A stretch of 64,000 nt of DNA, from contig VLTN01000042.1 in NCBI GenBank assembly GCA_008330645.1, positions 245,478 to 309,477 of the forward strand, written 5' to 3'. The DNA comes from Cafeteria roenbergensis. Taxonomy: Eukaryota; Sar; Bigyra; Bicosoecida; Cafeteriaceae. The notes under the pieces are model-generated. The model was not told where the DNA came from. It did not search any database and saw nothing but the letters and a program-made list of their open reading frames with translations. Position 1 is the first letter of the stretch. Every line of letters begins with the position of its first letter. Shown one piece after another: positions 1-64,000 of this stretch. A program made the translations under genes and the position numbers.

Positions 1-2121
1 TGGCCGTGGCGGCGGCAGCCCTCTCGGAAGGGTCAGCGACTCCGGGCGTCACCGCCCGGCTTCGCGCAAGGCTGCGTGTCGGGGTGACGATGCCGGGCGC
101 TCCAGACGGCGAGGGAGGCAGGGACGTCGACCGGCGGGTAGAGCCAGCGCCCCTGGCCGGGGACGGCGGCGGCAGGGCTGCCGGGAGGGGCGCCGTGCCG
201 GAGGCGGAGCCCGCCAGTCTGACGAACGCCTGCACACGCTTGGCGGCTTCCGGGTCCGCCGGCGCGACGAGGCGGTCAATGCCCGAGTGCCCCGCCGCCA
301 TGGCGAGGGAGGCCCTGTTGAGCATGGGTCTGGCGCGCAACTTCGCCTCCGCGTCGGCCTCTGCCCGGCGCCTAGCCTGCAGGTCCAGACGGCGGCGGGC
401 GTCCTCGTGGAGGCGGTCGGCGGACTGCCCCGCCACCCGGGACAGGGTGCCATTGGAGGCGCTCATTCGTCGAACGGAGTCCCTGCCAGCGGCGCTGCGG
501 GTAGCGTCTGACGCGACGGAGCTGGCCAAGGCGACGGCCGCGGCCGCCAGCGCGCCCCCCTCTGCGGCTCCAGAGCCCCTGAGCGACGCCGCATCGCTCA
601 CTTCCCCGGCGCCACCGGCTCCCCTGCGGCCCCCCTCGGCGCTGCGCCCGCGCCGGGCGCGCGACCGACGCAGGCCCTCCTGGTAGAGCCGCTCGGATGC
701 CGTTCCCGGCCGCTCCATGGAGGCGGCCAGGCCCGTGATTGCGGGCGTGAACGTGGCCTCCGGGGGACCCGCCGCTTCCAGCGCGCGGCGGCGCTCCTGG
801 TAGGCGCGGCCCTGGGCCAGCAGGCGCTCGCTGGTCGCGGCCTGGGCGGCCGACGAGGAAAGCGATGCCGACGAAATTGCCGCCCCTCGCGAGAACGGCT
901 CGGGCCGTGAGCCGGCGGATGCGCGGGACTGGGGCGTTCCTGGCTCGGCCGAACGCCGGCGGCGAGGGCCGCGGCCGGTGCGGGGGGTTCCCGTGAGTTC
1001 GGAGTCCTCCGCGGCGCGGCGGTCGGCGAGCGCGCGGTCGAGCCAGCGAGTGCGGTCCGCCTGCCAGGCCTTGGAGCGCTCGTAGAGGCTGCTCCCGCCA
1101 GGAGTCATTGCTTTGGTCGACGGGGACGCTGGTGCAGGGCGCCCCGAGCCGGGGTGGCGCGGGCTGCTGGCAGGCTGAGGCTGCGCGCCGGGCGCTTCGG
1201 CCTCAAGATCGCGCGCCGCGCTCGCGAGGCGCTCTTCGAGGTTCAAGAGGCTCTCGCCGCGACGGGGAACGCGACGGGCCGGGGACGAGGCCGCGGGCGC
1301 GCCCCGGGCGTAGGCGCTGGGGCGGCCAGCTTGGGCTGCGTGAGCCGGTCGCGCGTCGCTGGCGGACGAGGCGCCATCAGCGCCTTGCGAGGCCGACGCC
1401 CCCGCCCCCCGGGCGTCGCGGGGGCTCACCGAGCCCGATCCGTGCGCCGCGGCGGCGAGGCGGTCCTCTAGGCTGCCGAGCGATGGGGACGCGAGGGACT
1501 GGTGGGCCATGCTGCGGGCCAGGCGGGCGTCGCAAGCTCGGCACGCTTCGCGGTTGCGCAGGCGCGCGACAAGCAAAGCCTCGCCGGCCCCAGCGCGGCG
1601 CCAGCGGCGCGCGGGAGCAGGCCTGCAGCAAGGGTCGCTGCTGGGCAAACTGGGCTGAGCCCCCCGCGTGGGCGTGCGCGGCGCGGGGCGGCGGCCGCGG
1701 GGCAGCGACGGCCATCCGGGACGCGCCAGGTCCCGGCGCTCCGTGCGCGCGCGTCGGATGCTGGCGGCCGGCGCAACGCCTCGCGCACGCCCCGCCCCCC
1801 GCCCCTCCCGCTGGTCGCGCGCGACAGGCACGCCCACGGGGGTCATGCTCTCGTCTCTCCCGCGCCCCTCGGGCGCCGGTTGCCTCATTGGCGGGCGGCA
1901 CGAGCGCGTTGCGTCCAGCAGAGCGGTCTCACGGGTTTGCTGCCGGCGCGCCGGCGGGGCTGGCCGTTTCCGGGCGCTGGGTCGGCGGGACGGGACCGGG
2001 GGCGAGGGCGGTCGGCTGCCTCGCCGTGGCTGCTGCCCTGTGCCGCCCGCGGGGCCGCCCCTGGCATTGCGCCATTGCCGACGCGGGCCGGCTTGGCAAG
2101 CTCTGCCGCGCTGAGCGACAT
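1..2121 (-). CDS. Ciliary-type repeat protein, partial (runs off left edge)
   Basis: The minus-strand frame is open from about 1888 down to base 1, so the 3' end is missing. It encodes spaced coiled segments with a recurring pattern: SLYERSKAWQADRTRW, SERLYQEGLRRSRARR, and SADRLHEDARRRLDLQ, each followed by basic/acidic helices, plus one TFTPAI element. Proteins with RLYE-DA...RR blocks and FxPxI links are common in ciliated protists and often flagellar, but I cannot name a family. The N-terminus is uncertain. The main frame has an ATG at 1888 (MRQPAPEGRG), while an attractive start at 2121 (MSLSAAELAKPARV) lies in another frame and would need an intron, for example from GTGAGACC near 1940 to an AG just before the ATG at about 1846. 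Polypyrimidine support for that intron is poor. The remaining sequence is Ala/Ser/Arg-rich linker. Confidence 0.55.
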
Positions 2122-2242
2122 TTCGCACTGCCGTGTGGATTGCTGTCGGCCTGACGCGCTGCACGAACGAAGGCGTCTTGGATACAACGCGGCGGCGGGA
2201 GGCCGCTGGCACACGCAGCCACACACACAGGCACAGGGTGGC

Positions 2243-2256
2243 GGGGGGGGGGGGGG
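2243..2256. repeat. Poly-G run (14 G)
   Basis: Homopolymer of 14 G in the 190-bp gap between the 5' end of the left-edge gene and the stop codon of the coatomer zeta gene. A short CA-rich stretch precedes it. No other signal is seen in this gap. Confidence 0.9.
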
Positions 2257-2312
2257 CGGTGGTTGGGCGCGGCGCGGGCAGGCTTGCCGTCGGCCCTTCA
2301 ACCCGCGCTGCC

Positions 2313-3267
2313 TCACTGCGCGTTGCCAAACTGCTTGGACGCGATCTCGCGCGCCTTCTCAAAGGCGGACCGCACGGTGAACTCCGAGTAGGAGGAGAGC
2401 GCCTCGGGCACCGCGCCCTTCAGCATCACGCGGTCCGCAACGCCCGACGGGCTCAGCGACAAAATCATGCCCGCGTCCAGCACCTCGTCAATGGACAAGA
2501 GCACGCGAGGCAGGAACTTGTACACCTGCGGCGCGCACGGGAGGGAACCGAGCAGCACCGGGCCGCGAACGTGGCGCGTCGCGCGTGCTTGCGCGCGCGC
2601 GTGGGAGGGCGCCCGGCCGTCGGGGCCACAGCAGGCGCGACCCGGAGTGGAAAGCGTTTGCGCCGGAACTGCTCACCTGAGCCTTGACCACGCCCTTTTT
2701 GAGCAGCAACTCCAGCGCCGACAAGATGGCGTCCAGGGCCGCCTCCAGGAGCAGCTCGTTCTCTGATCCCTCGCCCACAACGACCGCAACAAGGTCGTTG
2801 ACCGTGCGGTACACACACGTGTATTCGTCCACGATGGCGACCTCGGCGTCGTCCCCCGTCGGCGCCGCGCGGGCCTTCTTGAACACGCGCTTCTCGAAGG
2901 CGTTCTGCGGGCAGGAATGCCGGACACGTGCCTACACAGTGGCCTCGCGGCGGGGCGGCCGGAACCCGCGGGCGGGCGGCGCTGGGGCGTGCCGCGCGGT
3001 TCTGCGGGCTCACCTCTGCCTTGAGGTCCGCGAACGCCCCCGAGTCAAAGTACTTGGCGACGATGCGCGTTCCAACCGCGCCGTCCAGCAGAAGGATTCC
3101 CACAGCAGTGGGGATGTCAGGCGGGAAGCCGGCCACCGCAGCGGCCTGCGGGGGAGCGGGGCAGCGGGATGTTGGCGAGAGCGCGCAGGGCGGCCTTGAT
3201 CTCCGGCCGCAGCAGGCGCGCCAGGACCGCCGGGGGCATGCCGGGCGGGAGCACCAGCGCTCACCAT
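2313..3267 (-). CDS. COPZ: Coatomer subunit zeta (COPI coat)
   Basis: Longin-type small subunit of the COPI vesicle coat, acting on Golgi-to-ER membranes. Exons read on the minus strand: 3014-3145, 2677-2904 and 2313-2525, with introns starting GTGAGC and ending in CAG; all junctions keep phase. The protein shows the zeta signature: TAVGILLLDGAVGTRIVAKY (family: xVKAILILDxxGxRLxAKYY), then AFEKRVFKKAR, an acidic strand with CVYRTVNDL, GEGSENELLL (family: GSSYENELML), and SIDEVLDAGMIL (family: AVDEIVDGGVIL). It ends EIASKQFGNAQ. The 5' end is the weak point: an ATG at 3267-3265 is followed immediately by a GTGAGC donor, which gives a one-codon first exon in correct phase with the exon starting at 3145. 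The length, near 145 residues, is slightly short for the family (about 177). Confidence 0.88.
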
Positions 3268-3507
3268 TCTCTCCGGGTCGGCGGGTGGTCCCCTCCGGGT
3301 TTGGGCCTGCCGGGCTCGAGTGGGCGCGGCCAGCGGGCGCGGGGCAAGGCGCTCCGGCGCGCAGGGTCGGTCCCGGCAGGCAGAGCCGACGCGCGAGGGC
3401 GGCTTTCTGCCCCGCCGCCGCCGCCGCCGCCACCGTCCCCCGCCAGGCCGCTCGCCGCCGGCTGAGACCGGCCCGCGGCGAGGCCGGGGCAGGCGGTGCA
3501 AGGAAGC
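3268..3507. promoter_or_regulatory. Divergent promoter region, coatomer zeta / PEX14
   Basis: A 240-bp gap between two head-to-head genes. It is very GC-rich, with CCG/GCC triplets around 3411-3435. No TATA box or other defined element is recognised; the promoter role is inferred from gene orientation only. Confidence 0.4.
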
Positions 3508-6500
3508 ATGTCCGCCCCCGCTGAGGCCGTGACGGCCAGCGACGTGGAATCGGCGGTGCAGTTTTTGACGCACCCCGCAGCCGCAGAAATGCCCATGGCA
3601 ACGCGTGTTGCCTTCCTTCTGGAACGCGGCCTGTCCTCCGGGGCCGTGCACGCCGCCCTGCACCGCATTGGGGCGCAGTCTTCCTCTTCGGCAGCCCTCG
3701 GCACTGGCGGCCGCCTGGAGCCGTCGCTGGCTGCTCGTGGCCTTTACAAGCCCTCTCTCGCCCAAGGACTGGCCAGCCCGCACCTCTCAGACCGCCAATC
3801 GCCACAGCCATCGTCCACAGCGTTGTCGTCCTTGGCCTGGCTGCGCTGGGCGGGAGAGGAGGCTGCGGCAGCGGCCCTCGCCGTTGCGGCAGGCGTGGCT
3901 CTTGGCTGGGCGGCCAAGCGCTGGATCGCCGACACGCCGGAAGCAGCCAGCGCGTCGGTCACAGGGTCTCCCATGCGCTGCGCCGGGCGCGGCCTCAGCA
4001 GTCCACCTGGGACGGCGGTCGGATTCAGCCAGCGCCTCGCCGCCGCCGCAGGCCCCTTCACGCCCGCCGCCGCTGGCACTGGCACTGGCGCTAGCGCTGG
4101 CGCTGGCGCTGGCGCTGGCCGGCCGGCTCTGCCGTCACCAGTGCAGTGGGCGGCAGAGCCGCATCGTGCTTCGCCCCACATCGGCGCAACCTGGCCGGGA
4201 CCGTCTGGTGATCCCGCCTTCTCGGGCGGCTCTACCATGGACACAGGAAGTGGCTCTGCCGGGCTGGTCGCAGGGCTCCGACCCGCTGACAGACCCGCGT
4301 CGGCGTGGACGCCGTCTAGAGATAGTGCCACAACGGCCGTGTCGCAGTCCCAGCACAAGCGACCGTCAACTTCAACTGCAACCACAGATACAACCACTCA
4401 TTGGGCTTCGACTGCAACCACAGTCCTGACAGCCGCAACCGGAGCGGCGGCGGCGGCGGCGGCGGCCGCAGCAGCAGCAGCAGCGCCAGGGCCGGCGCCG
4501 GACGTTTCCGTCCCGAGCACCTGGCCCTCAGGCAAGAAGCCGGCTCTGCCATCCGACGCGCGGTTCAGTCCCGTGGGCGACGTGTCAAGGCCCGGCGGTT
4601 TCGCGGGAGGGTCGCTGGGTGAACTGTCAGCTGGGGGCCGCGCAGCAGCTGTGACTCCGGGCGCCGCCGCTGCGCCGGCTGCCGGAGCCAGGCATCGCCT
4701 CGACGGCGCTGGCGGAGGCGTCGGCTCGGGTGCTGGGGTCGCGTCGCTGGTTCAATCGCTGCAAGCCGCGGCATCCAACCCTGGCGGGTCAAGCGACGTC
4801 GGCGGCGACGTCGGCGGCGCTGGCCCAGACAGTGTGGCAGAGGGCAGAGCCAGCCTGGAGGCATCTTCCACCCGGACTTTGGAGGATGATTTGCGTCCGA
4901 TGTCCGGAAGACTGACAAATGACCCGACCTCGACGCTGTCTGGACTGATCCGCAAACTATGCCAAGAGCTGGTGATTGGCGCACGACCCACTAGCGACGG
5001 GATCCAGACTGCTGCATCCGCAGCAGGGCGCGACACACCCGCAGCCGCCGCCTGCGCCGGAGGTGGTGCCGATTGCAGCGAGAAGCTGGCCGCCAGCTGG
5101 CCGGCCCCGCTGGCACTGGTCGGAGCAGCCTGTGCCATCGGCAGAGCCGCAACAGGCAGAGCCGCAACAGGCAAAGCTGAAATCGGCAGAGCCACCGAAG
5201 AAAGTGCCGTTACCGCAGCCGCCTCCTCTGAGAGTTTCGGCGCGTCGGCTGACGCTGGTGCCGAGGCGGCGCTGACGACGGAGGGAGTCCGAGACGCAGC
5301 GGTTTCGGCAGCAAGACGGCAGATGCGACTTGGTTTGCTGGAAGTGTTGCGGCCGAGGCATCGGGTCGCGTCAGCAGCCACTGCAAGCGGCGCCGCGTCG
5401 ACTGGTGCCGGTGCCGGTGCTGGTGATGGCGCTGGTGCTGGTGCTGGTGCTGGTGCTGGTGCTGGTGCTGGTGATGGCGCTGGCGCTGGCGCTGGCGCTG
5501 GCGCTGGTGCTGGTGCCGGTGCTGGTGATGGCGCTGGTGCTGGTGCTGGTGCTGGTGCTGGTGCTGGTGCTGGCGCTGGCGCTGGCGCTGGCGCTGGCGC
5601 TGGCGCTGGTGCTGGTGCTGGTGCTGGTGCTGGTGCTGGTGCTGGTGCTGGTGCTGGTGCTGGTGCTGGTGCTGGTGCCGGTGCTGGTGCTGGTGCTGGT
5701 GCTGGTGCTGGTGCTGGTGCTGGTGCTGGCGCTGGGCCCTCGCGGGGTGCTCCGTCTGGAGAATCGAGTGACCTCGCTGCAACGGACACTTCCAGCGGCG
5801 GCGAGGCGGCTGCCAGCGCCCTGCCTGGTTCCAGCGTTACCAAGCCGACTGAGGCGACATCTGACCCCGGCCTCGCTCCCTTTGATGCGGAGGCGGAGCT
5901 GCTCGCGCGCTGTGCGGAGCTGAGGCGTTTCTGGACAATGCTTGGAATGATGACGAGGAATCTCCGGAAACACCCAGGCGCCCCCCGGTACAAGCGGGTT
6001 CGGGTCGACGGATCGGCATTCCGGGCGGACATGGGGTCAGTGAGCGGTTTCACGGGGGCCCTGTCGGCTGTCGGTTTCGCGCCACCTCGTCGCTGGGCGC
6101 CGTGGAGGCCTGACGGCGGGGTCCCCCGCGTCGACGGCTCAGCGCAGACGTGGCTGTGGGTCTGGGACGAATCAGTGCATGGTCAAGCAGGCGTCAAGGT
6201 CGAGTCAGTACCTGTCACGGCTGAGTCAGAGGCGGGTCAGCACGACGACACGCCGGCATCACGCACCCAGTCCGACGACGGCTCTGCCAGCAGCCCTGCC
6301 GCAGGCGCCAGCACGCCAGCCCCTCAGGCTGCCTGCCTCGCAGAGGCTGCCACCTTCCTCGACGCACCCTCATCCCCGGCGAATCGATTGCCCGAGGCGC
6401 TGTCGCTTCGCGTGCCGTGGGCAGGAGGTCCGACCCGCGAGGCCACGCCGCGCGATTCAGGGGAAGAGTCGGCCAGCTCTGCCGAAGCCCCGCCTGCAGC

Positions 6501-7425
6501 AGCCATCGGCTCTGCCAGCGTTGCTCAAGTGCTGTCTGGCGTTGACTGGCGCGCGGCGGCCATGGCCCTGCTTCGCGAGGCCGAGATTGCCATGGCCGGG
6601 CTGCTTGCTGGCAGAGCCCCAATGTGGAAGGAGTGGGACGAGCTCTGCCGAGAAGTGGAAGCCCATCATCGTCAGACAACGCAAGTCTCGCTGCAACATC
6701 AACCGCAACTGCAACCGCAACCGCAGCCGCAGCCGCAATCGCAACCGGACAGCGAAGGTGGTCAGAGCGACGCGGCGACGACGGAGGCCGCGTCTCCGTC
6801 ACGCTCGCAGGTTCACGCTGCGCCAGGCCTCACGCCGCGCGGTCGGGAGCCGGCCTCGTCGCGTGACGGCGTCGTGCCGTCGGCCGGCGCCGCCTCCTTC
6901 CAGTCAGCTGACGCCTCCTTCCAGTCAGCTGACGCCCCCCGCCGGGCAGCTGCGCGCCACGGTCGGTCCCCGAGCCCCGTCAGGAGCGTCTCGGCCGGGA
7001 AGAGCTCTGCCGCTGCGGGTGTCGCTGCCCATGGCGCCTCGTCGATCGCAACACGAAGCGGTTTCACGGCCCACGCGGCAGGACTCGGCGGGGGGCCAGC
7101 CCTGCTGGGCGCTCGCGATTCCAGCCTGACCGGTGAAGCTGCAGCGTCGCCCGCGCCTGCCGCCGCAACCGCAACCGCAACCGCAGCAACGCCAGCAGGC
7201 TGTGCTCAGCGCCCAGCCCCTGGGGGTGCCGGGACGCTGCCGAGATCCGTCCCGGTTGCATGCAGCCCCGCGCGCAAGTCGGCCCTGGCTGCAAGCGTTG
7301 CAGGTCTCGACCTGGACGGCGCAGTGGAGAGCGCTGCCGCCCGGCTTCGCGCGGAGGGTGCCATCGCCCAGCCGCGGCCGGCCAAGCCGTGGGATGCCAA
7401 CGGCGCGGCGTGGCCGGCGGAGTGA
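3508..7425 (+). CDS. PEX14: Peroxin-14-like peroxisomal docking protein, greatly expanded
   Basis: PEX14 is the membrane docking factor for the peroxisomal import receptors PEX5/PEX7. Residues 12-55 match the PEX14 N-terminal helical domain: SAVQFLTHPAAAEMPMATRV and AFLLERGLSSGAVHAALHRI follow the family pattern of AVKFL...ATRRAFL..KGL....I..A. A hydrophobic helix at about 117-140 (AAALAVAAGVALGWAAKRW) fits the usual membrane segment. Residues 632-743 are an almost pure Ala-Gly repeat. Residues about 796-858 (MLGMMTRNLRKHPGAPRYKR followed by VGF) resemble a PUB domain. The extreme C-terminus, PAKPWDANGAAWPAE, resembles the KPWE element at the end of many PEX14 proteins. The rest is Ala/Ser/Thr-rich disorder. 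At 1,305 residues it is about three times the usual length. The ATG at 3508 is the first in frame; the gene appears to be a single exon. Confidence 0.8.
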   Translation: MSAPAEAVTASDVESAVQFLTHPAAAEMPMATRVAFLLERGLSSGAVHAALHRIGAQSSSSAALGTGGRLEPSLAARGLYKPSLAQGLASPHLSDRQSPQPSSTALSSLAWLRWAGEEAAAAALAVAAGVALGWAAKRWIADTPEAASASVTGSPMRCAGRGLSSPPGTAVGFSQRLAAAAGPFTPAAAGTGTGASAGAGAGAGRPALPSPVQWAAEPHRASPHIGATWPGPSGDPAFSGGSTMDTGSGSAGLVAGLRPADRPASAWTPSRDSATTAVSQSQHKRPSTSTATTDTTTHWASTATTVLTAATGAAAAAAAAAAAAAAPGPAPDVSVPSTWPSGKKPALPSDARFSPVGDVSRPGGFAGGSLGELSAGGRAAAVTPGAAAAPAAGARHRLDGAGGGVGSGAGVASLVQSLQAAASNPGGSSDVGGDVGGAGPDSVAEGRASLEASSTRTLEDDLRPMSGRLTNDPTSTLSGLIRKLCQELVIGARPTSDGIQTAASAAGRDTPAAAACAGGGADCSEKLAASWPAPLALVGAACAIGRAATGRAATGKAEIGRATEESAVTAAASSESFGASADAGAEAALTTEGVRDAAVSAARRQMRLGLLEVLRPRHRVASAATASGAASTGAGAGAGDGAGAGAGAGAGAGAGDGAGAGAGAGAGAGAGAGDGAGAGAGAGAGAGAGAGAGAGAGAGAGAGAGAGAGAGAGAGAGAGAGAGAGAGAGAGAGAGAGAGAGAGPSRGAPSGESSDLAATDTSSGGEAAASALPGSSVTKPTEATSDPGLAPFDAEAELLARCAELRRFWTMLGMMTRNLRKHPGAPRYKRVRVDGSAFRADMGSVSGFTGALSAVGFAPPRRWAPWRPDGGVPRVDGSAQTWLWVWDESVHGQAGVKVESVPVTAESEAGQHDDTPASRTQSDDGSASSPAAGASTPAPQAACLAEAATFLDAPSSPANRLPEALSLRVPWAGGPTREATPRDSGEESASSAEAPPAAAIGSASVAQVLSGVDWRAAAMALLREAEIAMAGLLAGRAPMWKEWDELCREVEAHHRQTTQVSLQHQPQLQPQPQPQPQSQPDSEGGQSDAATTEAASPSRSQVHAAPGLTPRGREPASSRDGVVPSAGAASFQSADASFQSADAPRRAAARHGRSPSPVRSVSAGKSSAAAGVAAHGASSIATRSGFTAHAAGLGGGPALLGARDSSLTGEAAASPAPAAATATATAATPAGCAQRPAPGGAGTLPRSVPVACSPARKSALAASVAGLDLDGAVESAAARLRAEGAIAQPRPAKPWDANGAAWPAE
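5404..5736 (+). repeat. Hexanucleotide repeat (GCTGGT/GCTGGC) in PEX14
   Basis: About 55 copies of a 6-bp unit GCTGGT with GCTGGC, GCCGGT and GATGGC variants, encoding an (Ala-Gly)n tract with occasional Asp. Variants occur in blocks (runs of GGC, then runs of GGT), which suggests stepwise tandem expansion. Confidence 0.95.
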
Positions 7426-7830
7426 TGTGCTGTCGCGCCCGGGCGAGCGTGGCGTGTTGGGTCGCGCGGAATGTGTGGTTTCGAGAGGCCGACTCGACGA
7501 GTCTGCCAGCGCGCTCGCCCACACGCAGCAAGCACGCAGCCAGGCCAAGCGCGGAGAGCAGGAGGCTGCTCGAGAGGGGCAGAAGAGCAACGCTTCGACT
7601 AGAGGCGTGTGGGGACCGGTGCGGTGTGTGGTTTGAGGGAGCGGGCGGGCAGTTGCGCGCTCGACCGGCTCTGCCGCCTGCTGGCGGACAACTGTTGGCT
7701 CGCTGGAGCGCCCTCACCCGCCGACCGAGGCATGGCGGCCAAGGCTCCTCCGGTGGTGCTGCGGCGCCACGAGGTGGCTCGCATGTCTGCGCAGAGGCCA
7801 TCTCCCCTGGCGCGCGCTGGAGAGCGTCGC
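7426..7830. other. Intergenic region, PEX14 to CFAP45
   Basis: About 400 bp after the PEX14 stop. No convincing coding pattern on either strand and no RNA gene seen. It would hold the PEX14 3' end and the promoter of the next gene. Confidence 0.4.
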
Positions 7831-10405
7831 ATGGGCCTGAGCACGAGCAGCAAGCGCGGGGCGCCAGCCGCGCAGGCCCGCAAGGTGAGCGCGCGGCAAT
7901 TCCCGCTGCATCGCGCCCGGCGTCCCGCTCCCCGCTCGCCGCGCAGCATCCCGCGCACGCTGGGCCTGCGCGAATCGGGCGCGGACCGCGCCCGTGGCCG
8001 CGCCTCACGGCCCGGCGCTCGACCGAGCTGTTGAGTGACGGACGGTTGCACGCCGCTCACCGAGCCCCCCCCCCCGCCCGCCGGGCGCACGTCCGCGTGC
8101 CACAATGGGCCACCCGCCGGATCAAAGCTGCCGACCGTCCGCTGCGGATGCGCTTGTGTGCGCGCTGGCGTCGGTGGCAGCGGCCAGGGGCGCGCTTGCA
8201 CGGCGGGCTGAGTCTCGCGCTCCTTCGTGCCGGGTCGGCGACACATCCAGCGCGGGCAATTGCCGGCTGAGGGCGTGGCAGGCTTGCTGCTGGCGCATTC
8301 GCCAGCGGTGTCGGCAGCAGTCGCGCCCCCCCCATGCGTCCCGCCGGCCGCACAGCCTCCCTCGTGGCAAGTTGCCGCCGCCCCCGCGCGCGCTCCAGCC
8401 GCAACAGTGCCCTCGCCCGCCCCGCACCCAGCCCCCCCCCCCCCCCCCTCTTCCTCTCCGCTGTCGACTGCGCCCTGGCCGCCGCAGGCGCGAATGCGGC
8501 GCGTTGACGAGGCCAAGCACCAGCACGCCGTCCGCCTCGCCCAGGCGGGCAGCCCTGGAGAAGCCGAGCGCAAACGGCAGGAGGAGGAGGAGCGCGCCAA
8601 CCCCGCCCTCCGCATGGCGCTGGAGCGCGCCATCGAGGAGGACGATGAGATCAAGGCCCTCAACCTGCGCGCCGGCCACGCAGTGGCGCTGGTGGGCGTG
8701 CGTGAGCAGATTAAGGCCAAGCAGCGCCGGCGCCAGGCCGAGGCTGAGCGCGAGCGCGCCTGGGCCCTCGCCCAGGAGGAGCGGCTCTACCGACAGGCGC
8801 TCGCGGAGGCAGAGCTGGAGGAGGCGAAGAAGGCCAAGGCGGCGGAGGAGGCCGCGGCTCTGCAGCGCCAGCTGCTGGACAGACGCCGGCGCAAGGTCGA
8901 GGAGCAGGAGGAACGCGCGCTGGAGGGCCAGCGCCTGCTGCAGGAGCAACGCCGCATGGAGGAGGCCGCGGCCGTTGCGGCCAAACGAAAGGCCGAGGCG
9001 GCCGCGGCAGAGCGGGCAGAGCTGCGCATTGCGAACGACCGGGCACTTCGCGTGAAGGCCCGGCGCGCGGAGGAGGAGCGGCTGCGCGACAGGGAGGCCA
9101 AGGAGTATGCAGAGGCGCAGGCGGCGGCCGCGGCGGAGGCGGCGCAGCGGCGGGCGGAGGAGAAGGCAGACCGCGACAGGCGCTTCGCCGCCATGGCGGC
9201 CAAGCAGACGCGCGCTGTGGACGGCAGAGCCGCCGAGGACGAGAGGCGGGCGCGCGGTCACAGGGAGGCGGTCGTTCGCCGCGAGCGCGAGCGCCTGGCG
9301 CGGGAGCGGGCGGCCAAGGCAAAGCTTGAAGCGTGAGTGACTGGGAAGTGATGGAGCTGTGATGGCGGGCTGCGACAGTGGGCTGCGACCGCGGGCTATG
9401 ACCGCGAGCGGCCACTCGCTCTGTGGATTGCGCGGTGGCTCTGACGTCAGCGTGGCGCCCGACGGCCGGTTGGTTGGCCCCGCCTCTGCTCTGCCCCCGG
9501 CGTCGCTCTGCCGTCCAGCCTGCGCCCTAGGATTTCGATTCTTGTTCCAAACGCCGCTGTTTGTGTTGTTGCTTGTTCAATGCCCCCCCGCCCCGCCCCG
9601 CCCCTCCTTCTGCGTCGCCCCCCACTCCCCTCCCCCCCCCCCTTTCCACCGCCCCTGTGAGTGCGCGCGCCGCAGCGAGGTGGACGCGGCTCGGAAGCTT
9701 CAGATGGAGTCCAAGGCGCGTGCCAGGCAGGAGCTGGCAGAGCTCGAGGCGGCCGAGGCGGCGGCGGCGGCAGAGCGGAGGGAGGCAGCGATCAGGCAGG
9801 AACGGCAGGCCGCCGCGGTGAGTGACTGGCGCGTGATGGGGCGTCGCGTGTCCCTGCCTGGTCGCAACCACAGGTGTGCGTGCCATTTGCAGCGGTTTCG
9901 CCGGCTTGACCGGCCCGCCACGCCCCCCCGACCCTTCCACCGACCCTTCCACCGACGATGCGCCCGCAGGCGCGCCGTGCTGCGGTCCTGGCCAACGCAT
10001 CGGAGGTGTTGGCCCAGGCGCGCGAGCGAGAGCGAGGCAGAGCCGAGGTGCGAGCTGCCGCATACCGCGAGGGCGAGCACCTCAACAAGGAGCGACTCCG
10101 TCGAGGTGAGCGACGCGGCATCAAAGCCCAGTCATGCGCCGCCATCGTGCCGGTCACCCCGCTCGCTTCAATGAGGCGCCGGCGAGCCCCGTGACGGGAC
10201 GATTGGCTGCATGCCTGAACCAGCAGCCACCGTGCCTGCCGCCGTGCCTGCCGCCGTGCCTGCCAGCCCCTTCTCCGTCGCGCTGCTCGCTGTCCGCCCC
10301 CGCGCAGACCGGTTGGTGGCCGACGCTCGCGCCCGCAAGCTTGACGAGCTTCGCCGCATGGGCGTGGACGACGAGATCCTGCACAAGGCCGGCCTCAAAG
10401 CGTGA
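7831..10405 (+). CDS. CFAP45: CFAP45-like ciliary microtubule inner protein
   Basis: Coiled-coil protein of the trichohyalin/plectin-homology (TPH) type; in other organisms CFAP45 lies inside the doublet microtubules of motile cilia. Confident exons are 8488-9332, 9676-9817, 9970-10105 and 10308-10405; all start after CAG and end before GTGAGT/GTGAGC, with phases 0, 2, 0 and 1 that fit together (407 codons). Landmarks are ARMRRVDEAKHQ, EEDDEIKALNLRAGHAVAL, a long Glu/Arg/Ala coiled coil, LANASEVLAQARERERGRAE, YREGEHLNKERLRR, and a tail KLDELRRMGVDDEI that matches the KLEELRATGLPEKY ending of animal CFAP45. The N-terminal part is unresolved: an ATG at 7831 opens an 18-codon piece (MGLSTSSKRGAPAAQARK) that ends at a GTGAGC donor, and one or more exons may lie in 7947-8487. 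Confidence 0.78.
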
Positions 10406-10684
10406 TTGGATCGTGATTGGTGCGTGATTGCGGCTGCGATGAACCGTCAAGAGTTGGCTGGCGTGCCAGGCGACGCCACTGCTGCGAACCCGCCACTCCC
10501 GCTGCCGCTCTCGGGCTCCGTGACGACACTTGCATCGCAAGGCTTTGCATGCCACGCCCCTCCAAGCGCATCGCCGCACTCTTAGCTGCACTTGCAGCTT
10601 GGCACTGCGAGGGCAACTGCAATATTGCACTCTTCATAAACATATGGGCCGCTTCTTGTCGAGCACTTGCCCCGTCGACTCAAC
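10406..10684. other. Intergenic region, CFAP45 to sideroflexin
   Basis: About 280 bp, less GC-rich than its surroundings. It is probably the 3' end of one gene and the promoter of the next. An AT-rich stretch lies near 10620-10650 (ATTGCACTCTTCATAAACAT). Confidence 0.4.
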
Positions 10685-12190
10685 ATGGTATCGGGGCCAG
10701 CCGCCAGTGGGGACGAGGGTCCGTGTCAGTTTCCCGTGCCGCACGCGGAACAGGCTCGACGCCGGGGCTGGTTTGGCGAGCAAGCGTGCAACTTGCGCTG
10801 GGCTCGAGTCGTTTGTGGCGCTCTTTGCTCCCCCCCCCGGCCCCCCATTCCCCTCCCGCCTCGCAGATTGGAGCCGTGTCAAGGTGTTTTTCAAGATGGT
10901 CGACCCGAGAAACGCGCTACTCGGTCAGTCTGACGTCGACTGGGCGCGCCAAGTGCTGAGCGGCCGAGCCGAGTGAGACTAAGGTTCACCGGCGGCGGCC
11001 TCGATCGTGCTTGTACGGGAGCGCTCCAGGGCTGTGGTTTGGTGTTCGATGCGCGGCCGCGAGGCCCGCTCGCGCAGGCAGCTGGCCGCCCAGCGCCCTG
11101 CTCCCGAGCGCCGAGCGGCCCCCGGCTTGAAGCGGCGATGCGGCCGCAACTGCCTGCGGCCCGCCGCATGTTTGCTGGCGGGGCGCGCCTGCCAAGCGTG
11201 GCTTCGCTTCGAGTCGGGGTCGCTCGCCGGTATGGCTCCGTGCTTCCCGGCAGCAGCGCTCGCGCCGCTTCCAAAGCCTCGAAGCTGCCCCTCCAACCGC
11301 AGCACCCCTTCGCTCAGCGGACGCGTCGACCACCACGCCGCCACTGGGCGAGCTGGCTCCCGTTTCTGCCCCCTCCCTGCCGCAGGCATCCTCCGTCTGT
11401 GGTGGAGCGCGCGCAAGATATCGTTCAGTGCGTCGTCCACCCAGACACAGGCTTGCCAGTAAGCCCCTTCTTCCTCCGCCTCTCCTGCATCGTGCCCGCG
11501 AACATGACGCTTGATTGCCTCATGATCACGGCCAGCACGCCGTGGCAGACGGCTGGGGCACAGGCCCTGAACCAGTGCTACAACGCAGCGCACTACTGGG
11601 CGAACCGCAACCACACGAACGACGAGCCGCCGGTCAGAGTGGCGGCAAGCTTCACGGCGGCCACTGCTTCCTCCGTGTGGGCGGCGCTGCGCCTGCAGCG
11701 GGCAGCGTCGGCCATGCAGGGCGCTGCCGCAGTGGTGCTGCGCCGCTCCGCCCCCTTCCTGGCCGTGGCAGCGGCGGACGTGCTGAACTTGGGAATCATG
11801 CGGTCAAACGAGTGGGCGAGGGGCATCGCCGTGAAGAGACGGGACGGAACGGAGGTCGGCAGGTCCAGGCGCGCGGGCGCCATGGCCGTGGCTTCGTGCG
11901 TGGCGGCGAGGGTGATGGCCGCGGCCCCGGTGCTCCTGTCGTCGTCGTTTGCTTTGGAGGCCATGGAGCGGGCAGGGCCCTTCAGGCCGGGCGCGGCGCT
12001 CGCTTCACTCCGGGTCCCCGCCGCTCTCGCAGTGCTCGGGTCGGCCATCGTCTGTGCCGTTCCGCTCACGTTTGCGCTCTTCAGGCGCGAGGCCACGGTG
12101 TCGGTCTCGTGGCTAGAGCCAGAGTTTCGTAGCCTGGACGACGGAAACGGGCTGCCTGTCTCCCAGGTGTGGTACCACAAGGGACTGTGA
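10685..12190 (+). CDS. SFXN: Sideroflexin (mitochondrial inner-membrane serine/amino-acid carrier)
   Basis: Sideroflexins are multi-pass mitochondrial inner-membrane transporters; some import serine for one-carbon metabolism. Firm exons are 10867-10972 and 11386-12190, joined in phase (GA|G) across a 413-bp intron. Family hallmarks are VKVFFKMVDPRNALL (family: HFF.V.DPR.LL), CVVHPDTGLPVSPFFLRLSC with the invariant HPDTG, VPANMTLDCLM (family: VPMNMTITGCML), ALNQCYNAAHYWANRN (family: WVNQSFNAIVNYSNR), DVLNLGIMRSNEWARGI, LEPEFRSL, and the C-terminus VWYHKGL (family: VYYNKGL). Several hydrophobic helices follow position 11640. The first exon is not certain: an ATG at 10685 (MVSGPAASGDE) could end at 10718 in the required phase, but its donor, GTCCGT, is weak. 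Confidence 0.88.
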
Positions 12191-12717
12191 GTGTGCGCGC
12201 GGGGCGGCTGTGACTGCCACCCCTTGGACAAGAGTCGATTCGCGGCGTCCCGCCTGGGGTGCCAAAGCAGGCTCCCGCGCGTGCCCGCGACGCGACAGCA
12301 CGTGATGACACTCAGGTCCAGGTACATCTGTGCTGACCTGTGACGACGTTGAGAGTCCGCGCGCGATAGCGGGAGCAGTATTGACCTAAATGGCGCAAGT
12401 TCGGCGCGGCGGGGACCACACGGGGTCGCCCGAGGGACGGGAGGGCGAGGCCAAACGATCGAATCGAGCGCACACACACCAGTCGGGGGCGCGTGCGTGC
12501 GGCGGGTATGGGGTGCGGCTGGAGAGCCCAAAGCGGGCTCGAACCGGTGTGCCCGCCCAGAGGGCGAGCTTGCGAGCGGGTCGGATGGCCCGCGTCTGCC
12601 GTGGGGCAGAGCGGGCTCGGGGTTGGTACGATGTCAGAGAGCTGCGGCCGCTCAACTCGAGGGCACAGTAGCGCCAAACTGCCGTTCCGACCACGGTGGA
12701 GCGCTTGGCAGAGCGAT
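12191..12717. other. Intergenic region before the zinc-finger array
   Basis: About 530 bp. No coding signal that I trust on either strand. It ends with a degenerate GGCAGAGC-rich stretch that leads into the first 30-bp minisatellite of the array. Confidence 0.4.
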
Positions 12718-12861
12718 GGGCTTGGGCAGAGCACTGGGCAGAACGAGAGCGCCGGGCAGAGCGAGAGCGCCGGGCAGAGCACTGGGCAGAGCGAGAGCGC
12801 CGGGCGCCGCGCAGTGAGAGGCACAAAGCTACACACTTGTACCAGCACTCGGCGGTGCAGT

Positions 12862-14957
12862 ATGCAGCGGAGAGCCGGAATGCCCCGCCATGGCGGCCTC
12901 GACGAACCCCCAGCGGCAGAGTGAGCGTGGCGCCGCACACGCCATCGTCTGGCACCGCGGCTGGGCCGCGCCTCGGCGCCCGGGACGAGAACGGAAGGGG
13001 CTTGGCTCGCGCCAGAAAAAAAACGGCCGCTCAGGCTCTTGCTCAGCCGCCTCGCCCCGGCGCCCCCGCCTCTCCCGCCACCCTGCGGCTTCCTGCATCC
13101 TTGCACTGGCTGCTGGCCCCGGCCGTTCGCTTCTGCGCGCGCCGGTCCCATGCTCTTGGCGTTGCGTTTGCGCGGATCTTGCCGGGACACTCCCGCAGAG
13201 AACTCACTCACGGCTCGTTGCCGCTCGATGCACCTGGCCACGCGCACGGCCTGCTCGGCAGTGGCGTCCTCGCGCCCGGCTGTGATGAGCCCGGAGTGGC
13301 GCTGCACCGTCTTGGTCCCGCGCGTGGCGGCCGTCGGGCAGCGGCCATGCCGGCCACCCCGGAACGCGCCGATCCCAGCACCCAGATGCCGACCAAGTCC
13401 GGCGACGACCATGTCGAGCTGCTAGAGCTTGGATCGGGAACGGTTTGGCACCACCTCAAGACCCACCAGCCGCAGTCCGAGGCTCTCCTTCAGCATCCGC
13501 CGCTGTCCCCCACCGCCTACGGCTCGGTGCTGCTCGACGCGCCTGGTATCACGCACCGATTCGTCGACGGCGCCACCACCGCGCCCGGCTGGGCTGAGCC
13601 CGGAGTGGCGCTGCACCGTCTTGGTCCCGCGCGTGGCGGCCGTCGGGCAGCGGCCATGCCGGCCACCCCGGAACGCGCCGATCCCAGCACCCAGATGCCG
13701 ACCAAGTCCGGCGACGACCATGCCGAGCTGCTAGGGCTTGGATCGGGAACGGTTTGGCACCACCTCAAGACCCACCAGCCGCAGTCCGAGGCTCTCCTTC
13801 AGCATCCGCCGCTGTCCCCCACCGCCTACGGCTCGTTGCCGCTCGACGCGCCTGGTATCACGCACCGATTCGTCGACGGCGCCACCACCGCGCCCGGCTG
13901 GGCTGAGCCCGGAGTGGCACTGCACCGTCTTGGTCCCGCGCGTGGCGGCCGTCGGGCAGCGGCCATGCCGGCCACCCCGGAAGGCGCCGATCCCGGCGCC
14001 CACACGCCGACAACGCAGAATGGCGGCGGTGCACAGTGCGCCGCGCGCAGCCCGAGCGTGCTGTGGCGGACGCCTTCGCCCCCGTACGAGGCCGATGCCG
14101 AGCAGTTGGATCTACCGCCGCTGGGTAGCGGAACATATGACGAGCACCCCGCAGACATGGAACAGCAAGACGACTGGCGCGTCGGGTGCTCGTCGTCGAC
14201 GCCCACGCACTCCAGCAGCCACGCTCCGCGGCCAGCGGGGAAGCGACCACGCGACGCTTCGGAGCTGGCCAAGCGGCCTGCTCTGGCCCCTCTGTCCGGC
14301 AGTGGCTGCCTCGCGCCGACGACGGGCTCGATGGACCGGCTCGAGGCGCCAGGCCAGGTGGGGGCAGTGGCTGCCCCGGGCGCGGAGGCACCAGAGAGCG
14401 CGGACGAGCCCCAGGATCATGCCGTACCCAGCGACGGCGCGGATGACCGCGACGACGACGGCGATGACGGCGCCGATGAGGAAGGCTACGACCCCGCCCC
14501 GGCAAGGCGTCGGCGCCCACCAGCCGTGCGCCGCGCACGGATGGGGGCCGCTGCCGGCAGGGGATGCTCCTCCAAGGACCACGCCTGCACATACCCCGGC
14601 TGCGCCAAAGCCTTCAAGAGCAACTCCGACCTCGCCGCGCACATGCGCACCCACACCGGAGAGAAGCCGCTCGAGTGCAGGTACGAGGGGTGCGACGCCG
14701 CCTTCGCCCACAGCAGCAACCGCCGGCAGCACGAGCGCTCCAAGCACGAGAAGGTGAAGCGGTGCCACTGCCGCTTCCCGGGGTGCAAGAAGGAGTACGC
14801 GCACCCGACGGGCCGCAATGACCACGAGGCTGTGCAGCACCGGGGCGAGCGGCCGTACACGTGCAAGTTGTGCGGGGCGAGCTTCACGGCGCGGGCGAAC
14901 CTGTCCCGACACAGGAGGCGCGGCGAGTGCCCGGGCAGTGATGGCGATGATTCGTGA
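12862..14957 (+). CDS. C2H2 zinc-finger protein, array copy A
   Basis: Probable nuclear DNA-binding protein. Two-exon model: 12862-12920 (MQRRAGMPRHGGLDEPPAA) with donor GTGAGC, then 13199-14957 after CCCGCAG; the phase-2 junction gives an intact 605-residue frame. The N-terminal part has three 309-bp (103-residue) repeats with GVALHRLGPARGGRRAAAMP and GSGTVWHHLKTHQPQSEALL, the first one variant. Then come a Pro/Ser-rich linker, one acidic DDDGDDGADEEG block, basic RRRRPPAVRRAR, and four fingers: CTYPGCAKAF...HMRTH, CRYEGCDAAF...HERSKH, CRFPGCKKEY...HEAVQH, CKLCGASF...H with a final Cys (C2HC-like). The first linker is HTGEKPL, the classical TGEKP form. The finger style resembles GLI/ZIC/TFIIIA types. 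The exon-1 model is inferred from its conservation in all four units. Confidence 0.75.
13212..14138 (+). repeat. 309-bp intragenic repeats, copy A (three units)
   Basis: Units begin at 13212, 13521 and 13830, exactly 309 bp apart, so each adds 103 residues without breaking the frame. The first unit is the most divergent (GHAHGLLGSGVLAPGCDE in place of GITHRFVDGATTAPGWAE). The same module occurs three times in copy B, twice in C and three times in D, some units being 312 bp because of an extra Pro codon. Confidence 0.92.
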
Positions 14958-15545
14958 CGCGATGACATCGAGTGTGTGTCTTGGCTGCGTGCCGGCTTTG
15001 GAGCTCACAATCTGCGCTGAGGGCGCCCACCGCAAGAAACGAGTGCGTGTCCTGTTGCCGCAGAGCTCTTGCCGCAAGCGGATCTGGTGCAGTCGTGTTT
15101 GCTCACCCCAGGATCAGCGACGTTGTGCCGCGCGGCCAAGCCCAAGTCGAGCGTGAGAAGCCCGCCCACGACCAGGCCAACCGAGCGCGGGGTGTCGGCG
15201 AGAGAGAACGGGCGCCACCCCTCCGCCGCCGCGTGCGCGCGACGCCGGTTCGCTGTCCCTCTCCCGGTGGCCCCGGCGGGGCCGAGCTTGCGCAGGCATG
15301 CCCGTCCGCCGACCTTGCGGACTGCAGCCTGGCTGCCGCTCGTCGCAGAGTCTGCTCGCTTGTCATTGTGGAGCCGAGCGTCGGCTTGGCGGTGCAACAA
15401 GCTAGCCACTGGCCTCTGGGCAGAGCGAGAGCGCCGGGCAGAGCACTGGGCAGAGCGAGAGCGCCGGGCAGAGCACTGGGCAGAGCGAGAGCGCCGGGCG
15501 GCGCTCAGTGAAAGGCACTTGTGGCTACACACTCCCAGACAAACC

Positions 15546-18073
15546 ATGCAGCGGAGAGCCGGAATGCCCCGCCATGGCGGCCTCGACGAACCCCCAGCGG
15601 CAGAGTGAGCGTGGCGCCGCACACGCCATCGTCTGGCACCGCGGCTGGGCCGCGCCTCGGCGCCCGGGACGAGAACGGAAGGGGCTTGGCTCGCGCCAGA
15701 AAAAAAACGGCCGCTCAGGCTCTTGCTCAGCCGCCTCGCCCCGGCGCCCCCGCCTCTCCCGCCACCCTGCGGCTTCCTGCATCCTTGCACTGGCTGCTGG
15801 CCCCGGCCGTTCGCTTCTGCGCGCGCCGGTCCCATGCTCTTGGCGTTGCGTTTGCGCGGATCTTGCCGGGACACTCCCGCAGAGAACTCACTCACGGCTC
15901 GTTGCCGCTCGATGCACCTGGCCACGTTATTATACTCTTTCAATTTTGCTGCCAAAAGATGGAAATATTTAAGATTATACCTAGGGCAGTGATAGGGCAT
16001 ATATTAAGATGGAACTATTAGATAACCCGTAAGATAAAACCCCTAGGTGTCCCCCCCGTAGGGGGAGCATAAGACCGCCTGCGGTCTTATGTGTCGCGGT
16101 TGAAATTTTCAATTTCATTCGCTGGGGGGGCGGGACACTCCCGCAGAGAGCTCACTCACGGCTCGTTGCCGCTCGATGCACCTGGCCACGCGCACCGCCT
16201 GCTCGGCAGTGGCGTCCTCGCGCCCGGCTGTGATGAGCCCGGAGTGGCGCTGCACCGTCTTGGTCCCGCGCGTGGCGGCCGTCGGGCAGCGGCCATGCCG
16301 GCCACCCCGGAACGCGCCGATCCCAGCACCCAGATGCCGACCAAGTCCGGCGACGACCATGCCGAGCTGCTAGGGCTTGGATCGGGAACGGTTTGGCACC
16401 ACCTCAAGACCCACCAGCCGCAGTCCGAGGCTCTCCTTCAGCATCCGCCGCTGTCCCCCACCGCCTACGGCTCGTTGCCGCTCGACGCGCCAGGCTTCAC
16501 GCACCGATTCGTCGACGGCGCCATCACCGCGCCCGGCTGGGCTGAGCCCGGAGTGGCGCTGCACCGTCTTGGTCCCGCGCGTGGCGGCCGTCGGGCAGCG
16601 GCCATGCCGGCCACCCCGGAACGCGCCGATCCCAGCACCCAGATGCCGACCAAGTCCGGCGACGACCATGCCGAGCTGCTAGGGCTTGGATCGGGAACGG
16701 TTTGGCACCACCTCAAGACCCACCAGCCGCAGTCCAAGGCTCTCCTTCAGCATCCGCCGCTGTCCCCCACCGCCTACGGCTCGGTGCCGCTCGACGCGCC
16801 TGGTATCACGCACCGATTCGTCGACGGCGCCACCCCCACCGCGCCCGGCTGGGCTGAGCCCGGAGTGGCACTGCACCGGCTTGGTCCCGCGCGTGGCGGC
16901 CGTCGGGCAGCGGCCATGCCGGCCACCCCGGAAGGCGCCGATCCCGGCGCCCACACGCCGACAACGCAGAATGGCGGCGGTGCACAGTGCGCCGCGCGCA
17001 GCCCGAGCGTGCTGTGGCGGACGCCTTCGCCCCCGTACGAGGCCGATGCCGAGCAGTTGGATCTACCGCCGCTGGGTAGCGGAACATATGACGAGCACCC
17101 CGCAGACATGGAACAGCAAGACGACTGGCGCGTCGGGTGGTCGTCGTCGACGCCCACGCACTCCAGCAGCCACGCTCCGCGGCCAGCGGGGAAGCGACCA
17201 CGCGACGATTCGGAGGAGGAGCCGCTGGCCAAGCGGCCTGCTCTGGCCCCTCTGTCCGGCAGTGGCTGCCTCGCGCCGACGACGGGCTCGATGGACCGGC
17301 TCGAGGCGCCAGGTCAGGTGGGGGCAGTGGCTGCCCCGGGCGCGGAGGCACCAGAGAGCGCGGACGAGCCCCAGGATCATGCCGTACCCAGCGACGGCGC
17401 GGATGACCGCGACGACGACGGCGATGACGGCGCCGATGAGGAAGGCTACGAGCCCGCCCCGGCAAGGCGTCGGCGCCGACCAGCCGCGCGCCGCGTGCGG
17501 TTGGAGCGCAATGCCAGGCGCCTCATGCAGGAGCGTGCCGATGCCAGCGACGACGAGGATGACCGCGACGACGGCGGCGATGACGGCGCCGATGAGGAAG
17601 GCTACGAGCCCGCCCCGGCAAGGCGTCGGCGCCCACCAGCCGTGCGCCGCGCACGGATGGGGGCCGCTGCCGGCAGGGGATGCTCCTCCAAGGACCACGC
17701 CTGCACATACCCCGGATGCGCCAAGGCCTTCAAGAGCAACTCCGACCTCGCCGCGCACATGCGCACCCACACCGGAGAGAAGCCGCTCAAGTGCAGGTAC
17801 GAGGGGTGCGACGCCGCCTTCGCCCACAGCAGCAACCGCCGGCAGCACGAGCGCTCCAAGCACGAGAAGGTGAAGCGGTACCACTGCCGCTTCCCGAGGT
17901 GCAAGAAGGAGTACGCGCACCCGACGAGCCGCAATGACCACGAAGCCGTGCAGCACCGGGGCGAGCGGCCGTACACGTGCAAGTTGTGCGGGGCGAGCTT
18001 CACGGCGCGGGCGAACCTTACCCGGCACAGTAAGCTCGGCCAGTGCCCGGGCAGTGATGGCGATGATTCGTGA
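15546..18073 (+). CDS. C2H2 zinc-finger protein, array copy B (interrupted by an insertion)
   Basis: First exon is 15546-15604, identical in pattern to the other copies. The original acceptor (AG at 15881-15882) now leads into a short stretch that breaks at a stop near 16021 because of inserted AT-rich DNA. A second acceptor (AG at 16145-16146), supplied by the duplicated flank, opens 16147-18073, which is in phase with exon 1 (about 661 residues). Splicing to that site would therefore leave the protein intact and place the insertion in the intron. The product has three 103-residue modules, two acidic 52-residue modules and the same four fingers; finger-block differences from copy A include RYHCRFPRCKKEY. 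Expression is unproven. Confidence 0.65.
15867..15926 (+). repeat. 60-bp flanking duplication, left copy
   Basis: Begins CGGGACACTCCCGCAG and ends CTGGCCACG. It is repeated at 16131-16190 with a single difference (GAGAACTC here, GAGAGCTC there). It contains the intron acceptor and the first codons of the large exon. Confidence 0.92.
15927..16130. mobile_element. AT-rich foreign insertion (organelle-like) in zinc-finger copy B
   Basis: 204 bp absent from copies A, C and D at the same site. The first 115 bases are about 30% G+C, against roughly 70% around it. It ends in a G7 run and contains C7/G5 runs, a perfect 11-bp inverted repeat at 16068-16091 and no convincing open frame. Composition and hairpins suggest mitochondrial or plastid DNA captured in the nucleus; a fragment of an AT-rich mobile or viral-type element is the alternative. 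The flanks are a 60-bp direct duplication, much longer than typical transposon target duplications. Confidence 0.6.
16131..16190 (+). repeat. 60-bp flanking duplication, right copy
   Basis: Second copy of the block at 15867-15926 (59 of 60 identical). It supplies a fresh CCCGCAG acceptor downstream of the AT-rich insertion. Its GAGAGCTC variant matches units C and D, whereas the left copy matches unit A, which hints that recombination between units shaped the junction. Confidence 0.92.
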
Positions 18074-18533
18074 CGCGATGACAGCGAGTGTGTGTCTTGG
18101 CTGCGTGCCGGCTTTGGAGCTCACAATCTGCGCTGAGGGCGCCCACCGCAAGAAACGAGTGCGTGTCCTGTTGCCGCAGAGCTCTTGCCGCAGGCGGATC
18201 TGGTGCAGTCGTGTTTGCTCACCCCAGGATCAGCGACGATGTGCCGCGCGGCCAAGCCCAAGTCGAGCGTGAGAAGCCCGCCCACGACCAGGCCAACCGA
18301 GCTCGGGGTGTCGGCGAGAGAGAACGGGCGCCACCCCTCCGCCGCCGCGTGCGCGCGATGCCGGTTCGCTGTCCCTCTCCCGGTGGCCCCGGCGGGGCCG
18401 AGCTTGCGCAGGCATGCCCGTCCGCCGACCTTGCGGACTGCAGCCTGGCTGCCGCTCGTCGCAGAGTCTGCTCGCTTGTCATTGTGGAGTCGAGCGTCGG
18501 CTTGGCGGTGCACCAAGATAGCCACTGGCCTCT

Positions 18534-21076
18534 GGGCAGAGCGAGAGCGCCGGGCAGAGCACTGGGCAGAGCGAGAGCGCCGGGCAGAGCACTGGGCAGA
18601 GCGAGAGCGCCGGGCGGCGCTCAGTGAAAAGCACTTGTGGCTACACACTCCCAGACAAACCATGCAGCGGAGAGCCGGAATGCCCCGCCATAGCGGCCTC
18701 GACGAACCCCCAGCGGCAGAGTGAGCGTGGCGCCGCACACGCCATCGTCTGGCACCGCGGCTGGGCCGCGCCTCGGCGCCCGGGACGAGAACGGAAGGGG
18801 CTTGGCTCGCGCCAGAAAAAAAACGGCCGCTCAGGCTCTTGCTCAGCCGCCTCGCCCCGGCGCCCCCGCCTCTCCCGCCACCCTGCGGCTTCCTGCATCC
18901 TTGCACTGGCTGCTGGCCCCGGCCGTTCGCTTCTGCGCGCGCCGGTCCCATGCTCTTGGCGTTGCGTTTGCGCGGATCTTGCCGGGACACTCCCGCAGAG
19001 AGCTCACTCACGGCTCGTTGCCGCTCGATGCGCCTGGCCACGCGCACCGCCTGCTCGGCAGTGGCGTCCTCGCGCCCGGCTGTGATGAGCCCGGAGTGGC
19101 GCTGCACCGTCTTGGTCCCGCGCGTGGCGACCGTCGGGCAGCGGCCATGCCGGCCACCCCTGAACGCGCCGATCCCAGCACCCAGATGCCGACCAAGTCC
19201 GGCGACGACCATGTCGAGCTGCTAGGGCTTGGATCGGGAACGGTTTGGCACCACCTCAAGACCCACCAGCCGCAGTCCGAGGCTCTCCTTCAGCATCCGC
19301 CGCTGTCCCCCACCGCCTACGGCTCGTTGCCGCTCGACGCGCCTGGTATCACGCACCGATTCGTCGACGGCGCCACTCCCACCGCGCCCGGCTGGGCTGA
19401 GCCCGGAGTGGCACTGCACCGTCTTGGTCCCGCGCGTGGCGGCCGTCGGGCAGCGGCCATGCCGGCCACCCCGGAAGGCGCCGATCCCGGCGCCCACACG
19501 CCGACAACGCAGAATGACGGCGGTGCACAGTGCGCCGCGCGCAGCCCGAGCGTGCTGTGGCGGACGCCTTCGCCCCCGTACGAGGCCGATGCCGAGCAGT
19601 TGGATCTACCGCCGCTGGGTAGCGGAACATATGACGAGCACCCCGCAGACATGGAACAGCAAGACGACTGGCGCGTCGGGTGCTCGTCGTCGACGCCCAC
19701 GCACTCCAGCAGCCACGCTCCGCGGCCAGCGGGGAAGCGACCACGCGACGATTCGGAGGAGGAGCCGCTGGCCAAGCGGCCTGCTCTGGCCCCTCTGTCC
19801 GGCAGTGGGTGCCTCGCGCCGACGACGGGCTCGATGGACCGGCTCGAGGCGCCAGGCCAGGTGGGGGCAGTGGCTGCCCCGGGCGCGGAGGCACCAGAGA
19901 GCGCGGACGAGCCCCAGGATCATGCCGTACCCAGCGACGGCGCGGATGACCGCGACGACGACGGCGATGACGGCGCCGATGAGGAAGGCTACGACCCCGC
20001 CCCGGCAAGGCGTCGGCGCCGACCAGCCGCGCGCCGCGTGCGGTTGGAGCGCAATGCCAGGCGCCTCATGCAGGAGCGTGCCGATGCCAGCGACGACGAG
20101 GATGACCGCGACGACGGCGGCGATGACGGCGCCGATGAGGAAGGCTACGAGCCCGCCCCGGCAAGGCGTCGGCGCCCACCAGCCGTGCGCCGCGCACGGA
20201 TGGGGGCCGCTGCCGGCAGGGGATGCTCCTCCAAGGACCACGCCTGCACATACCCCGGATGCGCCAAGGCCTTCAAGAGCAACTCCGACCTCGCCGCGCA
20301 CATGCGCACCCACACCGGAGAGAAGCCGCTCGAGTGCAGGTACGAGGGGTGCGACGCCGCCTTCGCCCACAGCAGCAACCGCCGGCAGCACGAGCGCTCC
20401 AAGCACGAGAAGGTGAAGCGGTACCACTGCCGCTTCCCGAGGTGCAAGAAGGAGTACGCGCACCCGACGAGCCGCAATGACCACGAGGCCGTGCAGCACC
20501 GGGGCGAGCGGCCGTACACGTGCAAGTTGTGCTGGGCGAGCTTCACGGCGCGGTCGAATCTCACCCGGCACAGGAAGCTCGGCGAGTGCCCGGGCAGTGA
20601 TGGCGATGATTCGTGACGCGATGACAGCGAGTGTGTGTCTTGGCTGCGTGCCGGCTTTGGAGCTCACAATCTGCGCTGAGGGCGCCCACCGCAAGAAACG
20701 ATTGCGTGTCCTGTTGCCGCAGAGCTCTTGCCGCAAGCGGATCTGGTGCAGTCATGTTTGCTCACCCCAGGATCAGCGACGTTGTGCCGCGCGGCCAAGC
20801 CCAAGTCGAGCGTGAGAAGCCCGCCCACGACCAGGCCAACCGAGCGCGGGGTGTCGGCGAGAGAGAACGGGCGCCACCCCTCCGCCGCCGCGTGCGCGCG
20901 ACGCCGGTTCGCTGTCCCTCTCCCGGTGGCCCCGGCGGGGCCGAGCTTGCGCAGGCATGCCCGTCCGCCGACCTTGCGGACTGCAGCCTGGCTGCCGCTC
21001 GTCGCAGAGTCTGCTCGCTTGTCATTGTGGAGTCGAGCGTCGGCTTGGCGGTGCACCAAGATAGCCACTGGCCTCT
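18534..21076 (+). repeat. Tandem zinc-finger unit C
   Basis: Third array unit, about 2.54 kb, the shortest because it has only two 103-residue modules. The minisatellite occupies 18534-18618. Confidence 0.88.
18662..20616 (+). CDS. C2H2 zinc-finger protein, array copy C
   Basis: Two-exon model 18662-18720 and 18999-20616, 558 residues, intact. It carries two 103-residue modules (starts near 19014 and 19323), two acidic modules of the GDDGADEEGYDPAPARRRR type with a RRVRLERNARRLMQE link, and four C2H2-type fingers. Differences from the other copies are minor (for example CKLCWASFTARSNLTRH in the last finger, and HSG for HGG in exon 1). It is the most regular complete copy. Confidence 0.78.
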
Positions 21077-24000
21077 GGGCAGAGCGAGAGCGCCCGGCAG
21101 AGCACTGGGCAGAGCGAGAGCGCCGGGCAGAGCACTGGGCAGAGCGAGAGCGCCGGGCGGCGCTCAGTGAAAAGCACTTGTGGCTACACACTCCCAGACA
21201 AACCATGCAGCGGAGAGCCGGAATGCCCCGCCATGGCGGCCTCGACGAACCCCCAGCGGCAGAGTGAGCGTGGCGCCGCACACGCCATCGTCTGGCACCG
21301 CGGCTGGGCCGCGCCTCGGCGCCCGGGACGAGAACGGAAGGGGCTTGGCTCGCGCCAGAAAAAAAACGGCCGCTCAGGCTCTTGCTCAGCCGCCTCGCCC
21401 CGGCGCCCCCGCCTCTCCCGCCACCCTGCGGCTTCCTGCATCCTTGCACTGGCTGCTGGCCCCGGCCGTTCGCTTCTGCGCGCGCCGGTCCCATGCTCTT
21501 GGCGTTGCGTTTGCGCGGATCTTGCCGGGACACTCCCGCAGAGAGCTCACTCACGGCTCGTTGCCGCTCGATGCGCCTGGCCACGCGCACCGCCTGCTCG
21601 GCAGTGGCGTCCTCGCGCCCGGCTGTGATGAGCCCGGAGTGGCGCTGCACCGTCTTGGTCCCGCGCGTGGCGACCGTCGGGCAGCGGCCATGCCGGCCAC
21701 CCCGGAACGCGCCGATCCCAGCACCCAGATGCCGACCAAGTCCGGCGACGACCATGTCGAGCTGCTAGGGCTTGGATCGGGAACGGTTTGGCACCACCTC
21801 AAGACCCACCAGCCGCAGTCCGAGGATCTCCTTCAGCATCCGCCGCTGTCCCCCACCGCCTACGGCTCGTTGCCGCTCGACGCGCCTGGTATCACGCAGC
21901 GATTCGTCGACGGCGCCACCCCCACCGCGCCCGGCTGGGCTGAGCCCGGAGTGGCACTGCACCGTCTTGGTCCCGCGCATGGCGGCCGTCGGGCAGCGGC
22001 CATGCCGGCCACCCCTGAACGCGCCGATCCCAGCACCCAGATGCCGACCAAGTCCGGCGACGACCATGTCGAGCTGCTAGGGCTTGGATCGGGAACGGTT
22101 TGGCACCACCTCAAGACCCACCAGCCGCAGTCCGAGGCTCTCCTTCAGCATCCGCCGCTGTCCCCCACCGCCTACGGCTCGTTGCCGCTCGACGCGCCTG
22201 GTATCACGCACCGATTCGTCGACGGCGCCACCCCCACCGCGCCCGGCTGGGCTGAGCCCGGAGTGGCACTGCACCGGCTTGGTCCCGCGCGTGGCGGCCG
22301 TCGGGCAGCGGCCATGCCGGCCACCCCGGAAGGCGCCAATCCCGGCGCCCACACGCCGACAACGCAGAATGGCGGCGGTGCACAGTGCGCCGCGCGCAGC
22401 CCGAGCGTGCTGTGGCGGACGCCTTCGCCCCCGTACGAGGCCGATGCCGAGCAGTTGGATCTACCGCCGCTGGGGTAGCGGAACATATGACGAGCACCCC
22501 GCAGACATGGAACAGCAAGACGACTGGCGCGTCGGGTGCTCGTCGTCGACGCCCACGCACTCCAGCAGCCACGCTCCGCGGCCAGCGGGGAAGCGACCAC
22601 GCGACGATTCGGAGGAGGAGCCGCTGGCCAAGCGGCCTGCTCTGGCCCCTCTGTCCGGCAGTGGCTGCCTCGCGCCGACGACGGGCTCGATGGACCGGCT
22701 CGAGGCGCCAGGCCAGGTGGGGGCAGTGGCTGCCCCGGGCGCGGAGGCACCAGAGAGCGCGGACAAGCCCCAGGATCATGCCGTACCCAGCGACGGCGCG
22801 GATGACCGCGACGACGGCGGCGATGACGGCGCCGATGAGGAAGGCTACGACCCCGCCCCGGCAAGGCGTCGGCGCCGACCAGCCGCGCGCCGCGTGCGGT
22901 TGGAGCGCAATGCCAGGCGCCTCATGCAGGAGCGTGCCGATGCCAGCGACGACGAGGATGACCGCGACGACGGCGGCGATGACGGCGCCGATGAGGAAGG
23001 CTACGAGCCCGCCCCGGCAAGGCGTCGGCGCCGACCAGCCGCGCGCCGCGTGCGGTTGGAGCGCAATGCCAGGCGCCTCATGCAGGAGCGTGCCGATGCC
23101 AGCGACGACGAGGATGACCGCGACGACGGCGGCGATGACGGCGCCGATGAGGAAGGCTACGAGCCCGCCCCGGCAAGGCGTCGGCGCCCACCAGCCGTGC
23201 GCCGCGCACGGATGGGGGCCGCTGCCGGCAGGGGATGCTCCTCCAAGGACCACGCCTGCACATACCCCGGATGCGCCAAGGCCTTCAAGAGCAACTCCGA
23301 CCTCGCCGCGCACATGCGCACCCACACCGGAGAGAAGCCGCTCGAGTGCAGGTACGAGGGGTGCGACGCCGCCTTCGCCCACAGCAGCAACCGCCGGCAG
23401 CACGAGCGCTCCAAGCACGAGAAGGTGAAGCGGTACCACTGCCGCTTCCCGAGGTGCAAGAAGGAGTACGCGCACCCGACGAGCCGCAATGACCACGAGG
23501 CCGTGCAGCACCGGGGCGAGCGGCCGTACAAGTGCAAGTTGTGCGGGGCGAGCTTCACGGCGCGGGCGAACCTGTCCCGGCACAGGAAGCTCGGCGAGTG
23601 CTCGGGCAGTGATGGCGATGATTCGTGACGCGATGACAGCGAGTGTGTGTCTTGGCTGCGTGCCGGCTTTGGAGCTCACAATCTGCGCTGAGGGCGCCCA
23701 CCGCAAGAAACGAGTGCGTGTCCTGTTGCCGCAGAGCTCTTGCCGCAAGCGGATCTGGTGCAGTCATGTTTGCTCACCCCAGGATCAGCGACGTTGTGCC
23801 GCGCGGCCAAGCCCAAGTCGAGCGTGAGAAGCCCGCCCACGACCAGGCCAACCGAGCTCGGGGTGTCGGCGAGAGAGAACGGGCGCCACCCCTCCGCCGC
23901 CGCGTGCGCGCGATGCCGGTTCGCTGTCCCTCTCCCGGTGGCCCCGGCGGGGCCGAGCTTGCGCAGGCATGCCCGTCCGCCGACCTTGCGGACTGCAGCC

Positions 24001-24090
24001 TGGCTGCCGCTCGTCGCAGAGTCTGCTCGCTTGTCATTGTGGAGCCGAGCGTCGGCTTGGCGGTGCAACAAGATAGCCACTGGCCTCGGA
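21077..24090 (+). repeat. Tandem zinc-finger unit D
   Basis: Fourth array unit, about 3.0 kb, with minisatellite at 21077-21162. Its downstream conserved DNA ends abruptly at about 24090, where the sequence passes into unique DNA ahead of the fifth zinc-finger gene instead of another minisatellite. Confidence 0.88.
21205..23628 (+). pseudogene. C2H2 zinc-finger protein, array copy D, frameshifted
   Basis: Exon 1 is 21205-21263; the large exon starts at 21542. The frame closes at 22478 because the run at 22472-22475 reads GGGG where A, B and C have GGG; the zinc-finger part continues in the next frame to 23628. It is otherwise the largest copy: three 103-residue modules and three acidic 52-residue modules, with four normal fingers. 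One extra G in a homopolymer could be a sequencing error, an allele or a true null. I mark it as a pseudogene only provisionally. Confidence 0.6.
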
Positions 24091-24152
24091 TAGAGACGTG
24101 AAGCCAGCGGAGCCGGTCAACTCAGCAAGACCAAAAACCTCTGCAACCTGTC

Positions 24153-25859
24153 ATGCGCAGCTCAGACCACCCCGCAGCGTGGTCGAGGCAACCCCCCGTG
24201 TGGTCCTCCCGAGTCGCGTGTGGCTGCCTCGAGGCCTGCCGGTGCGCGCAGGCAGCCGCCAACGCCCTGCAAAAAGCTAGGGCGGCAAGCGAGACGTTGC
24301 TGGCTATTGTTCCCGCAGTTGTTGACAAGCCGACCGTGCCAGGCATATTGGCAGCCAGAGGCGGATTCTCGGGCTCCGACCCACTGCCCAGCCTCATGGA
24401 CCTTGACGACTCTCCTTTCGTCGCCTCCATGGTCGGCCTGTGCGCGCAAAGCGCCGGGAGGGATGCCCCTGGGCTCCAGTTGTGGCGTGTGGAAACGCGA
24501 GTCGAAGCTCTTGCTGACCCCGATCTTGGGACGTGGGAGCACCTCCAAGGGGCGTACAGCTTTGCCGACGGGAGCCCTCTCGCTGAAGGTGACGGCCGGT
24601 CAACTGCCAGCATGCTAGGGGCGGGGGCCGAATTCGGTCAAGACGAATCTTCTCTCAGCGGACAAGGCGAGACAAGGCTGTTGCTGGACACTTGCCATCC
24701 GGAAACAAAGCCCAGCCCAGCCAGCTTCGAGCCTCGAGGCTCCTCCCCGCGCCGCGCATCGACCTGCCGCGGAAGGCTTGCTGCTGCCTCTGCGCCTAGC
24801 GGCCTTCGTGGCGACGGCCTGGCCACCGCTGGCATCGCCGCAACCGGACTGGACATCCCTCGGAGAACCTTCTGGCTGCAGGGCAGCACAGACCTCGGGG
24901 AAGCGCCGCCAGGCCCACGCCCGTGGCCAGGCGCGGGCGTTGGAGCAGGGCCGGGCGCCGGGAGCCAGCGTCTGGGGCTTGAGCAGGGGGGCGGGCGCGA
25001 CGGGCGGCTGTTTGAGCTGAGGGGCGCTGCGCCGGGCCTCCAACACCCTGGGCCCATTTCAGCATGGAATGTTGCCCGCAAAACGCAGGGCGCAGATTTA
25101 ACACCCCCGAGCTATTCGGTGGGGCGGATCGGGACCTGCAAGCGGCTCCGTGAGGGGGCGGACGCGGCGGGCACCGAGCGACGGAGCTCGCAATCTGTGC
25201 TGCTCGCTACGCAACGTGCGCTCCCCTCGCAGCCACTAGCTCGGCCAAGGCATGCTGTCCACGTGCTAGCTCATCACGGGGCACACGAGCTCGACGCCAA
25301 GGGGTGTCAAGTCAGGGGGGTCGGCCATGAGTCGCCCTTTCCGCTCGCACCGGCAGCAGACACGAGTGACAGCGATGCCGTCAGCGACGCAGGGGACGAC
25401 CCAGACTTCGAGGACCCCGAAATTAAGCGCGTGCGGCCGAAGCGGGCCAAGCGTGGAGGGGCACCTGGCCGCCAGGGCGCCGTTGTCAAGAGGTACAAGT
25501 GCTCGTTTGCGGGCTGCTCCAAGGCCTTCAAGAGCAACTCCGACCTCGCCGCGCACATGCGCACCCACACCGGAGAGAAGCCGCTCAAGTGCAAGTACGA
25601 GGGGTGCGACGCCGCCTTCGCCCACAGCAGCAACCGCCGGCAGCACGAGCGCTCCAAGCACGAGAAGGTGAAGCGGTACCACTGCCGCTTCCCGGGGTGC
25701 AAGAAGGAGTACGCGCACCCAACGAGCCGGAGGGATCACGAGGCTGTGAAGCACCGGGGCGAGCGGCCGTACACGTGCAAGTTGTGCGGGGCAAGCTTCA
25801 CGGCCCGGGCGAACCTTTCGCGCCACAAGTCGACCCAAGATTGCAAGCCAGGGGTCTGA
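24153..25859 (+). CDS. C2H2 zinc-finger protein E, divergent neighbour of the array
   Basis: 568 residues in one exon from ATG 24153. The N-terminal 430 residues are unrelated to the array copies: CGCLEACRCAQAAANALQKA, LPSLMDLDDSPF, Gly/Pro-rich linker, then DSDAVSDAGDDPDFEDPEIK and a basic KRVRPKRAKRGG patch. The C-terminal finger block is nearly identical to the array: CSFAGCSKAFKSNSDLAAHM, HERSKHEKVKRYHCRFPGCK, CKLCGASFTARANLSRH, differing at few positions (SRRDHEAVKH). It lacks the 103- and 52-residue modules. It is probably the source of, or a partner in gene conversion with, the array. Confidence 0.82.
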   Translation: MRSSDHPAAWSRQPPVWSSRVACGCLEACRCAQAAANALQKARAASETLLAIVPAVVDKPTVPGILAARGGFSGSDPLPSLMDLDDSPFVASMVGLCAQSAGRDAPGLQLWRVETRVEALADPDLGTWEHLQGAYSFADGSPLAEGDGRSTASMLGAGAEFGQDESSLSGQGETRLLLDTCHPETKPSPASFEPRGSSPRRASTCRGRLAAASAPSGLRGDGLATAGIAATGLDIPRRTFWLQGSTDLGEAPPGPRPWPGAGVGAGPGAGSQRLGLEQGGGRDGRLFELRGAAPGLQHPGPISAWNVARKTQGADLTPPSYSVGRIGTCKRLREGADAAGTERRSSQSVLLATQRALPSQPLARPRHAVHVLAHHGAHELDAKGCQVRGVGHESPFPLAPAADTSDSDAVSDAGDDPDFEDPEIKRVRPKRAKRGGAPGRQGAVVKRYKCSFAGCSKAFKSNSDLAAHMRTHTGEKPLKCKYEGCDAAFAHSSNRRQHERSKHEKVKRYHCRFPGCKKEYAHPTSRRDHEAVKHRGERPYTCKLCGASFTARANLSRHKSTQDCKPGV

Positions 25860-26306
25860 AAGCCCTGGACGTGGCTAGCTTGACAGCGCTTGCGGTTCCC
25901 CCACCCCGCCGTGCCATTGCGGCGCGGCGGCCTTCGAGTAGTTTGATCGATAGCAGTTCTGCTAGTGTGCGACGCTCAGCGCAGATCCAATTTCGCCTCG
26001 CCGCCGCTGCCTCGGAATGCCTCGGGCGACCCGACCACTCTCCCGCGAAGATGCCACAGGCTGCACAGCATGGTTGGCAGGGTTCTAGAAGGAGGCTGTG
26101 CCCTCCAGGCTGGCGGAGCGCGGGCGCTCAGCGAGCTTTGGTTCGGCATGGTGGCGTCGTGCTTGCCGCGCGCGTCGTCGCCGCGGCGTTGCGAGTGTGG
26201 CAGAGCCCGCCGGTCCTCCAAGCGTCGCAGCCGGCGGTGCCGAGAGGCCACGCGCGCGCCCCTCGCTGCCTCGGCCACTCGCTGCAAGGACGCTGCGGCA
26301 GGTGCG
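25860..26306. other. Intergenic region after zinc-finger E
   Basis: About 450 bp with no convincing gene; probably the 3' end of the zinc-finger gene and the promoter of the membrane-protein gene. Confidence 0.4.
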
Positions 26307-28106
26307 ATGGCAGCGACTCTGGTGCAGATAGTCACGTGTCCGGTGAGCGGGGCGTCCGCGCGGGTGCGCATCGCGCACAGTTCTTCGCAGCAACGGGCGG
26401 CCATGGGCGAGCGTTGACTCGTCCGGCGCCGGCCGCGCAGGACCCCGGCGCGCCAGCAGCGGCTGGCACGTTGTCTTTCATCGCGCAATTGGACCTGCCG
26501 GGCATTTCGCAGGCCGCCCCGGCGACGCTCCCTCCCTCCTCGCTCGATTTCGGTCCCCGCAGTGCGCCGTCTGCGGCGCGGCCTGCTCGTGGTGAGCGCC
26601 GCAACCGCCTCGCCGGCTTGCCTGGACTGCCCCGCCTGGGATGGGCCCTTGCATGTGTTGATGCTGGGCGGCTTGCGCAGACGGCGCCAGCTGGTGCTTC
26701 GGGCTGTCACAAGGTGGGTGTGGCTTGGGAGTGCGTGCCCGCAATTCTTGGCCAGAGACGCGCCCTCCGCCCCGCATGCGCCCGCAACCGCGCGCAGGAC
26801 CTGCAAGCAGTGCGATGGCATCACGGAGGTGTGCCGGTCCATGACGCGCAACCCCATGTGCTTGTGCACGGCGGCCATGGCGCTGCTGGCGCCCGTGCCG
26901 GCGGTGGCCACCATGGTGATCGCGTCCATGGACCTCGCGGCCGGCAGCCCGTGCGCCGCACCGCAGGCCGAGTGGGTCGTCGTCCAAGCCGTTGTGCTCC
27001 TGCTCCACATGGCGTACGCCGTGTACGCCTGCTGCAGCTTCGCCCGTCCGTACGTGGGGGCGCCCCCGCCCCCCGGCCTTGAGGTGGCTTCCGAGCAGGC
27101 CAGGCGAAACCGCGACGAGTCCCAGGCCGACCGCATGCGCTATCTCGTGTGCTACGACCCGGTCACGGCGGTCTACATCCTCCTGGGGGGGCTGTTCGGG
27201 GCCGTGTGGCTGATTCTCAGCCCGGTGTGGTTCGGCGACGCCGCCAGCCTGGCTGGGTGCCCGGCGGAGACGCTCTCAGCCCGGCAGTGGGCGGAGGGGT
27301 GCGGCGTGGCCGTGCTCGTGGCAGCCCTCCTCTGCTGCTGCTGCTTCATGGTGCCAGCCGCGGGCGTGGACTGGGGCGACGTCCTCTGTGACGCGTGCTG
27401 CGTCCCTTGCATCGCCTGCTGCTGCCGCGCTGTTGGCTGCACGCCCATCGCGAGCTCTTTGGAGCAGTCCTCGCGAGAGAACGGGCGCGCGTTTCACGAC
27501 GCTGTCCTCAGGTCAGCGGACGAGCCCCAGCGCAGGCGCGCTCACGCTGCCGGCGCTGGCGGGACCCCGGCGGGGGCCGCCTCGCGAGCCGCGTATGCAA
27601 GCGGTGCGCCGGCGCCGAAGCGGTCTGGCCCCGCAGACGAAGCACCCGGTGGGCGAGCAGCGGGCGATGTTGCGGAGCTGCCGCCGCACCGGCGGCGCCC
27701 GCACCACTCCGCCCCCACCACCTTCACGGGAATCGACACAACGTCGCCGCCTGCACCGGCAGTTCCCGTCGCACGCTCCTCGCAGCCTGCGGGGCAGCCT
27801 GTGGCGCCCGCGGCGCCGCGCACGCCATCTGGCCCTGGCCTGCCCAGGAGGGGCGGCCAGGGGTCCGACGTGCCCCCCCACAAGCGAGCCCCGGCCGCTG
27901 CAACCAAGGCAGGTGCGACGGCACCGGCAGAGCCGCCCGAGGCCGAGGCCGAGCCCGGGGCCGGGGCCGGGGCCGGGGCCGGGGCCGGGGCGGCAGCTGG
28001 CCCTGCCGACGCGGAGGCCGGGGGCGCTGCCACACGGGTGGGCCATGCCCTGGGGGCCCTGGTGGGCGGCGTGGTCGGCTTCATGGCGCCCAAAAAGCCG
28101 AGGTGA
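26307..28106 (+). CDS. Cysteine-rich multi-pass membrane protein of unknown function
   Basis: Three exons, 26307-26342, 26563-26591 and 26798-28106, with GTGAGC donors and CGCAG acceptors; the phases close exactly to give 457 residues. The tiny first exons build a Cys cluster: VTCPCAVCGAACSW then TCKQCDGITEVC, which looks like paired CxxC metal-binding knuckles. Membrane helices are at about 43-66, 80-103, 141-166 and 193-212. A second Cys cluster, CDACCVPCIACCCRAVGC, follows at about 219-237 and could be palmitoylated or bind metal. The C-terminal half is Pro/Ala-rich with a Gly-Ala run (GGGGCC-like repeats near 27957-27994). I do not recognise the family. Correct phasing of two very short exons around conserved-looking Cys pairs supports the model. 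Confidence 0.7.
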
Positions 28107-28468
28107 GGAGCGTGGCACTTGCAAAGGTCCGCTCCGAGGGGGAGCGGGGCCCAGAGGGGGGAGGGCGGGGCGGGGGGGGGGGGGACTCTTGTGGACATCC
28201 GCGGCCAGACACGCTTTCCAGCCCGACTCGATGGCTGTGGTGGGGGCACGGGCGCGCGTGTGTGGTTTCTTGGGCAGGAATGCGGGAAGGGTGCGCAGTG
28301 GCGGGTGGGAGGGGGGGGGGTCGGGGAGCGGGCGATGCGCCGCGAACCGAAAGATGCTTCAAATTTGGAAATGTTTCCCAAGCAGCAAACATACCGGACA
28401 GCAACGGACGGTCGGTGGTCACACGAGATTCACTCTCGCCCGGCTTGGGCACTGGCCCCCGGGCCAGC
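28107..28468. other. Intergenic region with poly-G
   Basis: About 360 bp containing a G13 run at 28172-28184 and further G-rich stretches to 28321. No coding pattern seen. Confidence 0.45.
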
Positions 28469-31400
28469 ATGGCTGCCGTTTCCCAGTCGGGCCGCAGCCC
28501 CAGCGGCACGGTTGCACTTGGGCGAAGCTTTGGGAGAAGCAGGCGGTCGCAGTCGCCGTCGCCGACTAGCTCGCGGTTTCCCGGAACGCCAGGAACCATG
28601 GCCTCTGGCAGGGTTGGCAAGAGCCAGCGAGGCTCTCCGATGAGTGCCTCAACGCAGGGCAAGCAAATCGCGGCCTCCGAGGCGGCAGCGAAGCAGGCCA
28701 GCGAGCGGGTGCAGCGCGGGCTCGAGGCGGAGGCAACGCGGGCCGAGCTGCTGCCGTGGTCGTTCCCCAGGCACCAGGCCGAGGCCAGAAGGGGCCTGCT
28801 TGAGCCCGTTCGCGTCCAGAGCATTGCTGCAGGAGTGGCGCATGCTTTGCTGCTGGACCAGAGTGGCGGCCTGTGGGGAATCGGGCGCGCGCACGAAGGG
28901 CAGCTCGGTTGCGGTGACTTGGTTGGCGGGTACCAGTCCAAAGCAGTGCCCGTGCAGGCTTTGCGAGGGAGGCGCGTCGTCACCGTGGCTGCGGGTGGGT
29001 GGCACAGCCTTGCCATAGACGCGCTCGGCGTTGCGTTTGTGTGGGGCGACAATCGCTCTGGGCAGTGCGGCGCGGGCAGAGGAAAGCCAAGCGTTCGGCT
29101 GCCGGCCGAGCTTCGAGCCTCTGCGGCAAAGGGGGGCGCTGCAGCTTCTGGAGCCTGTGGCCTGCTGCACACTGTGGTGGTGCGAGCGGCTGACCGGGCG
29201 GGGTGGGTGGCCGGCAGCAACAGGTTCGGGCAGTGCGGAACCGCCATCGCTGGCGCCGGCGAGGACGACGAGGACGGCGGCGAGCCCGACAGCACAACTG
29301 TGGATGCAGCGGGCGTTTCCAATGACAGCGGCGCCACTGCAGCGGGACTGTCAAGGGGCGGCTTGCCTGCCGGGGGACCGGCTGGCGGGGCCGGCGCTTG
29401 GCAGGATGACGCAACTGCGATTTGGGCGTTCCGGCTGAACAAGCGCCTGTGCCGCGCCGAGGCTGTGAGCGTGGCGTGCGGGTACGGCCACACGGTTCTG
29501 GTCAGCGAGGTCGGGACCCTGTGGACCTGCGGCAGGGGCGACGGTTTCCAGCTGGGGCACGGGGTCAGCCGGTCGGACGCCAAACCAGCGCGAGTTCGCG
29601 ATTTAGCTGACGAGTGGGTGGTCAGCGCCGCGGCGGGCGCGACGCACACGGTGGTGGCCACCGAGACGGGCCGCGTCTTTGCATGCGGAACGGGCACCTC
29701 CGGGCAGCTTGGGTTGGGCAAGGGCGTCACCACCGCACAACGGTTTACCGAGGTGACGGGAATGCCGCCGGCCGAGCGAGTCTCCGCGGGGCCGGAACAC
29801 ACCATGGCTGTGTCCAAGACCACGATGCACCTGTTCGTGTGGGGCGAGCAGTCGGCCTTTCGTCTGGGCGAGCCGGGAGAGTTCAAGGGCAAGGCGCCAA
29901 CCATGACGATCCTGGGAACCGTGGCCGCGGAGCATGTGCTGGAGGCCAAGCGGAAGGCGGACGATGAAGCAAGCCGGCCGGGCGGCGCGTCAGTGGGCTC
30001 GCCCGTGGCAGGCCACCGACAGCGCAACACGACCCTCAGCGGAGTTGTGAGCGCACGAGGGCCACTCTGGGAGCCGGTTGGCAGCACCGCCATGAAGCGC
30101 GCCAGCGACTCCCGAATCCAGTCGGCCTTTCCCTTTGCCGACTGGGAGGGCCCTCCGTTCCCCGGCGCGGCGCTGGGGGAGGCGGACGAGGTCAAAGCCG
30201 CGATCCGCGAGCTGGCGGGGTTGCCAAAGGAGGTGGTGGGCAAGCTGTCGGACGCCGAGATCCTGGAGATGAAAAGAGGGTTCGACCAGGTTGATGCCGA
30301 CGGGTCTGGCGCCATTGACGCTGCAGAGCTGCACTCAGCACTGCTGGGCGTGGGGGAGTCCACCGTGAAGCACGACGACGTGGAGGCGATCATCATTCGG
30401 TTCGACGACAGTGGCGACGGCGAGCTGCAACTCGACGAGTTCGTGCAGCTGGTCATGGCTGTTCGAGGGGGGGACCAGAGCATCGGCATCGGGGCATCAT
30501 TGGCAGTGATGCTCGCGTCCGGCAACGAAATTTCCGCCGCCGCCAATGCTAAACTGCAAGCTCGCCTGCAAGCGCTGGAGCCGGCGAATGTTCGCCTGGA
30601 GGGGCGACGGGTGTTCCAGGAGCACGCTGGAACGCGCCGCGCACAAGACCCCTACACAGGCCTCACTCCTACACAACTAGGCGAGGCGATGCGAGCGATG
30701 GGGCTCGCCCCGCCCCCGCCCCGAGCGCTGACCACGCTTGCTAGGGAGCTGGCCTCTGGGCCAGCGGGCACTCCTGCGCTCGCAGCCTCCCGCGGGTCCG
30801 GCTCCCGCGCATCCACGGGTCTCCCTTTGGCGCGCAGCCTGCCTGGCTCAGCGGGCCAGGAGCCTCTGGCCGTTGTGTCCGAGGCAGCCTGGCTCTCGTA
30901 CGTCTCGGCCGCCCACCCCCTGGCGAACCCCGAGGCGACGGACACGGAGCGGGCCCTTGCTCGGGTGCGCTGGCATCCGAGGCCGCGGGTCGACCTGGTG
31001 CGCATCCGTCGATTTGTCCAGGCCTTTGAGACAGCTGCCTCGGAGGAGGAGGTCGCGCTGCCCACATCACTGACCAAACGGCTGGCTGAAATCGCGGGGC
31101 AAGAGGGGCGAGTTGGCGCGCTGGCCAGGGAGGGCGTGCTGTCGTTTCGCTCCTGCGGGCTGCGCGACACGCACTTGTCGGTGCTCTGCGAGGCGCTGCG
31201 ACGGGTGCCCGTTGCGCAGGAGCTGGACGTGACTCGGAACTCGATCACGGACGCCGGTGCAGCAGTTCTGATCAGCCAGCTCGACGAGCAGCTGACGCTC
31301 GCCGCTTCGGGGCAAGGGGCTGGCGGCGCAGGAAGAGTCGTCGAGCGCGGAACAGAGTTCTTGGAGGGCTTTGCTGGCGGTGACGACGACGACGACGACC

Positions 31401-33904
31401 ACGACGACGGCGATGGTGAGGATGGCGACGGCGGCAGCAAACGAGCAAAGGCCGCGAGGCAGCAGGCCAAAGAGCGGGCACAGGTGGTGCGTCTGGCAGA
31501 GTCCGCGGCCCGGCAACGAGCCCTTATGGAAGGCCTGAAGCCCGCAGACGCGGAGGACCTTGCACGTGCTGCCGGGGAGGCCGCCGGCGTCGAGTTTGAC
31601 CGAACGGCACCGCCGATCGAGGACTCGTCCGACAACGAAGCCAACGCGCCGCAACATGAACTGAATTTCGTTGACCTGAACACGCTTGAGGAGGCTCGAA
31701 ACGCCTACGGGCTCGACGACCGGGACGACATGGCAACTGAGGCCGCAAGCCTGGCTCTGTCGCCCGCGGCTGAGTGGATGCGCAGCCAGGCGACCAAGGC
31801 AGCAGCTTCGGCTGGGGCCGCGTCAAAGGCCGCTGGCGCCACGCGTCCTGGTACCGAAGCGACCGGTGTTTCTGCTGCGGAGGAGGGCGCCGACTACACG
31901 GCTGACCTGGCCACAGAGCAGCGCAACGCGGTGTGGGGATGCGTGCCGTGGCTGCGCGTCAACTTCCGGGCACCGTCACCGCTTGTTTGGCTGGGCCTGC
32001 GCGGCCGGGAAGCCCGGCTCAAAGCCCTGGACATCGATGCCTTGCCCGACGGCGGCCCGGACTACAACCCGCTCGGGCGGCCCGCATCGCAGCGACGAAA
32101 GGCCGCCGTGTTTGCCGGAGATCCGGATAGCCCGTATAGCTCGCCCCCAGGCTCGGCGTCGACGTTTGGGGGGCCGTGGCGCGGGGCAAGGCGCCGGGGC
32201 GGCCACCCAGCTGACGATGCAAGCCGGCGTATGGCTGCCGACGTGGACGAGCTGTTTCGCGAGGGCACTCCCGCAGCCGAGCGGAGCCGCAAGCGCATGG
32301 CCCTGGCAGAAAGCGCGGCGGCAGCGGGCATGCTCGAGGCGACTCCCGCGCCAGAGCCTGACCGGGCGCTGGGTCCGCTCGAGTGCCCGCGCTGCCATGC
32401 GTCCGACCTGGCATTCTCGTCAAACCCCGCTGGCCGAACAGGCGCCTTCCAGCTCATCCAGGACGTCCTCGTTTGCGCGGCCTGCAAACTCCAGCGAACG
32501 AACCCGGTGCATCTGCTGCGGACCGTTCGCATCGCCGACAGCGTCAAGCCTGAGCGCTTGCTCACCCTTGCCAAGTACAACTTGCAAACAGGGTCGAGAG
32601 CGCGGCTGCGGGCGTTCATCGAGGGCCGCACGTTCCAGTTCCAGACCATCCTGCACGAGGCTGCCGGGCTTGACGGAGACCCCGCCGAGCCGCCGGCCGG
32701 CTGGGAAGCAAGCATCTCCGACCTCAGCGAAGAGTACAAGGTCATTATCGAGTCCCACGTCGACGCCTACAGCAAGGCCATCGCGCCGTTGGTGGCCCGT
32801 GGACCTGCCGTGCTGGCGCAGGAGCACGCCGACGAACTCGCGGGTGACTTGCGAGAGTACGGAAAGTCTCTCTTCCCCATGCACGAGCGGGACTACTTTG
32901 CCTGGACGCGTGTGGTGATGCGCCAGCGAGCTGCCGAGTGCGTGAATCGCATGCTGGACGAGAGCCGGACGCTCTACCTCGAGGCCTACCTGCCGCTGGA
33001 ATGGGAAGGGTTTGCAAGCGCCCTCCACCGGCTCCGGTCAGAGACATGGGCGTCTCTGTTGGCCGGACTGGGGAAGTGGTCGATTCAGGACGGCGACAAG
33101 CTTGCGCTCAAGGCAACGATGGAGGCAGCGCACGACCGGCTCGTTGCCTTTTTCGAAACGGTGGGCAGGCACGTCCGTGTGCAGAGCATGCGGTGCGGAG
33201 ACTCGACGAGCGTGATGCTGAGCCAGGACGGCGAGGCGTGGCTGTTCGGCGGCGAGCGCGGAGCGGACGTGTCGGCGCCTCGCGTCGTGTTTCTTGCGCG
33301 GCCCAAGCGCGTCGGCGGAACCGCCGAGCGGACGCTCGAGCCCCGGTCCGTCGCGGCACTGTACGGGTGTGAGAGACGCACCTCGCGGGTGCCTGGGGAG
33401 GGCCCGGTCATGGTCTCCGGGCACGTGGTTGTTCCTGTCGAGGCAGGCGGCGTGGCCATCTGGGACGGCGTCCACGCTCCGTCCGACGCCACGTTTGCGG
33501 CGATTTCGCTCAGCTTCGATGGGCCAGCGGCGGCTTTAGGGGCCCCAGCGCCCGTTGCGGCGCTGGAGCTTCGCGTCGGCGATCGCACGGGGCCGATGCT
33601 GGCGCGCGTGTTGCTAAAGCGAGCGACAGTCGACGCAGCGAGGCAGGGAGCAGGCGGCGAGGCCCTCGAGGGGCCGGCTGATGGGCCACGGTCTGCAGAA
33701 GGCCAGGCATCCCCAGGCGGCTTCGCGCCCTCGTCGGGAGCCGCTGCGCAGACCGGCTTCCTCGAGCCAGCGACAGCTTTTGAGACGCTGACTGCCCTCC
33801 TGGATGCCAAGGTTTTAGCGGAGTGGGAGGGCGCGTCGTCGCTGGTGCTCGTGGCCTCAGAGGGGGCCCAGGGTGCACGTGTGGCCCGCGTGGAGCTGTG
33901 CTGA
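28469..33904 (+). CDS. RCC1-repeat / EF-hand / zinc-ribbon multidomain protein
   Basis: A single exon of 1,811 residues from ATG 28469 (good context CCAGCATGG). Order: Ser-rich head; RCC1-type propeller at about 110-470 (AAGVAHALLLDQSGGLWGIG, AAGGWHSLAIDALGVAFVWG, ACGYGHTVLVSEVGTLWTCG, AAGATHTVVATETGRVFACG); an EF-hand pair at about 592-664 with loops DADGSGAIDAAE and DDSGDGELQLDE; a leucine-rich segment near 890-940 (LVLDVTRN-type, seen as QELDVTRNSITDAGAAVLI); an Asp-rich tract at about 969-989; a CxxC...CxxC zinc ribbon at about 1305-1347 (CPRCHASD, CAACKLQR); a helical region; and a final RCC1-like element (RCGDSTSVMLSQDGEAWLFG) near 1570. The calcium-binding residues look complete, so a Ca2+-sensitive scaffold or exchange factor is a reasonable guess. 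I know no family with this exact order. Confidence 0.75.
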   Translation: MAAVSQSGRSPSGTVALGRSFGRSRRSQSPSPTSSRFPGTPGTMASGRVGKSQRGSPMSASTQGKQIAASEAAAKQASERVQRGLEAEATRAELLPWSFPRHQAEARRGLLEPVRVQSIAAGVAHALLLDQSGGLWGIGRAHEGQLGCGDLVGGYQSKAVPVQALRGRRVVTVAAGGWHSLAIDALGVAFVWGDNRSGQCGAGRGKPSVRLPAELRASAAKGGAAASGACGLLHTVVVRAADRAGWVAGSNRFGQCGTAIAGAGEDDEDGGEPDSTTVDAAGVSNDSGATAAGLSRGGLPAGGPAGGAGAWQDDATAIWAFRLNKRLCRAEAVSVACGYGHTVLVSEVGTLWTCGRGDGFQLGHGVSRSDAKPARVRDLADEWVVSAAAGATHTVVATETGRVFACGTGTSGQLGLGKGVTTAQRFTEVTGMPPAERVSAGPEHTMAVSKTTMHLFVWGEQSAFRLGEPGEFKGKAPTMTILGTVAAEHVLEAKRKADDEASRPGGASVGSPVAGHRQRNTTLSGVVSARGPLWEPVGSTAMKRASDSRIQSAFPFADWEGPPFPGAALGEADEVKAAIRELAGLPKEVVGKLSDAEILEMKRGFDQVDADGSGAIDAAELHSALLGVGESTVKHDDVEAIIIRFDDSGDGELQLDEFVQLVMAVRGGDQSIGIGASLAVMLASGNEISAAANAKLQARLQALEPANVRLEGRRVFQEHAGTRRAQDPYTGLTPTQLGEAMRAMGLAPPPPRALTTLARELASGPAGTPALAASRGSGSRASTGLPLARSLPGSAGQEPLAVVSEAAWLSYVSAAHPLANPEATDTERALARVRWHPRPRVDLVRIRRFVQAFETAASEEEVALPTSLTKRLAEIAGQEGRVGALAREGVLSFRSCGLRDTHLSVLCEALRRVPVAQELDVTRNSITDAGAAVLISQLDEQLTLAASGQGAGGAGRVVERGTEFLEGFAGGDDDDDDHDDGDGEDGDGGSKRAKAARQQAKERAQVVRLAESAARQRALMEGLKPADAEDLARAAGEAAGVEFDRTAPPIEDSSDNEANAPQHELNFVDLNTLEEARNAYGLDDRDDMATEAASLALSPAAEWMRSQATKAAASAGAASKAAGATRPGTEATGVSAAEEGADYTADLATEQRNAVWGCVPWLRVNFRAPSPLVWLGLRGREARLKALDIDALPDGGPDYNPLGRPASQRRKAAVFAGDPDSPYSSPPGSASTFGGPWRGARRRGGHPADDASRRMAADVDELFREGTPAAERSRKRMALAESAAAAGMLEATPAPEPDRALGPLECPRCHASDLAFSSNPAGRTGAFQLIQDVLVCAACKLQRTNPVHLLRTVRIADSVKPERLLTLAKYNLQTGSRARLRAFIEGRTFQFQTILHEAAGLDGDPAEPPAGWEASISDLSEEYKVIIESHVDAYSKAIAPLVARGPAVLAQEHADELAGDLREYGKSLFPMHERDYFAWTRVVMRQRAAECVNRMLDESRTLYLEAYLPLEWEGFASALHRLRSETWASLLAGLGKWSIQDGDKLALKATMEAAHDRLVAFFETVGRHVRVQSMRCGDSTSVMLSQDGEAWLFGGERGADVSAPRVVFLARPKRVGGTAERTLEPRSVAALYGCERRTSRVPGEGPVMVSGHVVVPVEAGGVAIWDGVHAPSDATFAAISLSFDGPAAALGAPAPVAALELRVGDRTGPMLARVLLKRATVDAARQGAGGEALEGPADGPRSAEGQASPGGFAPSSGAAAQTGFLEPATAFETLTALLDAKVLAEWEGASSLVLVASEGAQGARVARVELC

Positions 33905-34120
33905 CGTCGGCTGTCGTCTGAGTTTGGGCTGGGAGGCGGCGCGAGGCGCGCGGGCAGACGCGGCGGCTCACGAGGCACGAAGCAGGGAGACACCACACAC
34001 TCGCTCGCACCACGGCCCAGGAGCTTCCGCAGCGCCGGGCGCCACGCGGCCCTCCATGCATAGTGAACTGGGGGAGGGGCTTGCGCTCGAGCCAGGGGCT
34101 CGGGCTCGTTGCCAAGAGCT

Positions 34121-34575
34121 TCACGCGTCCGCTTCCACCCGGGGCGCGTCAGCAAGCTGCCCCTCCAAGATGCCATCGTCGTTGGCAAGCACAATGTCCT
34201 CGCCGTCGCCGACAAACTTTGTCTCGCCCTTGGCTTGAACGAACACCTGAGGGTAAACCGCGCGCTTGCCGCTGATCGCCCAGAACTCCGATCGCTGCGT
34301 CTTGTTCTCCGCGTTGGCGCCGTCCACGTCGGCCGTCTTGACCTTGAGAGCGGCCAAGATGCCACGGACCTGCGATTGCGGCGGCCATTCCGAGGGCGGC
34401 GGGGTGCGGCGGGGCGCTGGGCTGAGCCGGGGAGCGCGAGTTGCATCAGAGGTCGGCTCGCCTGCTGCGCGCGCTCGTGGCTCACACGAGACTGCATCGA
34501 CTCGACCGAAGCGTTGGTGGGGGTGGAAGAGTACAGGAACCAGCACACGGCTGGGGAGTCGTCGGCCGCGGCCAT
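34121..34575 (-). CDS. SH3BGR/glutaredoxin-like small protein
   Basis: Two exons, 34486-34575 and 34121-34369 (donor GTGAGC, acceptor CAG, phase 0), 112 residues. It has a thioredoxin-like fold by pattern: strand VCWFLYSSTPTNAS, helix RGILAALKVKTADVDGANAE, then YPQVFVQAKGETKFVGDGED ending in short helices. This follows the SH3BGRL layout (VIRVYIASSSGS ... helix ... PQIF ... G). There is no CxxC redox motif, as in SH3BGR proteins, so enzyme activity is unlikely. It lies tail-to-tail with the RCC1 gene and head-to-head with the next SH3BGR-like gene. Confidence 0.7.
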
Positions 34576-34792
34576 CGTCCCTCGCACTCGGCAGGCAGTG
34601 GGGAGCGGGCGGGCGGGTGCGGGGCGCGGGGGGCAGGCCGGATGACATGCGGGGGAAAAAAACTGCTTGCGACTCTGCCCGCGCGGCCCTGCGGATGCAC
34701 ACGAGCGCCGGGGCAAAGCCCCGTGACGTCGAAACGGGGCCCTCCCTGCCCTCTGACGCTCCCAGCATTGCCCTGCGTGGGCGACTGCGGCC

Positions 34793-36816
34793 ATGGCCAC
34801 GCACAGGGTGGGCTCGGCTGTGACGCGTGGCCAGCATCCGCGTTTTGCGCACTGCCATCGCCACCAGCGCCCGCTCCAGCCGCTCCGCTGCGGCGAAGCT
34901 CGAACGCGGTCCTTGCGCGCGTGGCGCACTTGCTTCTGCCGCGCGGGGACTCGCTCCGACTGGCCGTGGTGCCTGTGCCGCCGCCGTTGCTGCCACTTGG
35001 CCGCGGCGTCTTGCATTGCGAGTTCTTTTCGCGGCCCCTCCTCCCCCCAAAAAGCACCACCGCGCCCCCTTCTCGACGATGCGCTTGGATTTTGCCTGCA
35101 GATCCTCTACCTGCACGCGGAGATGACAAGCAGCGCCGAGTTCCGCGCCCACATGGGCTCCATGGAGACGCTTTTGCTGGCACGGGGCTTGGACCCCATC
35201 ACCGTGCGCGTCGACGGGTCAGACCCCGCGAACCTGCCCATCAGGAAAGCGTGAGCCGTGCTGCTGTGTGCGTCCCCATCGTGTGGGGTGTTGGCGCGCG
35301 CGTCTCAGGGCACAGGGTCGTGCGCCGCCGCAATCGCCCCCGTTTGCTCGTGGTGTCGTTCCGCTCCCGGGACCGGGAGCTGCTGGCGACAAGCAACGGG
35401 GGGGGGGATGGGGGGGCGTCCTGCCTCCCTCCCGTTCCCTCGGATCCGCTGCCGGCAGGGCTGCACCGGCCGCCGCTGCCGCCACCCGTTGCGCCGCCGC
35501 TGGCTGCACCGGCCGCCGCTGCCGCCACCCGTTGCGCCGCCGCTGGCTGCACCGGCCGCCGCTGCCGCCACCCGTTGCGCCGCCGCTGGCTGCACCGGCC
35601 GCCGCTGCCGCCACCCGTTGCGCCGCCGCTGGCTGCACCGGCCGCCGCTGCCGCCACCCGTTGCGCCGCCGCTGGCTGCACCGGCCGCCGCTGCCGCCAC
35701 CCGTTGCGCCGCCGCTGGCTGCACCGGCCGCCGCTGCCGCCACCCGTTGCGCCGCCGCTGGCTGCACCGGCCGCCGCTGCCGCCACCCGTTGCGCCGCCG
35801 CTGGCTGCACCGGCCGCCGCTGCCGCCACCCGTTGCGCCGCCGCTGGCTGCACCGGCCGCCGCTGCCGCCACCCGTTGCGCCGCCGCTGGCTGCACCGGC
35901 CGCCGCTGCCGCCACCCGTTGCGCCGCCGCTGGCTGCACCGGCCGCCGCTGCCGCCACCCGTTGCGCCGCCGCTGGCTGCACCGGCCGCCGCTGCCGCCA
36001 CCCGTTGCGCCGCCGCTGGCTGCACCGGCCGCCGCTGCCGCCACCCGTTGCGCCGCCGCTGGCTGCACCGGCCGCCGCTGCCGCCACCCGTTGCGCCGCC
36101 GGCAGCGCTGCTCCCGCCCGTCGCCGATGCTTCGCAGGATGTTCCAGTGCTCGCGGCGGCGCGGCCTCTACCCGCAGCTGTTCCTGCAGCCGCTCTCTGA
36201 GCCGGAGGGAAGCCCCAACGGCCTGGTGTTCGTCGGCGGCTGGGACGAAATTCGCCGCTACAACGACAACGAGGACGACTTGGGGAGTCTCTCGGCCAAA
36301 CTTAGGCCCGCGCTGGGGGACCGGGACATGGGTTGGGAAGGGTCGCCGGCGGCAGGAGCCACGGCGAAGAGCGGCTCTGCGGGGGAGGGCGGACCGGGCG
36401 AGGCGGCCGGTGAGGCCGGCGCGTCGCCGCAGCCAGCGCAGCCTGCGGTGATGGCGCAGGAGTCAAGCGTGTCTGCCACCGGCGGAGTTGCCGTCGACCA
36501 GTTTGAGGCGGAGGACGACGGCGAGGGCGGCTTTGGCGCTGACTACGACGCTGGCGCTGGCGCTGGCGCTGGCGCTGTTTGGCCGGGCGGCGAGGCGCCC
36601 GCCGCGGACTCCGCAGACGCCTGGGAAGCGGTGCTGACAGATCAGGGTGAGGAGTTTTACCACAACGTGGTGAGCGGCGAGGTTTCCTGGACCAAGCCGG
36701 CGGCGCTCGGCGGCTGCGACTGGCAGCGGTTTCTGACCGACGACGGCCGGCCGTACTTCTACAACAGAGTCTCGAACGAGACGGTGTGGGAGCGGCCCGA
36801 GGGCGTGGATGTGTGA
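34793..36816 (+). CDS. SH3BGR-like protein with two WW domains
   Basis: Firm exons are 35102-35250 and 36138-36816, phase 2 across an 887-bp intron filled by a 43-bp repeat. The first part is a thioredoxin-like half: ILYLHAEMTSSAEFRAHMGS, METLLLARGLDPITVRVDG; after the intron come GLYPQLFLQP and FVGGWDEIRRYNDNEDDLG. Then an acidic/Ala-Gly linker and two WW domains, WEAVLTDQGEEFYHNVVSGE with a W..P end, and WQRFLTDDGRPYFYNRVSNE ending VWERPEGVDV. WW domains bind Pro-rich ligands, so an adaptor role is likely. The first exon is uncertain; ATG 34793 (MATHR followed by GTGGGC) fits phase 0 and would give a very short exon. No CxxC is seen. Confidence 0.7.
35461..36101 (+). repeat. 43-bp minisatellite, 15 copies, intronic
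   Basis: Fifteen nearly perfect head-to-tail copies of a 43-bp unit beginning CTGCACCGGCCGCCGCTGCC; copy starts run from 35461 to 36063 at exact 43-bp steps, the last copy slightly short. It sits between the 35251 donor and the 36137 acceptor of the SH3BGR-WW gene. Because 43 is not a multiple of three, each frame cycles through the same 43-residue peptide, and long open frames appear on both strands without implying coding. Confidence 0.97.
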
Positions 36817-36925
36817 GCGGCGGGGCGTCTGGGGTCGAAATCGTCGCGAGCGCCGCTGCGCTCGACGCTCGGCAGAGCCACCGCCAAAACGCTCCGCGAC
36901 ACTCTGTGGCCCCGCACTCGACCAG

Positions 36926-38113
36926 ATGGCTGCAGCATCCACGTGGGGCCTGTCCTGGCTCACAGGCGCCGCAGCCGAGGAGCCTGTTCCCGAGCCGCTC
37001 GAGTTTGCCACGCACTGGGTGAGGCAGCGGGCGCTAGGGCCGTGCCGCAGCGGCGCGGGGTGCCAGGGCTTCCATTGCAGCAGGCCGCGTTCGCGCCGCG
37101 CAGCCAGGGCCTCCCCTCCCGCCCTGCTTGCGACTCCGCGCAGCTGGTACTGCTCACGACTGCCTCTGATGGCGTGGACGCGAAGATCAAGTTCCAACAG
37201 AAGGAGGTGCGCCGAGTTCTCGCCACCACGCTCATTCGGGACGCGCCCGGCCGACCCTCCGTCTTGCAAGCTTGCACCGTCGAGGTGGACGCCTCTTCCC
37301 CAGAAACGCACGAGCAGGTAGCGTTGTGAGCATGGCCTGTGTTGCGGCTGCGTGCTCTCGCCCGCGGAAGCTCGGTCCCGTTGCTGTTGCCGGGCGGCGC
37401 TCGCGTCTCCGCAACCGCCCCGCCCGCCGTCCCCCCCCTGCCGACCCCACCACGCTGGCCGGTCTGTCTGCGCGATCCGCAGTTTGCGCGGCCTGTGCGG
37501 CGAGGGTGTGTCCTTCCCGCAGCTCTTTCTCGTGCCGCGCACGGCCGAGGCGGCGGAGACCTCGCTCAAGCTGGCAAAGCTTGCAGCTGAGGAGAGCGGC
37601 GATTCGGTCGCGAGCTGCTTCCGCCCGGTGGCAATCACCAACCTGGAGCAGGCCGTGCCGCTCTTCCCCGCAGGCAGCGGGTCCCACATGGAGCAGTTTA
37701 TGGCGCTCGCGGAGGAGGACGGGGCGCGGCAGGGGTTGAAGGAGCTGTTGTCGCCCGCCACCGGCGCGGCGACTCCCAACGTTTGGACATCTCGTGTCGA
37801 GGATGGCAAGGTTTGGCACGTGAACACGGCCCTGTTCATCCCGCCGGGAAGCAGCAGCACTCGCGCCGAGCCGACCTGCACGGTCTCCGGCGGCCGCATC
37901 GACCCCAGGCTTGGCACCAAGAACCGGCGCCTCACAGCGCCGCCGCATGTTGAGGGGAGTCTCTGGGCGCGGGTGGCGCTGGACGACGGGGAGGTCATTT
38001 GGGAGAACCGGCGAACCAGAGAGACGCTGGCTGACGCGGCCATGACCGACGCGCTCAAGGCGCTGCGCATCGACGCAGTGGCGCCCGCGCCGTCCAGCTG
38101 CGCCGTGATGTAG
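36926..38113 (+). CDS. SH3BGR-like protein with WW-like segment and CaaX tail
   Basis: Three exons, 36926-37018, 37144-37325 and 37483-38113; donors GTGAGG and GTGAGC, acceptors CAG, phases 0 and 2, 301 residues. The thioredoxin-like half: LVLLTTASDGVDAKIKFQQK, VRRVLATTLI, LQACTVEVDA, then GVSFPQLFLVPRTAEAAE, in the same position as PQLF/PQVF in its two neighbours. Near the C-terminus, LWARVALDDGEVIWENRRTR is WW-like but lacks a clear second Trp-Pro. The protein ends SSCAVM: Cys-Ala-Val-Met is a classical CaaX box, so farnesylation and membrane anchoring are predicted. An earlier donor (GTAGCG at 37318) would break the phase, which is why I use the one at 37326. Confidence 0.68.
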
Positions 38114-38459
38114 AGAGCGCGGTCGGTGGCTGCCGCCGCGAGCGCAAGACGCCGCGGTGGCGCGCAGCTGGGCGCGCAGCTTGTCGCGCAGCGGCAGAAA
38201 ACTCGTTCACTGCTTGCGTGCGCGGGCCGGCCCTGGCAGCCTGCGGCCAACAGGCGCGGCCCGCTGCGTCGGCGAACAGGGGTAAACTGAACAACAAGCC
38301 CTGCCGCACACACGCCACACGCACGCGCCTGCAGAGCCGGCGTTCCACACCCCGTCTCCGGCCGCAAGCCACGACCCCGGGGCCCCTCGAGCCCCGGGGA
38401 ACCGATCCCTGAGGCGCGGCCGCCCGTCGCCCGCGGTTTGCGGCGCGAGTGAGAGCGGC
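38114..38459. other. Intergenic region before the SNM1-like gene
   Basis: About 345 bp of GC-rich DNA between two same-strand genes. No coding or RNA signal found. Confidence 0.4.
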
Positions 38460-39478
38460 ATGGCAACTCAGACTCGGAACGTCAAGTGGGTCAGAGGGCT
38501 GCCCGCCCTGATCAATGTGGACGGCTTCCGCTTCGCAAGGCGCTGGCCATTGGCACGGCACGCACGGGCTCGGGAGCTGCGGGCGCAGCTCGTGGAGAGG
38601 CTAGGCGTGCCCGCGAGCGGCCCTGCTTGCGAGCCGCCGGGTCCGGTGTTCGTGCTCACGCACAGCCACAGCGACCACACGGACGGGCTGACCAGCGACT
38701 TTCGGCACAGGATCCATGCCACGCCTGTAACGGCTGCGCTGGTCAACGAGCAGCTGGGCGTGCCGCTCGACCAGTTCGTGACCGTGGCGGTCAGCAAGCC
38801 GGGCAGAGTTCGCCCGGTGCAAGTGTGCAGCGGCGTGGAAATGATCATGCTGGACGCGCACCACTGCCCGGGAGCGGGCATGCCCGTGTTCCTGTGCAGG
38901 GAGCTGCGCGCATGCGTTTTCCACTGCGGGGACATGCGCGCCAGCGCCCGGGCTGTGGCCGAGTGGCGGCACGTGCTGTTCGAGTGGGGCCCCGTGGACA
39001 CGGGTCTGACCGGCCCCGGACCGGTGCGTCCCCCGCTCTGCCGGGTGTCGCTCGTCTACCTGGACTCAACGTACCTCACGCCGCGCGTGGGGGGCAGCGC
39101 GCACCAGTGGGACTTCCCCCCGAGGGCGGCGGTGCTGGCGGCGCTCAGCGGCGTCGCCAGGCGCGAAATGGCGCAGTGGCGGCGAAGCAGCGGCAGTGGC
39201 AGTGGGCGCAAGCAGCGGCAGTGGCGGCGGCAGCAGTGGCAGCAGTGGCAGTGGCGGCAGCGGCAGCAGCAGTGGCAGCGGCAGCAGCAGTGGCGGCGGC
39301 AGCGGCAGTTGCAGCGGCGGCAGTTGCAGCGGCGGCAGTTGCAGCGGCGGCAGTGGCGTGTCCACTGGCGGCAGCTCTGCCAACCAGCACGCCACGCATG
39401 CCGCCAGCGCTGGGTGCGGGCCACCCGCGGCGGTGGCATCGGCCTGTGACCCGAGCCAGCCAGCCGCTAGCAGCAGCG

Positions 39479-39521
<43 letters not shown>

Positions 39522-41240
39522 GCCCCTGTTCGTGGTCGGCACCTACACAGTGGGGAAGGAACGTGCCGCAGAGGCGCTGGCCGCTGGCGCCGGCGGGCGG
39601 GTGGTCGTGGCCGACCCGGCGAAGTGGCGCTTGCTCCAGCTCTGCGGAAGGATCGCGACCGGGATGTACTGCGATCGACTAAGCACGGCTGACAGGGTTT
39701 TGATGGTGTCGCTGGCCGACGCGCGGCTCGACGGACTCCTTGCGTTGCTCCGCACCCCGCAGGCCGAGCGGGTTGGCTTCACTTCCGTTGTCGGTTTCAC
39801 GCTGACCGGGTGGTCGAACAAGTCACTGAGGGCGCGAGGGGCGCTGCTGTCGCCGGACGAACAGCTCAAAGCCGCCTGCAGCCGCCCAGCGGTTTCGCGC
39901 GTTGGCAGAGCCAAGATGTTCAGGCTTCCTTACAGCGAGCACTCGAGCACGGCAGAGCTGCACCACTTCGTGAAGCAGCTCTGCCCAGAGGACGTCGTGT
40001 TCACGGTCAACGCCAGCACGCCACGCGACAGGCGAACGCTTCGGGAGATGCTCCGCCGATCGCTGCCGCACCTGGCGGCCGGCAATCACACCATCGAGGC
40101 TGCGGCTGCGCGCGCGAGCAGCACGCCCAAGCCGGGCGCGCGATCGACCAAGGATGGAGTGCGGTCGACCAAGGACGAACTGCGATCGACCAAGGATGGA
40201 GTGCGATCGACCAAGGACGGAGTGCGATCGACCAAGGATGGAGTGCGATTGACCAAGGATGGAGTGCGGTCGACCAAGAACGAACTGCGATCGACCAAGG
40301 ATGGAGTGCGGTCGACCAAGAACGGAGTGCGATCGACCAAGGATGAGTGCGATTGACCAAGGATGGAGTGCGGTCGACCAAGAACGAACTGCGATCGACC
40401 AAGGATGGAGTGCGGTCGACCAAGAACGAACTGCGATCGACCAAGGATGGAGTGCGATCGACCAAGGCGGCGGTGTCACCAATCCCTGCCTGGGCCAGGC
40501 CGCGAGTTGCAGAGCCCTCATGTGCGCTCTCCGGCAGAGCTGGCCCTCCGTCGTTGCCGGCCTCGTCGCCGTCGACGTCACCGTTGTCGTCATTCGGCAG
40601 AGCCGGTAGAGCACATCTCACTTCGTATCCTGGCCGAGCCGGCCTCGCCGCGGGCCGCGGAGCCGCGCCACAGCCGCCCCCCGGCCCGCTCACCGTGGAC
40701 CTCACCCGACCAGCAGTGTCGGCAGCGTCGATCGGCGCGGGTGACGCTGCCGTGATTGACCTCTCGTCGTCCGACGAAGACGGCCCAATCAACGCCGCAT
40801 CACCCCCCAGCGCGGCGGCAGAGCCAATCGTCATGGGTCTCTCGGCTGAGGACGTCGGCGGGGGTTCGGCTCCGGTGTGCGCGTCAGCGGCTGGTGGCTC
40901 GAAGCCTAGCTCTGCAGGTCACTTCGATGCGTGGTCGCCGGCCAAAGCCAGGGCTTTGAGGCATTCTCCGGCTCCCAGTCACCAGCGCACCGCAGAGCGC
41001 GCCAGGAAGCGACGCCGGTCGGCGAGCCCGCCGCCAGCCGGCAGAGCCGGCAGTGACGACGTCGACAGAGGCGGCAGAGCCGGCAGTGACGACGTCGGCA
41101 GAGGCGACAGAGACGATGGCGGCAGTGACGTCGGCAGCGATAGCAGCGACTTCAGCGACTGCAGCGGCGAATCCGACGCGTTCGTTGAAGCTGGTGCTGT
41201 CAGGACTTGCACTGAGCCCAGCGGCGCCGGCAAACCCTGA
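38460..41240 (+). CDS. SNM1/DCLRE1-type metallo-beta-lactamase DNA nuclease, two apparent frame breaks
   Basis: SNM1 (PSO2/DCLRE1) enzymes are 5' exonucleases acting in crosslink and end repair. The N-terminal half shows motif 2 THSHSDHTDG (residues 67-76), DAHHCPGAGMPVFL (family: DANHCPGAVMFLF) with its metal-binding His at about 134-135, HCGDMRAS (family: GDFR) and VYLDSTYLTP (family: LDTTYC). The beta-CASP half follows: LFVVGTYTVGKERAAEALA, GWSNKSLR, FRLPYSEHSS and VVFTVNASTPRDRRTL. The tail has about 16 GVRSTKD heptads, then VIDLSSSDEDG, a textbook SUMO-interacting motif, and a basic RARKRRRSASPP signal. The frame shifts once in Gly/Ser-coding DNA near 39176-39215 and once at 40344, where ATGAGTGCG replaces the repeat's ATGGAGTGCG. 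Both catalytic halves are otherwise intact, so errors or alleles are as likely as decay. Confidence 0.78.
39180..39523 (+). repeat. GGC/AGC simple-sequence linker
   Basis: Imperfect (GGCAGC)n and (GGCAGTTGCAGC)n tract to about 39370, then a (GGC)n block at about 39480-39523. In the conserved frame it encodes a Gly/Ser/Cys linker inserted between the two halves of the SNM1-like nuclease, where family members usually have only a short connection. The first frame break lies inside it. Confidence 0.9.
40131..40468 (+). repeat. 21-bp repeat encoding GVRSTKD heptads
   Basis: About 16 tandem copies of CGATCGACCAAGGATGGAGTG with CGGTCGACC and AAGAACGAACTG variants. One unit at 40335-40352 lacks a G, which shifts the reading frame; the heptad pattern resumes immediately in the new frame. 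Confidence 0.95.
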
Positions 41241-41581
41241 ATTGGCGGGTTGGGATCGTCGCGACTGTTGCGAGACTGTGTGAAGCGCTCCAAGCTACCC
41301 AGAATGCCATCCAAATGACTACGATCGGCAGTGCTTGTTGGTCGATCGCAGGGTGTGACACGGCTCAACCAGCAGACTCGTTGCAGACGGTACGCAAATC
41401 ACATCGGCACCACGCAACATGCAGACGCGCCTCGATTGAAGCAGAGCCGATTGAAGCAGAGCCGACTGAAGCAGAGCCGACTGAAGCAGAGCCGACTGAA
41501 GCAGGGCCAGCTGAAGCAGAGCCGACTGAAGCAGGGCCAGCTGAAGCAGAGCCGCACAGGGCAGAGCGCGAGCCTGCCTCG
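41241..41581. other. Convergent 3' region with 15-bp repeat
   Basis: Gap between the SNM1-like gene and the stop of PRIM2 on the other strand. From about 41432 to 41555 it holds roughly eight copies of a 15-bp unit CAGAGCCGACTGAAG, carrying the GCAGAGCC core found throughout this part of the window. No gene seen. Confidence 0.7.
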
Positions 41582-43548
41582 TCACGCCACAGCGCCGGAA
41601 GCCGCCGAAAAGCCGCCGGACGAGGCGGCTGCCGAGGCCGCGGGCGCGGGCGCGGGCGCGGCTGGGGCTCCGTCGGCAGACGCGCCGGCCGACGCCGCAG
41701 CGGCCGCGCCAGATGCCCCGGCCTTGTCCTTGATCACGCGCTGACACGCCTCGAAGTATCCGTTGGGGTGCTGCCCCACGGAGTCGTCCTCCAGACCCAT
41801 CCGCGCCTCGAACTCGTTCCGGCAGGCGATTTGAAAGTTCCGTTCCTTGACCGATGCCATCACACGCTCCACCTGCGCCCCCGAGAGGCCCCGCGAGACG
41901 AGGGCTTTGCGCACGTTGGTGGGGTCCCAGTGCCTGTAAGGGCAGCCGTGCACCTCTCCGGCGCCGGGCGGCGTTCCCATGATGATTCTGACGCACGAAT
42001 AGGGGGTATAGTTGGCGCGCTTACCCTCCTTGCCATAGTTATGCCTGATGTTGTAGGCGTACCGCTTCACAAACTCCTCCGCCGTCATCTTCTTGGTGAA
42101 GTGGCCCTGCCAGAACACCATGGCCTCCTCCAGGCCCAGCCCGATTCCCTTGAGGAACAGCCCGTACTGCATACGGCCCTCGTGCTTCAGGTGCGACGCC
42201 CCGCTCAACGCACTCTGCAGAGCCGACATGCACAGCGGGAAGCTTGTTCCCGCCAGCCCAGCGACCTCCACGGCGCGCACCTGGGCCCCCGCCAGGGCCC
42301 CGCCCTGCTCCCCGTACTGGGGCCCAAGATACGCTTTGCTCATGTTGCCCAGCACCGGTCCGAGCCGCTCGTCCCGAAGCACCGCGGGCAGAGCCTTCGA
42401 CGCTTGCACCAGCCCCAGGCTCAGCCGCGTGCGAAACCGCCCCACGATGATGTGCGTCAGACGCTCGCGGGGAACGTACGCGAAACCGCCGCGCACGAGG
42501 GCCCGCCTGGAAGCCACGAGCTCCAGGGCCTGCGTGAAGGGCACCTTGAACACGGGCTCGTGCGCCAGGCGGCCGGCCCACTCAGCGTCGGTCATGCCGG
42601 AGGTGGTCTTCATGGTGGCCCACACCGCGGCCAGATCACGGGCGAGGGTTTCGCGCTCCTCGTCGTCGATCTGCAGCGGGGTAAGGCGACGACAGCAGAG
42701 GCGGCAGCGGCGGCAGCAGAGGCAATGGCAGCGGTGGCGCCGGCAGAGATTCGGCAGCGGTGGCGCCGGCAGAGGCAATGGCAGCGGTGGCGCCGGCAGA
42801 GGCCATGGCAGCGGTGGCGCCGGCAGAGGCAATGGCAGCGGTGGCGCCGGCAGAGGCTCGCAGGCAGCAACAGCCGCACCGGGGCGCGCGGGGCCTCACC
42901 TGCTCTAGGCTCATATCCGACTTTCGCATGAAGTCGGCGACCTGCTCTGCCGACTGCTTCTGCAGGCGCCAGCGGAATAGGGCCGTCTCCTGTGCGATGA
43001 ACCAGCGCCGCTTCTCCTCGGACTGGCAGTATGCCAGCCGCAGGATGTGGTGCGAGATGGCGTCGTTCCTCCGCGCCTCCTCGGTCAGCAGCTTGCCGCC
43101 GAGGTGTTTGTTGGTCTGGACTTTGAGCAGGGCATCGAGCTCTTCAGGTTTGGCCGTCTTGGCCTTGGCCGTCTCAATGGCCTTGAGAACTGCAGCGGCG
43201 GCCACAGCGCGAGGCACAGGCGGGGCGGAGAGGGGATCTGAGCCAGCAGACCAGACGCAGCCGTGGCCGTCGTTGCAAGACGGGGGCGCGCAGTTCTCAG
43301 GCGCCAAGGTGACAACAGCAAAAGACAAGCCACGGCGCGGAGGGGCGAGAACAGCGCCTCCGGAACCGCCAGAGGCCGATGACAATGAGCACGCCGTGCT
43401 CACCCCGGAGCCTGTTCAGCGCCACAACCTCAAAATCGTACAGCGTCAGCTCCGTCGTCGGCTGCTGCTCGTACATGCTGAGGCCGCTCGAGTTGGTCTG
43501 CGGCCGGCCCGAGCCCGAGTCGTGTGAGCGAGACACGACTGACTGCAT
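41582..43548 (-). CDS. PRIM2: DNA primase large subunit
   Basis: Regulatory subunit of the primase-polymerase alpha complex that makes RNA-DNA primers for replication; nuclear, with a 4Fe-4S cluster. Exons on the minus strand: 43404-43548, 42900-43189, 41582-42670; phases 1 and 0 close to 507 residues (human is 509). Signatures are TELTLYDFEVVALNRLR then VLKAIE, EEARRNDAISHHILRLAYCQ, EKRRWFIAQETALFRWRL, GRMQYGLFLKGIGLGLEEAM, YAYNIRHNYGKEGKRANYTP. All four cluster cysteines are present at about 291, 371, 388 and 428 (LCMSAL, SCVRI, GCPYRH, IACRNEF), close to human 287, 367, 384, 424. A low-complexity Ala/Ser tail of about 50 residues is extra. Start ATG is at 43548. Confidence 0.95.
42727..42860 (-). 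repeat. 27-bp repeat in a PRIM2 intron
   Basis: About five copies of a 27-bp unit, GGCAGCGGTGGCGCCGGCAG plus AGGCAAT, inside the 229-bp intron 42671-42899. It again contains GGCAGAGGC, a close variant of the dispersed GGCAGAGC core. Confidence 0.9.
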
Positions 43549-43937
43549 GGCGACAAACAAAAACGACCCGGGGGGGGCGGCGTCTCGTGCGCGAGCCTGT
43601 CCTCAGGCTCTTGCCCGTGCACGTGCAGCCGCGACTAAATTCAAATGCGCCCGGCTGCAGAGCGAGCATATTTGCAATCGTGCAAAGTTCGTCGGCGCGA
43701 CTTAGGGGAGGAGAGCAAAGACCTGACGCCGCGTTTGCTGGACGGCAAAATCCCGGGCACGCTACAATAGGCGCACGGGTGCAGCAGCAACACCGGCTCA
43801 AGCCAGCCAAGGGCGTATAAGTGCGACCTCCTGGAATATTCTCCGCGGGGCAAACATGCCGGAGCGCGCGGGCAGCAGGCCGGCGGCAGCAGCCACGAGC
43901 CCCCCACAAGAGCGCAACGGAGCCTTGTCCGCAATAC
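43549..43937. promoter_or_regulatory. Divergent promoter region, PRIM2 / GCP6-like
   Basis: 389 bp between two head-to-head genes, less GC-rich than the genes. Short AT-rich stretches occur at 43635-43690 and 43840 (GGAATATTC). The promoter role is inferred from orientation; no defined element identified. Confidence 0.4.
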
Positions 43938-46900
43938 ATGGCAGTTGCGGGGCCGTCCAGCCTGGTTCACGCCCTGGCGGCGTCCCTGGGCGCAGAGGGT
44001 GACTGCGCAGGGCGGACCACCGCTCGGCGCAAGACAATTTTCGGCGCGCTGCTCCGTTCGGCTGTGAGCCCAGCCGTCACCGCACCCGCATGCCGGCTGC
44101 CGTGCGCGGAATGCCGTCGCCTGCATTGCGATGCGCCTGCCGTGGCGGGCCGCAGGGACACTGTTGCGACGTGTGCTCTCAACCGAAGCGGTCGCAGTCG
44201 TTTGCACGTCATGCACGACCGCCACTGCTGCCTCCGCTGCCGCCTTTCTCGCCGTGGCCGGTTCCTGGGCAAGCCCATGCGTGGTCGCACACCGGGCCGA
44301 TCAGCCGTCCCCGGCTGCGTTGCCAACGCGGCCTGGGCCCAGCGCCTGGCCATCGCGGCGCAGGGCGTCTGGCCGCCAGGGCCGCAGCAGCGTCCGAGCC
44401 GAGCGTGGCGGCTCGCCAGGAAGGCGCGAGGGGCGATTGCGATGGCCGCCTCTCGTGGTGGCGGCTCTGATGTCGCCGGGCGCAGCGGTCGCCCCTCATG
44501 ACCCAGCCGGCCGCCAGCCATCGTCCCGCCCGCGCCGCCGCGTCGCCACGCTGTTATAGCGCCACGCCGCCACGCCGCCACCGCCCGCCTGCCCCTGCCC
44601 TCCGCGCAGCTAGAACCCCCACCCCGCGCTCTGAAAGCGGCGTCTAGCTCTGCCGCCCTGGCCAGTCTGCTACAGGTGGCCGGGCGTCACCCGGACAGCC
44701 CGCTCCCGGCCGCGGACGCGCGCCGAGGACCTTCATCGGCGGTTTCGGGACCGCACCCGGGCACTTCAGGCCACGAAGCAATGCCGAGCGCAGCCGGCTC
44801 TGCCGCTTCCAGCTCTGCCGCATCCGGCTCAGCCGCTTCCAGCTCTGCCGCTTCCGGCTCTGCCGCTTCCGGCTCTGCCGCTTCCGGCTCTGCCGCTTCC
44901 GGCTCTGCCGCTTCCGGCGGCTTGGAGGCCGCCTCGACCGACCCAACGCGGCAGCTACTGGCAGCGTCGCTCAGCGCGGCGGCGGTTGCTGCGTACAAGC
45001 GCGGAGATTCAGTCTCCGCACGGCGAATTGTGGCCTGTCAGCACATCATCACCGTCAGCGGGAGGGAAGCCGCGCTCGCCGCAGCCGCAGTCCTAGCCCG
45101 TCTGTGGGAGACGAGCGGCCGGCCCGCGCCATCACCAGCGCCCGCGCTCGCGCCCGCGCCATCGCTCGCGCCATCGCTCGCGCCCGGGCTCGCGCCGGTG
45201 CAAGCAGCCCGCAGCGGACCCAGTAGCTACGAGCACACCCAACAACGCGGCGAAACCGCCGCAGCAGCAGGGCGGCACGCAGCATCCGGAGCATTCGTCA
45301 CGGACACGGACCGCGAAACCGCTGCAGCCGCCAGGAGACTGCTCCAGCCCGCAACCAGCAGGGCCGCCGGCGTCTGGAGCCGTCGGCTGCAACCTGCGGC
45401 GGTGGAGGCTGTGGAGGCGGGCAGAGCCCTCCAGGGCGGGGCTGCAGAGCTGGCGCAGCGGCCCATCACTGCGGCATCACTGATGCGGTCAAGGCCGGAC
45501 CCATCGGCTCTGCCGGCGGGTCAGTCAGCTCTGCTGCAAGCTGCCTTTCCGCACGGTCGCCCGCTTCACCTGGTGACTTCGGCCAGACGGGGTGATGATG
45601 GACGCGAGATGGCGAATAGATCAGACACGGCTGCTGAGTGGTCGCTGTCGACTCTGCCAGCGCTCCAAGACACGCGGTTTCGCCTGGAGCTTCCGCGATT
45701 GCCCAAGCCTCACGAGGCCTGGCAGGATCGCCGTTCGGAAGGATCGAATCGGCAGAGCCGGCCGGAGATGGACGGTTCGGAAGGATTCCTCTTGATCGAT
45801 CGGGCGCGTCGAGCCGTTTCCGCTGCGGCAGTCGATTCGAAGGTGGCATATTCAACGGCAACTACAACGACAACTGCAACGACAACTGCAACCACAACTG
45901 CAGCCACCGTTGCTGCCCCTGCTGGCGCCTCCGCAGGGACGGGGCGTTCGCCGTCGTGGCACTGGGCCGTCGGCGCCGAGTCCCCCTCCAGCCGAGGCGT
46001 GTTCGGCGGCGCAGCCAGTATGCTGGCTCAGCCCTCCCAGAGCGTCGCATACCAGAGCACTGGTGCAGCCTGCGGCGTCGCGGAAGCATCGCTTGCCAGT
46101 CACAAGCACATCACGACTCCCTGGTGCGAGACCACAGCAGCTAGCGGGTCAGACGTCCATCTCCAGCCAGTCGCCGGTCCATCGGTGCGATGCGCGACCT
46201 CTCAGCCCGGATCCCTCACACGAAGTGGCTCTGCTGAACGGTCCGCACGCGGAACAGGCCCATCACTTGGGTGCAGAGCCGACGATCGACCAAGGCCGCA
46301 ATTGGCGTCGTTTCGGCGCGCGATTCTCAGGACAGCCGGAGGCTTGGATGCCGGCGAAACCGCGGCAGAGGCGTTGGGCGGGGCAGCGGAAGCCGCCTCC
46401 TTCGCTGCGGCCGCTGGCGACTCTTCGGCCGCTTCGGCAGCAGCGGTCGCCGCCGTGTCGTCGTGGCGTCAGCTGCTGCTCACCGCCGTGGAGGCTTGTG
46501 AGCTCTGCCGCGTGGCATTGGAGCTCTGCCGCAATCCTTCCGGAGTTGGCGCTCTGCCAGAGAGTGCCGATGCAATCGATGAAGTGGAGCAAGCAGAGCT
46601 GGCGTCGCTCGCTGCGGCGGCAGAGCTCGGATCAGCTTCGCTCCTGCAGAGCCAACGGGCGTTGCTGGAGCGATGTGACTCTGACGCAATATTGATGCCC
46701 GACGGACTGGAGCGAGATAGGCAGCTGATCCAGGCTCACGGACTGCTCGGCGCGGCTGTCTGCGCGTCGCTCTCCCGCCGCGCGTCGCTCACTCTGTGGG
46801 ATACAGTGGCAGGATCTGGCAGGGTCTCAGGGGCTCTTCTTCGAACTGCAGCTGCTAAAACATCACTGTGGGCCGGAGCGGTTTCGCAAGTCTTGAAAGC

Positions 46901-49900
46901 TGGCGTGGGGTGTGGGCCCCGGGGCCCAGGCGTCGCTGCGGTTGCGGTTGCAGTTGCAGCGGTCGAGGCCGAGACAGCCGCTCAGTGGGGGTCTGACGCG
47001 ACGCACGCCGCGGCGGGTGTCTCATGTCGCGTGGCGGAGCCGCCGTTCAGGCCGGGGCACGGATCAGCTGGTGATGGGGAGATGAGTACCTGCGGATGGC
47101 GGCGTGATGGACGGACGACCTGGTCGGCATCCGCGGCGCAGCCGCAGACGACGTGTCTCGATCGTTCAGTTGCAGTTGCGGTTGCAGTTGCAAACATGGC
47201 GCTCCCTGGGTGGCCTGCTGGTCAAGCCAGCATCGCGCAAGCGTCAGCCGCGAGTCACGGCATGGACGGTCGCCTTGGTCAATCGTCGCGCTGCCCGCAA
47301 CCTGTGCAAGCGGCGCCGCATGACAGTGTCGTAATCGCGGCTGTTGCAGCGGTGGCCGCCGCCTCAGCTGAGGCGTGGTGGCAGGTCGCGGCCTCAGCCG
47401 TGATCGGCGGCAGAGCCGGCGACGGTTCCTCCGTCAATCGACCAAGCGGGGCACGTGCGCTCAACGTGCCGAGGTGTCTCTCCGCCAGAGGGGCTCTCTT
47501 TGGTGTGTCACCGGCCAGTCATCCGGGCGTCAGCAGCCAGTCTCACACCATCACGAGTCTGGCCACTGCCGGTCACGCTGGATTCGCGGCAGAGCTGGCC
47601 CTGGAGTCGGCAGAGCTGCTCCACCTCGCCGCTCCAGACGTGGCCATGGCGCTGGCGGAGCTGGTCCCGGTGATTGGAGGAGGATCTGACGGTGACTGGA
47701 GTGTGATGCAGGGCGTGTGGCAGGTGCTTGCAAGCGCCGCTGGCCACAGCTGTGAGCCGGCGGTATCGGCAGTCGGGTCGGCGTCACAGCTGGCCGCCGG
47801 TGGCAGAGCTCGGGGCGGCGTCTCTCACCTGGCAGACGAGCAGGACGCTGAATGGATCGGACGCGAAACCGCCAGGGCCATCGGACTCTTGGTGTCGGCA
47901 GCAAGTAACGCCGCCGAGGCGGAGTGGTGGTCTCTGGCAGAGCGGCGCATGCTTGAGGCCGAAGTGGGCGAGCGAGACGAGGCAGAGGCCCTGGCAGAGC
48001 TGGCAGAGCTGGTCGAGCTGAAGCAGGGTCCGGCCTTGGGGCTTGGCGGCGGAGGCGGCGGCGGCATTGGCGGCGGCAGAGGCGGTATTGGCGGCGGCGG
48101 CGGCGGCGGCGGTGGAGGTGCTGGGAGCGGCGGTGGCGGTGGCGGCGGCGGCGGCGGCGGCGGTGGAGGTGCTGGGAGCGGCGTCGTCAGGCCGGAACGG
48201 CTGCGTGCAGAGCCGTTGCAGTCAGAAGGCGACGGCGGCAGAGCCACCAGCTTGGACCGGCTCTTCGGCAAGACCTCGGCGGCTCTACCGGATCAAGCAG
48301 TGCCAGGGCCTGGCAACGGCTCAGCTCGCGCAAGCGGCGGACTGGCTGGTGATTCTCCAGTGACTCCAGCTTCGTCGAATCCTGAAGCCCCGCTGTCCAG
48401 CCCTCCAGCAAGGGGCGAAACCGCTGACTCAGAAGGGAGCTCTGCCGGGTCAGCTGACGCAATCGCCTCGCCACTCAAGGGCCGCGGGCAGTCCCGTGGC
48501 CCCGCCCCGCGGCACGGCGCTGGCCCAGAGTCGCTCACGTCGCGGTCGGCGCTGTCTGCAGCACCGTCTCTTGCGTCGGCGGTGCTGTCGGTGGCGCTGG
48601 GGCGAGGGCTCGCAGCTGCCGCCAGCTCCGTCGCCCGCTCCGCCGCAGGCGGCTCTGTCATGAGCAGAGCAGCGTCTCTCACTTCTGCAGGGGCCGGGAG
48701 TCTCTTCTCCGACGTGGCCGGCGGAGTTGCGGCAACTGCGGCCAGCGGTTTCGCGGCGTCAGTGACGGGAGGGTCGCTCGCAGGGTCGCTGGCAGCCTCG
48801 CGGCGCCGCAGCCGCGCCGCTGCCAAGCGCATGCTAGCGGAGAGACATGCTGCAGAGCTGGCCTCACTTCGAGGCAGAGCCGACACAGCCTCAGTCGGCA
48901 GTGTGGGCGGCTCCACGTCATCGCGACTGACGTCAGCGCGGCACTTGCTGGCCAGCCGCATTGGCAGAGCCGCGAAACCGCTGGTGGATCCGCGGCGAAT
49001 GGTCGGACTCGGCACGCTCGACGAAGCAGATGACGAGCTGGATGACGTGGCAGCATCGGATGACGTGGAAGCATCGGATGACGTGGCAGCAACGGATGAC
49101 GTGGCAGCATCGGATGACGTGGAAGCATCGGATGACGTGGCAGCATCGGATGACGTGGCAGCGCCGGCAGCTGGTGATACCCCACCTGCTGCGCTGCCGG
49201 TGACAGAGGCGCTGCCGCTGCTCGCGAGCTCGGCAGCCAGCGGGAATCCCGACGCCGACTCGCTGGAGGCTGCGTCTCTCGCATCTGCCGCCGGTCACTC
49301 AGCAATCACCGACCAGTCAGTCAGCCATCACCATCACCGGACAGCTGCCTCCGCGGCCGAGGATGCCTGCCCCGCCTCCGCGTCAGCAGAGCTGTGGGAA
49401 GTGCTCGGATCGCTGGGGCTCCCCGAAACCGCGTCAGGCCCGCACGCGGGTCTCGACGACGACGACTGCGCCGCAGACGACGACGCCGTGGCGGGCACCG
49501 CAGGCCTTCCCGTCAGAGCGCCGCCGCTTGTGATCAGACCCGGTCGCGGCGCCGGCGGGGGCAGCCTCCCCCTCCCCGTGCTCGTGGTGGAGGTTCCGGG
49601 GTCAGCTGATGGGGAGGTGATGTCGGCATCCGCTCTGGCTCTAGCGGTTTCGCGTGAGGCCACAGAGCGCTGGGTATCGCTCATGGCGCGGCTGCGACGC
49701 GCTGAGACTGGCAGAGCCAGACGCGAAGTGGCAGAGCTCGCACAGCGTGAAGTTGCAGAGCAAGCCGCCCAGCTCAAGCGAGAGCGCCTCGCGGCCGCCG
49801 CTGAGGCTTCGAGAGAGGCGCGACTGGCTGCTGACAGGCAGGTGATGGAGCGACGAGCGGAAGAGGCTGAGGCGGTTGCAGACGGAATGGCGCGATCTCC

Positions 49901-52900
49901 CCGAAGAGTGGTCGGCAGAGCCGTAGATGTGCAGAGCCCAGAGCGAGCCTTGGCTGAGGAGTGGCTGCTGATTGAGCAGGGGCGGTTGCTGCTGGGGCCC
50001 CGCGGAACGGAATCGAGCGACGCGGAGGCAATTGCTGCGGCAAAGGCTCTGCTTGCGGAAGCCCCACTTCGCACTTCGGAGGCTCTGCAGGGTACTCTTG
50101 GGGTGTCGCTGGGGCGTGGCAGGGCGTCGGACCCGGCAAGATCGGCGCAGCGTTTGGCCGGCACAGGCGTTGCTGATGCGTTGGGCGATGGCAATGCTGC
50201 AGCCGGAGACCGCGCTGTCGACCATGGGACCCATCAGCAGTCCATCACGGCCATCACTTCGGTCGGCACCTTCTGCTTCCGAAGTGTCCGATGCAGAGCC
50301 GTTGCGATCAGATCCAGCTGCCCGCGGCGCGATGCAGACTGCATTCGCGCCAGACACGCATTTGTCCGAGGCCGGGTCACCAGCCCCGGAACAAAGTTTC
50401 CCCGATCGCCTCTCTGAGCGACACCCGTCGACCCGCACGCCGGCACCACGGGGCGCGTCACCGAAGACGGATCCGCTATCAGCGCCGTCGGGCGCGACCA
50501 ACACCCCTGACTCGCAGTCGACTCCGGATCGAACGCAGCCGGCGCCAGCGGCGGCGGCACCACCAGCGCCAGCGGCGGCGGCACCAGCGCCAGTGGTGGC
50601 GGCACCGGCACCGGTCGGCAGCCCCTCAGAGAGCAAATCGGCGGACGACGTCAACGACAGGGGCGGTTTCAGCGCTCCCCATGCCCGGCGCGGCCTACGC
50701 TCAAGTCCGCAGTCGCGGCCACAGGGCCAGCCCCGGCGCCAGCATCTCAACCCTGAAACCGCGCCGGATCCTGTCGCCAGCAGCATCGGTGAGTCACTGA
50801 CCCATCACACGCGGGTCACCCAGCCCCCCGGCGGAGCCATGTCCCCAGACAAGCAGGAGTCATGGCAGCGCCACACGCGCATCTCCCAGCCCCCCGGCGG
50901 AACGAGCTCTGCTTCGGATGCCCTGCTCGGCGAAACCGCCCGCCAGCTGGAGGACGAAGGCAGAGCGGCATCGGAACTGCAACTGCAACTGGTGGCGGAG
51001 CTGGAACGGTCGCGTGACGACGAAGGGACGTCGGCGCGGCACCGCGAGTGGGCGGCAGCCCTTGCATCAGCTCTCGATCACCAGCACATCAGCGGCTTGG
51101 CAGCTACCACCGCGACAGCAGCGCGCCATCAGTTGACCGGCTGGACTTCGGTCAGCTCCGGGTCACGAGCCGGCCAACACGCCGACCCGCGAGCGGAAGC
51201 CTCGCGCGCCAAGCAGCCGCTGGGTCCGCCACATGCGCCAGCAGTTGGCAACTGCAACTCCATCGGCAACTACAACTGCAACTCTATCGACAACTGCAAC
51301 TGCGCCTCGAAGTGCAGCCGTGCGCGCGGGCATGGCGCCAGGCCCCGGGAGGCCGTGTCCCCGCACACTCTGAGAGACGCGGTGTCCCTGGCCGTCGGCG
51401 TCCCGTTCCGCCGCGCGTCGCTGGCGGTGTGTTCCATCGCCGCGGCGGCGCTGCTGCGACGGCACCTGCTCTGGGAGCGCTGGGCAGCGATCCGCGCGCT
51501 GGCGCTGGCGGCAGAGCCGGCGCTCGCAACGGCGCTCTGTCAGGACCTGTTTGACGGACTCCGCCCGGCAAAACGATTCGCCGACGGACTGCAAGTTGCG
51601 CCGCTATCGGTGCCGTCGCGCGATTGGAGGGAAGCGGGGTCGCTGGAGGGCGCGCTGGGCAGAGCCATCGAGCAGTCAGGGCTAGACGGCTCTGCTGAGT
51701 GCAGCGGCTTGGCAGCTGCTGTGACAGGGCCCCTGATGCGACGCGTGATGCTCGTTTCGGCGGAAAATATCGCCGAAATGCCGGAGCCGCATGAAGGGGA
51801 GTCGCTCGTTGTTGAGTGCCCCCGTGGCCCGTCCAGCGCAGCAACGATGCCCCCGGGGTCGACCGCAGCTGGTGGAACTCGCAGCGAAGTGGCAGAGCTG
51901 CCTGCTCCCCGGACCTGGTCGATCGACGCGCTGGACCACGTGCGTCTGGCCGTGACGGTGCCGACGTCGCTAGCAGTGTCAGGGTGCATCAGCGGCGAGT
52001 CACTGGCCAATCACGGCGCATCCTTCCGTGGTCTGCTGAGAGCAAAGCGGGTTCTCTGGGAGCTGAGAGCCGTTGAGAGACGTCGACGGCACGCCAACAA
52101 GGCAGCTGACGCGGCAGATCGGGCCGGAGCCCGCGCCGCGGCGGCCCTCACGGCGGCGGAGCAGGCTGTCTCCGAGCACGAGCGGCTTGCAGAGCAGGCA
52201 GCCGCGGCAGCGGCAGAGCCCTCCTCGGAAGGCCCGCCGTCCTCGTCCTCGGCAGAGTCACGCCACCGCCTACGCGAGGCAGCGGCGGAGGCGAGGCGCC
52301 GCAGCTCCGCCGCAGAGCGGCTCACGCTGCTGGCGGCAGAGGCGGAGGCGGAGGCGGCAGCAGCGGCGCCATACGACATGCCAAAGGGCCTGATATTGGC
52401 GAGATGGCGCGCTGACAGGGCAGTGACCGCCTTGCTCGGCCACGCCCGGTCAGTTGCGGTTGAGGGTGCGTGGCTGCGGTTTCGCGCACGGCTGTTGGAG
52501 CCCGACCCGTCAACGCTGTCCCCGCCCGCGGCGTGCGGCGTGCGGTCGATGGCCGCGGCCCACAGCGCCTTTGCCCGGGAAGCGCGCACGGTGGTGGAGG
52601 GCGGCGCCGCGGCGCGCGCCGTGCTGGCTCTGCTGCAGCTCTGCCTAGACTTCTGCCGCGAGTGCACGGAGGGGCCCCTCGAAGAGGCTGCTGCCGGCAG
52701 AGCCGGCGCCGGCGCCGATCAGTCAAGCAGAGCCGTTCGACGGGCGTGGGTCGGCAGAGCCGCTGACACTGCCCGCGGCATCGACGCCTGCGTGGACGGG
52801 CTCAGAGCGGCGGCGGCGGAGGCGGCCACGAGCGGCGGCATCGGAGCCGTGGGCGCGGGCGGTGCGGCGGTGGCGGCCGTCGAGGCGGCGCGCGACCTGC

Positions 52901-52917
52901 TCGAGCGACTGCAGTGA
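43938..52917 (+). CDS. Gamma-tubulin complex component, GCP6-like, with one frame break
   Basis: GCP4-6 proteins build the gamma-tubulin ring complex that nucleates microtubules. Exon 1, 43938-44063 (MAVAGPSSLVHALAASLGAE, then RKTIFGALLRSA), ends at GTGAGC; exon 2 starts at 44610 after CCGCGCAG (LEPPPRALKAASSSAAL). Exon 2 is a long Ala/Ser-rich region of about 1,860 codons with helical stretches such as SWRQLLLTAVEACELCRVAL. Near 50180-50215 the frame shifts by one base and continues to 52917. The C-terminal part carries the GRIP2-like pattern: AVSLAVGVPFRRASLAV, LLRRHLLWERWAAIRAL, LDHVRLAVTVPTSLAVSG (family: LDYxVPWPL), FRGLLRAKRVLWELRAVERR, ARWRADRAVTALLGHARSVA, VLALLQLCLDFC. At about 2,810 codons it exceeds known GCP6 (about 1,800). 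The family call rests on the C-terminus. Confidence 0.6.
44796..44925 (+). repeat. 15-bp repeat GGCTCTGCCGCTTCC
   Basis: Eight to nine copies encoding Gly-Ser-Ala-Ala-Ser repeats near the N-terminus of the GCP6-like protein. Each copy contains GGCTCTGCC, the reverse complement of the dispersed GGCAGAGCC motif. Confidence 0.92.
48043..48182 (+). repeat. GGC-rich polyglycine tract
   Basis: Two related blocks of GGCGGC and GGTGGAGGTGCTGGGAGC encoding Gly-rich sequence (GGGGGGGGGAGSGGGG type) inside the GCP6-like gene. The two halves share GGTGGAGGTGCTGGGAGCGG, pointing to a local duplication. Confidence 0.9.
49041..49166 (+). repeat. 18-bp repeat encoding DDVAAS/DDVEAS
   Basis: Seven direct copies of GATGACGTGGCAGCATCG with GAAGCATCG and GCAACG variants, giving an acidic hexapeptide repeat in the middle of the GCP6-like protein. 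Confidence 0.93.
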
Positions 52918-53261
52918 GAGCCGGTGCGGAGGCGGGGCGGCCTGGGCTCGCGAGGTGTGATTCCGCCGCCGCCTCATGGTGGCGCGTGCGACTGGACCCC
53001 AGGGGGGTGAGGGGGGCGTGCTAACTTGGGTTAACTGAGTCCGTTTGAATGAGCCCCATTGTTGCGGGCGAACTCTGACGCTGAACACCGAACTGAGAGC
53101 ATGCTGCATTCGCTGGCACCGGCCCCAACAAGCCACCAGCGCAATCGGCTCGGCGACTGCGCACCCAGCCTGCACACACACGCACCCCTCCCATCGCTGC
53201 GGTTTCACTGCTGGGCCACCGCCGCTCCCCTCACCCCCTCCCCCACTGCCCCGCGAGAGGG
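52918..53261. other. Convergent 3' region, GCP6-like / rhomboid-like
   Basis: 344 bp between two stop codons on opposite strands. Less GC-rich around 53020-53110. No gene seen. Confidence 0.4.
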
Positions 53262-55863
53262 TCACTCAGCGCGCGCGCCGCGGGCCGCTGCGTCAGCAAC
53301 GCCCTCTGCCGGCAGATCCGAGTCATGCCGCGTGGCAAGCGGCTCTACCGCCCTCCACCACAAGATGGACGGCGGCTCTGCCGTCCCCGAAGTGACCTCA
53401 ACCGCGGTCACGGTGGAGCTACCCCTGCCCACGGCACTTCCCGCGAAACCGCCGCCGCCGTCGCTGCTGCCGCCTGTTGACTCGTCATCGCTCAGGAAGT
53501 CGCCACCCGGCCCAGAGTCGCTGCCGCCGTCAACGGCTGCCCGCCGCGAAACCGCCCCTGCCCTGGCCCCAGGGCCGCCGCGCGCCGCCCGTGGCGCAGT
53601 GGCACCAGCTCCGGCAGAGCCATGGGCAGAGCCACCGGCAGAGCCGTCGCCGGGCCGGTCCTGGAGGAGGCGGCGCGACTCCTCGTCGGCCGCCCCACGG
53701 CGCCTTCGCCTGCGGCGAAACCGCGCCTGTACCGCTGCGGGGTCTGGGGGCGGCGGGGCAGAGGGCGGCTCTGCCTCAGCCGCCGCCCAGTGGCGGCCCT
53801 CCGCGTCCCACCCGGGCCCCGCCGCGAGGCTGCATGGCCGCCTGGCGCAGGTAGCGGCTCTGCCGCGGCCGGCTCTGTCGCAGCGGCAGCAGATGACGCA
53901 AGCCGCGCTGATGAAGGTCCAGGCCACTCGGAGCGCTCTGCCGCACATTCCCAGACTGACGGTCACCCGCGGGTCAGAACCCGGTCTCGCCTGCATCCCG
54001 TTCATCGCGGCAGAGCCCCCCGCACGCCCGGCCGCCGGCCCCGCCGGAATGGCCGCCGCGCCCCCCGCCGCCGACGCCTGCAGCGCTGCGGCCTCGTCCT
54101 CCTCCTCCTCGGCCCTCGCGGCGAGGTGCGGGCGGTCGGCCTGCCTGTGCATCGACAGCCGCCCGTGCTTGCGCACAACTGCAACTGCAACCAGGGCCGC
54201 CGCCACGGCCACGAGCAGAGCCGGGGCCAGCCACAGCGCGAGGGCCGACGTCGGGACCGACGACGCCTGCGCTGACTGGCGCGTGACGGCCAAGTGACCC
54301 ATGGCTATCCGCTGGGCGGCGTCTCTCGATGCCGCCACGGCGTCGCCCGCCAGCGCGTCGGCTGAGCCGGGTGCGGTCGCGGGGGCGCCCTCCTCCGCGC
54401 GCCCCGCCAGCGTGTGGGCGGGTGGTTGCTGACCAGCTAGCAGTCTGTAGTAGAGCCAGCGGCTGTGGGCCACGGCGTCGACGGCGTCGATGCCGGAGGC
54501 AGCCACGACGGCGCCAGAGGCAGCCGCGGCCGCGCCCACCAGGGCTGCCGGCACCACCGCCACGATTGAGTTGTGCGAGAGGGTTAGGGTTACGCCGGCC
54601 ATCGAGCACGGAAACACTACGAGAAAGGCAGCCGCGCCGGCCCCGGGCAGCAGGCCGGCCGGAGCCGACGCCGACTCGGGCGCGGCGGGTGTGTCGCCAG
54701 GCGGGGCCGGGCCGTCGACCGTGGCGTCTGCGCCGGCGCCGGCGCCGGCGGCCGGACGTTCGTCGAGCGACGCGGAGTTGAGGGGGGGGTCGGCAGAGCC
54801 AGGGAGCAGAGCCACGTCAGCGCTGCCGCTGTGCCCGCCGAGGCCGGCGTCCGGCATGGCGGGGTGTGTCGGGGCGGCGACGTACTGCTTCGCCAGCTGA
54901 GACACGTCGATGAAGGGCGAGCCCGTGGCCAGCGCCAGCATCGGCGAGACGAACCCCGACAGCCCCCAGAAGCCGAGGGCACCCGACCATATGAGCGCGG
55001 GCAGCGTGAGGCCCAGACCCAGCAGCGGGCGCGAGCGCTCCCGCTCCCGGTCGGCGGCGTTGCCGAACCGCGCGGCAAGAGACAGGCTGCGCGCCGCCTG
55101 GCCGTAGGCGGCCGCAGCGGCGCACTGGGCTGCATAGGACACTCCCTGCGGGTCACGGCAGGGGCCACTGGCAGACACAGAGCGTGAGCAGAACAACGGG
55201 GACGCGGTGCACGAGGCGCGCGCAGTTGCCCCGTGCGAAACGGGCTTGCTTGGCAAAGTCCACCGCAGCACCGCGCCGGGCGCACCGGCGGGACAGCGGG
55301 GCGAGGGCCTACGCTAAAGGCTCGTACGCGGGTGCACGAGCGTGCCAGCGCGCACGGGGTGTGTGCACGGGCTCATGCGGGACGGACCCGCCTCCGAGCA
55401 CGCCGAAAAGCAGCTTGCGCCGCAGCGAGGGGCTGCCTCCCCCACCCTCCTCCCAGCAGCACGGGCTGGAGCGCGGGGAGGGGGGAAGGGGGCGGGGGAG
55501 CCAGGGCGGCGGGGGCGCCGCACCGGGATGGCGGCGGGGACGGGAACGACATGCTGGCGTGCGGCCGGATGCCGTGCTCACCAGCAGAACGAGCGTCAGC
55601 AGCAGCATCCGCACCGAGCCTGTGGTCAACTCCACCAGACCCGCGGCCGAGGTCCACCCAAGGACAGATATCACCAGGTGGGCGAGGCTGGAGTGCGCCA
55701 GGGGGGCCGTGAACGCCCGGTACCACTGCCCGCGGCGCTGCACCGCATCGGCGTCGAATGCCAGGTCCTCGGCCTTGTACCGCCAGTTCCAGTTCACAAA
55801 GGCCGCCACAACGGCCAAGGCGCAGCCCGCAACTGACACGGGGGCAGCCGCAGCGAACTGCAT
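53262..55863 (-). CDS. Rhomboid-like multi-pass membrane protein with long tail
   Basis: Exons 55582-55863 and 53262-55145 on the minus strand (donor GTGAGC, acceptor CGCAG, phase 0), 721 residues. Exon 1: a first helix VAGCALAVVAAFVNWNW, then GQWYRAFTAPLAHSSLAHLV, which fits the rhomboid second helix (W.R..T....H...HL), and LLLTLVLL. The junction gives LLGVSYAAQCAAAAAY, in the place of the rhomboid GxSG serine motif, though the last Gly is replaced. Further helices are LLGLGLTLPALIWSGALGFW, a hydrophobic pair around FLVVFPCSMAGVTLTLS and AALVGAAAAASGAVVAAS, ALALWLAPALLVAVAAALVA, and ALRVAWTFISAACVICC. The cytosolic-type tail is Arg/Ser/Gly-rich. Active protease or inactive rhomboid relative (UBAC2/derlin-like) cannot be decided: the Ser is present, the partner His is not clear. 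Confidence 0.55.
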
Positions 55864-56096
55864 GCCAGCCCTGCGGCGCGGGCCGGGTGTCGGGGCCTCG
55901 AGCGCCTGTCGCGGGCAGTTCCCTCGGGAGTGGAGCAGCTACTGCTTGCCGCGCTCTGCCGCAGCGGCCGCGAATATTTGCCTGCCGGCCTCGATCCTCT
56001 CGCCGAGCCCTGCGCTCAAAAAAAAAGCTGCAACCCCTGCGGCGCCTTGCCAGCACGTGCTGGGAGCGGCACGGGCCGGACGTCCGAGGGGCACCA
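55864..56096. promoter_or_regulatory. Divergent promoter region, rhomboid-like / hnRNP-L
   Basis: 233 bp between head-to-head start codons, with a short A-run (AAAAAAAA) near 56020. No TATA box recognised; the role is inferred from gene orientation. Confidence 0.4.
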
Positions 56097-58990
56097 ATGG
56101 CGCAAAATCCGCTTGCAGGAATGGTGAGTATGGGGCCAGCCTGGCCAGGCCCGGCTGGCGCCGCCGCGCTTCGGGGTCGGACTGCTCGCTTGCGCTCACC
56201 CTGCCAGGCGCTTGCGCTCGAGCGGCGCCCGCCCTGGCCAACCGCCGCCCCTTCCTCGGCGAGCGGGAGCCGTCGCGGCCTGCGGGCGCCTCCAGTCTTC
56301 GCCGAGCCCTGCGCTAACGACGCGGCCGTGGGATGCGAGCTTGCGTGGAGCAAAGCCTCTTTGCCTGGGGCTGCCGCAGTCGCGCCCCACGCCCTTGACG
56401 CCGCCCGGCCAGAGCGCAACGACCACGGCTCGCTGCCTCGTTGGCAGTGCGCGCTTGCCCGTCGCTACGCCGGCTCGGGCAACCCCGATTCCGCCCGGCG
56501 CGCTCCGGCTGCCACGACGCCGGCTGGCGGCGGGGCGTCCCTTGCGCTCGCCGCGGCCATACCGTCCCGAAGGGTCGTCCCCTCTCGCGAGCCAGCGCCC
56601 GCCGTATCATTCGCCAGCGCCCCATGCTGCCCGCCAGGCCCCGCAAGGCCTGCGCGAGGCCACGCCGCTGAGCGCGCCCTCCCGAGCTGCGGCCCGTTCG
56701 TCTCGCGCGCGTATTTGGTTCCTCGCAGGGCGGCATGGGGCCTCCCCCGCAGCAGGGCGGCGGCGGCGGAGGCGGCGGCGGCGCTGCCGCGTACAACCCC
56801 GTGTCGGGCGGCTACGGCAGCGGCGCTGCTGGTCCCGGCGGGTCCCATGCCCCGGCCGGTGGCGGTGGTGGCGGCGCCGGCTACGGCCGGGGTCCGCCCC
56901 CTCCCGCGGGCCAGCACGGTGGCGGGTGGGCTGGCGGCGGTGGCGGTGGCGGCTACGGGCAGCCCCCGCCCGCCCACGGCGGCGGCGCTTACGGGGGCCC
57001 CGCCGGGGGACCTGCTGGCGGAGGCCGCTTCGGGGGCCCCAGGGGACCCCCCCCTCCCGGACACCACGGGCACCACGGGCACCACGGGCACCACGGGCAC
57101 CCCGGAGGAGCGGGGGCCGCGGGAGGACCCCCCTCCGGCGGGGCCTCTTCGCGCGGTGTGTCGTCCGACTTGCCCCAGTCCATCCCGCCCACGCCGGTGC
57201 TGCACATTCGCCAGCTGCCCTTCGGAGCCACGCCCCACGACATCGCCGAGTTCATGTCGCAGTTCGGGCCCGTGGACTTCGCGTCCCACCTGCCCAACCG
57301 CGGCCAGGCCCTCGTGGAGTTCCGCGACACCGCCTCGGCCGTGCGCGCCATTGAGACGGGGCAGCAGCGGCCGCTGGTGCTCGGCGACAGGACGCTCTTT
57401 GTCAACTTCTCGCGCTCAAAGCAGATCAACCGGGCCGTGGCGGTGAGCATGGCACCCTCCGGGGACCAGGCGGCGGCCAACGGCCAGGTCGGTGCCGCCT
57501 TTGACGCGTCAGGCGGCACCGCCCCGCTCGCGCCCCGCCCCGACGTCATGGACGACCGGCCGCTCCCGGCCCCCGCCGCCTTCGTCTCCCCAGTGCTCTG
57601 CCTCCACGTCAACAAGGCCACCGCACCCATCGACGTGGACACCGTCCTCCGCGTCTGCGAGGCGGCAGAGCTCCGACCGCTGCGCGTGGTAATCTTCTAC
57701 AAGCACGGCGTGCAGGCCCTCGTCGAGATGGACAGCCCCGCCACGGCGCTCGCCCTCGCGGAGCGGGTGCACAACCAGTTCATCTACGAGGACTGCTGCA
57801 AGATCGTGGCCGCGCCCAGCCGCTCCACCTCAAACCTCAACGTAACGGTGCAGAACGACCTCACGCGGGACCTCACGCGGTCGGACCTGCCGTCGGGCCC
57901 GCCGAGCAACCCCCGCACGCTCAGCCCGGCTCAGATGGCCGATCGCGAGCGGGCCATCGAGGCTGGGGCGCCCCCGCCGCCCATGCCCTGGGAGGCCCCC
58001 GCAGGCGCTGGGGGAGCCGCGGGCCACCCGGGCGGGGCCGCCGGCGCAGGGCGCCCCCTTCCCCCGCACGCGGCCGCAGGACCGCCCGGGGGAGTCGGTG
58101 GGGGCGGGTACAGGGGCCCCATGGGCCCCGAAGCGGGAGGGCCTCCGCGCGGGCCCCCCCCCGCCGCCGGTTTCCACCACATGCACGGCGGGCCCCCCGG
58201 CACCGCTCCGCCCCCGCACCACGCCGCGGGCCCCGCCTACGGAGCGCCCCCCCCGCCCCCGCCCGGCCCCCCGGCCCCGCGGGGCGGCCACTCGGGAGCG
58301 TCCGCCACCTCCGCCTACGTGCCTGGCAGCGGCGGCCGCGGCAGCATCGTGCTCGTGCTGGGGCTGGACCCCGCCCGGGCCACCGCCCGCCGCGTGTTCA
58401 ACGTGGTGTGCTCCTACGGCAACGTCCGGCGCATCCTCTGCCGCCCCCCGGGGGCAGACCCTGCCGACGGCGGCGCGGCGTCGGCGCTGGTGGAGTTCGA
58501 GGACCCCACGCAGGCGGGGGGCGCCGCATCGTTCCTCGACGGCCACGTCTTGTTCGATCGCAAGCTCTCGCTCACCGTGGCAGAGGCGGACCGCATCGAC
58601 GGGGACCCCCTCCCCGGAGAGGAGTCGGACCCGCTCGGCGCGCCACACGTGCGAGACTGGGTCGGCTCGCCGCACAACCGCTTCAGGCGGGTGGAGCAGT
58701 TCCGCAACGTGTTCAAGCCCTCCTCCACGCTCCACGTGTCGAACATCCCGCCCACGTACCAGCAGGACCACCTGGAGGCAGTGATCATCGGCCAAGGTGG
58801 CGCACGGCCGTCGCGTGTGGCGTGGATGGACCCGCCCGGCGGCCGCTTCACCGTGGGCGCGCCCAGGCGAGTGGCGCTGGTGCAGTTCGCCACGGTCAGC
58901 GAGGCGCTCGAGTCGATGATGATGGCGAACAACGTGTTCCAAGACGGGCACACGATCAAGTTTGCGCCCACGAACAAGACGCCGCGCTGA
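56097..58990 (+). CDS. hnRNP-L/PTB family RNA-binding protein, four RRMs
   Basis: Nuclear regulator of splicing, by family. Exon 1 is 56097-56123 (MAQNPLAGM, donor GTGAGT) and exon 2 is 56729-58990 (acceptor CTCGCAG), phase 0, 762 residues. The first 150 residues are Gly/Pro-rich with HHG repeats. RRM1 at about 166-240 (VLHIRQLPFGATPHDIAEFM, RGQALVEFRD); RRM2 at about 297-375 (VLCLHVNKATAPIDVDTVLR, HGVQALVEMD); it is followed by the PTB-like linker NLNVTVQNDLTRDLTRSDLP (PTB: [20 protein letters not shown]), the best family marker; RRM3 at about 548-625 (IVLVLGLDPARATARRVFNV); RRM4 at about 676-755 (TLHVSNIPPTYQQDHLEAVI). Loops between RRM2 and RRM3 are Gly/Pro/His-rich. Order and linker fit hnRNP-L/PTB better than other RRM proteins. 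Confidence 0.87.
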
Positions 58991-59491
58991 GGCGGGGAGC
59001 AAGGGCTGGCGCCGGCCGCCAGGGCGCGGCACGCCTCCGCGACCTTGGGGGAGACTGCGGCGAATGCGGGACCGCCCCTGGCGCGTCCGCGCTGGCCAGC
59101 TGACCAACGGTTGGGTTCGATGCCCACTCTGGTGCGAGGGAAAGCTGGCGCTTGCGCGCGAAAGACGTGCATTGACTTTGTGAGTGTTGGGCACGCGGAG
59201 GCCCAGAGTGGTGTGCGTGGGCCCTTTGTGGCCACGACGGCGCCTGGCGATGCGCAATGAACACCAAGCCGCTCGCGTGCTCCCGCCAGCTGCGTCAAAA
59301 AAACTCCCGGAACTCGGCCCGGCGATCCGAGGCCGGTCAGCGGCCGTTCGCAGGCAGAGCGTCAGGAAACACGAGTCAACATCGGTTCCACTCCGGGGCA
59401 CGCCTTTGCAGCGCCGCCTGTGCACCTCGAAGCGACGCGCTCGGTGGTGGGCAGGCACAGCGTTGAACACGGGGCCGCGGGGACGCCGACC
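58991..59491. other. Intergenic region, hnRNP-L to UBL protein
   Basis: About 500 bp. It contains a T-arm-like stretch near 59110 but no complete tRNA fold. Nothing else recognised. Confidence 0.4.
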
Positions 59492-61917
59492 ATGGAGGCG
59501 GTGGGGGCAAGTCGCACCGCGTGCGCCGCGCTCTCGGGAAGCTCGCTGGCCACGGCCTTGCAGGCCATCTCTGTCGCCGCCTCCCAGGGCGTGAGCGCGC
59601 TCGAGCAGTTTGCCACCGAGCAGGCAGGAAACATCGATGCACTCAGGGTGAGACTGCACGCAACGGGCGAGGCGCGGCGCGAGCGCAACGCCTCGGTCGG
59701 TTCCGCATCGCGTGCGCCTGGCGCCGAAAGCCGACGATCACTCGGGAGGCGAACTCGGCCTTGCCCGCGCCAGGCATGACCTTGCCGCGTGGTTGACTCC
59801 CGGCTCGCGCCCCCTACGCTTGCCTGGCCCAGCCTGCCGCGTTTCCCCGGGGTTTCGCACGTGGGCTCACGCAGAAGGGGCTCCGAGAGGCCGAGGTGCG
59901 GGAACGCCGCGCGATTGCCGAGGCGTGCGCCCTGCGCGCCGCTATCAAGACGATCACTGAACGACCGGAAGGCTCTGGGATTGCAGTCCGGCCTGTCGCT
60001 CGGCCGGAGCGGCGCGCTCCTTCGAAACCCTGCAGCAGGGCAGACGAGGCCTTTCAAGCTCCGGCGGCCAGCAGCCTGGCAAGGGGACTGCCGACTCCCA
60101 CTGCGAGCATCAGCGGCTCCATTGTCTCTGCGACCTCCTCGAGGGCATCAACGCCAGTGTCCGGGGCGCCGGGCGTCGTGCTCTCCACGCCGCGAGGTGC
60201 TGCGGCACCGGCACACAGGCGCCCGCTCCCCCTTCGGGCGGCAGCTCCGGCCTCCCAGAGGCGCGCGGCATCGGCCCCCAAGTCGCCGCGGGTTGAGGGC
60301 CAAGCGCTCTCGCCGACTCCTAGGCACCCGCGTAGCCCGAGAAGCGTGGAGGAGCCAGTCAGCATGCGCCTGGGCGCGCGCGGCAGCCCCCAATCGGTTG
60401 AGCAACCCCCCCCGCAACCAGGAGCTCCGAAGCTGTTCATTCCTGACCCCAAGGTCCGAAGCTCCGGCTCAATCGCCTCCATAAGCCTCGGAAGCCCATC
60501 GCCCTCCGTGAGCAGCTCCTCCATTGCCAGCCTGCGCCTGCCGCTGCTGCCGGACGGGGGACCGGTCACGTCCGTGACCGTGGACGTTCGCGTCGGCGGC
60601 TCGCAGCTGGACCGCAGCATTCGCTCACTGGTGCGAATGCTGCGGTCCAAAATGGGTGGCGCCCGCCCAACGGCTGTGCGCATCATGGACCACCTGTTCC
60701 TCCCGTCCGAGCGCGCCGTCAAGCTGTCGGACCTCCAGATCGAGCGCGGCACCAAACTTGCCGTCGAGCTGTTGTTTCCAGGGAAGCCCGGAACCGGCGT
60801 CACCCGGCCTTTCAAGGGCACTCCGTTTGCATCCAAGATGGCGGCCGTGGAGGAGTCGGACGCCGCTCGCGTTCGAGCCGGAGTGGCAGACCTTGTGGCG
60901 ACCGAGCGCTCCGCCGGCGGGCTTGTGTCCGGCGCGGTTCCAGTTTCTCCCACTGCCGCTTCGGTGTGCAGCGAGCGTTCAGGACTGGCCGACGCCGCAT
61001 TCCCAGGCTCGCAAGGCGAAAGCTGGCAGGCCTTCGTGAATCCGATGGCATCGGAAAAGCTTCGGGGTCTTGGCCTGGCAAGCCCTGGACGGCCAGCTTC
61101 GCGCGGGACCAGAGTGGCGAGCGCCATGGACGGGGCTGGGATGCAGCGCATCGGAGGGCCGCATACGCATGTCTCCCATGCAGGCTTGGGTCGCGGGGCG
61201 CTTCGCAGGGCCAACAGCGAGCGAGCCCCCAGCACACAGGCTCAGCAGCAGCCGCCCCCTGTGGCACCCGCCGCGGCCGGACTCGCAGGCATGGGCATCA
61301 GCGGACCCTTTGGATTCCGGGCGTCGGGCACCGGAGCGGCACCGCGGCACCCGCCTTCACCCGCAGCGGCTGCGTCAGCGCGAGCAACGGCAGGACTTGG
61401 CGCAAGGACCATGTCTGCAGACTTGCGCCGCCTTCAGCCTCCGCCGCAACCTATGGCCACGTACCCCCTGCATGACCGAGCATACCCAGCAGCAAGCGGA
61501 GGCTTCAAAGCAGAAACCAGTGCTTCAGGCAGAGGAGCACTGCCTCCGCGCGCCCCGTCATCGTCGCGTTCTGGAAAGTCCAAGTCGTCGTCGTTCCACG
61601 ACGACAGAGGAGCGACGCCCAAAATTGCCATCCCCGTCGCCCCGTCGTCTCCGAGCATTGGAGCTCCCGAGAAGGAGCTCGTCCTCGGACTTTCGCTGAC
61701 CCCAATGGTCATGGACGATCCGGTCACCGGGATCTGGACGATCATCCAGCGCGCTGCGTCGCAGGCCGGGCACTCGCTGCAGAAGAGCCCGGCAGCCTCG
61801 GTGCGGTGTGCTGGGAAACGCATCCCGCTGCCGTCTGCCACATCGCCGCATGCGTCCATGACGCTCAGACAGCTTGGCCTCGTGCCGGGCGCCGCTCAGA
61901 TTGTCGTCACAGTCTGA
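59492..61917 (+). CDS. Unknown protein with two ubiquitin-like segments
   Basis: Exons 59492-59647 (donor GTGAGA) and 59875-61917 (acceptor CGCAG), phase 0, 732 residues. The N-terminus is helical (ALQAISVAASQGVSALEQFA, then KGLREAEVRERRAIAEACAL), a possible coiled coil spanning the intron. A long Ser/Pro-rich region follows. Residues about 284-360 look ubiquitin-like: a TVDVRV strand, helix SLVRMLRSKMG, then AVRIMDHLFLPSERAVKLSD and LQIERGTKLAVELLF, which mirrors ubiquitin's LIFAGKQLEDGRTLSDY...STLHLVL. The last 80 residues repeat this plan: ELVLGLSLTPM, IWTIIQRAASQAG, VRCAGKRIPLP, MTLRQLGLVPGAAQIVVTV. I recognise no named family; an adaptor role is only a guess. Confidence 0.62.
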
Positions 61918-63170
61918 GCTTTTCGGTCCCCCGGCGGCAGCCAACAAGTCTGGCAGCTCGTCATTCCCTGGCCATTGTGCATGTTGCCGGCTTTCGCGCA
62001 GACAGTCTGGGGCTCACCGCCCACCGCCCTCCCGCCTGAATCAGGACTCCGGGCATCGTTGCCCAGTTGCATATCACAAGGTCTCCCGAGCTCACCGGCC
62101 TCGTCACTTTGCATGACTCGACATCAAGCCCTAAGATGTCCTCGACGGCCCGCAACGCATCCCCGTCTCTCGCGCCTGCCTCCAAGGAGGCGCTTCCTCT
62201 CGCTCGTGACCAGCACCATGCACGCCTTGCGGCTGAGCGATTCATATAACAGATCAGGGGAGCCAACGAGAATGCGATGATTTCCCCCCAACAGAGGGCC
62301 GCACCCGTCCCCACCTCTGCGGCTGAGCGCGGTGCCCATGGCTCAATCCAGGCGGAAGAGGCCCGATCGCGACGGCACTCCGACGCCAATTGAGCTAGGT
62401 GGGACCGCTCCAATTCCGGAACTTGTCAGCGTCGAGTGCGCGTGGCATGATCCGCATGACGAATGAGAGGGAAGCTGCGAGTGGCAACTGAACAAGCGGA
62501 CTCGCAAAGACACGCACTCATGCGCAGGCGAGACGCAGCACAACGAACTCTGGGCACCTGGAATCGCCAGAGTCTGCCAGCTCATTGACGGAAGGCAAGC
62601 AAGTGTGTGACGAACATCTCGCACTGCTGCTAGACCAATCCGGCTGTTTGCTTCGGCGCCCGCTGCAGGTCAGGGCCGGTCCGTGCCGAGTTTGCGCAAA
62701 CCGGAGGCAGCCCCATCGCAAACTTCCCAGCGAATTGCCCGGCATTTGGGCTGCGCCCCATGCATCTTGACGGAGATGTGCGTGGTAGCCAGGGCGCAGC
62801 TGCAACACCCGCAGAGGGCAGGGCTGACAACCTATGCCTCGGGATCGGTCACTGGGAGCACAAGGCTGGGTCGCGTGTTCCCGGAAACCACATGCGCTCG
62901 GCGGGCACAACGAGCGGATGGCAAAGGCTGTCCGACACGGAGCGCTGGGGCCGTAGGGGAGCAACACTGGCTCGACGGCAACTCGACTAGGCAGCCGAAG
63001 GCTAGCACGGCCTGACGCAGCGGAAACACATCGCTGCAGGGAAGCGCCAGGTCACGCCCGGCGAGTTTAGAAATCGCACCGACGCGGTGCCGGAGATCGT
63101 TTGAGAGCCATGCATCACGGCACTGCCCTTGCTGCTTTTATAAAACTGCCTGCATGAACTTGGCCATTAG
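61918..63170. other. Long gap with no supported gene
   Basis: About 1.25 kb, visibly less GC-rich than the rest of the window. Open frames are short. A minus-strand frame at 61961-62413 (containing AVEDILGLDVESCKVTRPVS) is the only one with a protein-like look, but it has no neighbouring support. A TTTTATAAAAC element at about 63137-63147 could be a TATA box for the next gene. No tRNA or other RNA gene found. Confidence 0.4.
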
Positions 63171-64000
63171 GCGGCGAACCTCGTCAAGCAGCGGCCACAG
63201 ACAGCGGCCTCGCCGACTTCCACAACCTCGCCCACAGCCACTGCCACGAAGCAGCTAGGTCTGACCAGCTTGGCTGGCGGGAGTGCGCCCAGCGCTGGCG
63301 GATCGGCCTCATCGGGCGCGGCCGCAGTCCAGCAGAGTTGCAGCAGCGATGCAGCTGCCGTCGGCGGCACGAGCGGGCTGAGCAGCATCGGCGTGCAGTC
63401 GCCCGCTGGCGGCAGCCGAGTGTGACCGGCCACACGCGACCCGCAGCGGCGGCCATGGGGTTGGCGGGTTGCTGCAGCGGCCTCGCGACGATAGCGGCGC
63501 GGCTGCGCGTGCGCTGGTAGTGTGCCGAAATGCCGTGACAATCGCGCTCTCGCCCCCCCACGCCCGTGCCGTGTTCGAGCTGCTCAGCCGGCGCGTTGCG
63601 CAGTCGCAAAGGTCGCTTGAACCGCCCGCGTTTTGCTTCGCAAGCAGCACAACAGCCACGCCCACCCACTCGGGCAGCGTCGAGTGGCGCGCGCACCCGC
63701 TTCGCGAGCCCACGCGGGCTGTGTGGTCGAGTGCAGCTCCGACTCGCGCGGGCCGCAAAGGGCAGCGTTTGCGCGAAATCGCTCGCGCCGTCGCGGCAGA
63801 AGCCCTGGACGCAAGTCGTCTAAACGTTTGCTGCCTGACTGAAGGCAAAAACGGTCGCTGCCACAACGCCAGCTCCTCGGCCTCGCCCGGATCCCAGAGC
63901 GCGGCGGCAGATCCCACTCCCTGCGCTTGGCATGCCCTGCCAGCGATGGCAGCGCGCGCAACCGACGGGGCCGGTTCTGCTTCCCTGACTGCTGGCGCGC
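63171..64000 (+). CDS. Possible partial gene leaving the right edge
   Basis: After CCATTAG at 63164-63170, a frame reads ANLVKQRPQTAASPTS, TKQLGLTSLAGGSAPSAGG and so on to 63419, where GTGTGA could be a donor. From 63478 (after TGCTGCAG) another frame stays open to the end of the window: RPRDDSGAAARALVVCRNAV, ALSPPHARAVFELLSRRVAQ, GRKGQRLREIARAVAAEALD, NVCCLTEGKNGRCHN. Phases match (0/0), but the implied intron is only 58 bp and no start codon is established. No family recognised. The Ser/Ala/Gly composition resembles the window's other disordered proteins. Confidence 0.35.

Follow-up and report, generated by a model that had tools for sequence, protein, structure and literature searches.

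A solo terminal fragment of a mavirus-type virophage, flanked by a 60-bp host duplication, in a predicted zinc-finger gene of Cafeteria roenbergensis

One of four tandem zinc-finger genes (A-D) of Cafeteria roenbergensis carries a short stretch of AT-rich DNA, which raises the questions of where this DNA came from, how it entered the gene, and what it does to the reading of that gene. The array lies on contig C42, in a 64-kb stretch of about 70% GC that was analysed as a whole and is hereafter called the window. The insert in copy B comes from an integrated virophage, known as an endogenous mavirus-like element (EMALE), and corresponds to the outermost part of its terminal inverted repeat (TIR); virophages are viruses that parasitise giant viruses. 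The features of the locus are as follows.

15546-15604, plus strand: predicted exon 1 of zinc-finger copy B, from ATG to the donor GTGAGC (reading frames only)
15867-15926, plus strand: left copy of the 60-bp host duplication, with the first predicted 3' splice site AG at 15881-15882 (repeat comparison and frames)
15927-16130, plus strand: solo outer fragment of an EMALE (mavirus type) TIR; left edge cut inside the TIR, right edge the terminus
15927-16063, plus strand: stretch with 93% identity to the C55-type TIR (genome search)
16068-16091, no strand: terminal hairpin 1, with an 11-bp perfect stem, a 2-nt loop and a third sequence version
16096-16122, no strand: terminal hairpin 2
16124-16130, plus strand: seven G at the very end of the viral sequence (exactly seven at 11 of 21 termini, the window's included)
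16131-16190, plus strand: right copy of the 60-bp host duplication, with the second predicted 3' splice site AG at 16145-16146
16147-18073, plus strand: predicted exon 2 of copy B, with long internal repeats (309-312 nt spacing) and C2H2 zinc fingers

The insert and its source

The insert is 204 nt long with 42.6% GC (38% in its first 137 nt), and the 150-nt segments of lowest GC in the whole 64 kb fall upon it (0.39, against a mean of 0.704 and a standard deviation of 0.055 over 6,386 segments). A sequence-only reading had described AT-rich DNA in copy B at a point where A, C and D are continuous, bounded by 60-bp direct repeats, and both observations were borne out. A 621-nt query from paralogue A was unbroken in A, C and D (100, 99 and 99%) and split in copy B into query positions 1-381 and 322-621, with all 12 reported matches inside the window's own array. 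Repeat comparison placed the direct repeats, identical at 59 of 60 positions, exactly at the two edges of the insert.

The same reading had assigned the left flank to the variant of unit A and the right flank to that of C/D. Of the two variant sites, the left repeat indeed has the A form at both; the right repeat has the C/D form at one only and the A form at the other. Recombination with unit A, which had been suggested on these grounds, concerns one or two variant sites and is not needed, as copy B upstream of the insert on the whole resembles C and D, from which it differs in 12 and 10 of 988 columns (316 for A), with A's letter at 15397, 15402 and 15514, three sites where C/D differ. Two further features of the array were observed. 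Copy D has one extra G relative to copy B at 22465-22478, which could be real or a homopolymer error, and the resulting frameshift stops its protein at 331 aa. A fifth zinc-finger copy follows the array (25500-25860); its finger region is 95% identical to that of copy A over a 300-nt block, and its upstream region is unlike copy A's.

The genome searched comprised 36,303,456 bases in 167 contigs. The first 137 nt of the insert matched seven other places at 93% over 138 aligned columns, and these places are the outer parts of long TIRs. On contig C55, two inverted TIRs of 624 bp, 99.8% identical, bound an AT-rich element of about 19.8 kb (23-44% GC in 250-nt steps over its parts L011 and L012, the middle part L016 lying outside this profile). 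Four of six open frames from the ends of this element had Pfam matches, namely an rve integrase with a chromodomain (the latter match below Pfam's cut-off), DUF5906, Peptidase_S74 and the V20 major capsid protein (MCP_V20_C); the other two had no Pfam match, and one of seven frames from the middle reached the cut-off, as GIY-YIG. The capsid protein matched along its whole length (E=0) the PDB entry 6g45, the mavirus capsid protein. Because the insert matches TIRs that bound elements with capsid and integrase genes, it is virophage DNA, and the earlier suggestion of a foreign insertion was correct. Other parts of the genome contain elements some 20 kb long that encode an integrase and a capsid protein of the mavirus type. 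Passages of PMC8547959 and PMC10945749 state that type-4 virophages were named after contigs 55 and 2 of strain BVI, and the elements of this kind are found here on C55 and C2. BVI is a strain of Cafeteria burkhardae, which was earlier published as C. roenbergensis.

An EMALE requires two inverted TIRs. The window copy has one end only, and its left edge lies inside the TIR; it is therefore a fragment and not a complete member, with the family's terminal structure of two hairpins and a G run at its outer edge. No capsid or integrase gene was found within the 204 nt, and six pieces of the elements matched the window only at the insert. A short non-autonomous element of the MITE kind was considered and rejected, since its two edges do not mirror each other as inverted copies and the left one falls within the TIR, and so was a solo element left by recombination between TIRs, which are inverted and each longer than the piece. 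Three DNA patterns and one capsid-protein search gave no match among environmental viral contigs, a collection from which records near this genome may be absent.

Compared with the EMALE04 or mavirus-type virophages of Cafeteria burkhardae, as presented in parts of Hackl et al. 2021 (PMC8547959), the insert is alike in its TIR (93%, 138 columns), its terminal double hairpin and G7 end, its GC-rich host and its site inside a predicted host gene. It differs in measuring 204 nt instead of about 20 kb, in having one end and no genes, in its third hairpin version, and in a host duplication of 60 bp instead of mostly 3-5 bp.

One exact terminus and one truncated edge

A terminus pattern was defined as CCCCTAGGTGT followed by 55-85 free bases and six G, a definition that altered termini and other EMALE types would escape. 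Genome-wide it gave 38 raw matches at 21 places, all of them termini of this one family by sequence, and the reversed control gave none. A G run was present at all 21 readable termini, with seven G in 11 (including the window's), eight in two, nine in seven and six in one. As the right edge of the insert has seven G, like 10 of the 20 other termini, it represents a complete terminus. The left edge sets the window copy apart, for it is the only one of the 21 to be cut within the TIR; 19 of the other 20 continue inward, and one reaches a contig end. Each of the 13 C2-type termini extends over about 450 nt and on into the inner 150 nt. Of the seven C55-type termini, six span the whole TIR and the seventh runs off the end of its contig.

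Some TIRs are interrupted farther inward. On C62, which carries one of the C2-type termini, the inner part is split into two pieces (C62:5251-5291 and C62:11670-11790) that lie about 6.4 kb apart with an 8-nt overlap, and on C96 (L013, 5283 onward) the AT-rich TIR runs for about 610 nt and then gives way at once to GC-rich DNA; a nested retrotransposon, as reported for EMALEs, could account for either interruption. The host flanks beside the virophage ends on C119 (L009) and C96 (L013) are 97% identical over about 4.7 kb, the locus having either been duplicated or been assembled as two separate alleles.

The outer 67 nt of the insert are unlike the other versions in sequence, yet two hairpins are kept before the G run. 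Three sequence versions of this arrangement of adjacent hairpins and G run were found, at L012 5390-5474, L049 1066-1149 and window positions 16046-16130, and changes on both sides of the stems keep the pairing among them. Folding as DNA gave z = -4.6 for the window terminus and z = -7.5 for the C55 terminus; folding of the whole 204 nt as RNA gave z = -2.6. A perfect 11-bp stem like that of hairpin 1 arose in one of 2,000 shuffles. A covariance model trained on six termini other than the window's recovered the window copy at full length (16039-16130) as its sole match in the 64 kb (E=2.9e-5), with a score of 28 bits that is far below the 87-112 bits of the other 20 termini and comes in part from the common CCCCTAGGTGT and G run. 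In an alignment of the 21 termini (six distinct rows), which was fitted to the model's structure and so favours covariation, eight of 31 pairs were changed on both sides, against a shuffle mean of 1.9 and none of 500 shuffles as high; slid versions of the hairpin pairing gave zero to two double changes. The number of further pair types in this alignment was not exceptional (50 of 500 shuffles as high), and seven of nine double changes were confined to a single row, by inspection that of the window. A two-hairpin terminus conserved through apparently compensatory changes suggests a recognition element, a reading that fits the statement, in part of PMC10945749, that new primase/helicase versions are always accompanied by a changed TIR sequence.

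The relation between the C55-type (L012 2884-5474) and C2-type (L022, L049) elements fits this published link as well. Their DNA is about 97-99% identical over the integrase and over the helicase's C-terminal third; no DNA match is seen for the remainder of the helicase, the inner TIR agrees again, and in the middle TIR one sequence replaces another. A virophage integrase match on C102 (56673-57743, L026) contains 24 in-frame stops and has 53% identity by translation; it is probably frameshifted, because its DNA is 94% identical over the gene despite the stops.

Origin of the insertion

The repeats flanking the insert are not those of an ordinary integration. Host duplications at the three elements with both ends available measure 3, 3 and 2-5 bp. 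Published EMALE target duplications are mostly 3-5 bp with a range of 1-9 bp, according to part of PMC8547959; at 60 bp the duplication lies outside this range and is about 12-20 times the usual length, as the sequence-only reading had anticipated in calling it too long for a target-site duplication. Microhomology amounted to 0 bp at either junction.

Retroviral integrases belong to the same rve core domain family as the virophage integrase. In aberrant HIV integrations, as set out in part of PMC5041404, one end is exact, the other is often truncated, and a large host duplication is formed; these duplications run to hundreds or thousands of bp, and microhomology is usual at the aberrant end. 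The insert likewise combines one exact viral end, a truncated other end and an oversized host duplication. Based upon this match, and by analogy with the retroviral case, the insert is probably, though well short of certainly, the scar of an abortive, one-ended virophage integration.

We infer the part of the integrase and the order of events from features that were read directly, namely the identity of the insert, its exact right terminus, its truncated left edge and the duplication. An rve-type virophage integrase would have joined one end of linear viral DNA, the G7 terminus, to the host intron beside CGGGAC and would have left the second end unjoined. Host repair would then have trimmed the viral DNA to 204 nt and sealed the trimmed end, without microhomology, to the host 60 bp beyond the first joint. 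Sealing at that point would leave these 60 bp of the host in two copies. The viral tip would be removable with an enlarged 542-nt intron if the second splice site were used.

Several points speak against a one-ended integration. Microhomology is missing at both joints, though usual in the cases covered by the relevant part of PMC5041404; simple ligation of a linear viral end could give an exact terminus too; no parent element with the window's hairpin version was found in the genome, where the outer 91 nt of the insert match only themselves; and the one mismatch between the 60-bp repeats needs a later mutation or unequal units. The aberrant HIV and ASLV integrations described in part of PMC5041404 are like the insert in their exact end, truncated end, overlong host duplication and rve-type integrase. 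The insert differs as a natural event of a DNA virophage with 204 nt kept, no microhomology, a process read from sequence, and a duplication of 60 bp instead of hundreds or thousands.

Filler DNA capture at chromosome breaks is an established process. An example is provided by numt-type insertions at double-strand breaks (part of PMC2567098), which are likewise short foreign fillers in a nuclear genome; the insert differs from them in its source, the end of a virophage, and in having an exact terminus as one of its edges. Capture during break repair with no integrase, in which a staggered overhang of about 60 nt was filled in and a free fragment of a linear virophage end was ligated, is an unlikely but serious competitor. 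The same picture would be expected from a linear viral end at a staggered break, and the junctions lack microhomology; the right edge, however, is the exact viral terminus and not a random break, which an integrase joint predicts with no extra assumption, although a natural linear end would give it too.

Somewhat less probable is a two-step history, in which a normal full-length integration in one unit was followed by a deletion that fused a neighbouring unit to the interior of the element, the two 60-bp copies then belonging to two units. The tandem spacing of the units (2.5-3.1 kb), the single difference between left and right repeats, as two units would show, and the abundance of EMALEs in this genome all suit such a history. 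Such a deletion would, however, need to end by coincidence no more than 60 bp from the corresponding position of a unit about 2.5 kb long (by our estimate about 2-5%), and the sequence of copy B upstream favours neither side. An assembly chimera or a collapsed allele is improbable: tandem paralogues and multi-copy virophages are hard to assemble, and the evidence is the assembly alone, but the search of the 36.3-Mb assembly found no second place with the last 91 nt of the insert, which leaves no assembled locus among those found as their donor, and a clean 60-bp duplication with an exact viral terminus would be an unusual misjoin. Organellar (mitochondrial or plastid) DNA inserted in the nucleus, which had been put up for testing on the strength of an AT-rich sequence, here with hairpins, in a GC-rich genome, is very improbable in view of the 93% TIR match in the same genome to elements with capsid and integrase genes and of the exact virophage terminus, the search of the assembled contigs as a whole with the insert having returned only virophage TIRs and the insert itself.

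Splicing of copy B and the meaning of the scar

The reading phases at this locus are direct; the existence of the intron and its splicing are predictions. The expected re-creation of the acceptor was confirmed, with an AG in both repeats and the first acceptor intact. Exon 1 joined to the second acceptor (16147) is in phase, as had been claimed, skips the insert and gives a predicted protein of 661 aa with C2H2 zinc fingers; joined to the first acceptor (15883) it gives a predicted 65 aa with a stop inside the insert, and the unspliced exon-1 frame ends after 20 aa. A direct duplication that includes the acceptor always yields an in-phase second junction, so the phase is automatic and does not show that splicing takes place. 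With the 3' splice site included in the 60-bp duplication, the viral tip would be removable by splicing to the second site. The duplication may thereby have turned the viral tip into intron, and the insertion is possibly self-silenced.

Copy B would also escape the insert as a gene with no such intron that starts downstream of it. The exon-2 frame is open upstream, with no ATG before the acceptor, through all of the supposed exon 1 and intron in A and through nearly all or part of them in C/D. In copy B the first in-frame ATG stands at 16295, after the insert, so that an unspliced gene starting there avoids the insert as well. Coding constraint in the first repeat of exon 2, sought as support for the intron, was not seen, as differences fell over all codon positions. 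Introners and transposon-derived introns (part of PMC9860276) are similar in that element DNA may splice out through a site derived from the host duplication of the insertion. The insert differs in being a single event that lengthens an already predicted intron, with no copy family, a 60-bp duplication and putative splicing.

Among the literature matches listed, no report of solo virophage termini or of EMALE terminal hairpins was recognised; the locus might stand in the list of 138 elements of PMC8547959. The word 'hairpin' is absent from those portions of the main text of PMC8547959 and PMC10945749 that were available, and the only one in the corresponding portion of the review PMC6723459 concerns polyadenylation. 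The feature, a lone virophage terminus that lies in a host gene between two copies of 60 bp of host DNA, is real and unusual, and is not categorically new. The authors of the main EMALE survey were, in a passage of PMC8547959, quite confident of having missed no more severely degraded EMALEs, with the possible exception of EMALEs that resemble the host in GC and lack any recognisable similarity. A lone terminus of 204 nt inside a gene would count as a severely degraded EMALE, and indicates that virophages leave scars as small as this one and that the ends of a scar can reveal a failed integration. We propose, tentatively and as a doubtful extension of the one-ended reading, that virophage integrases perform one-ended integrations in nature, that the scar is hidden here in a host intron through an acceptor copied by the oversized duplication, and that it keeps the double hairpin in a third version, whose lineage has yielded no intact copies in this genome. 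Should other strains prove to carry scars of this kind, these would document virophage attacks and failures of the integrase, and would allow a test of the way in which a host gene outlasts an insertion.
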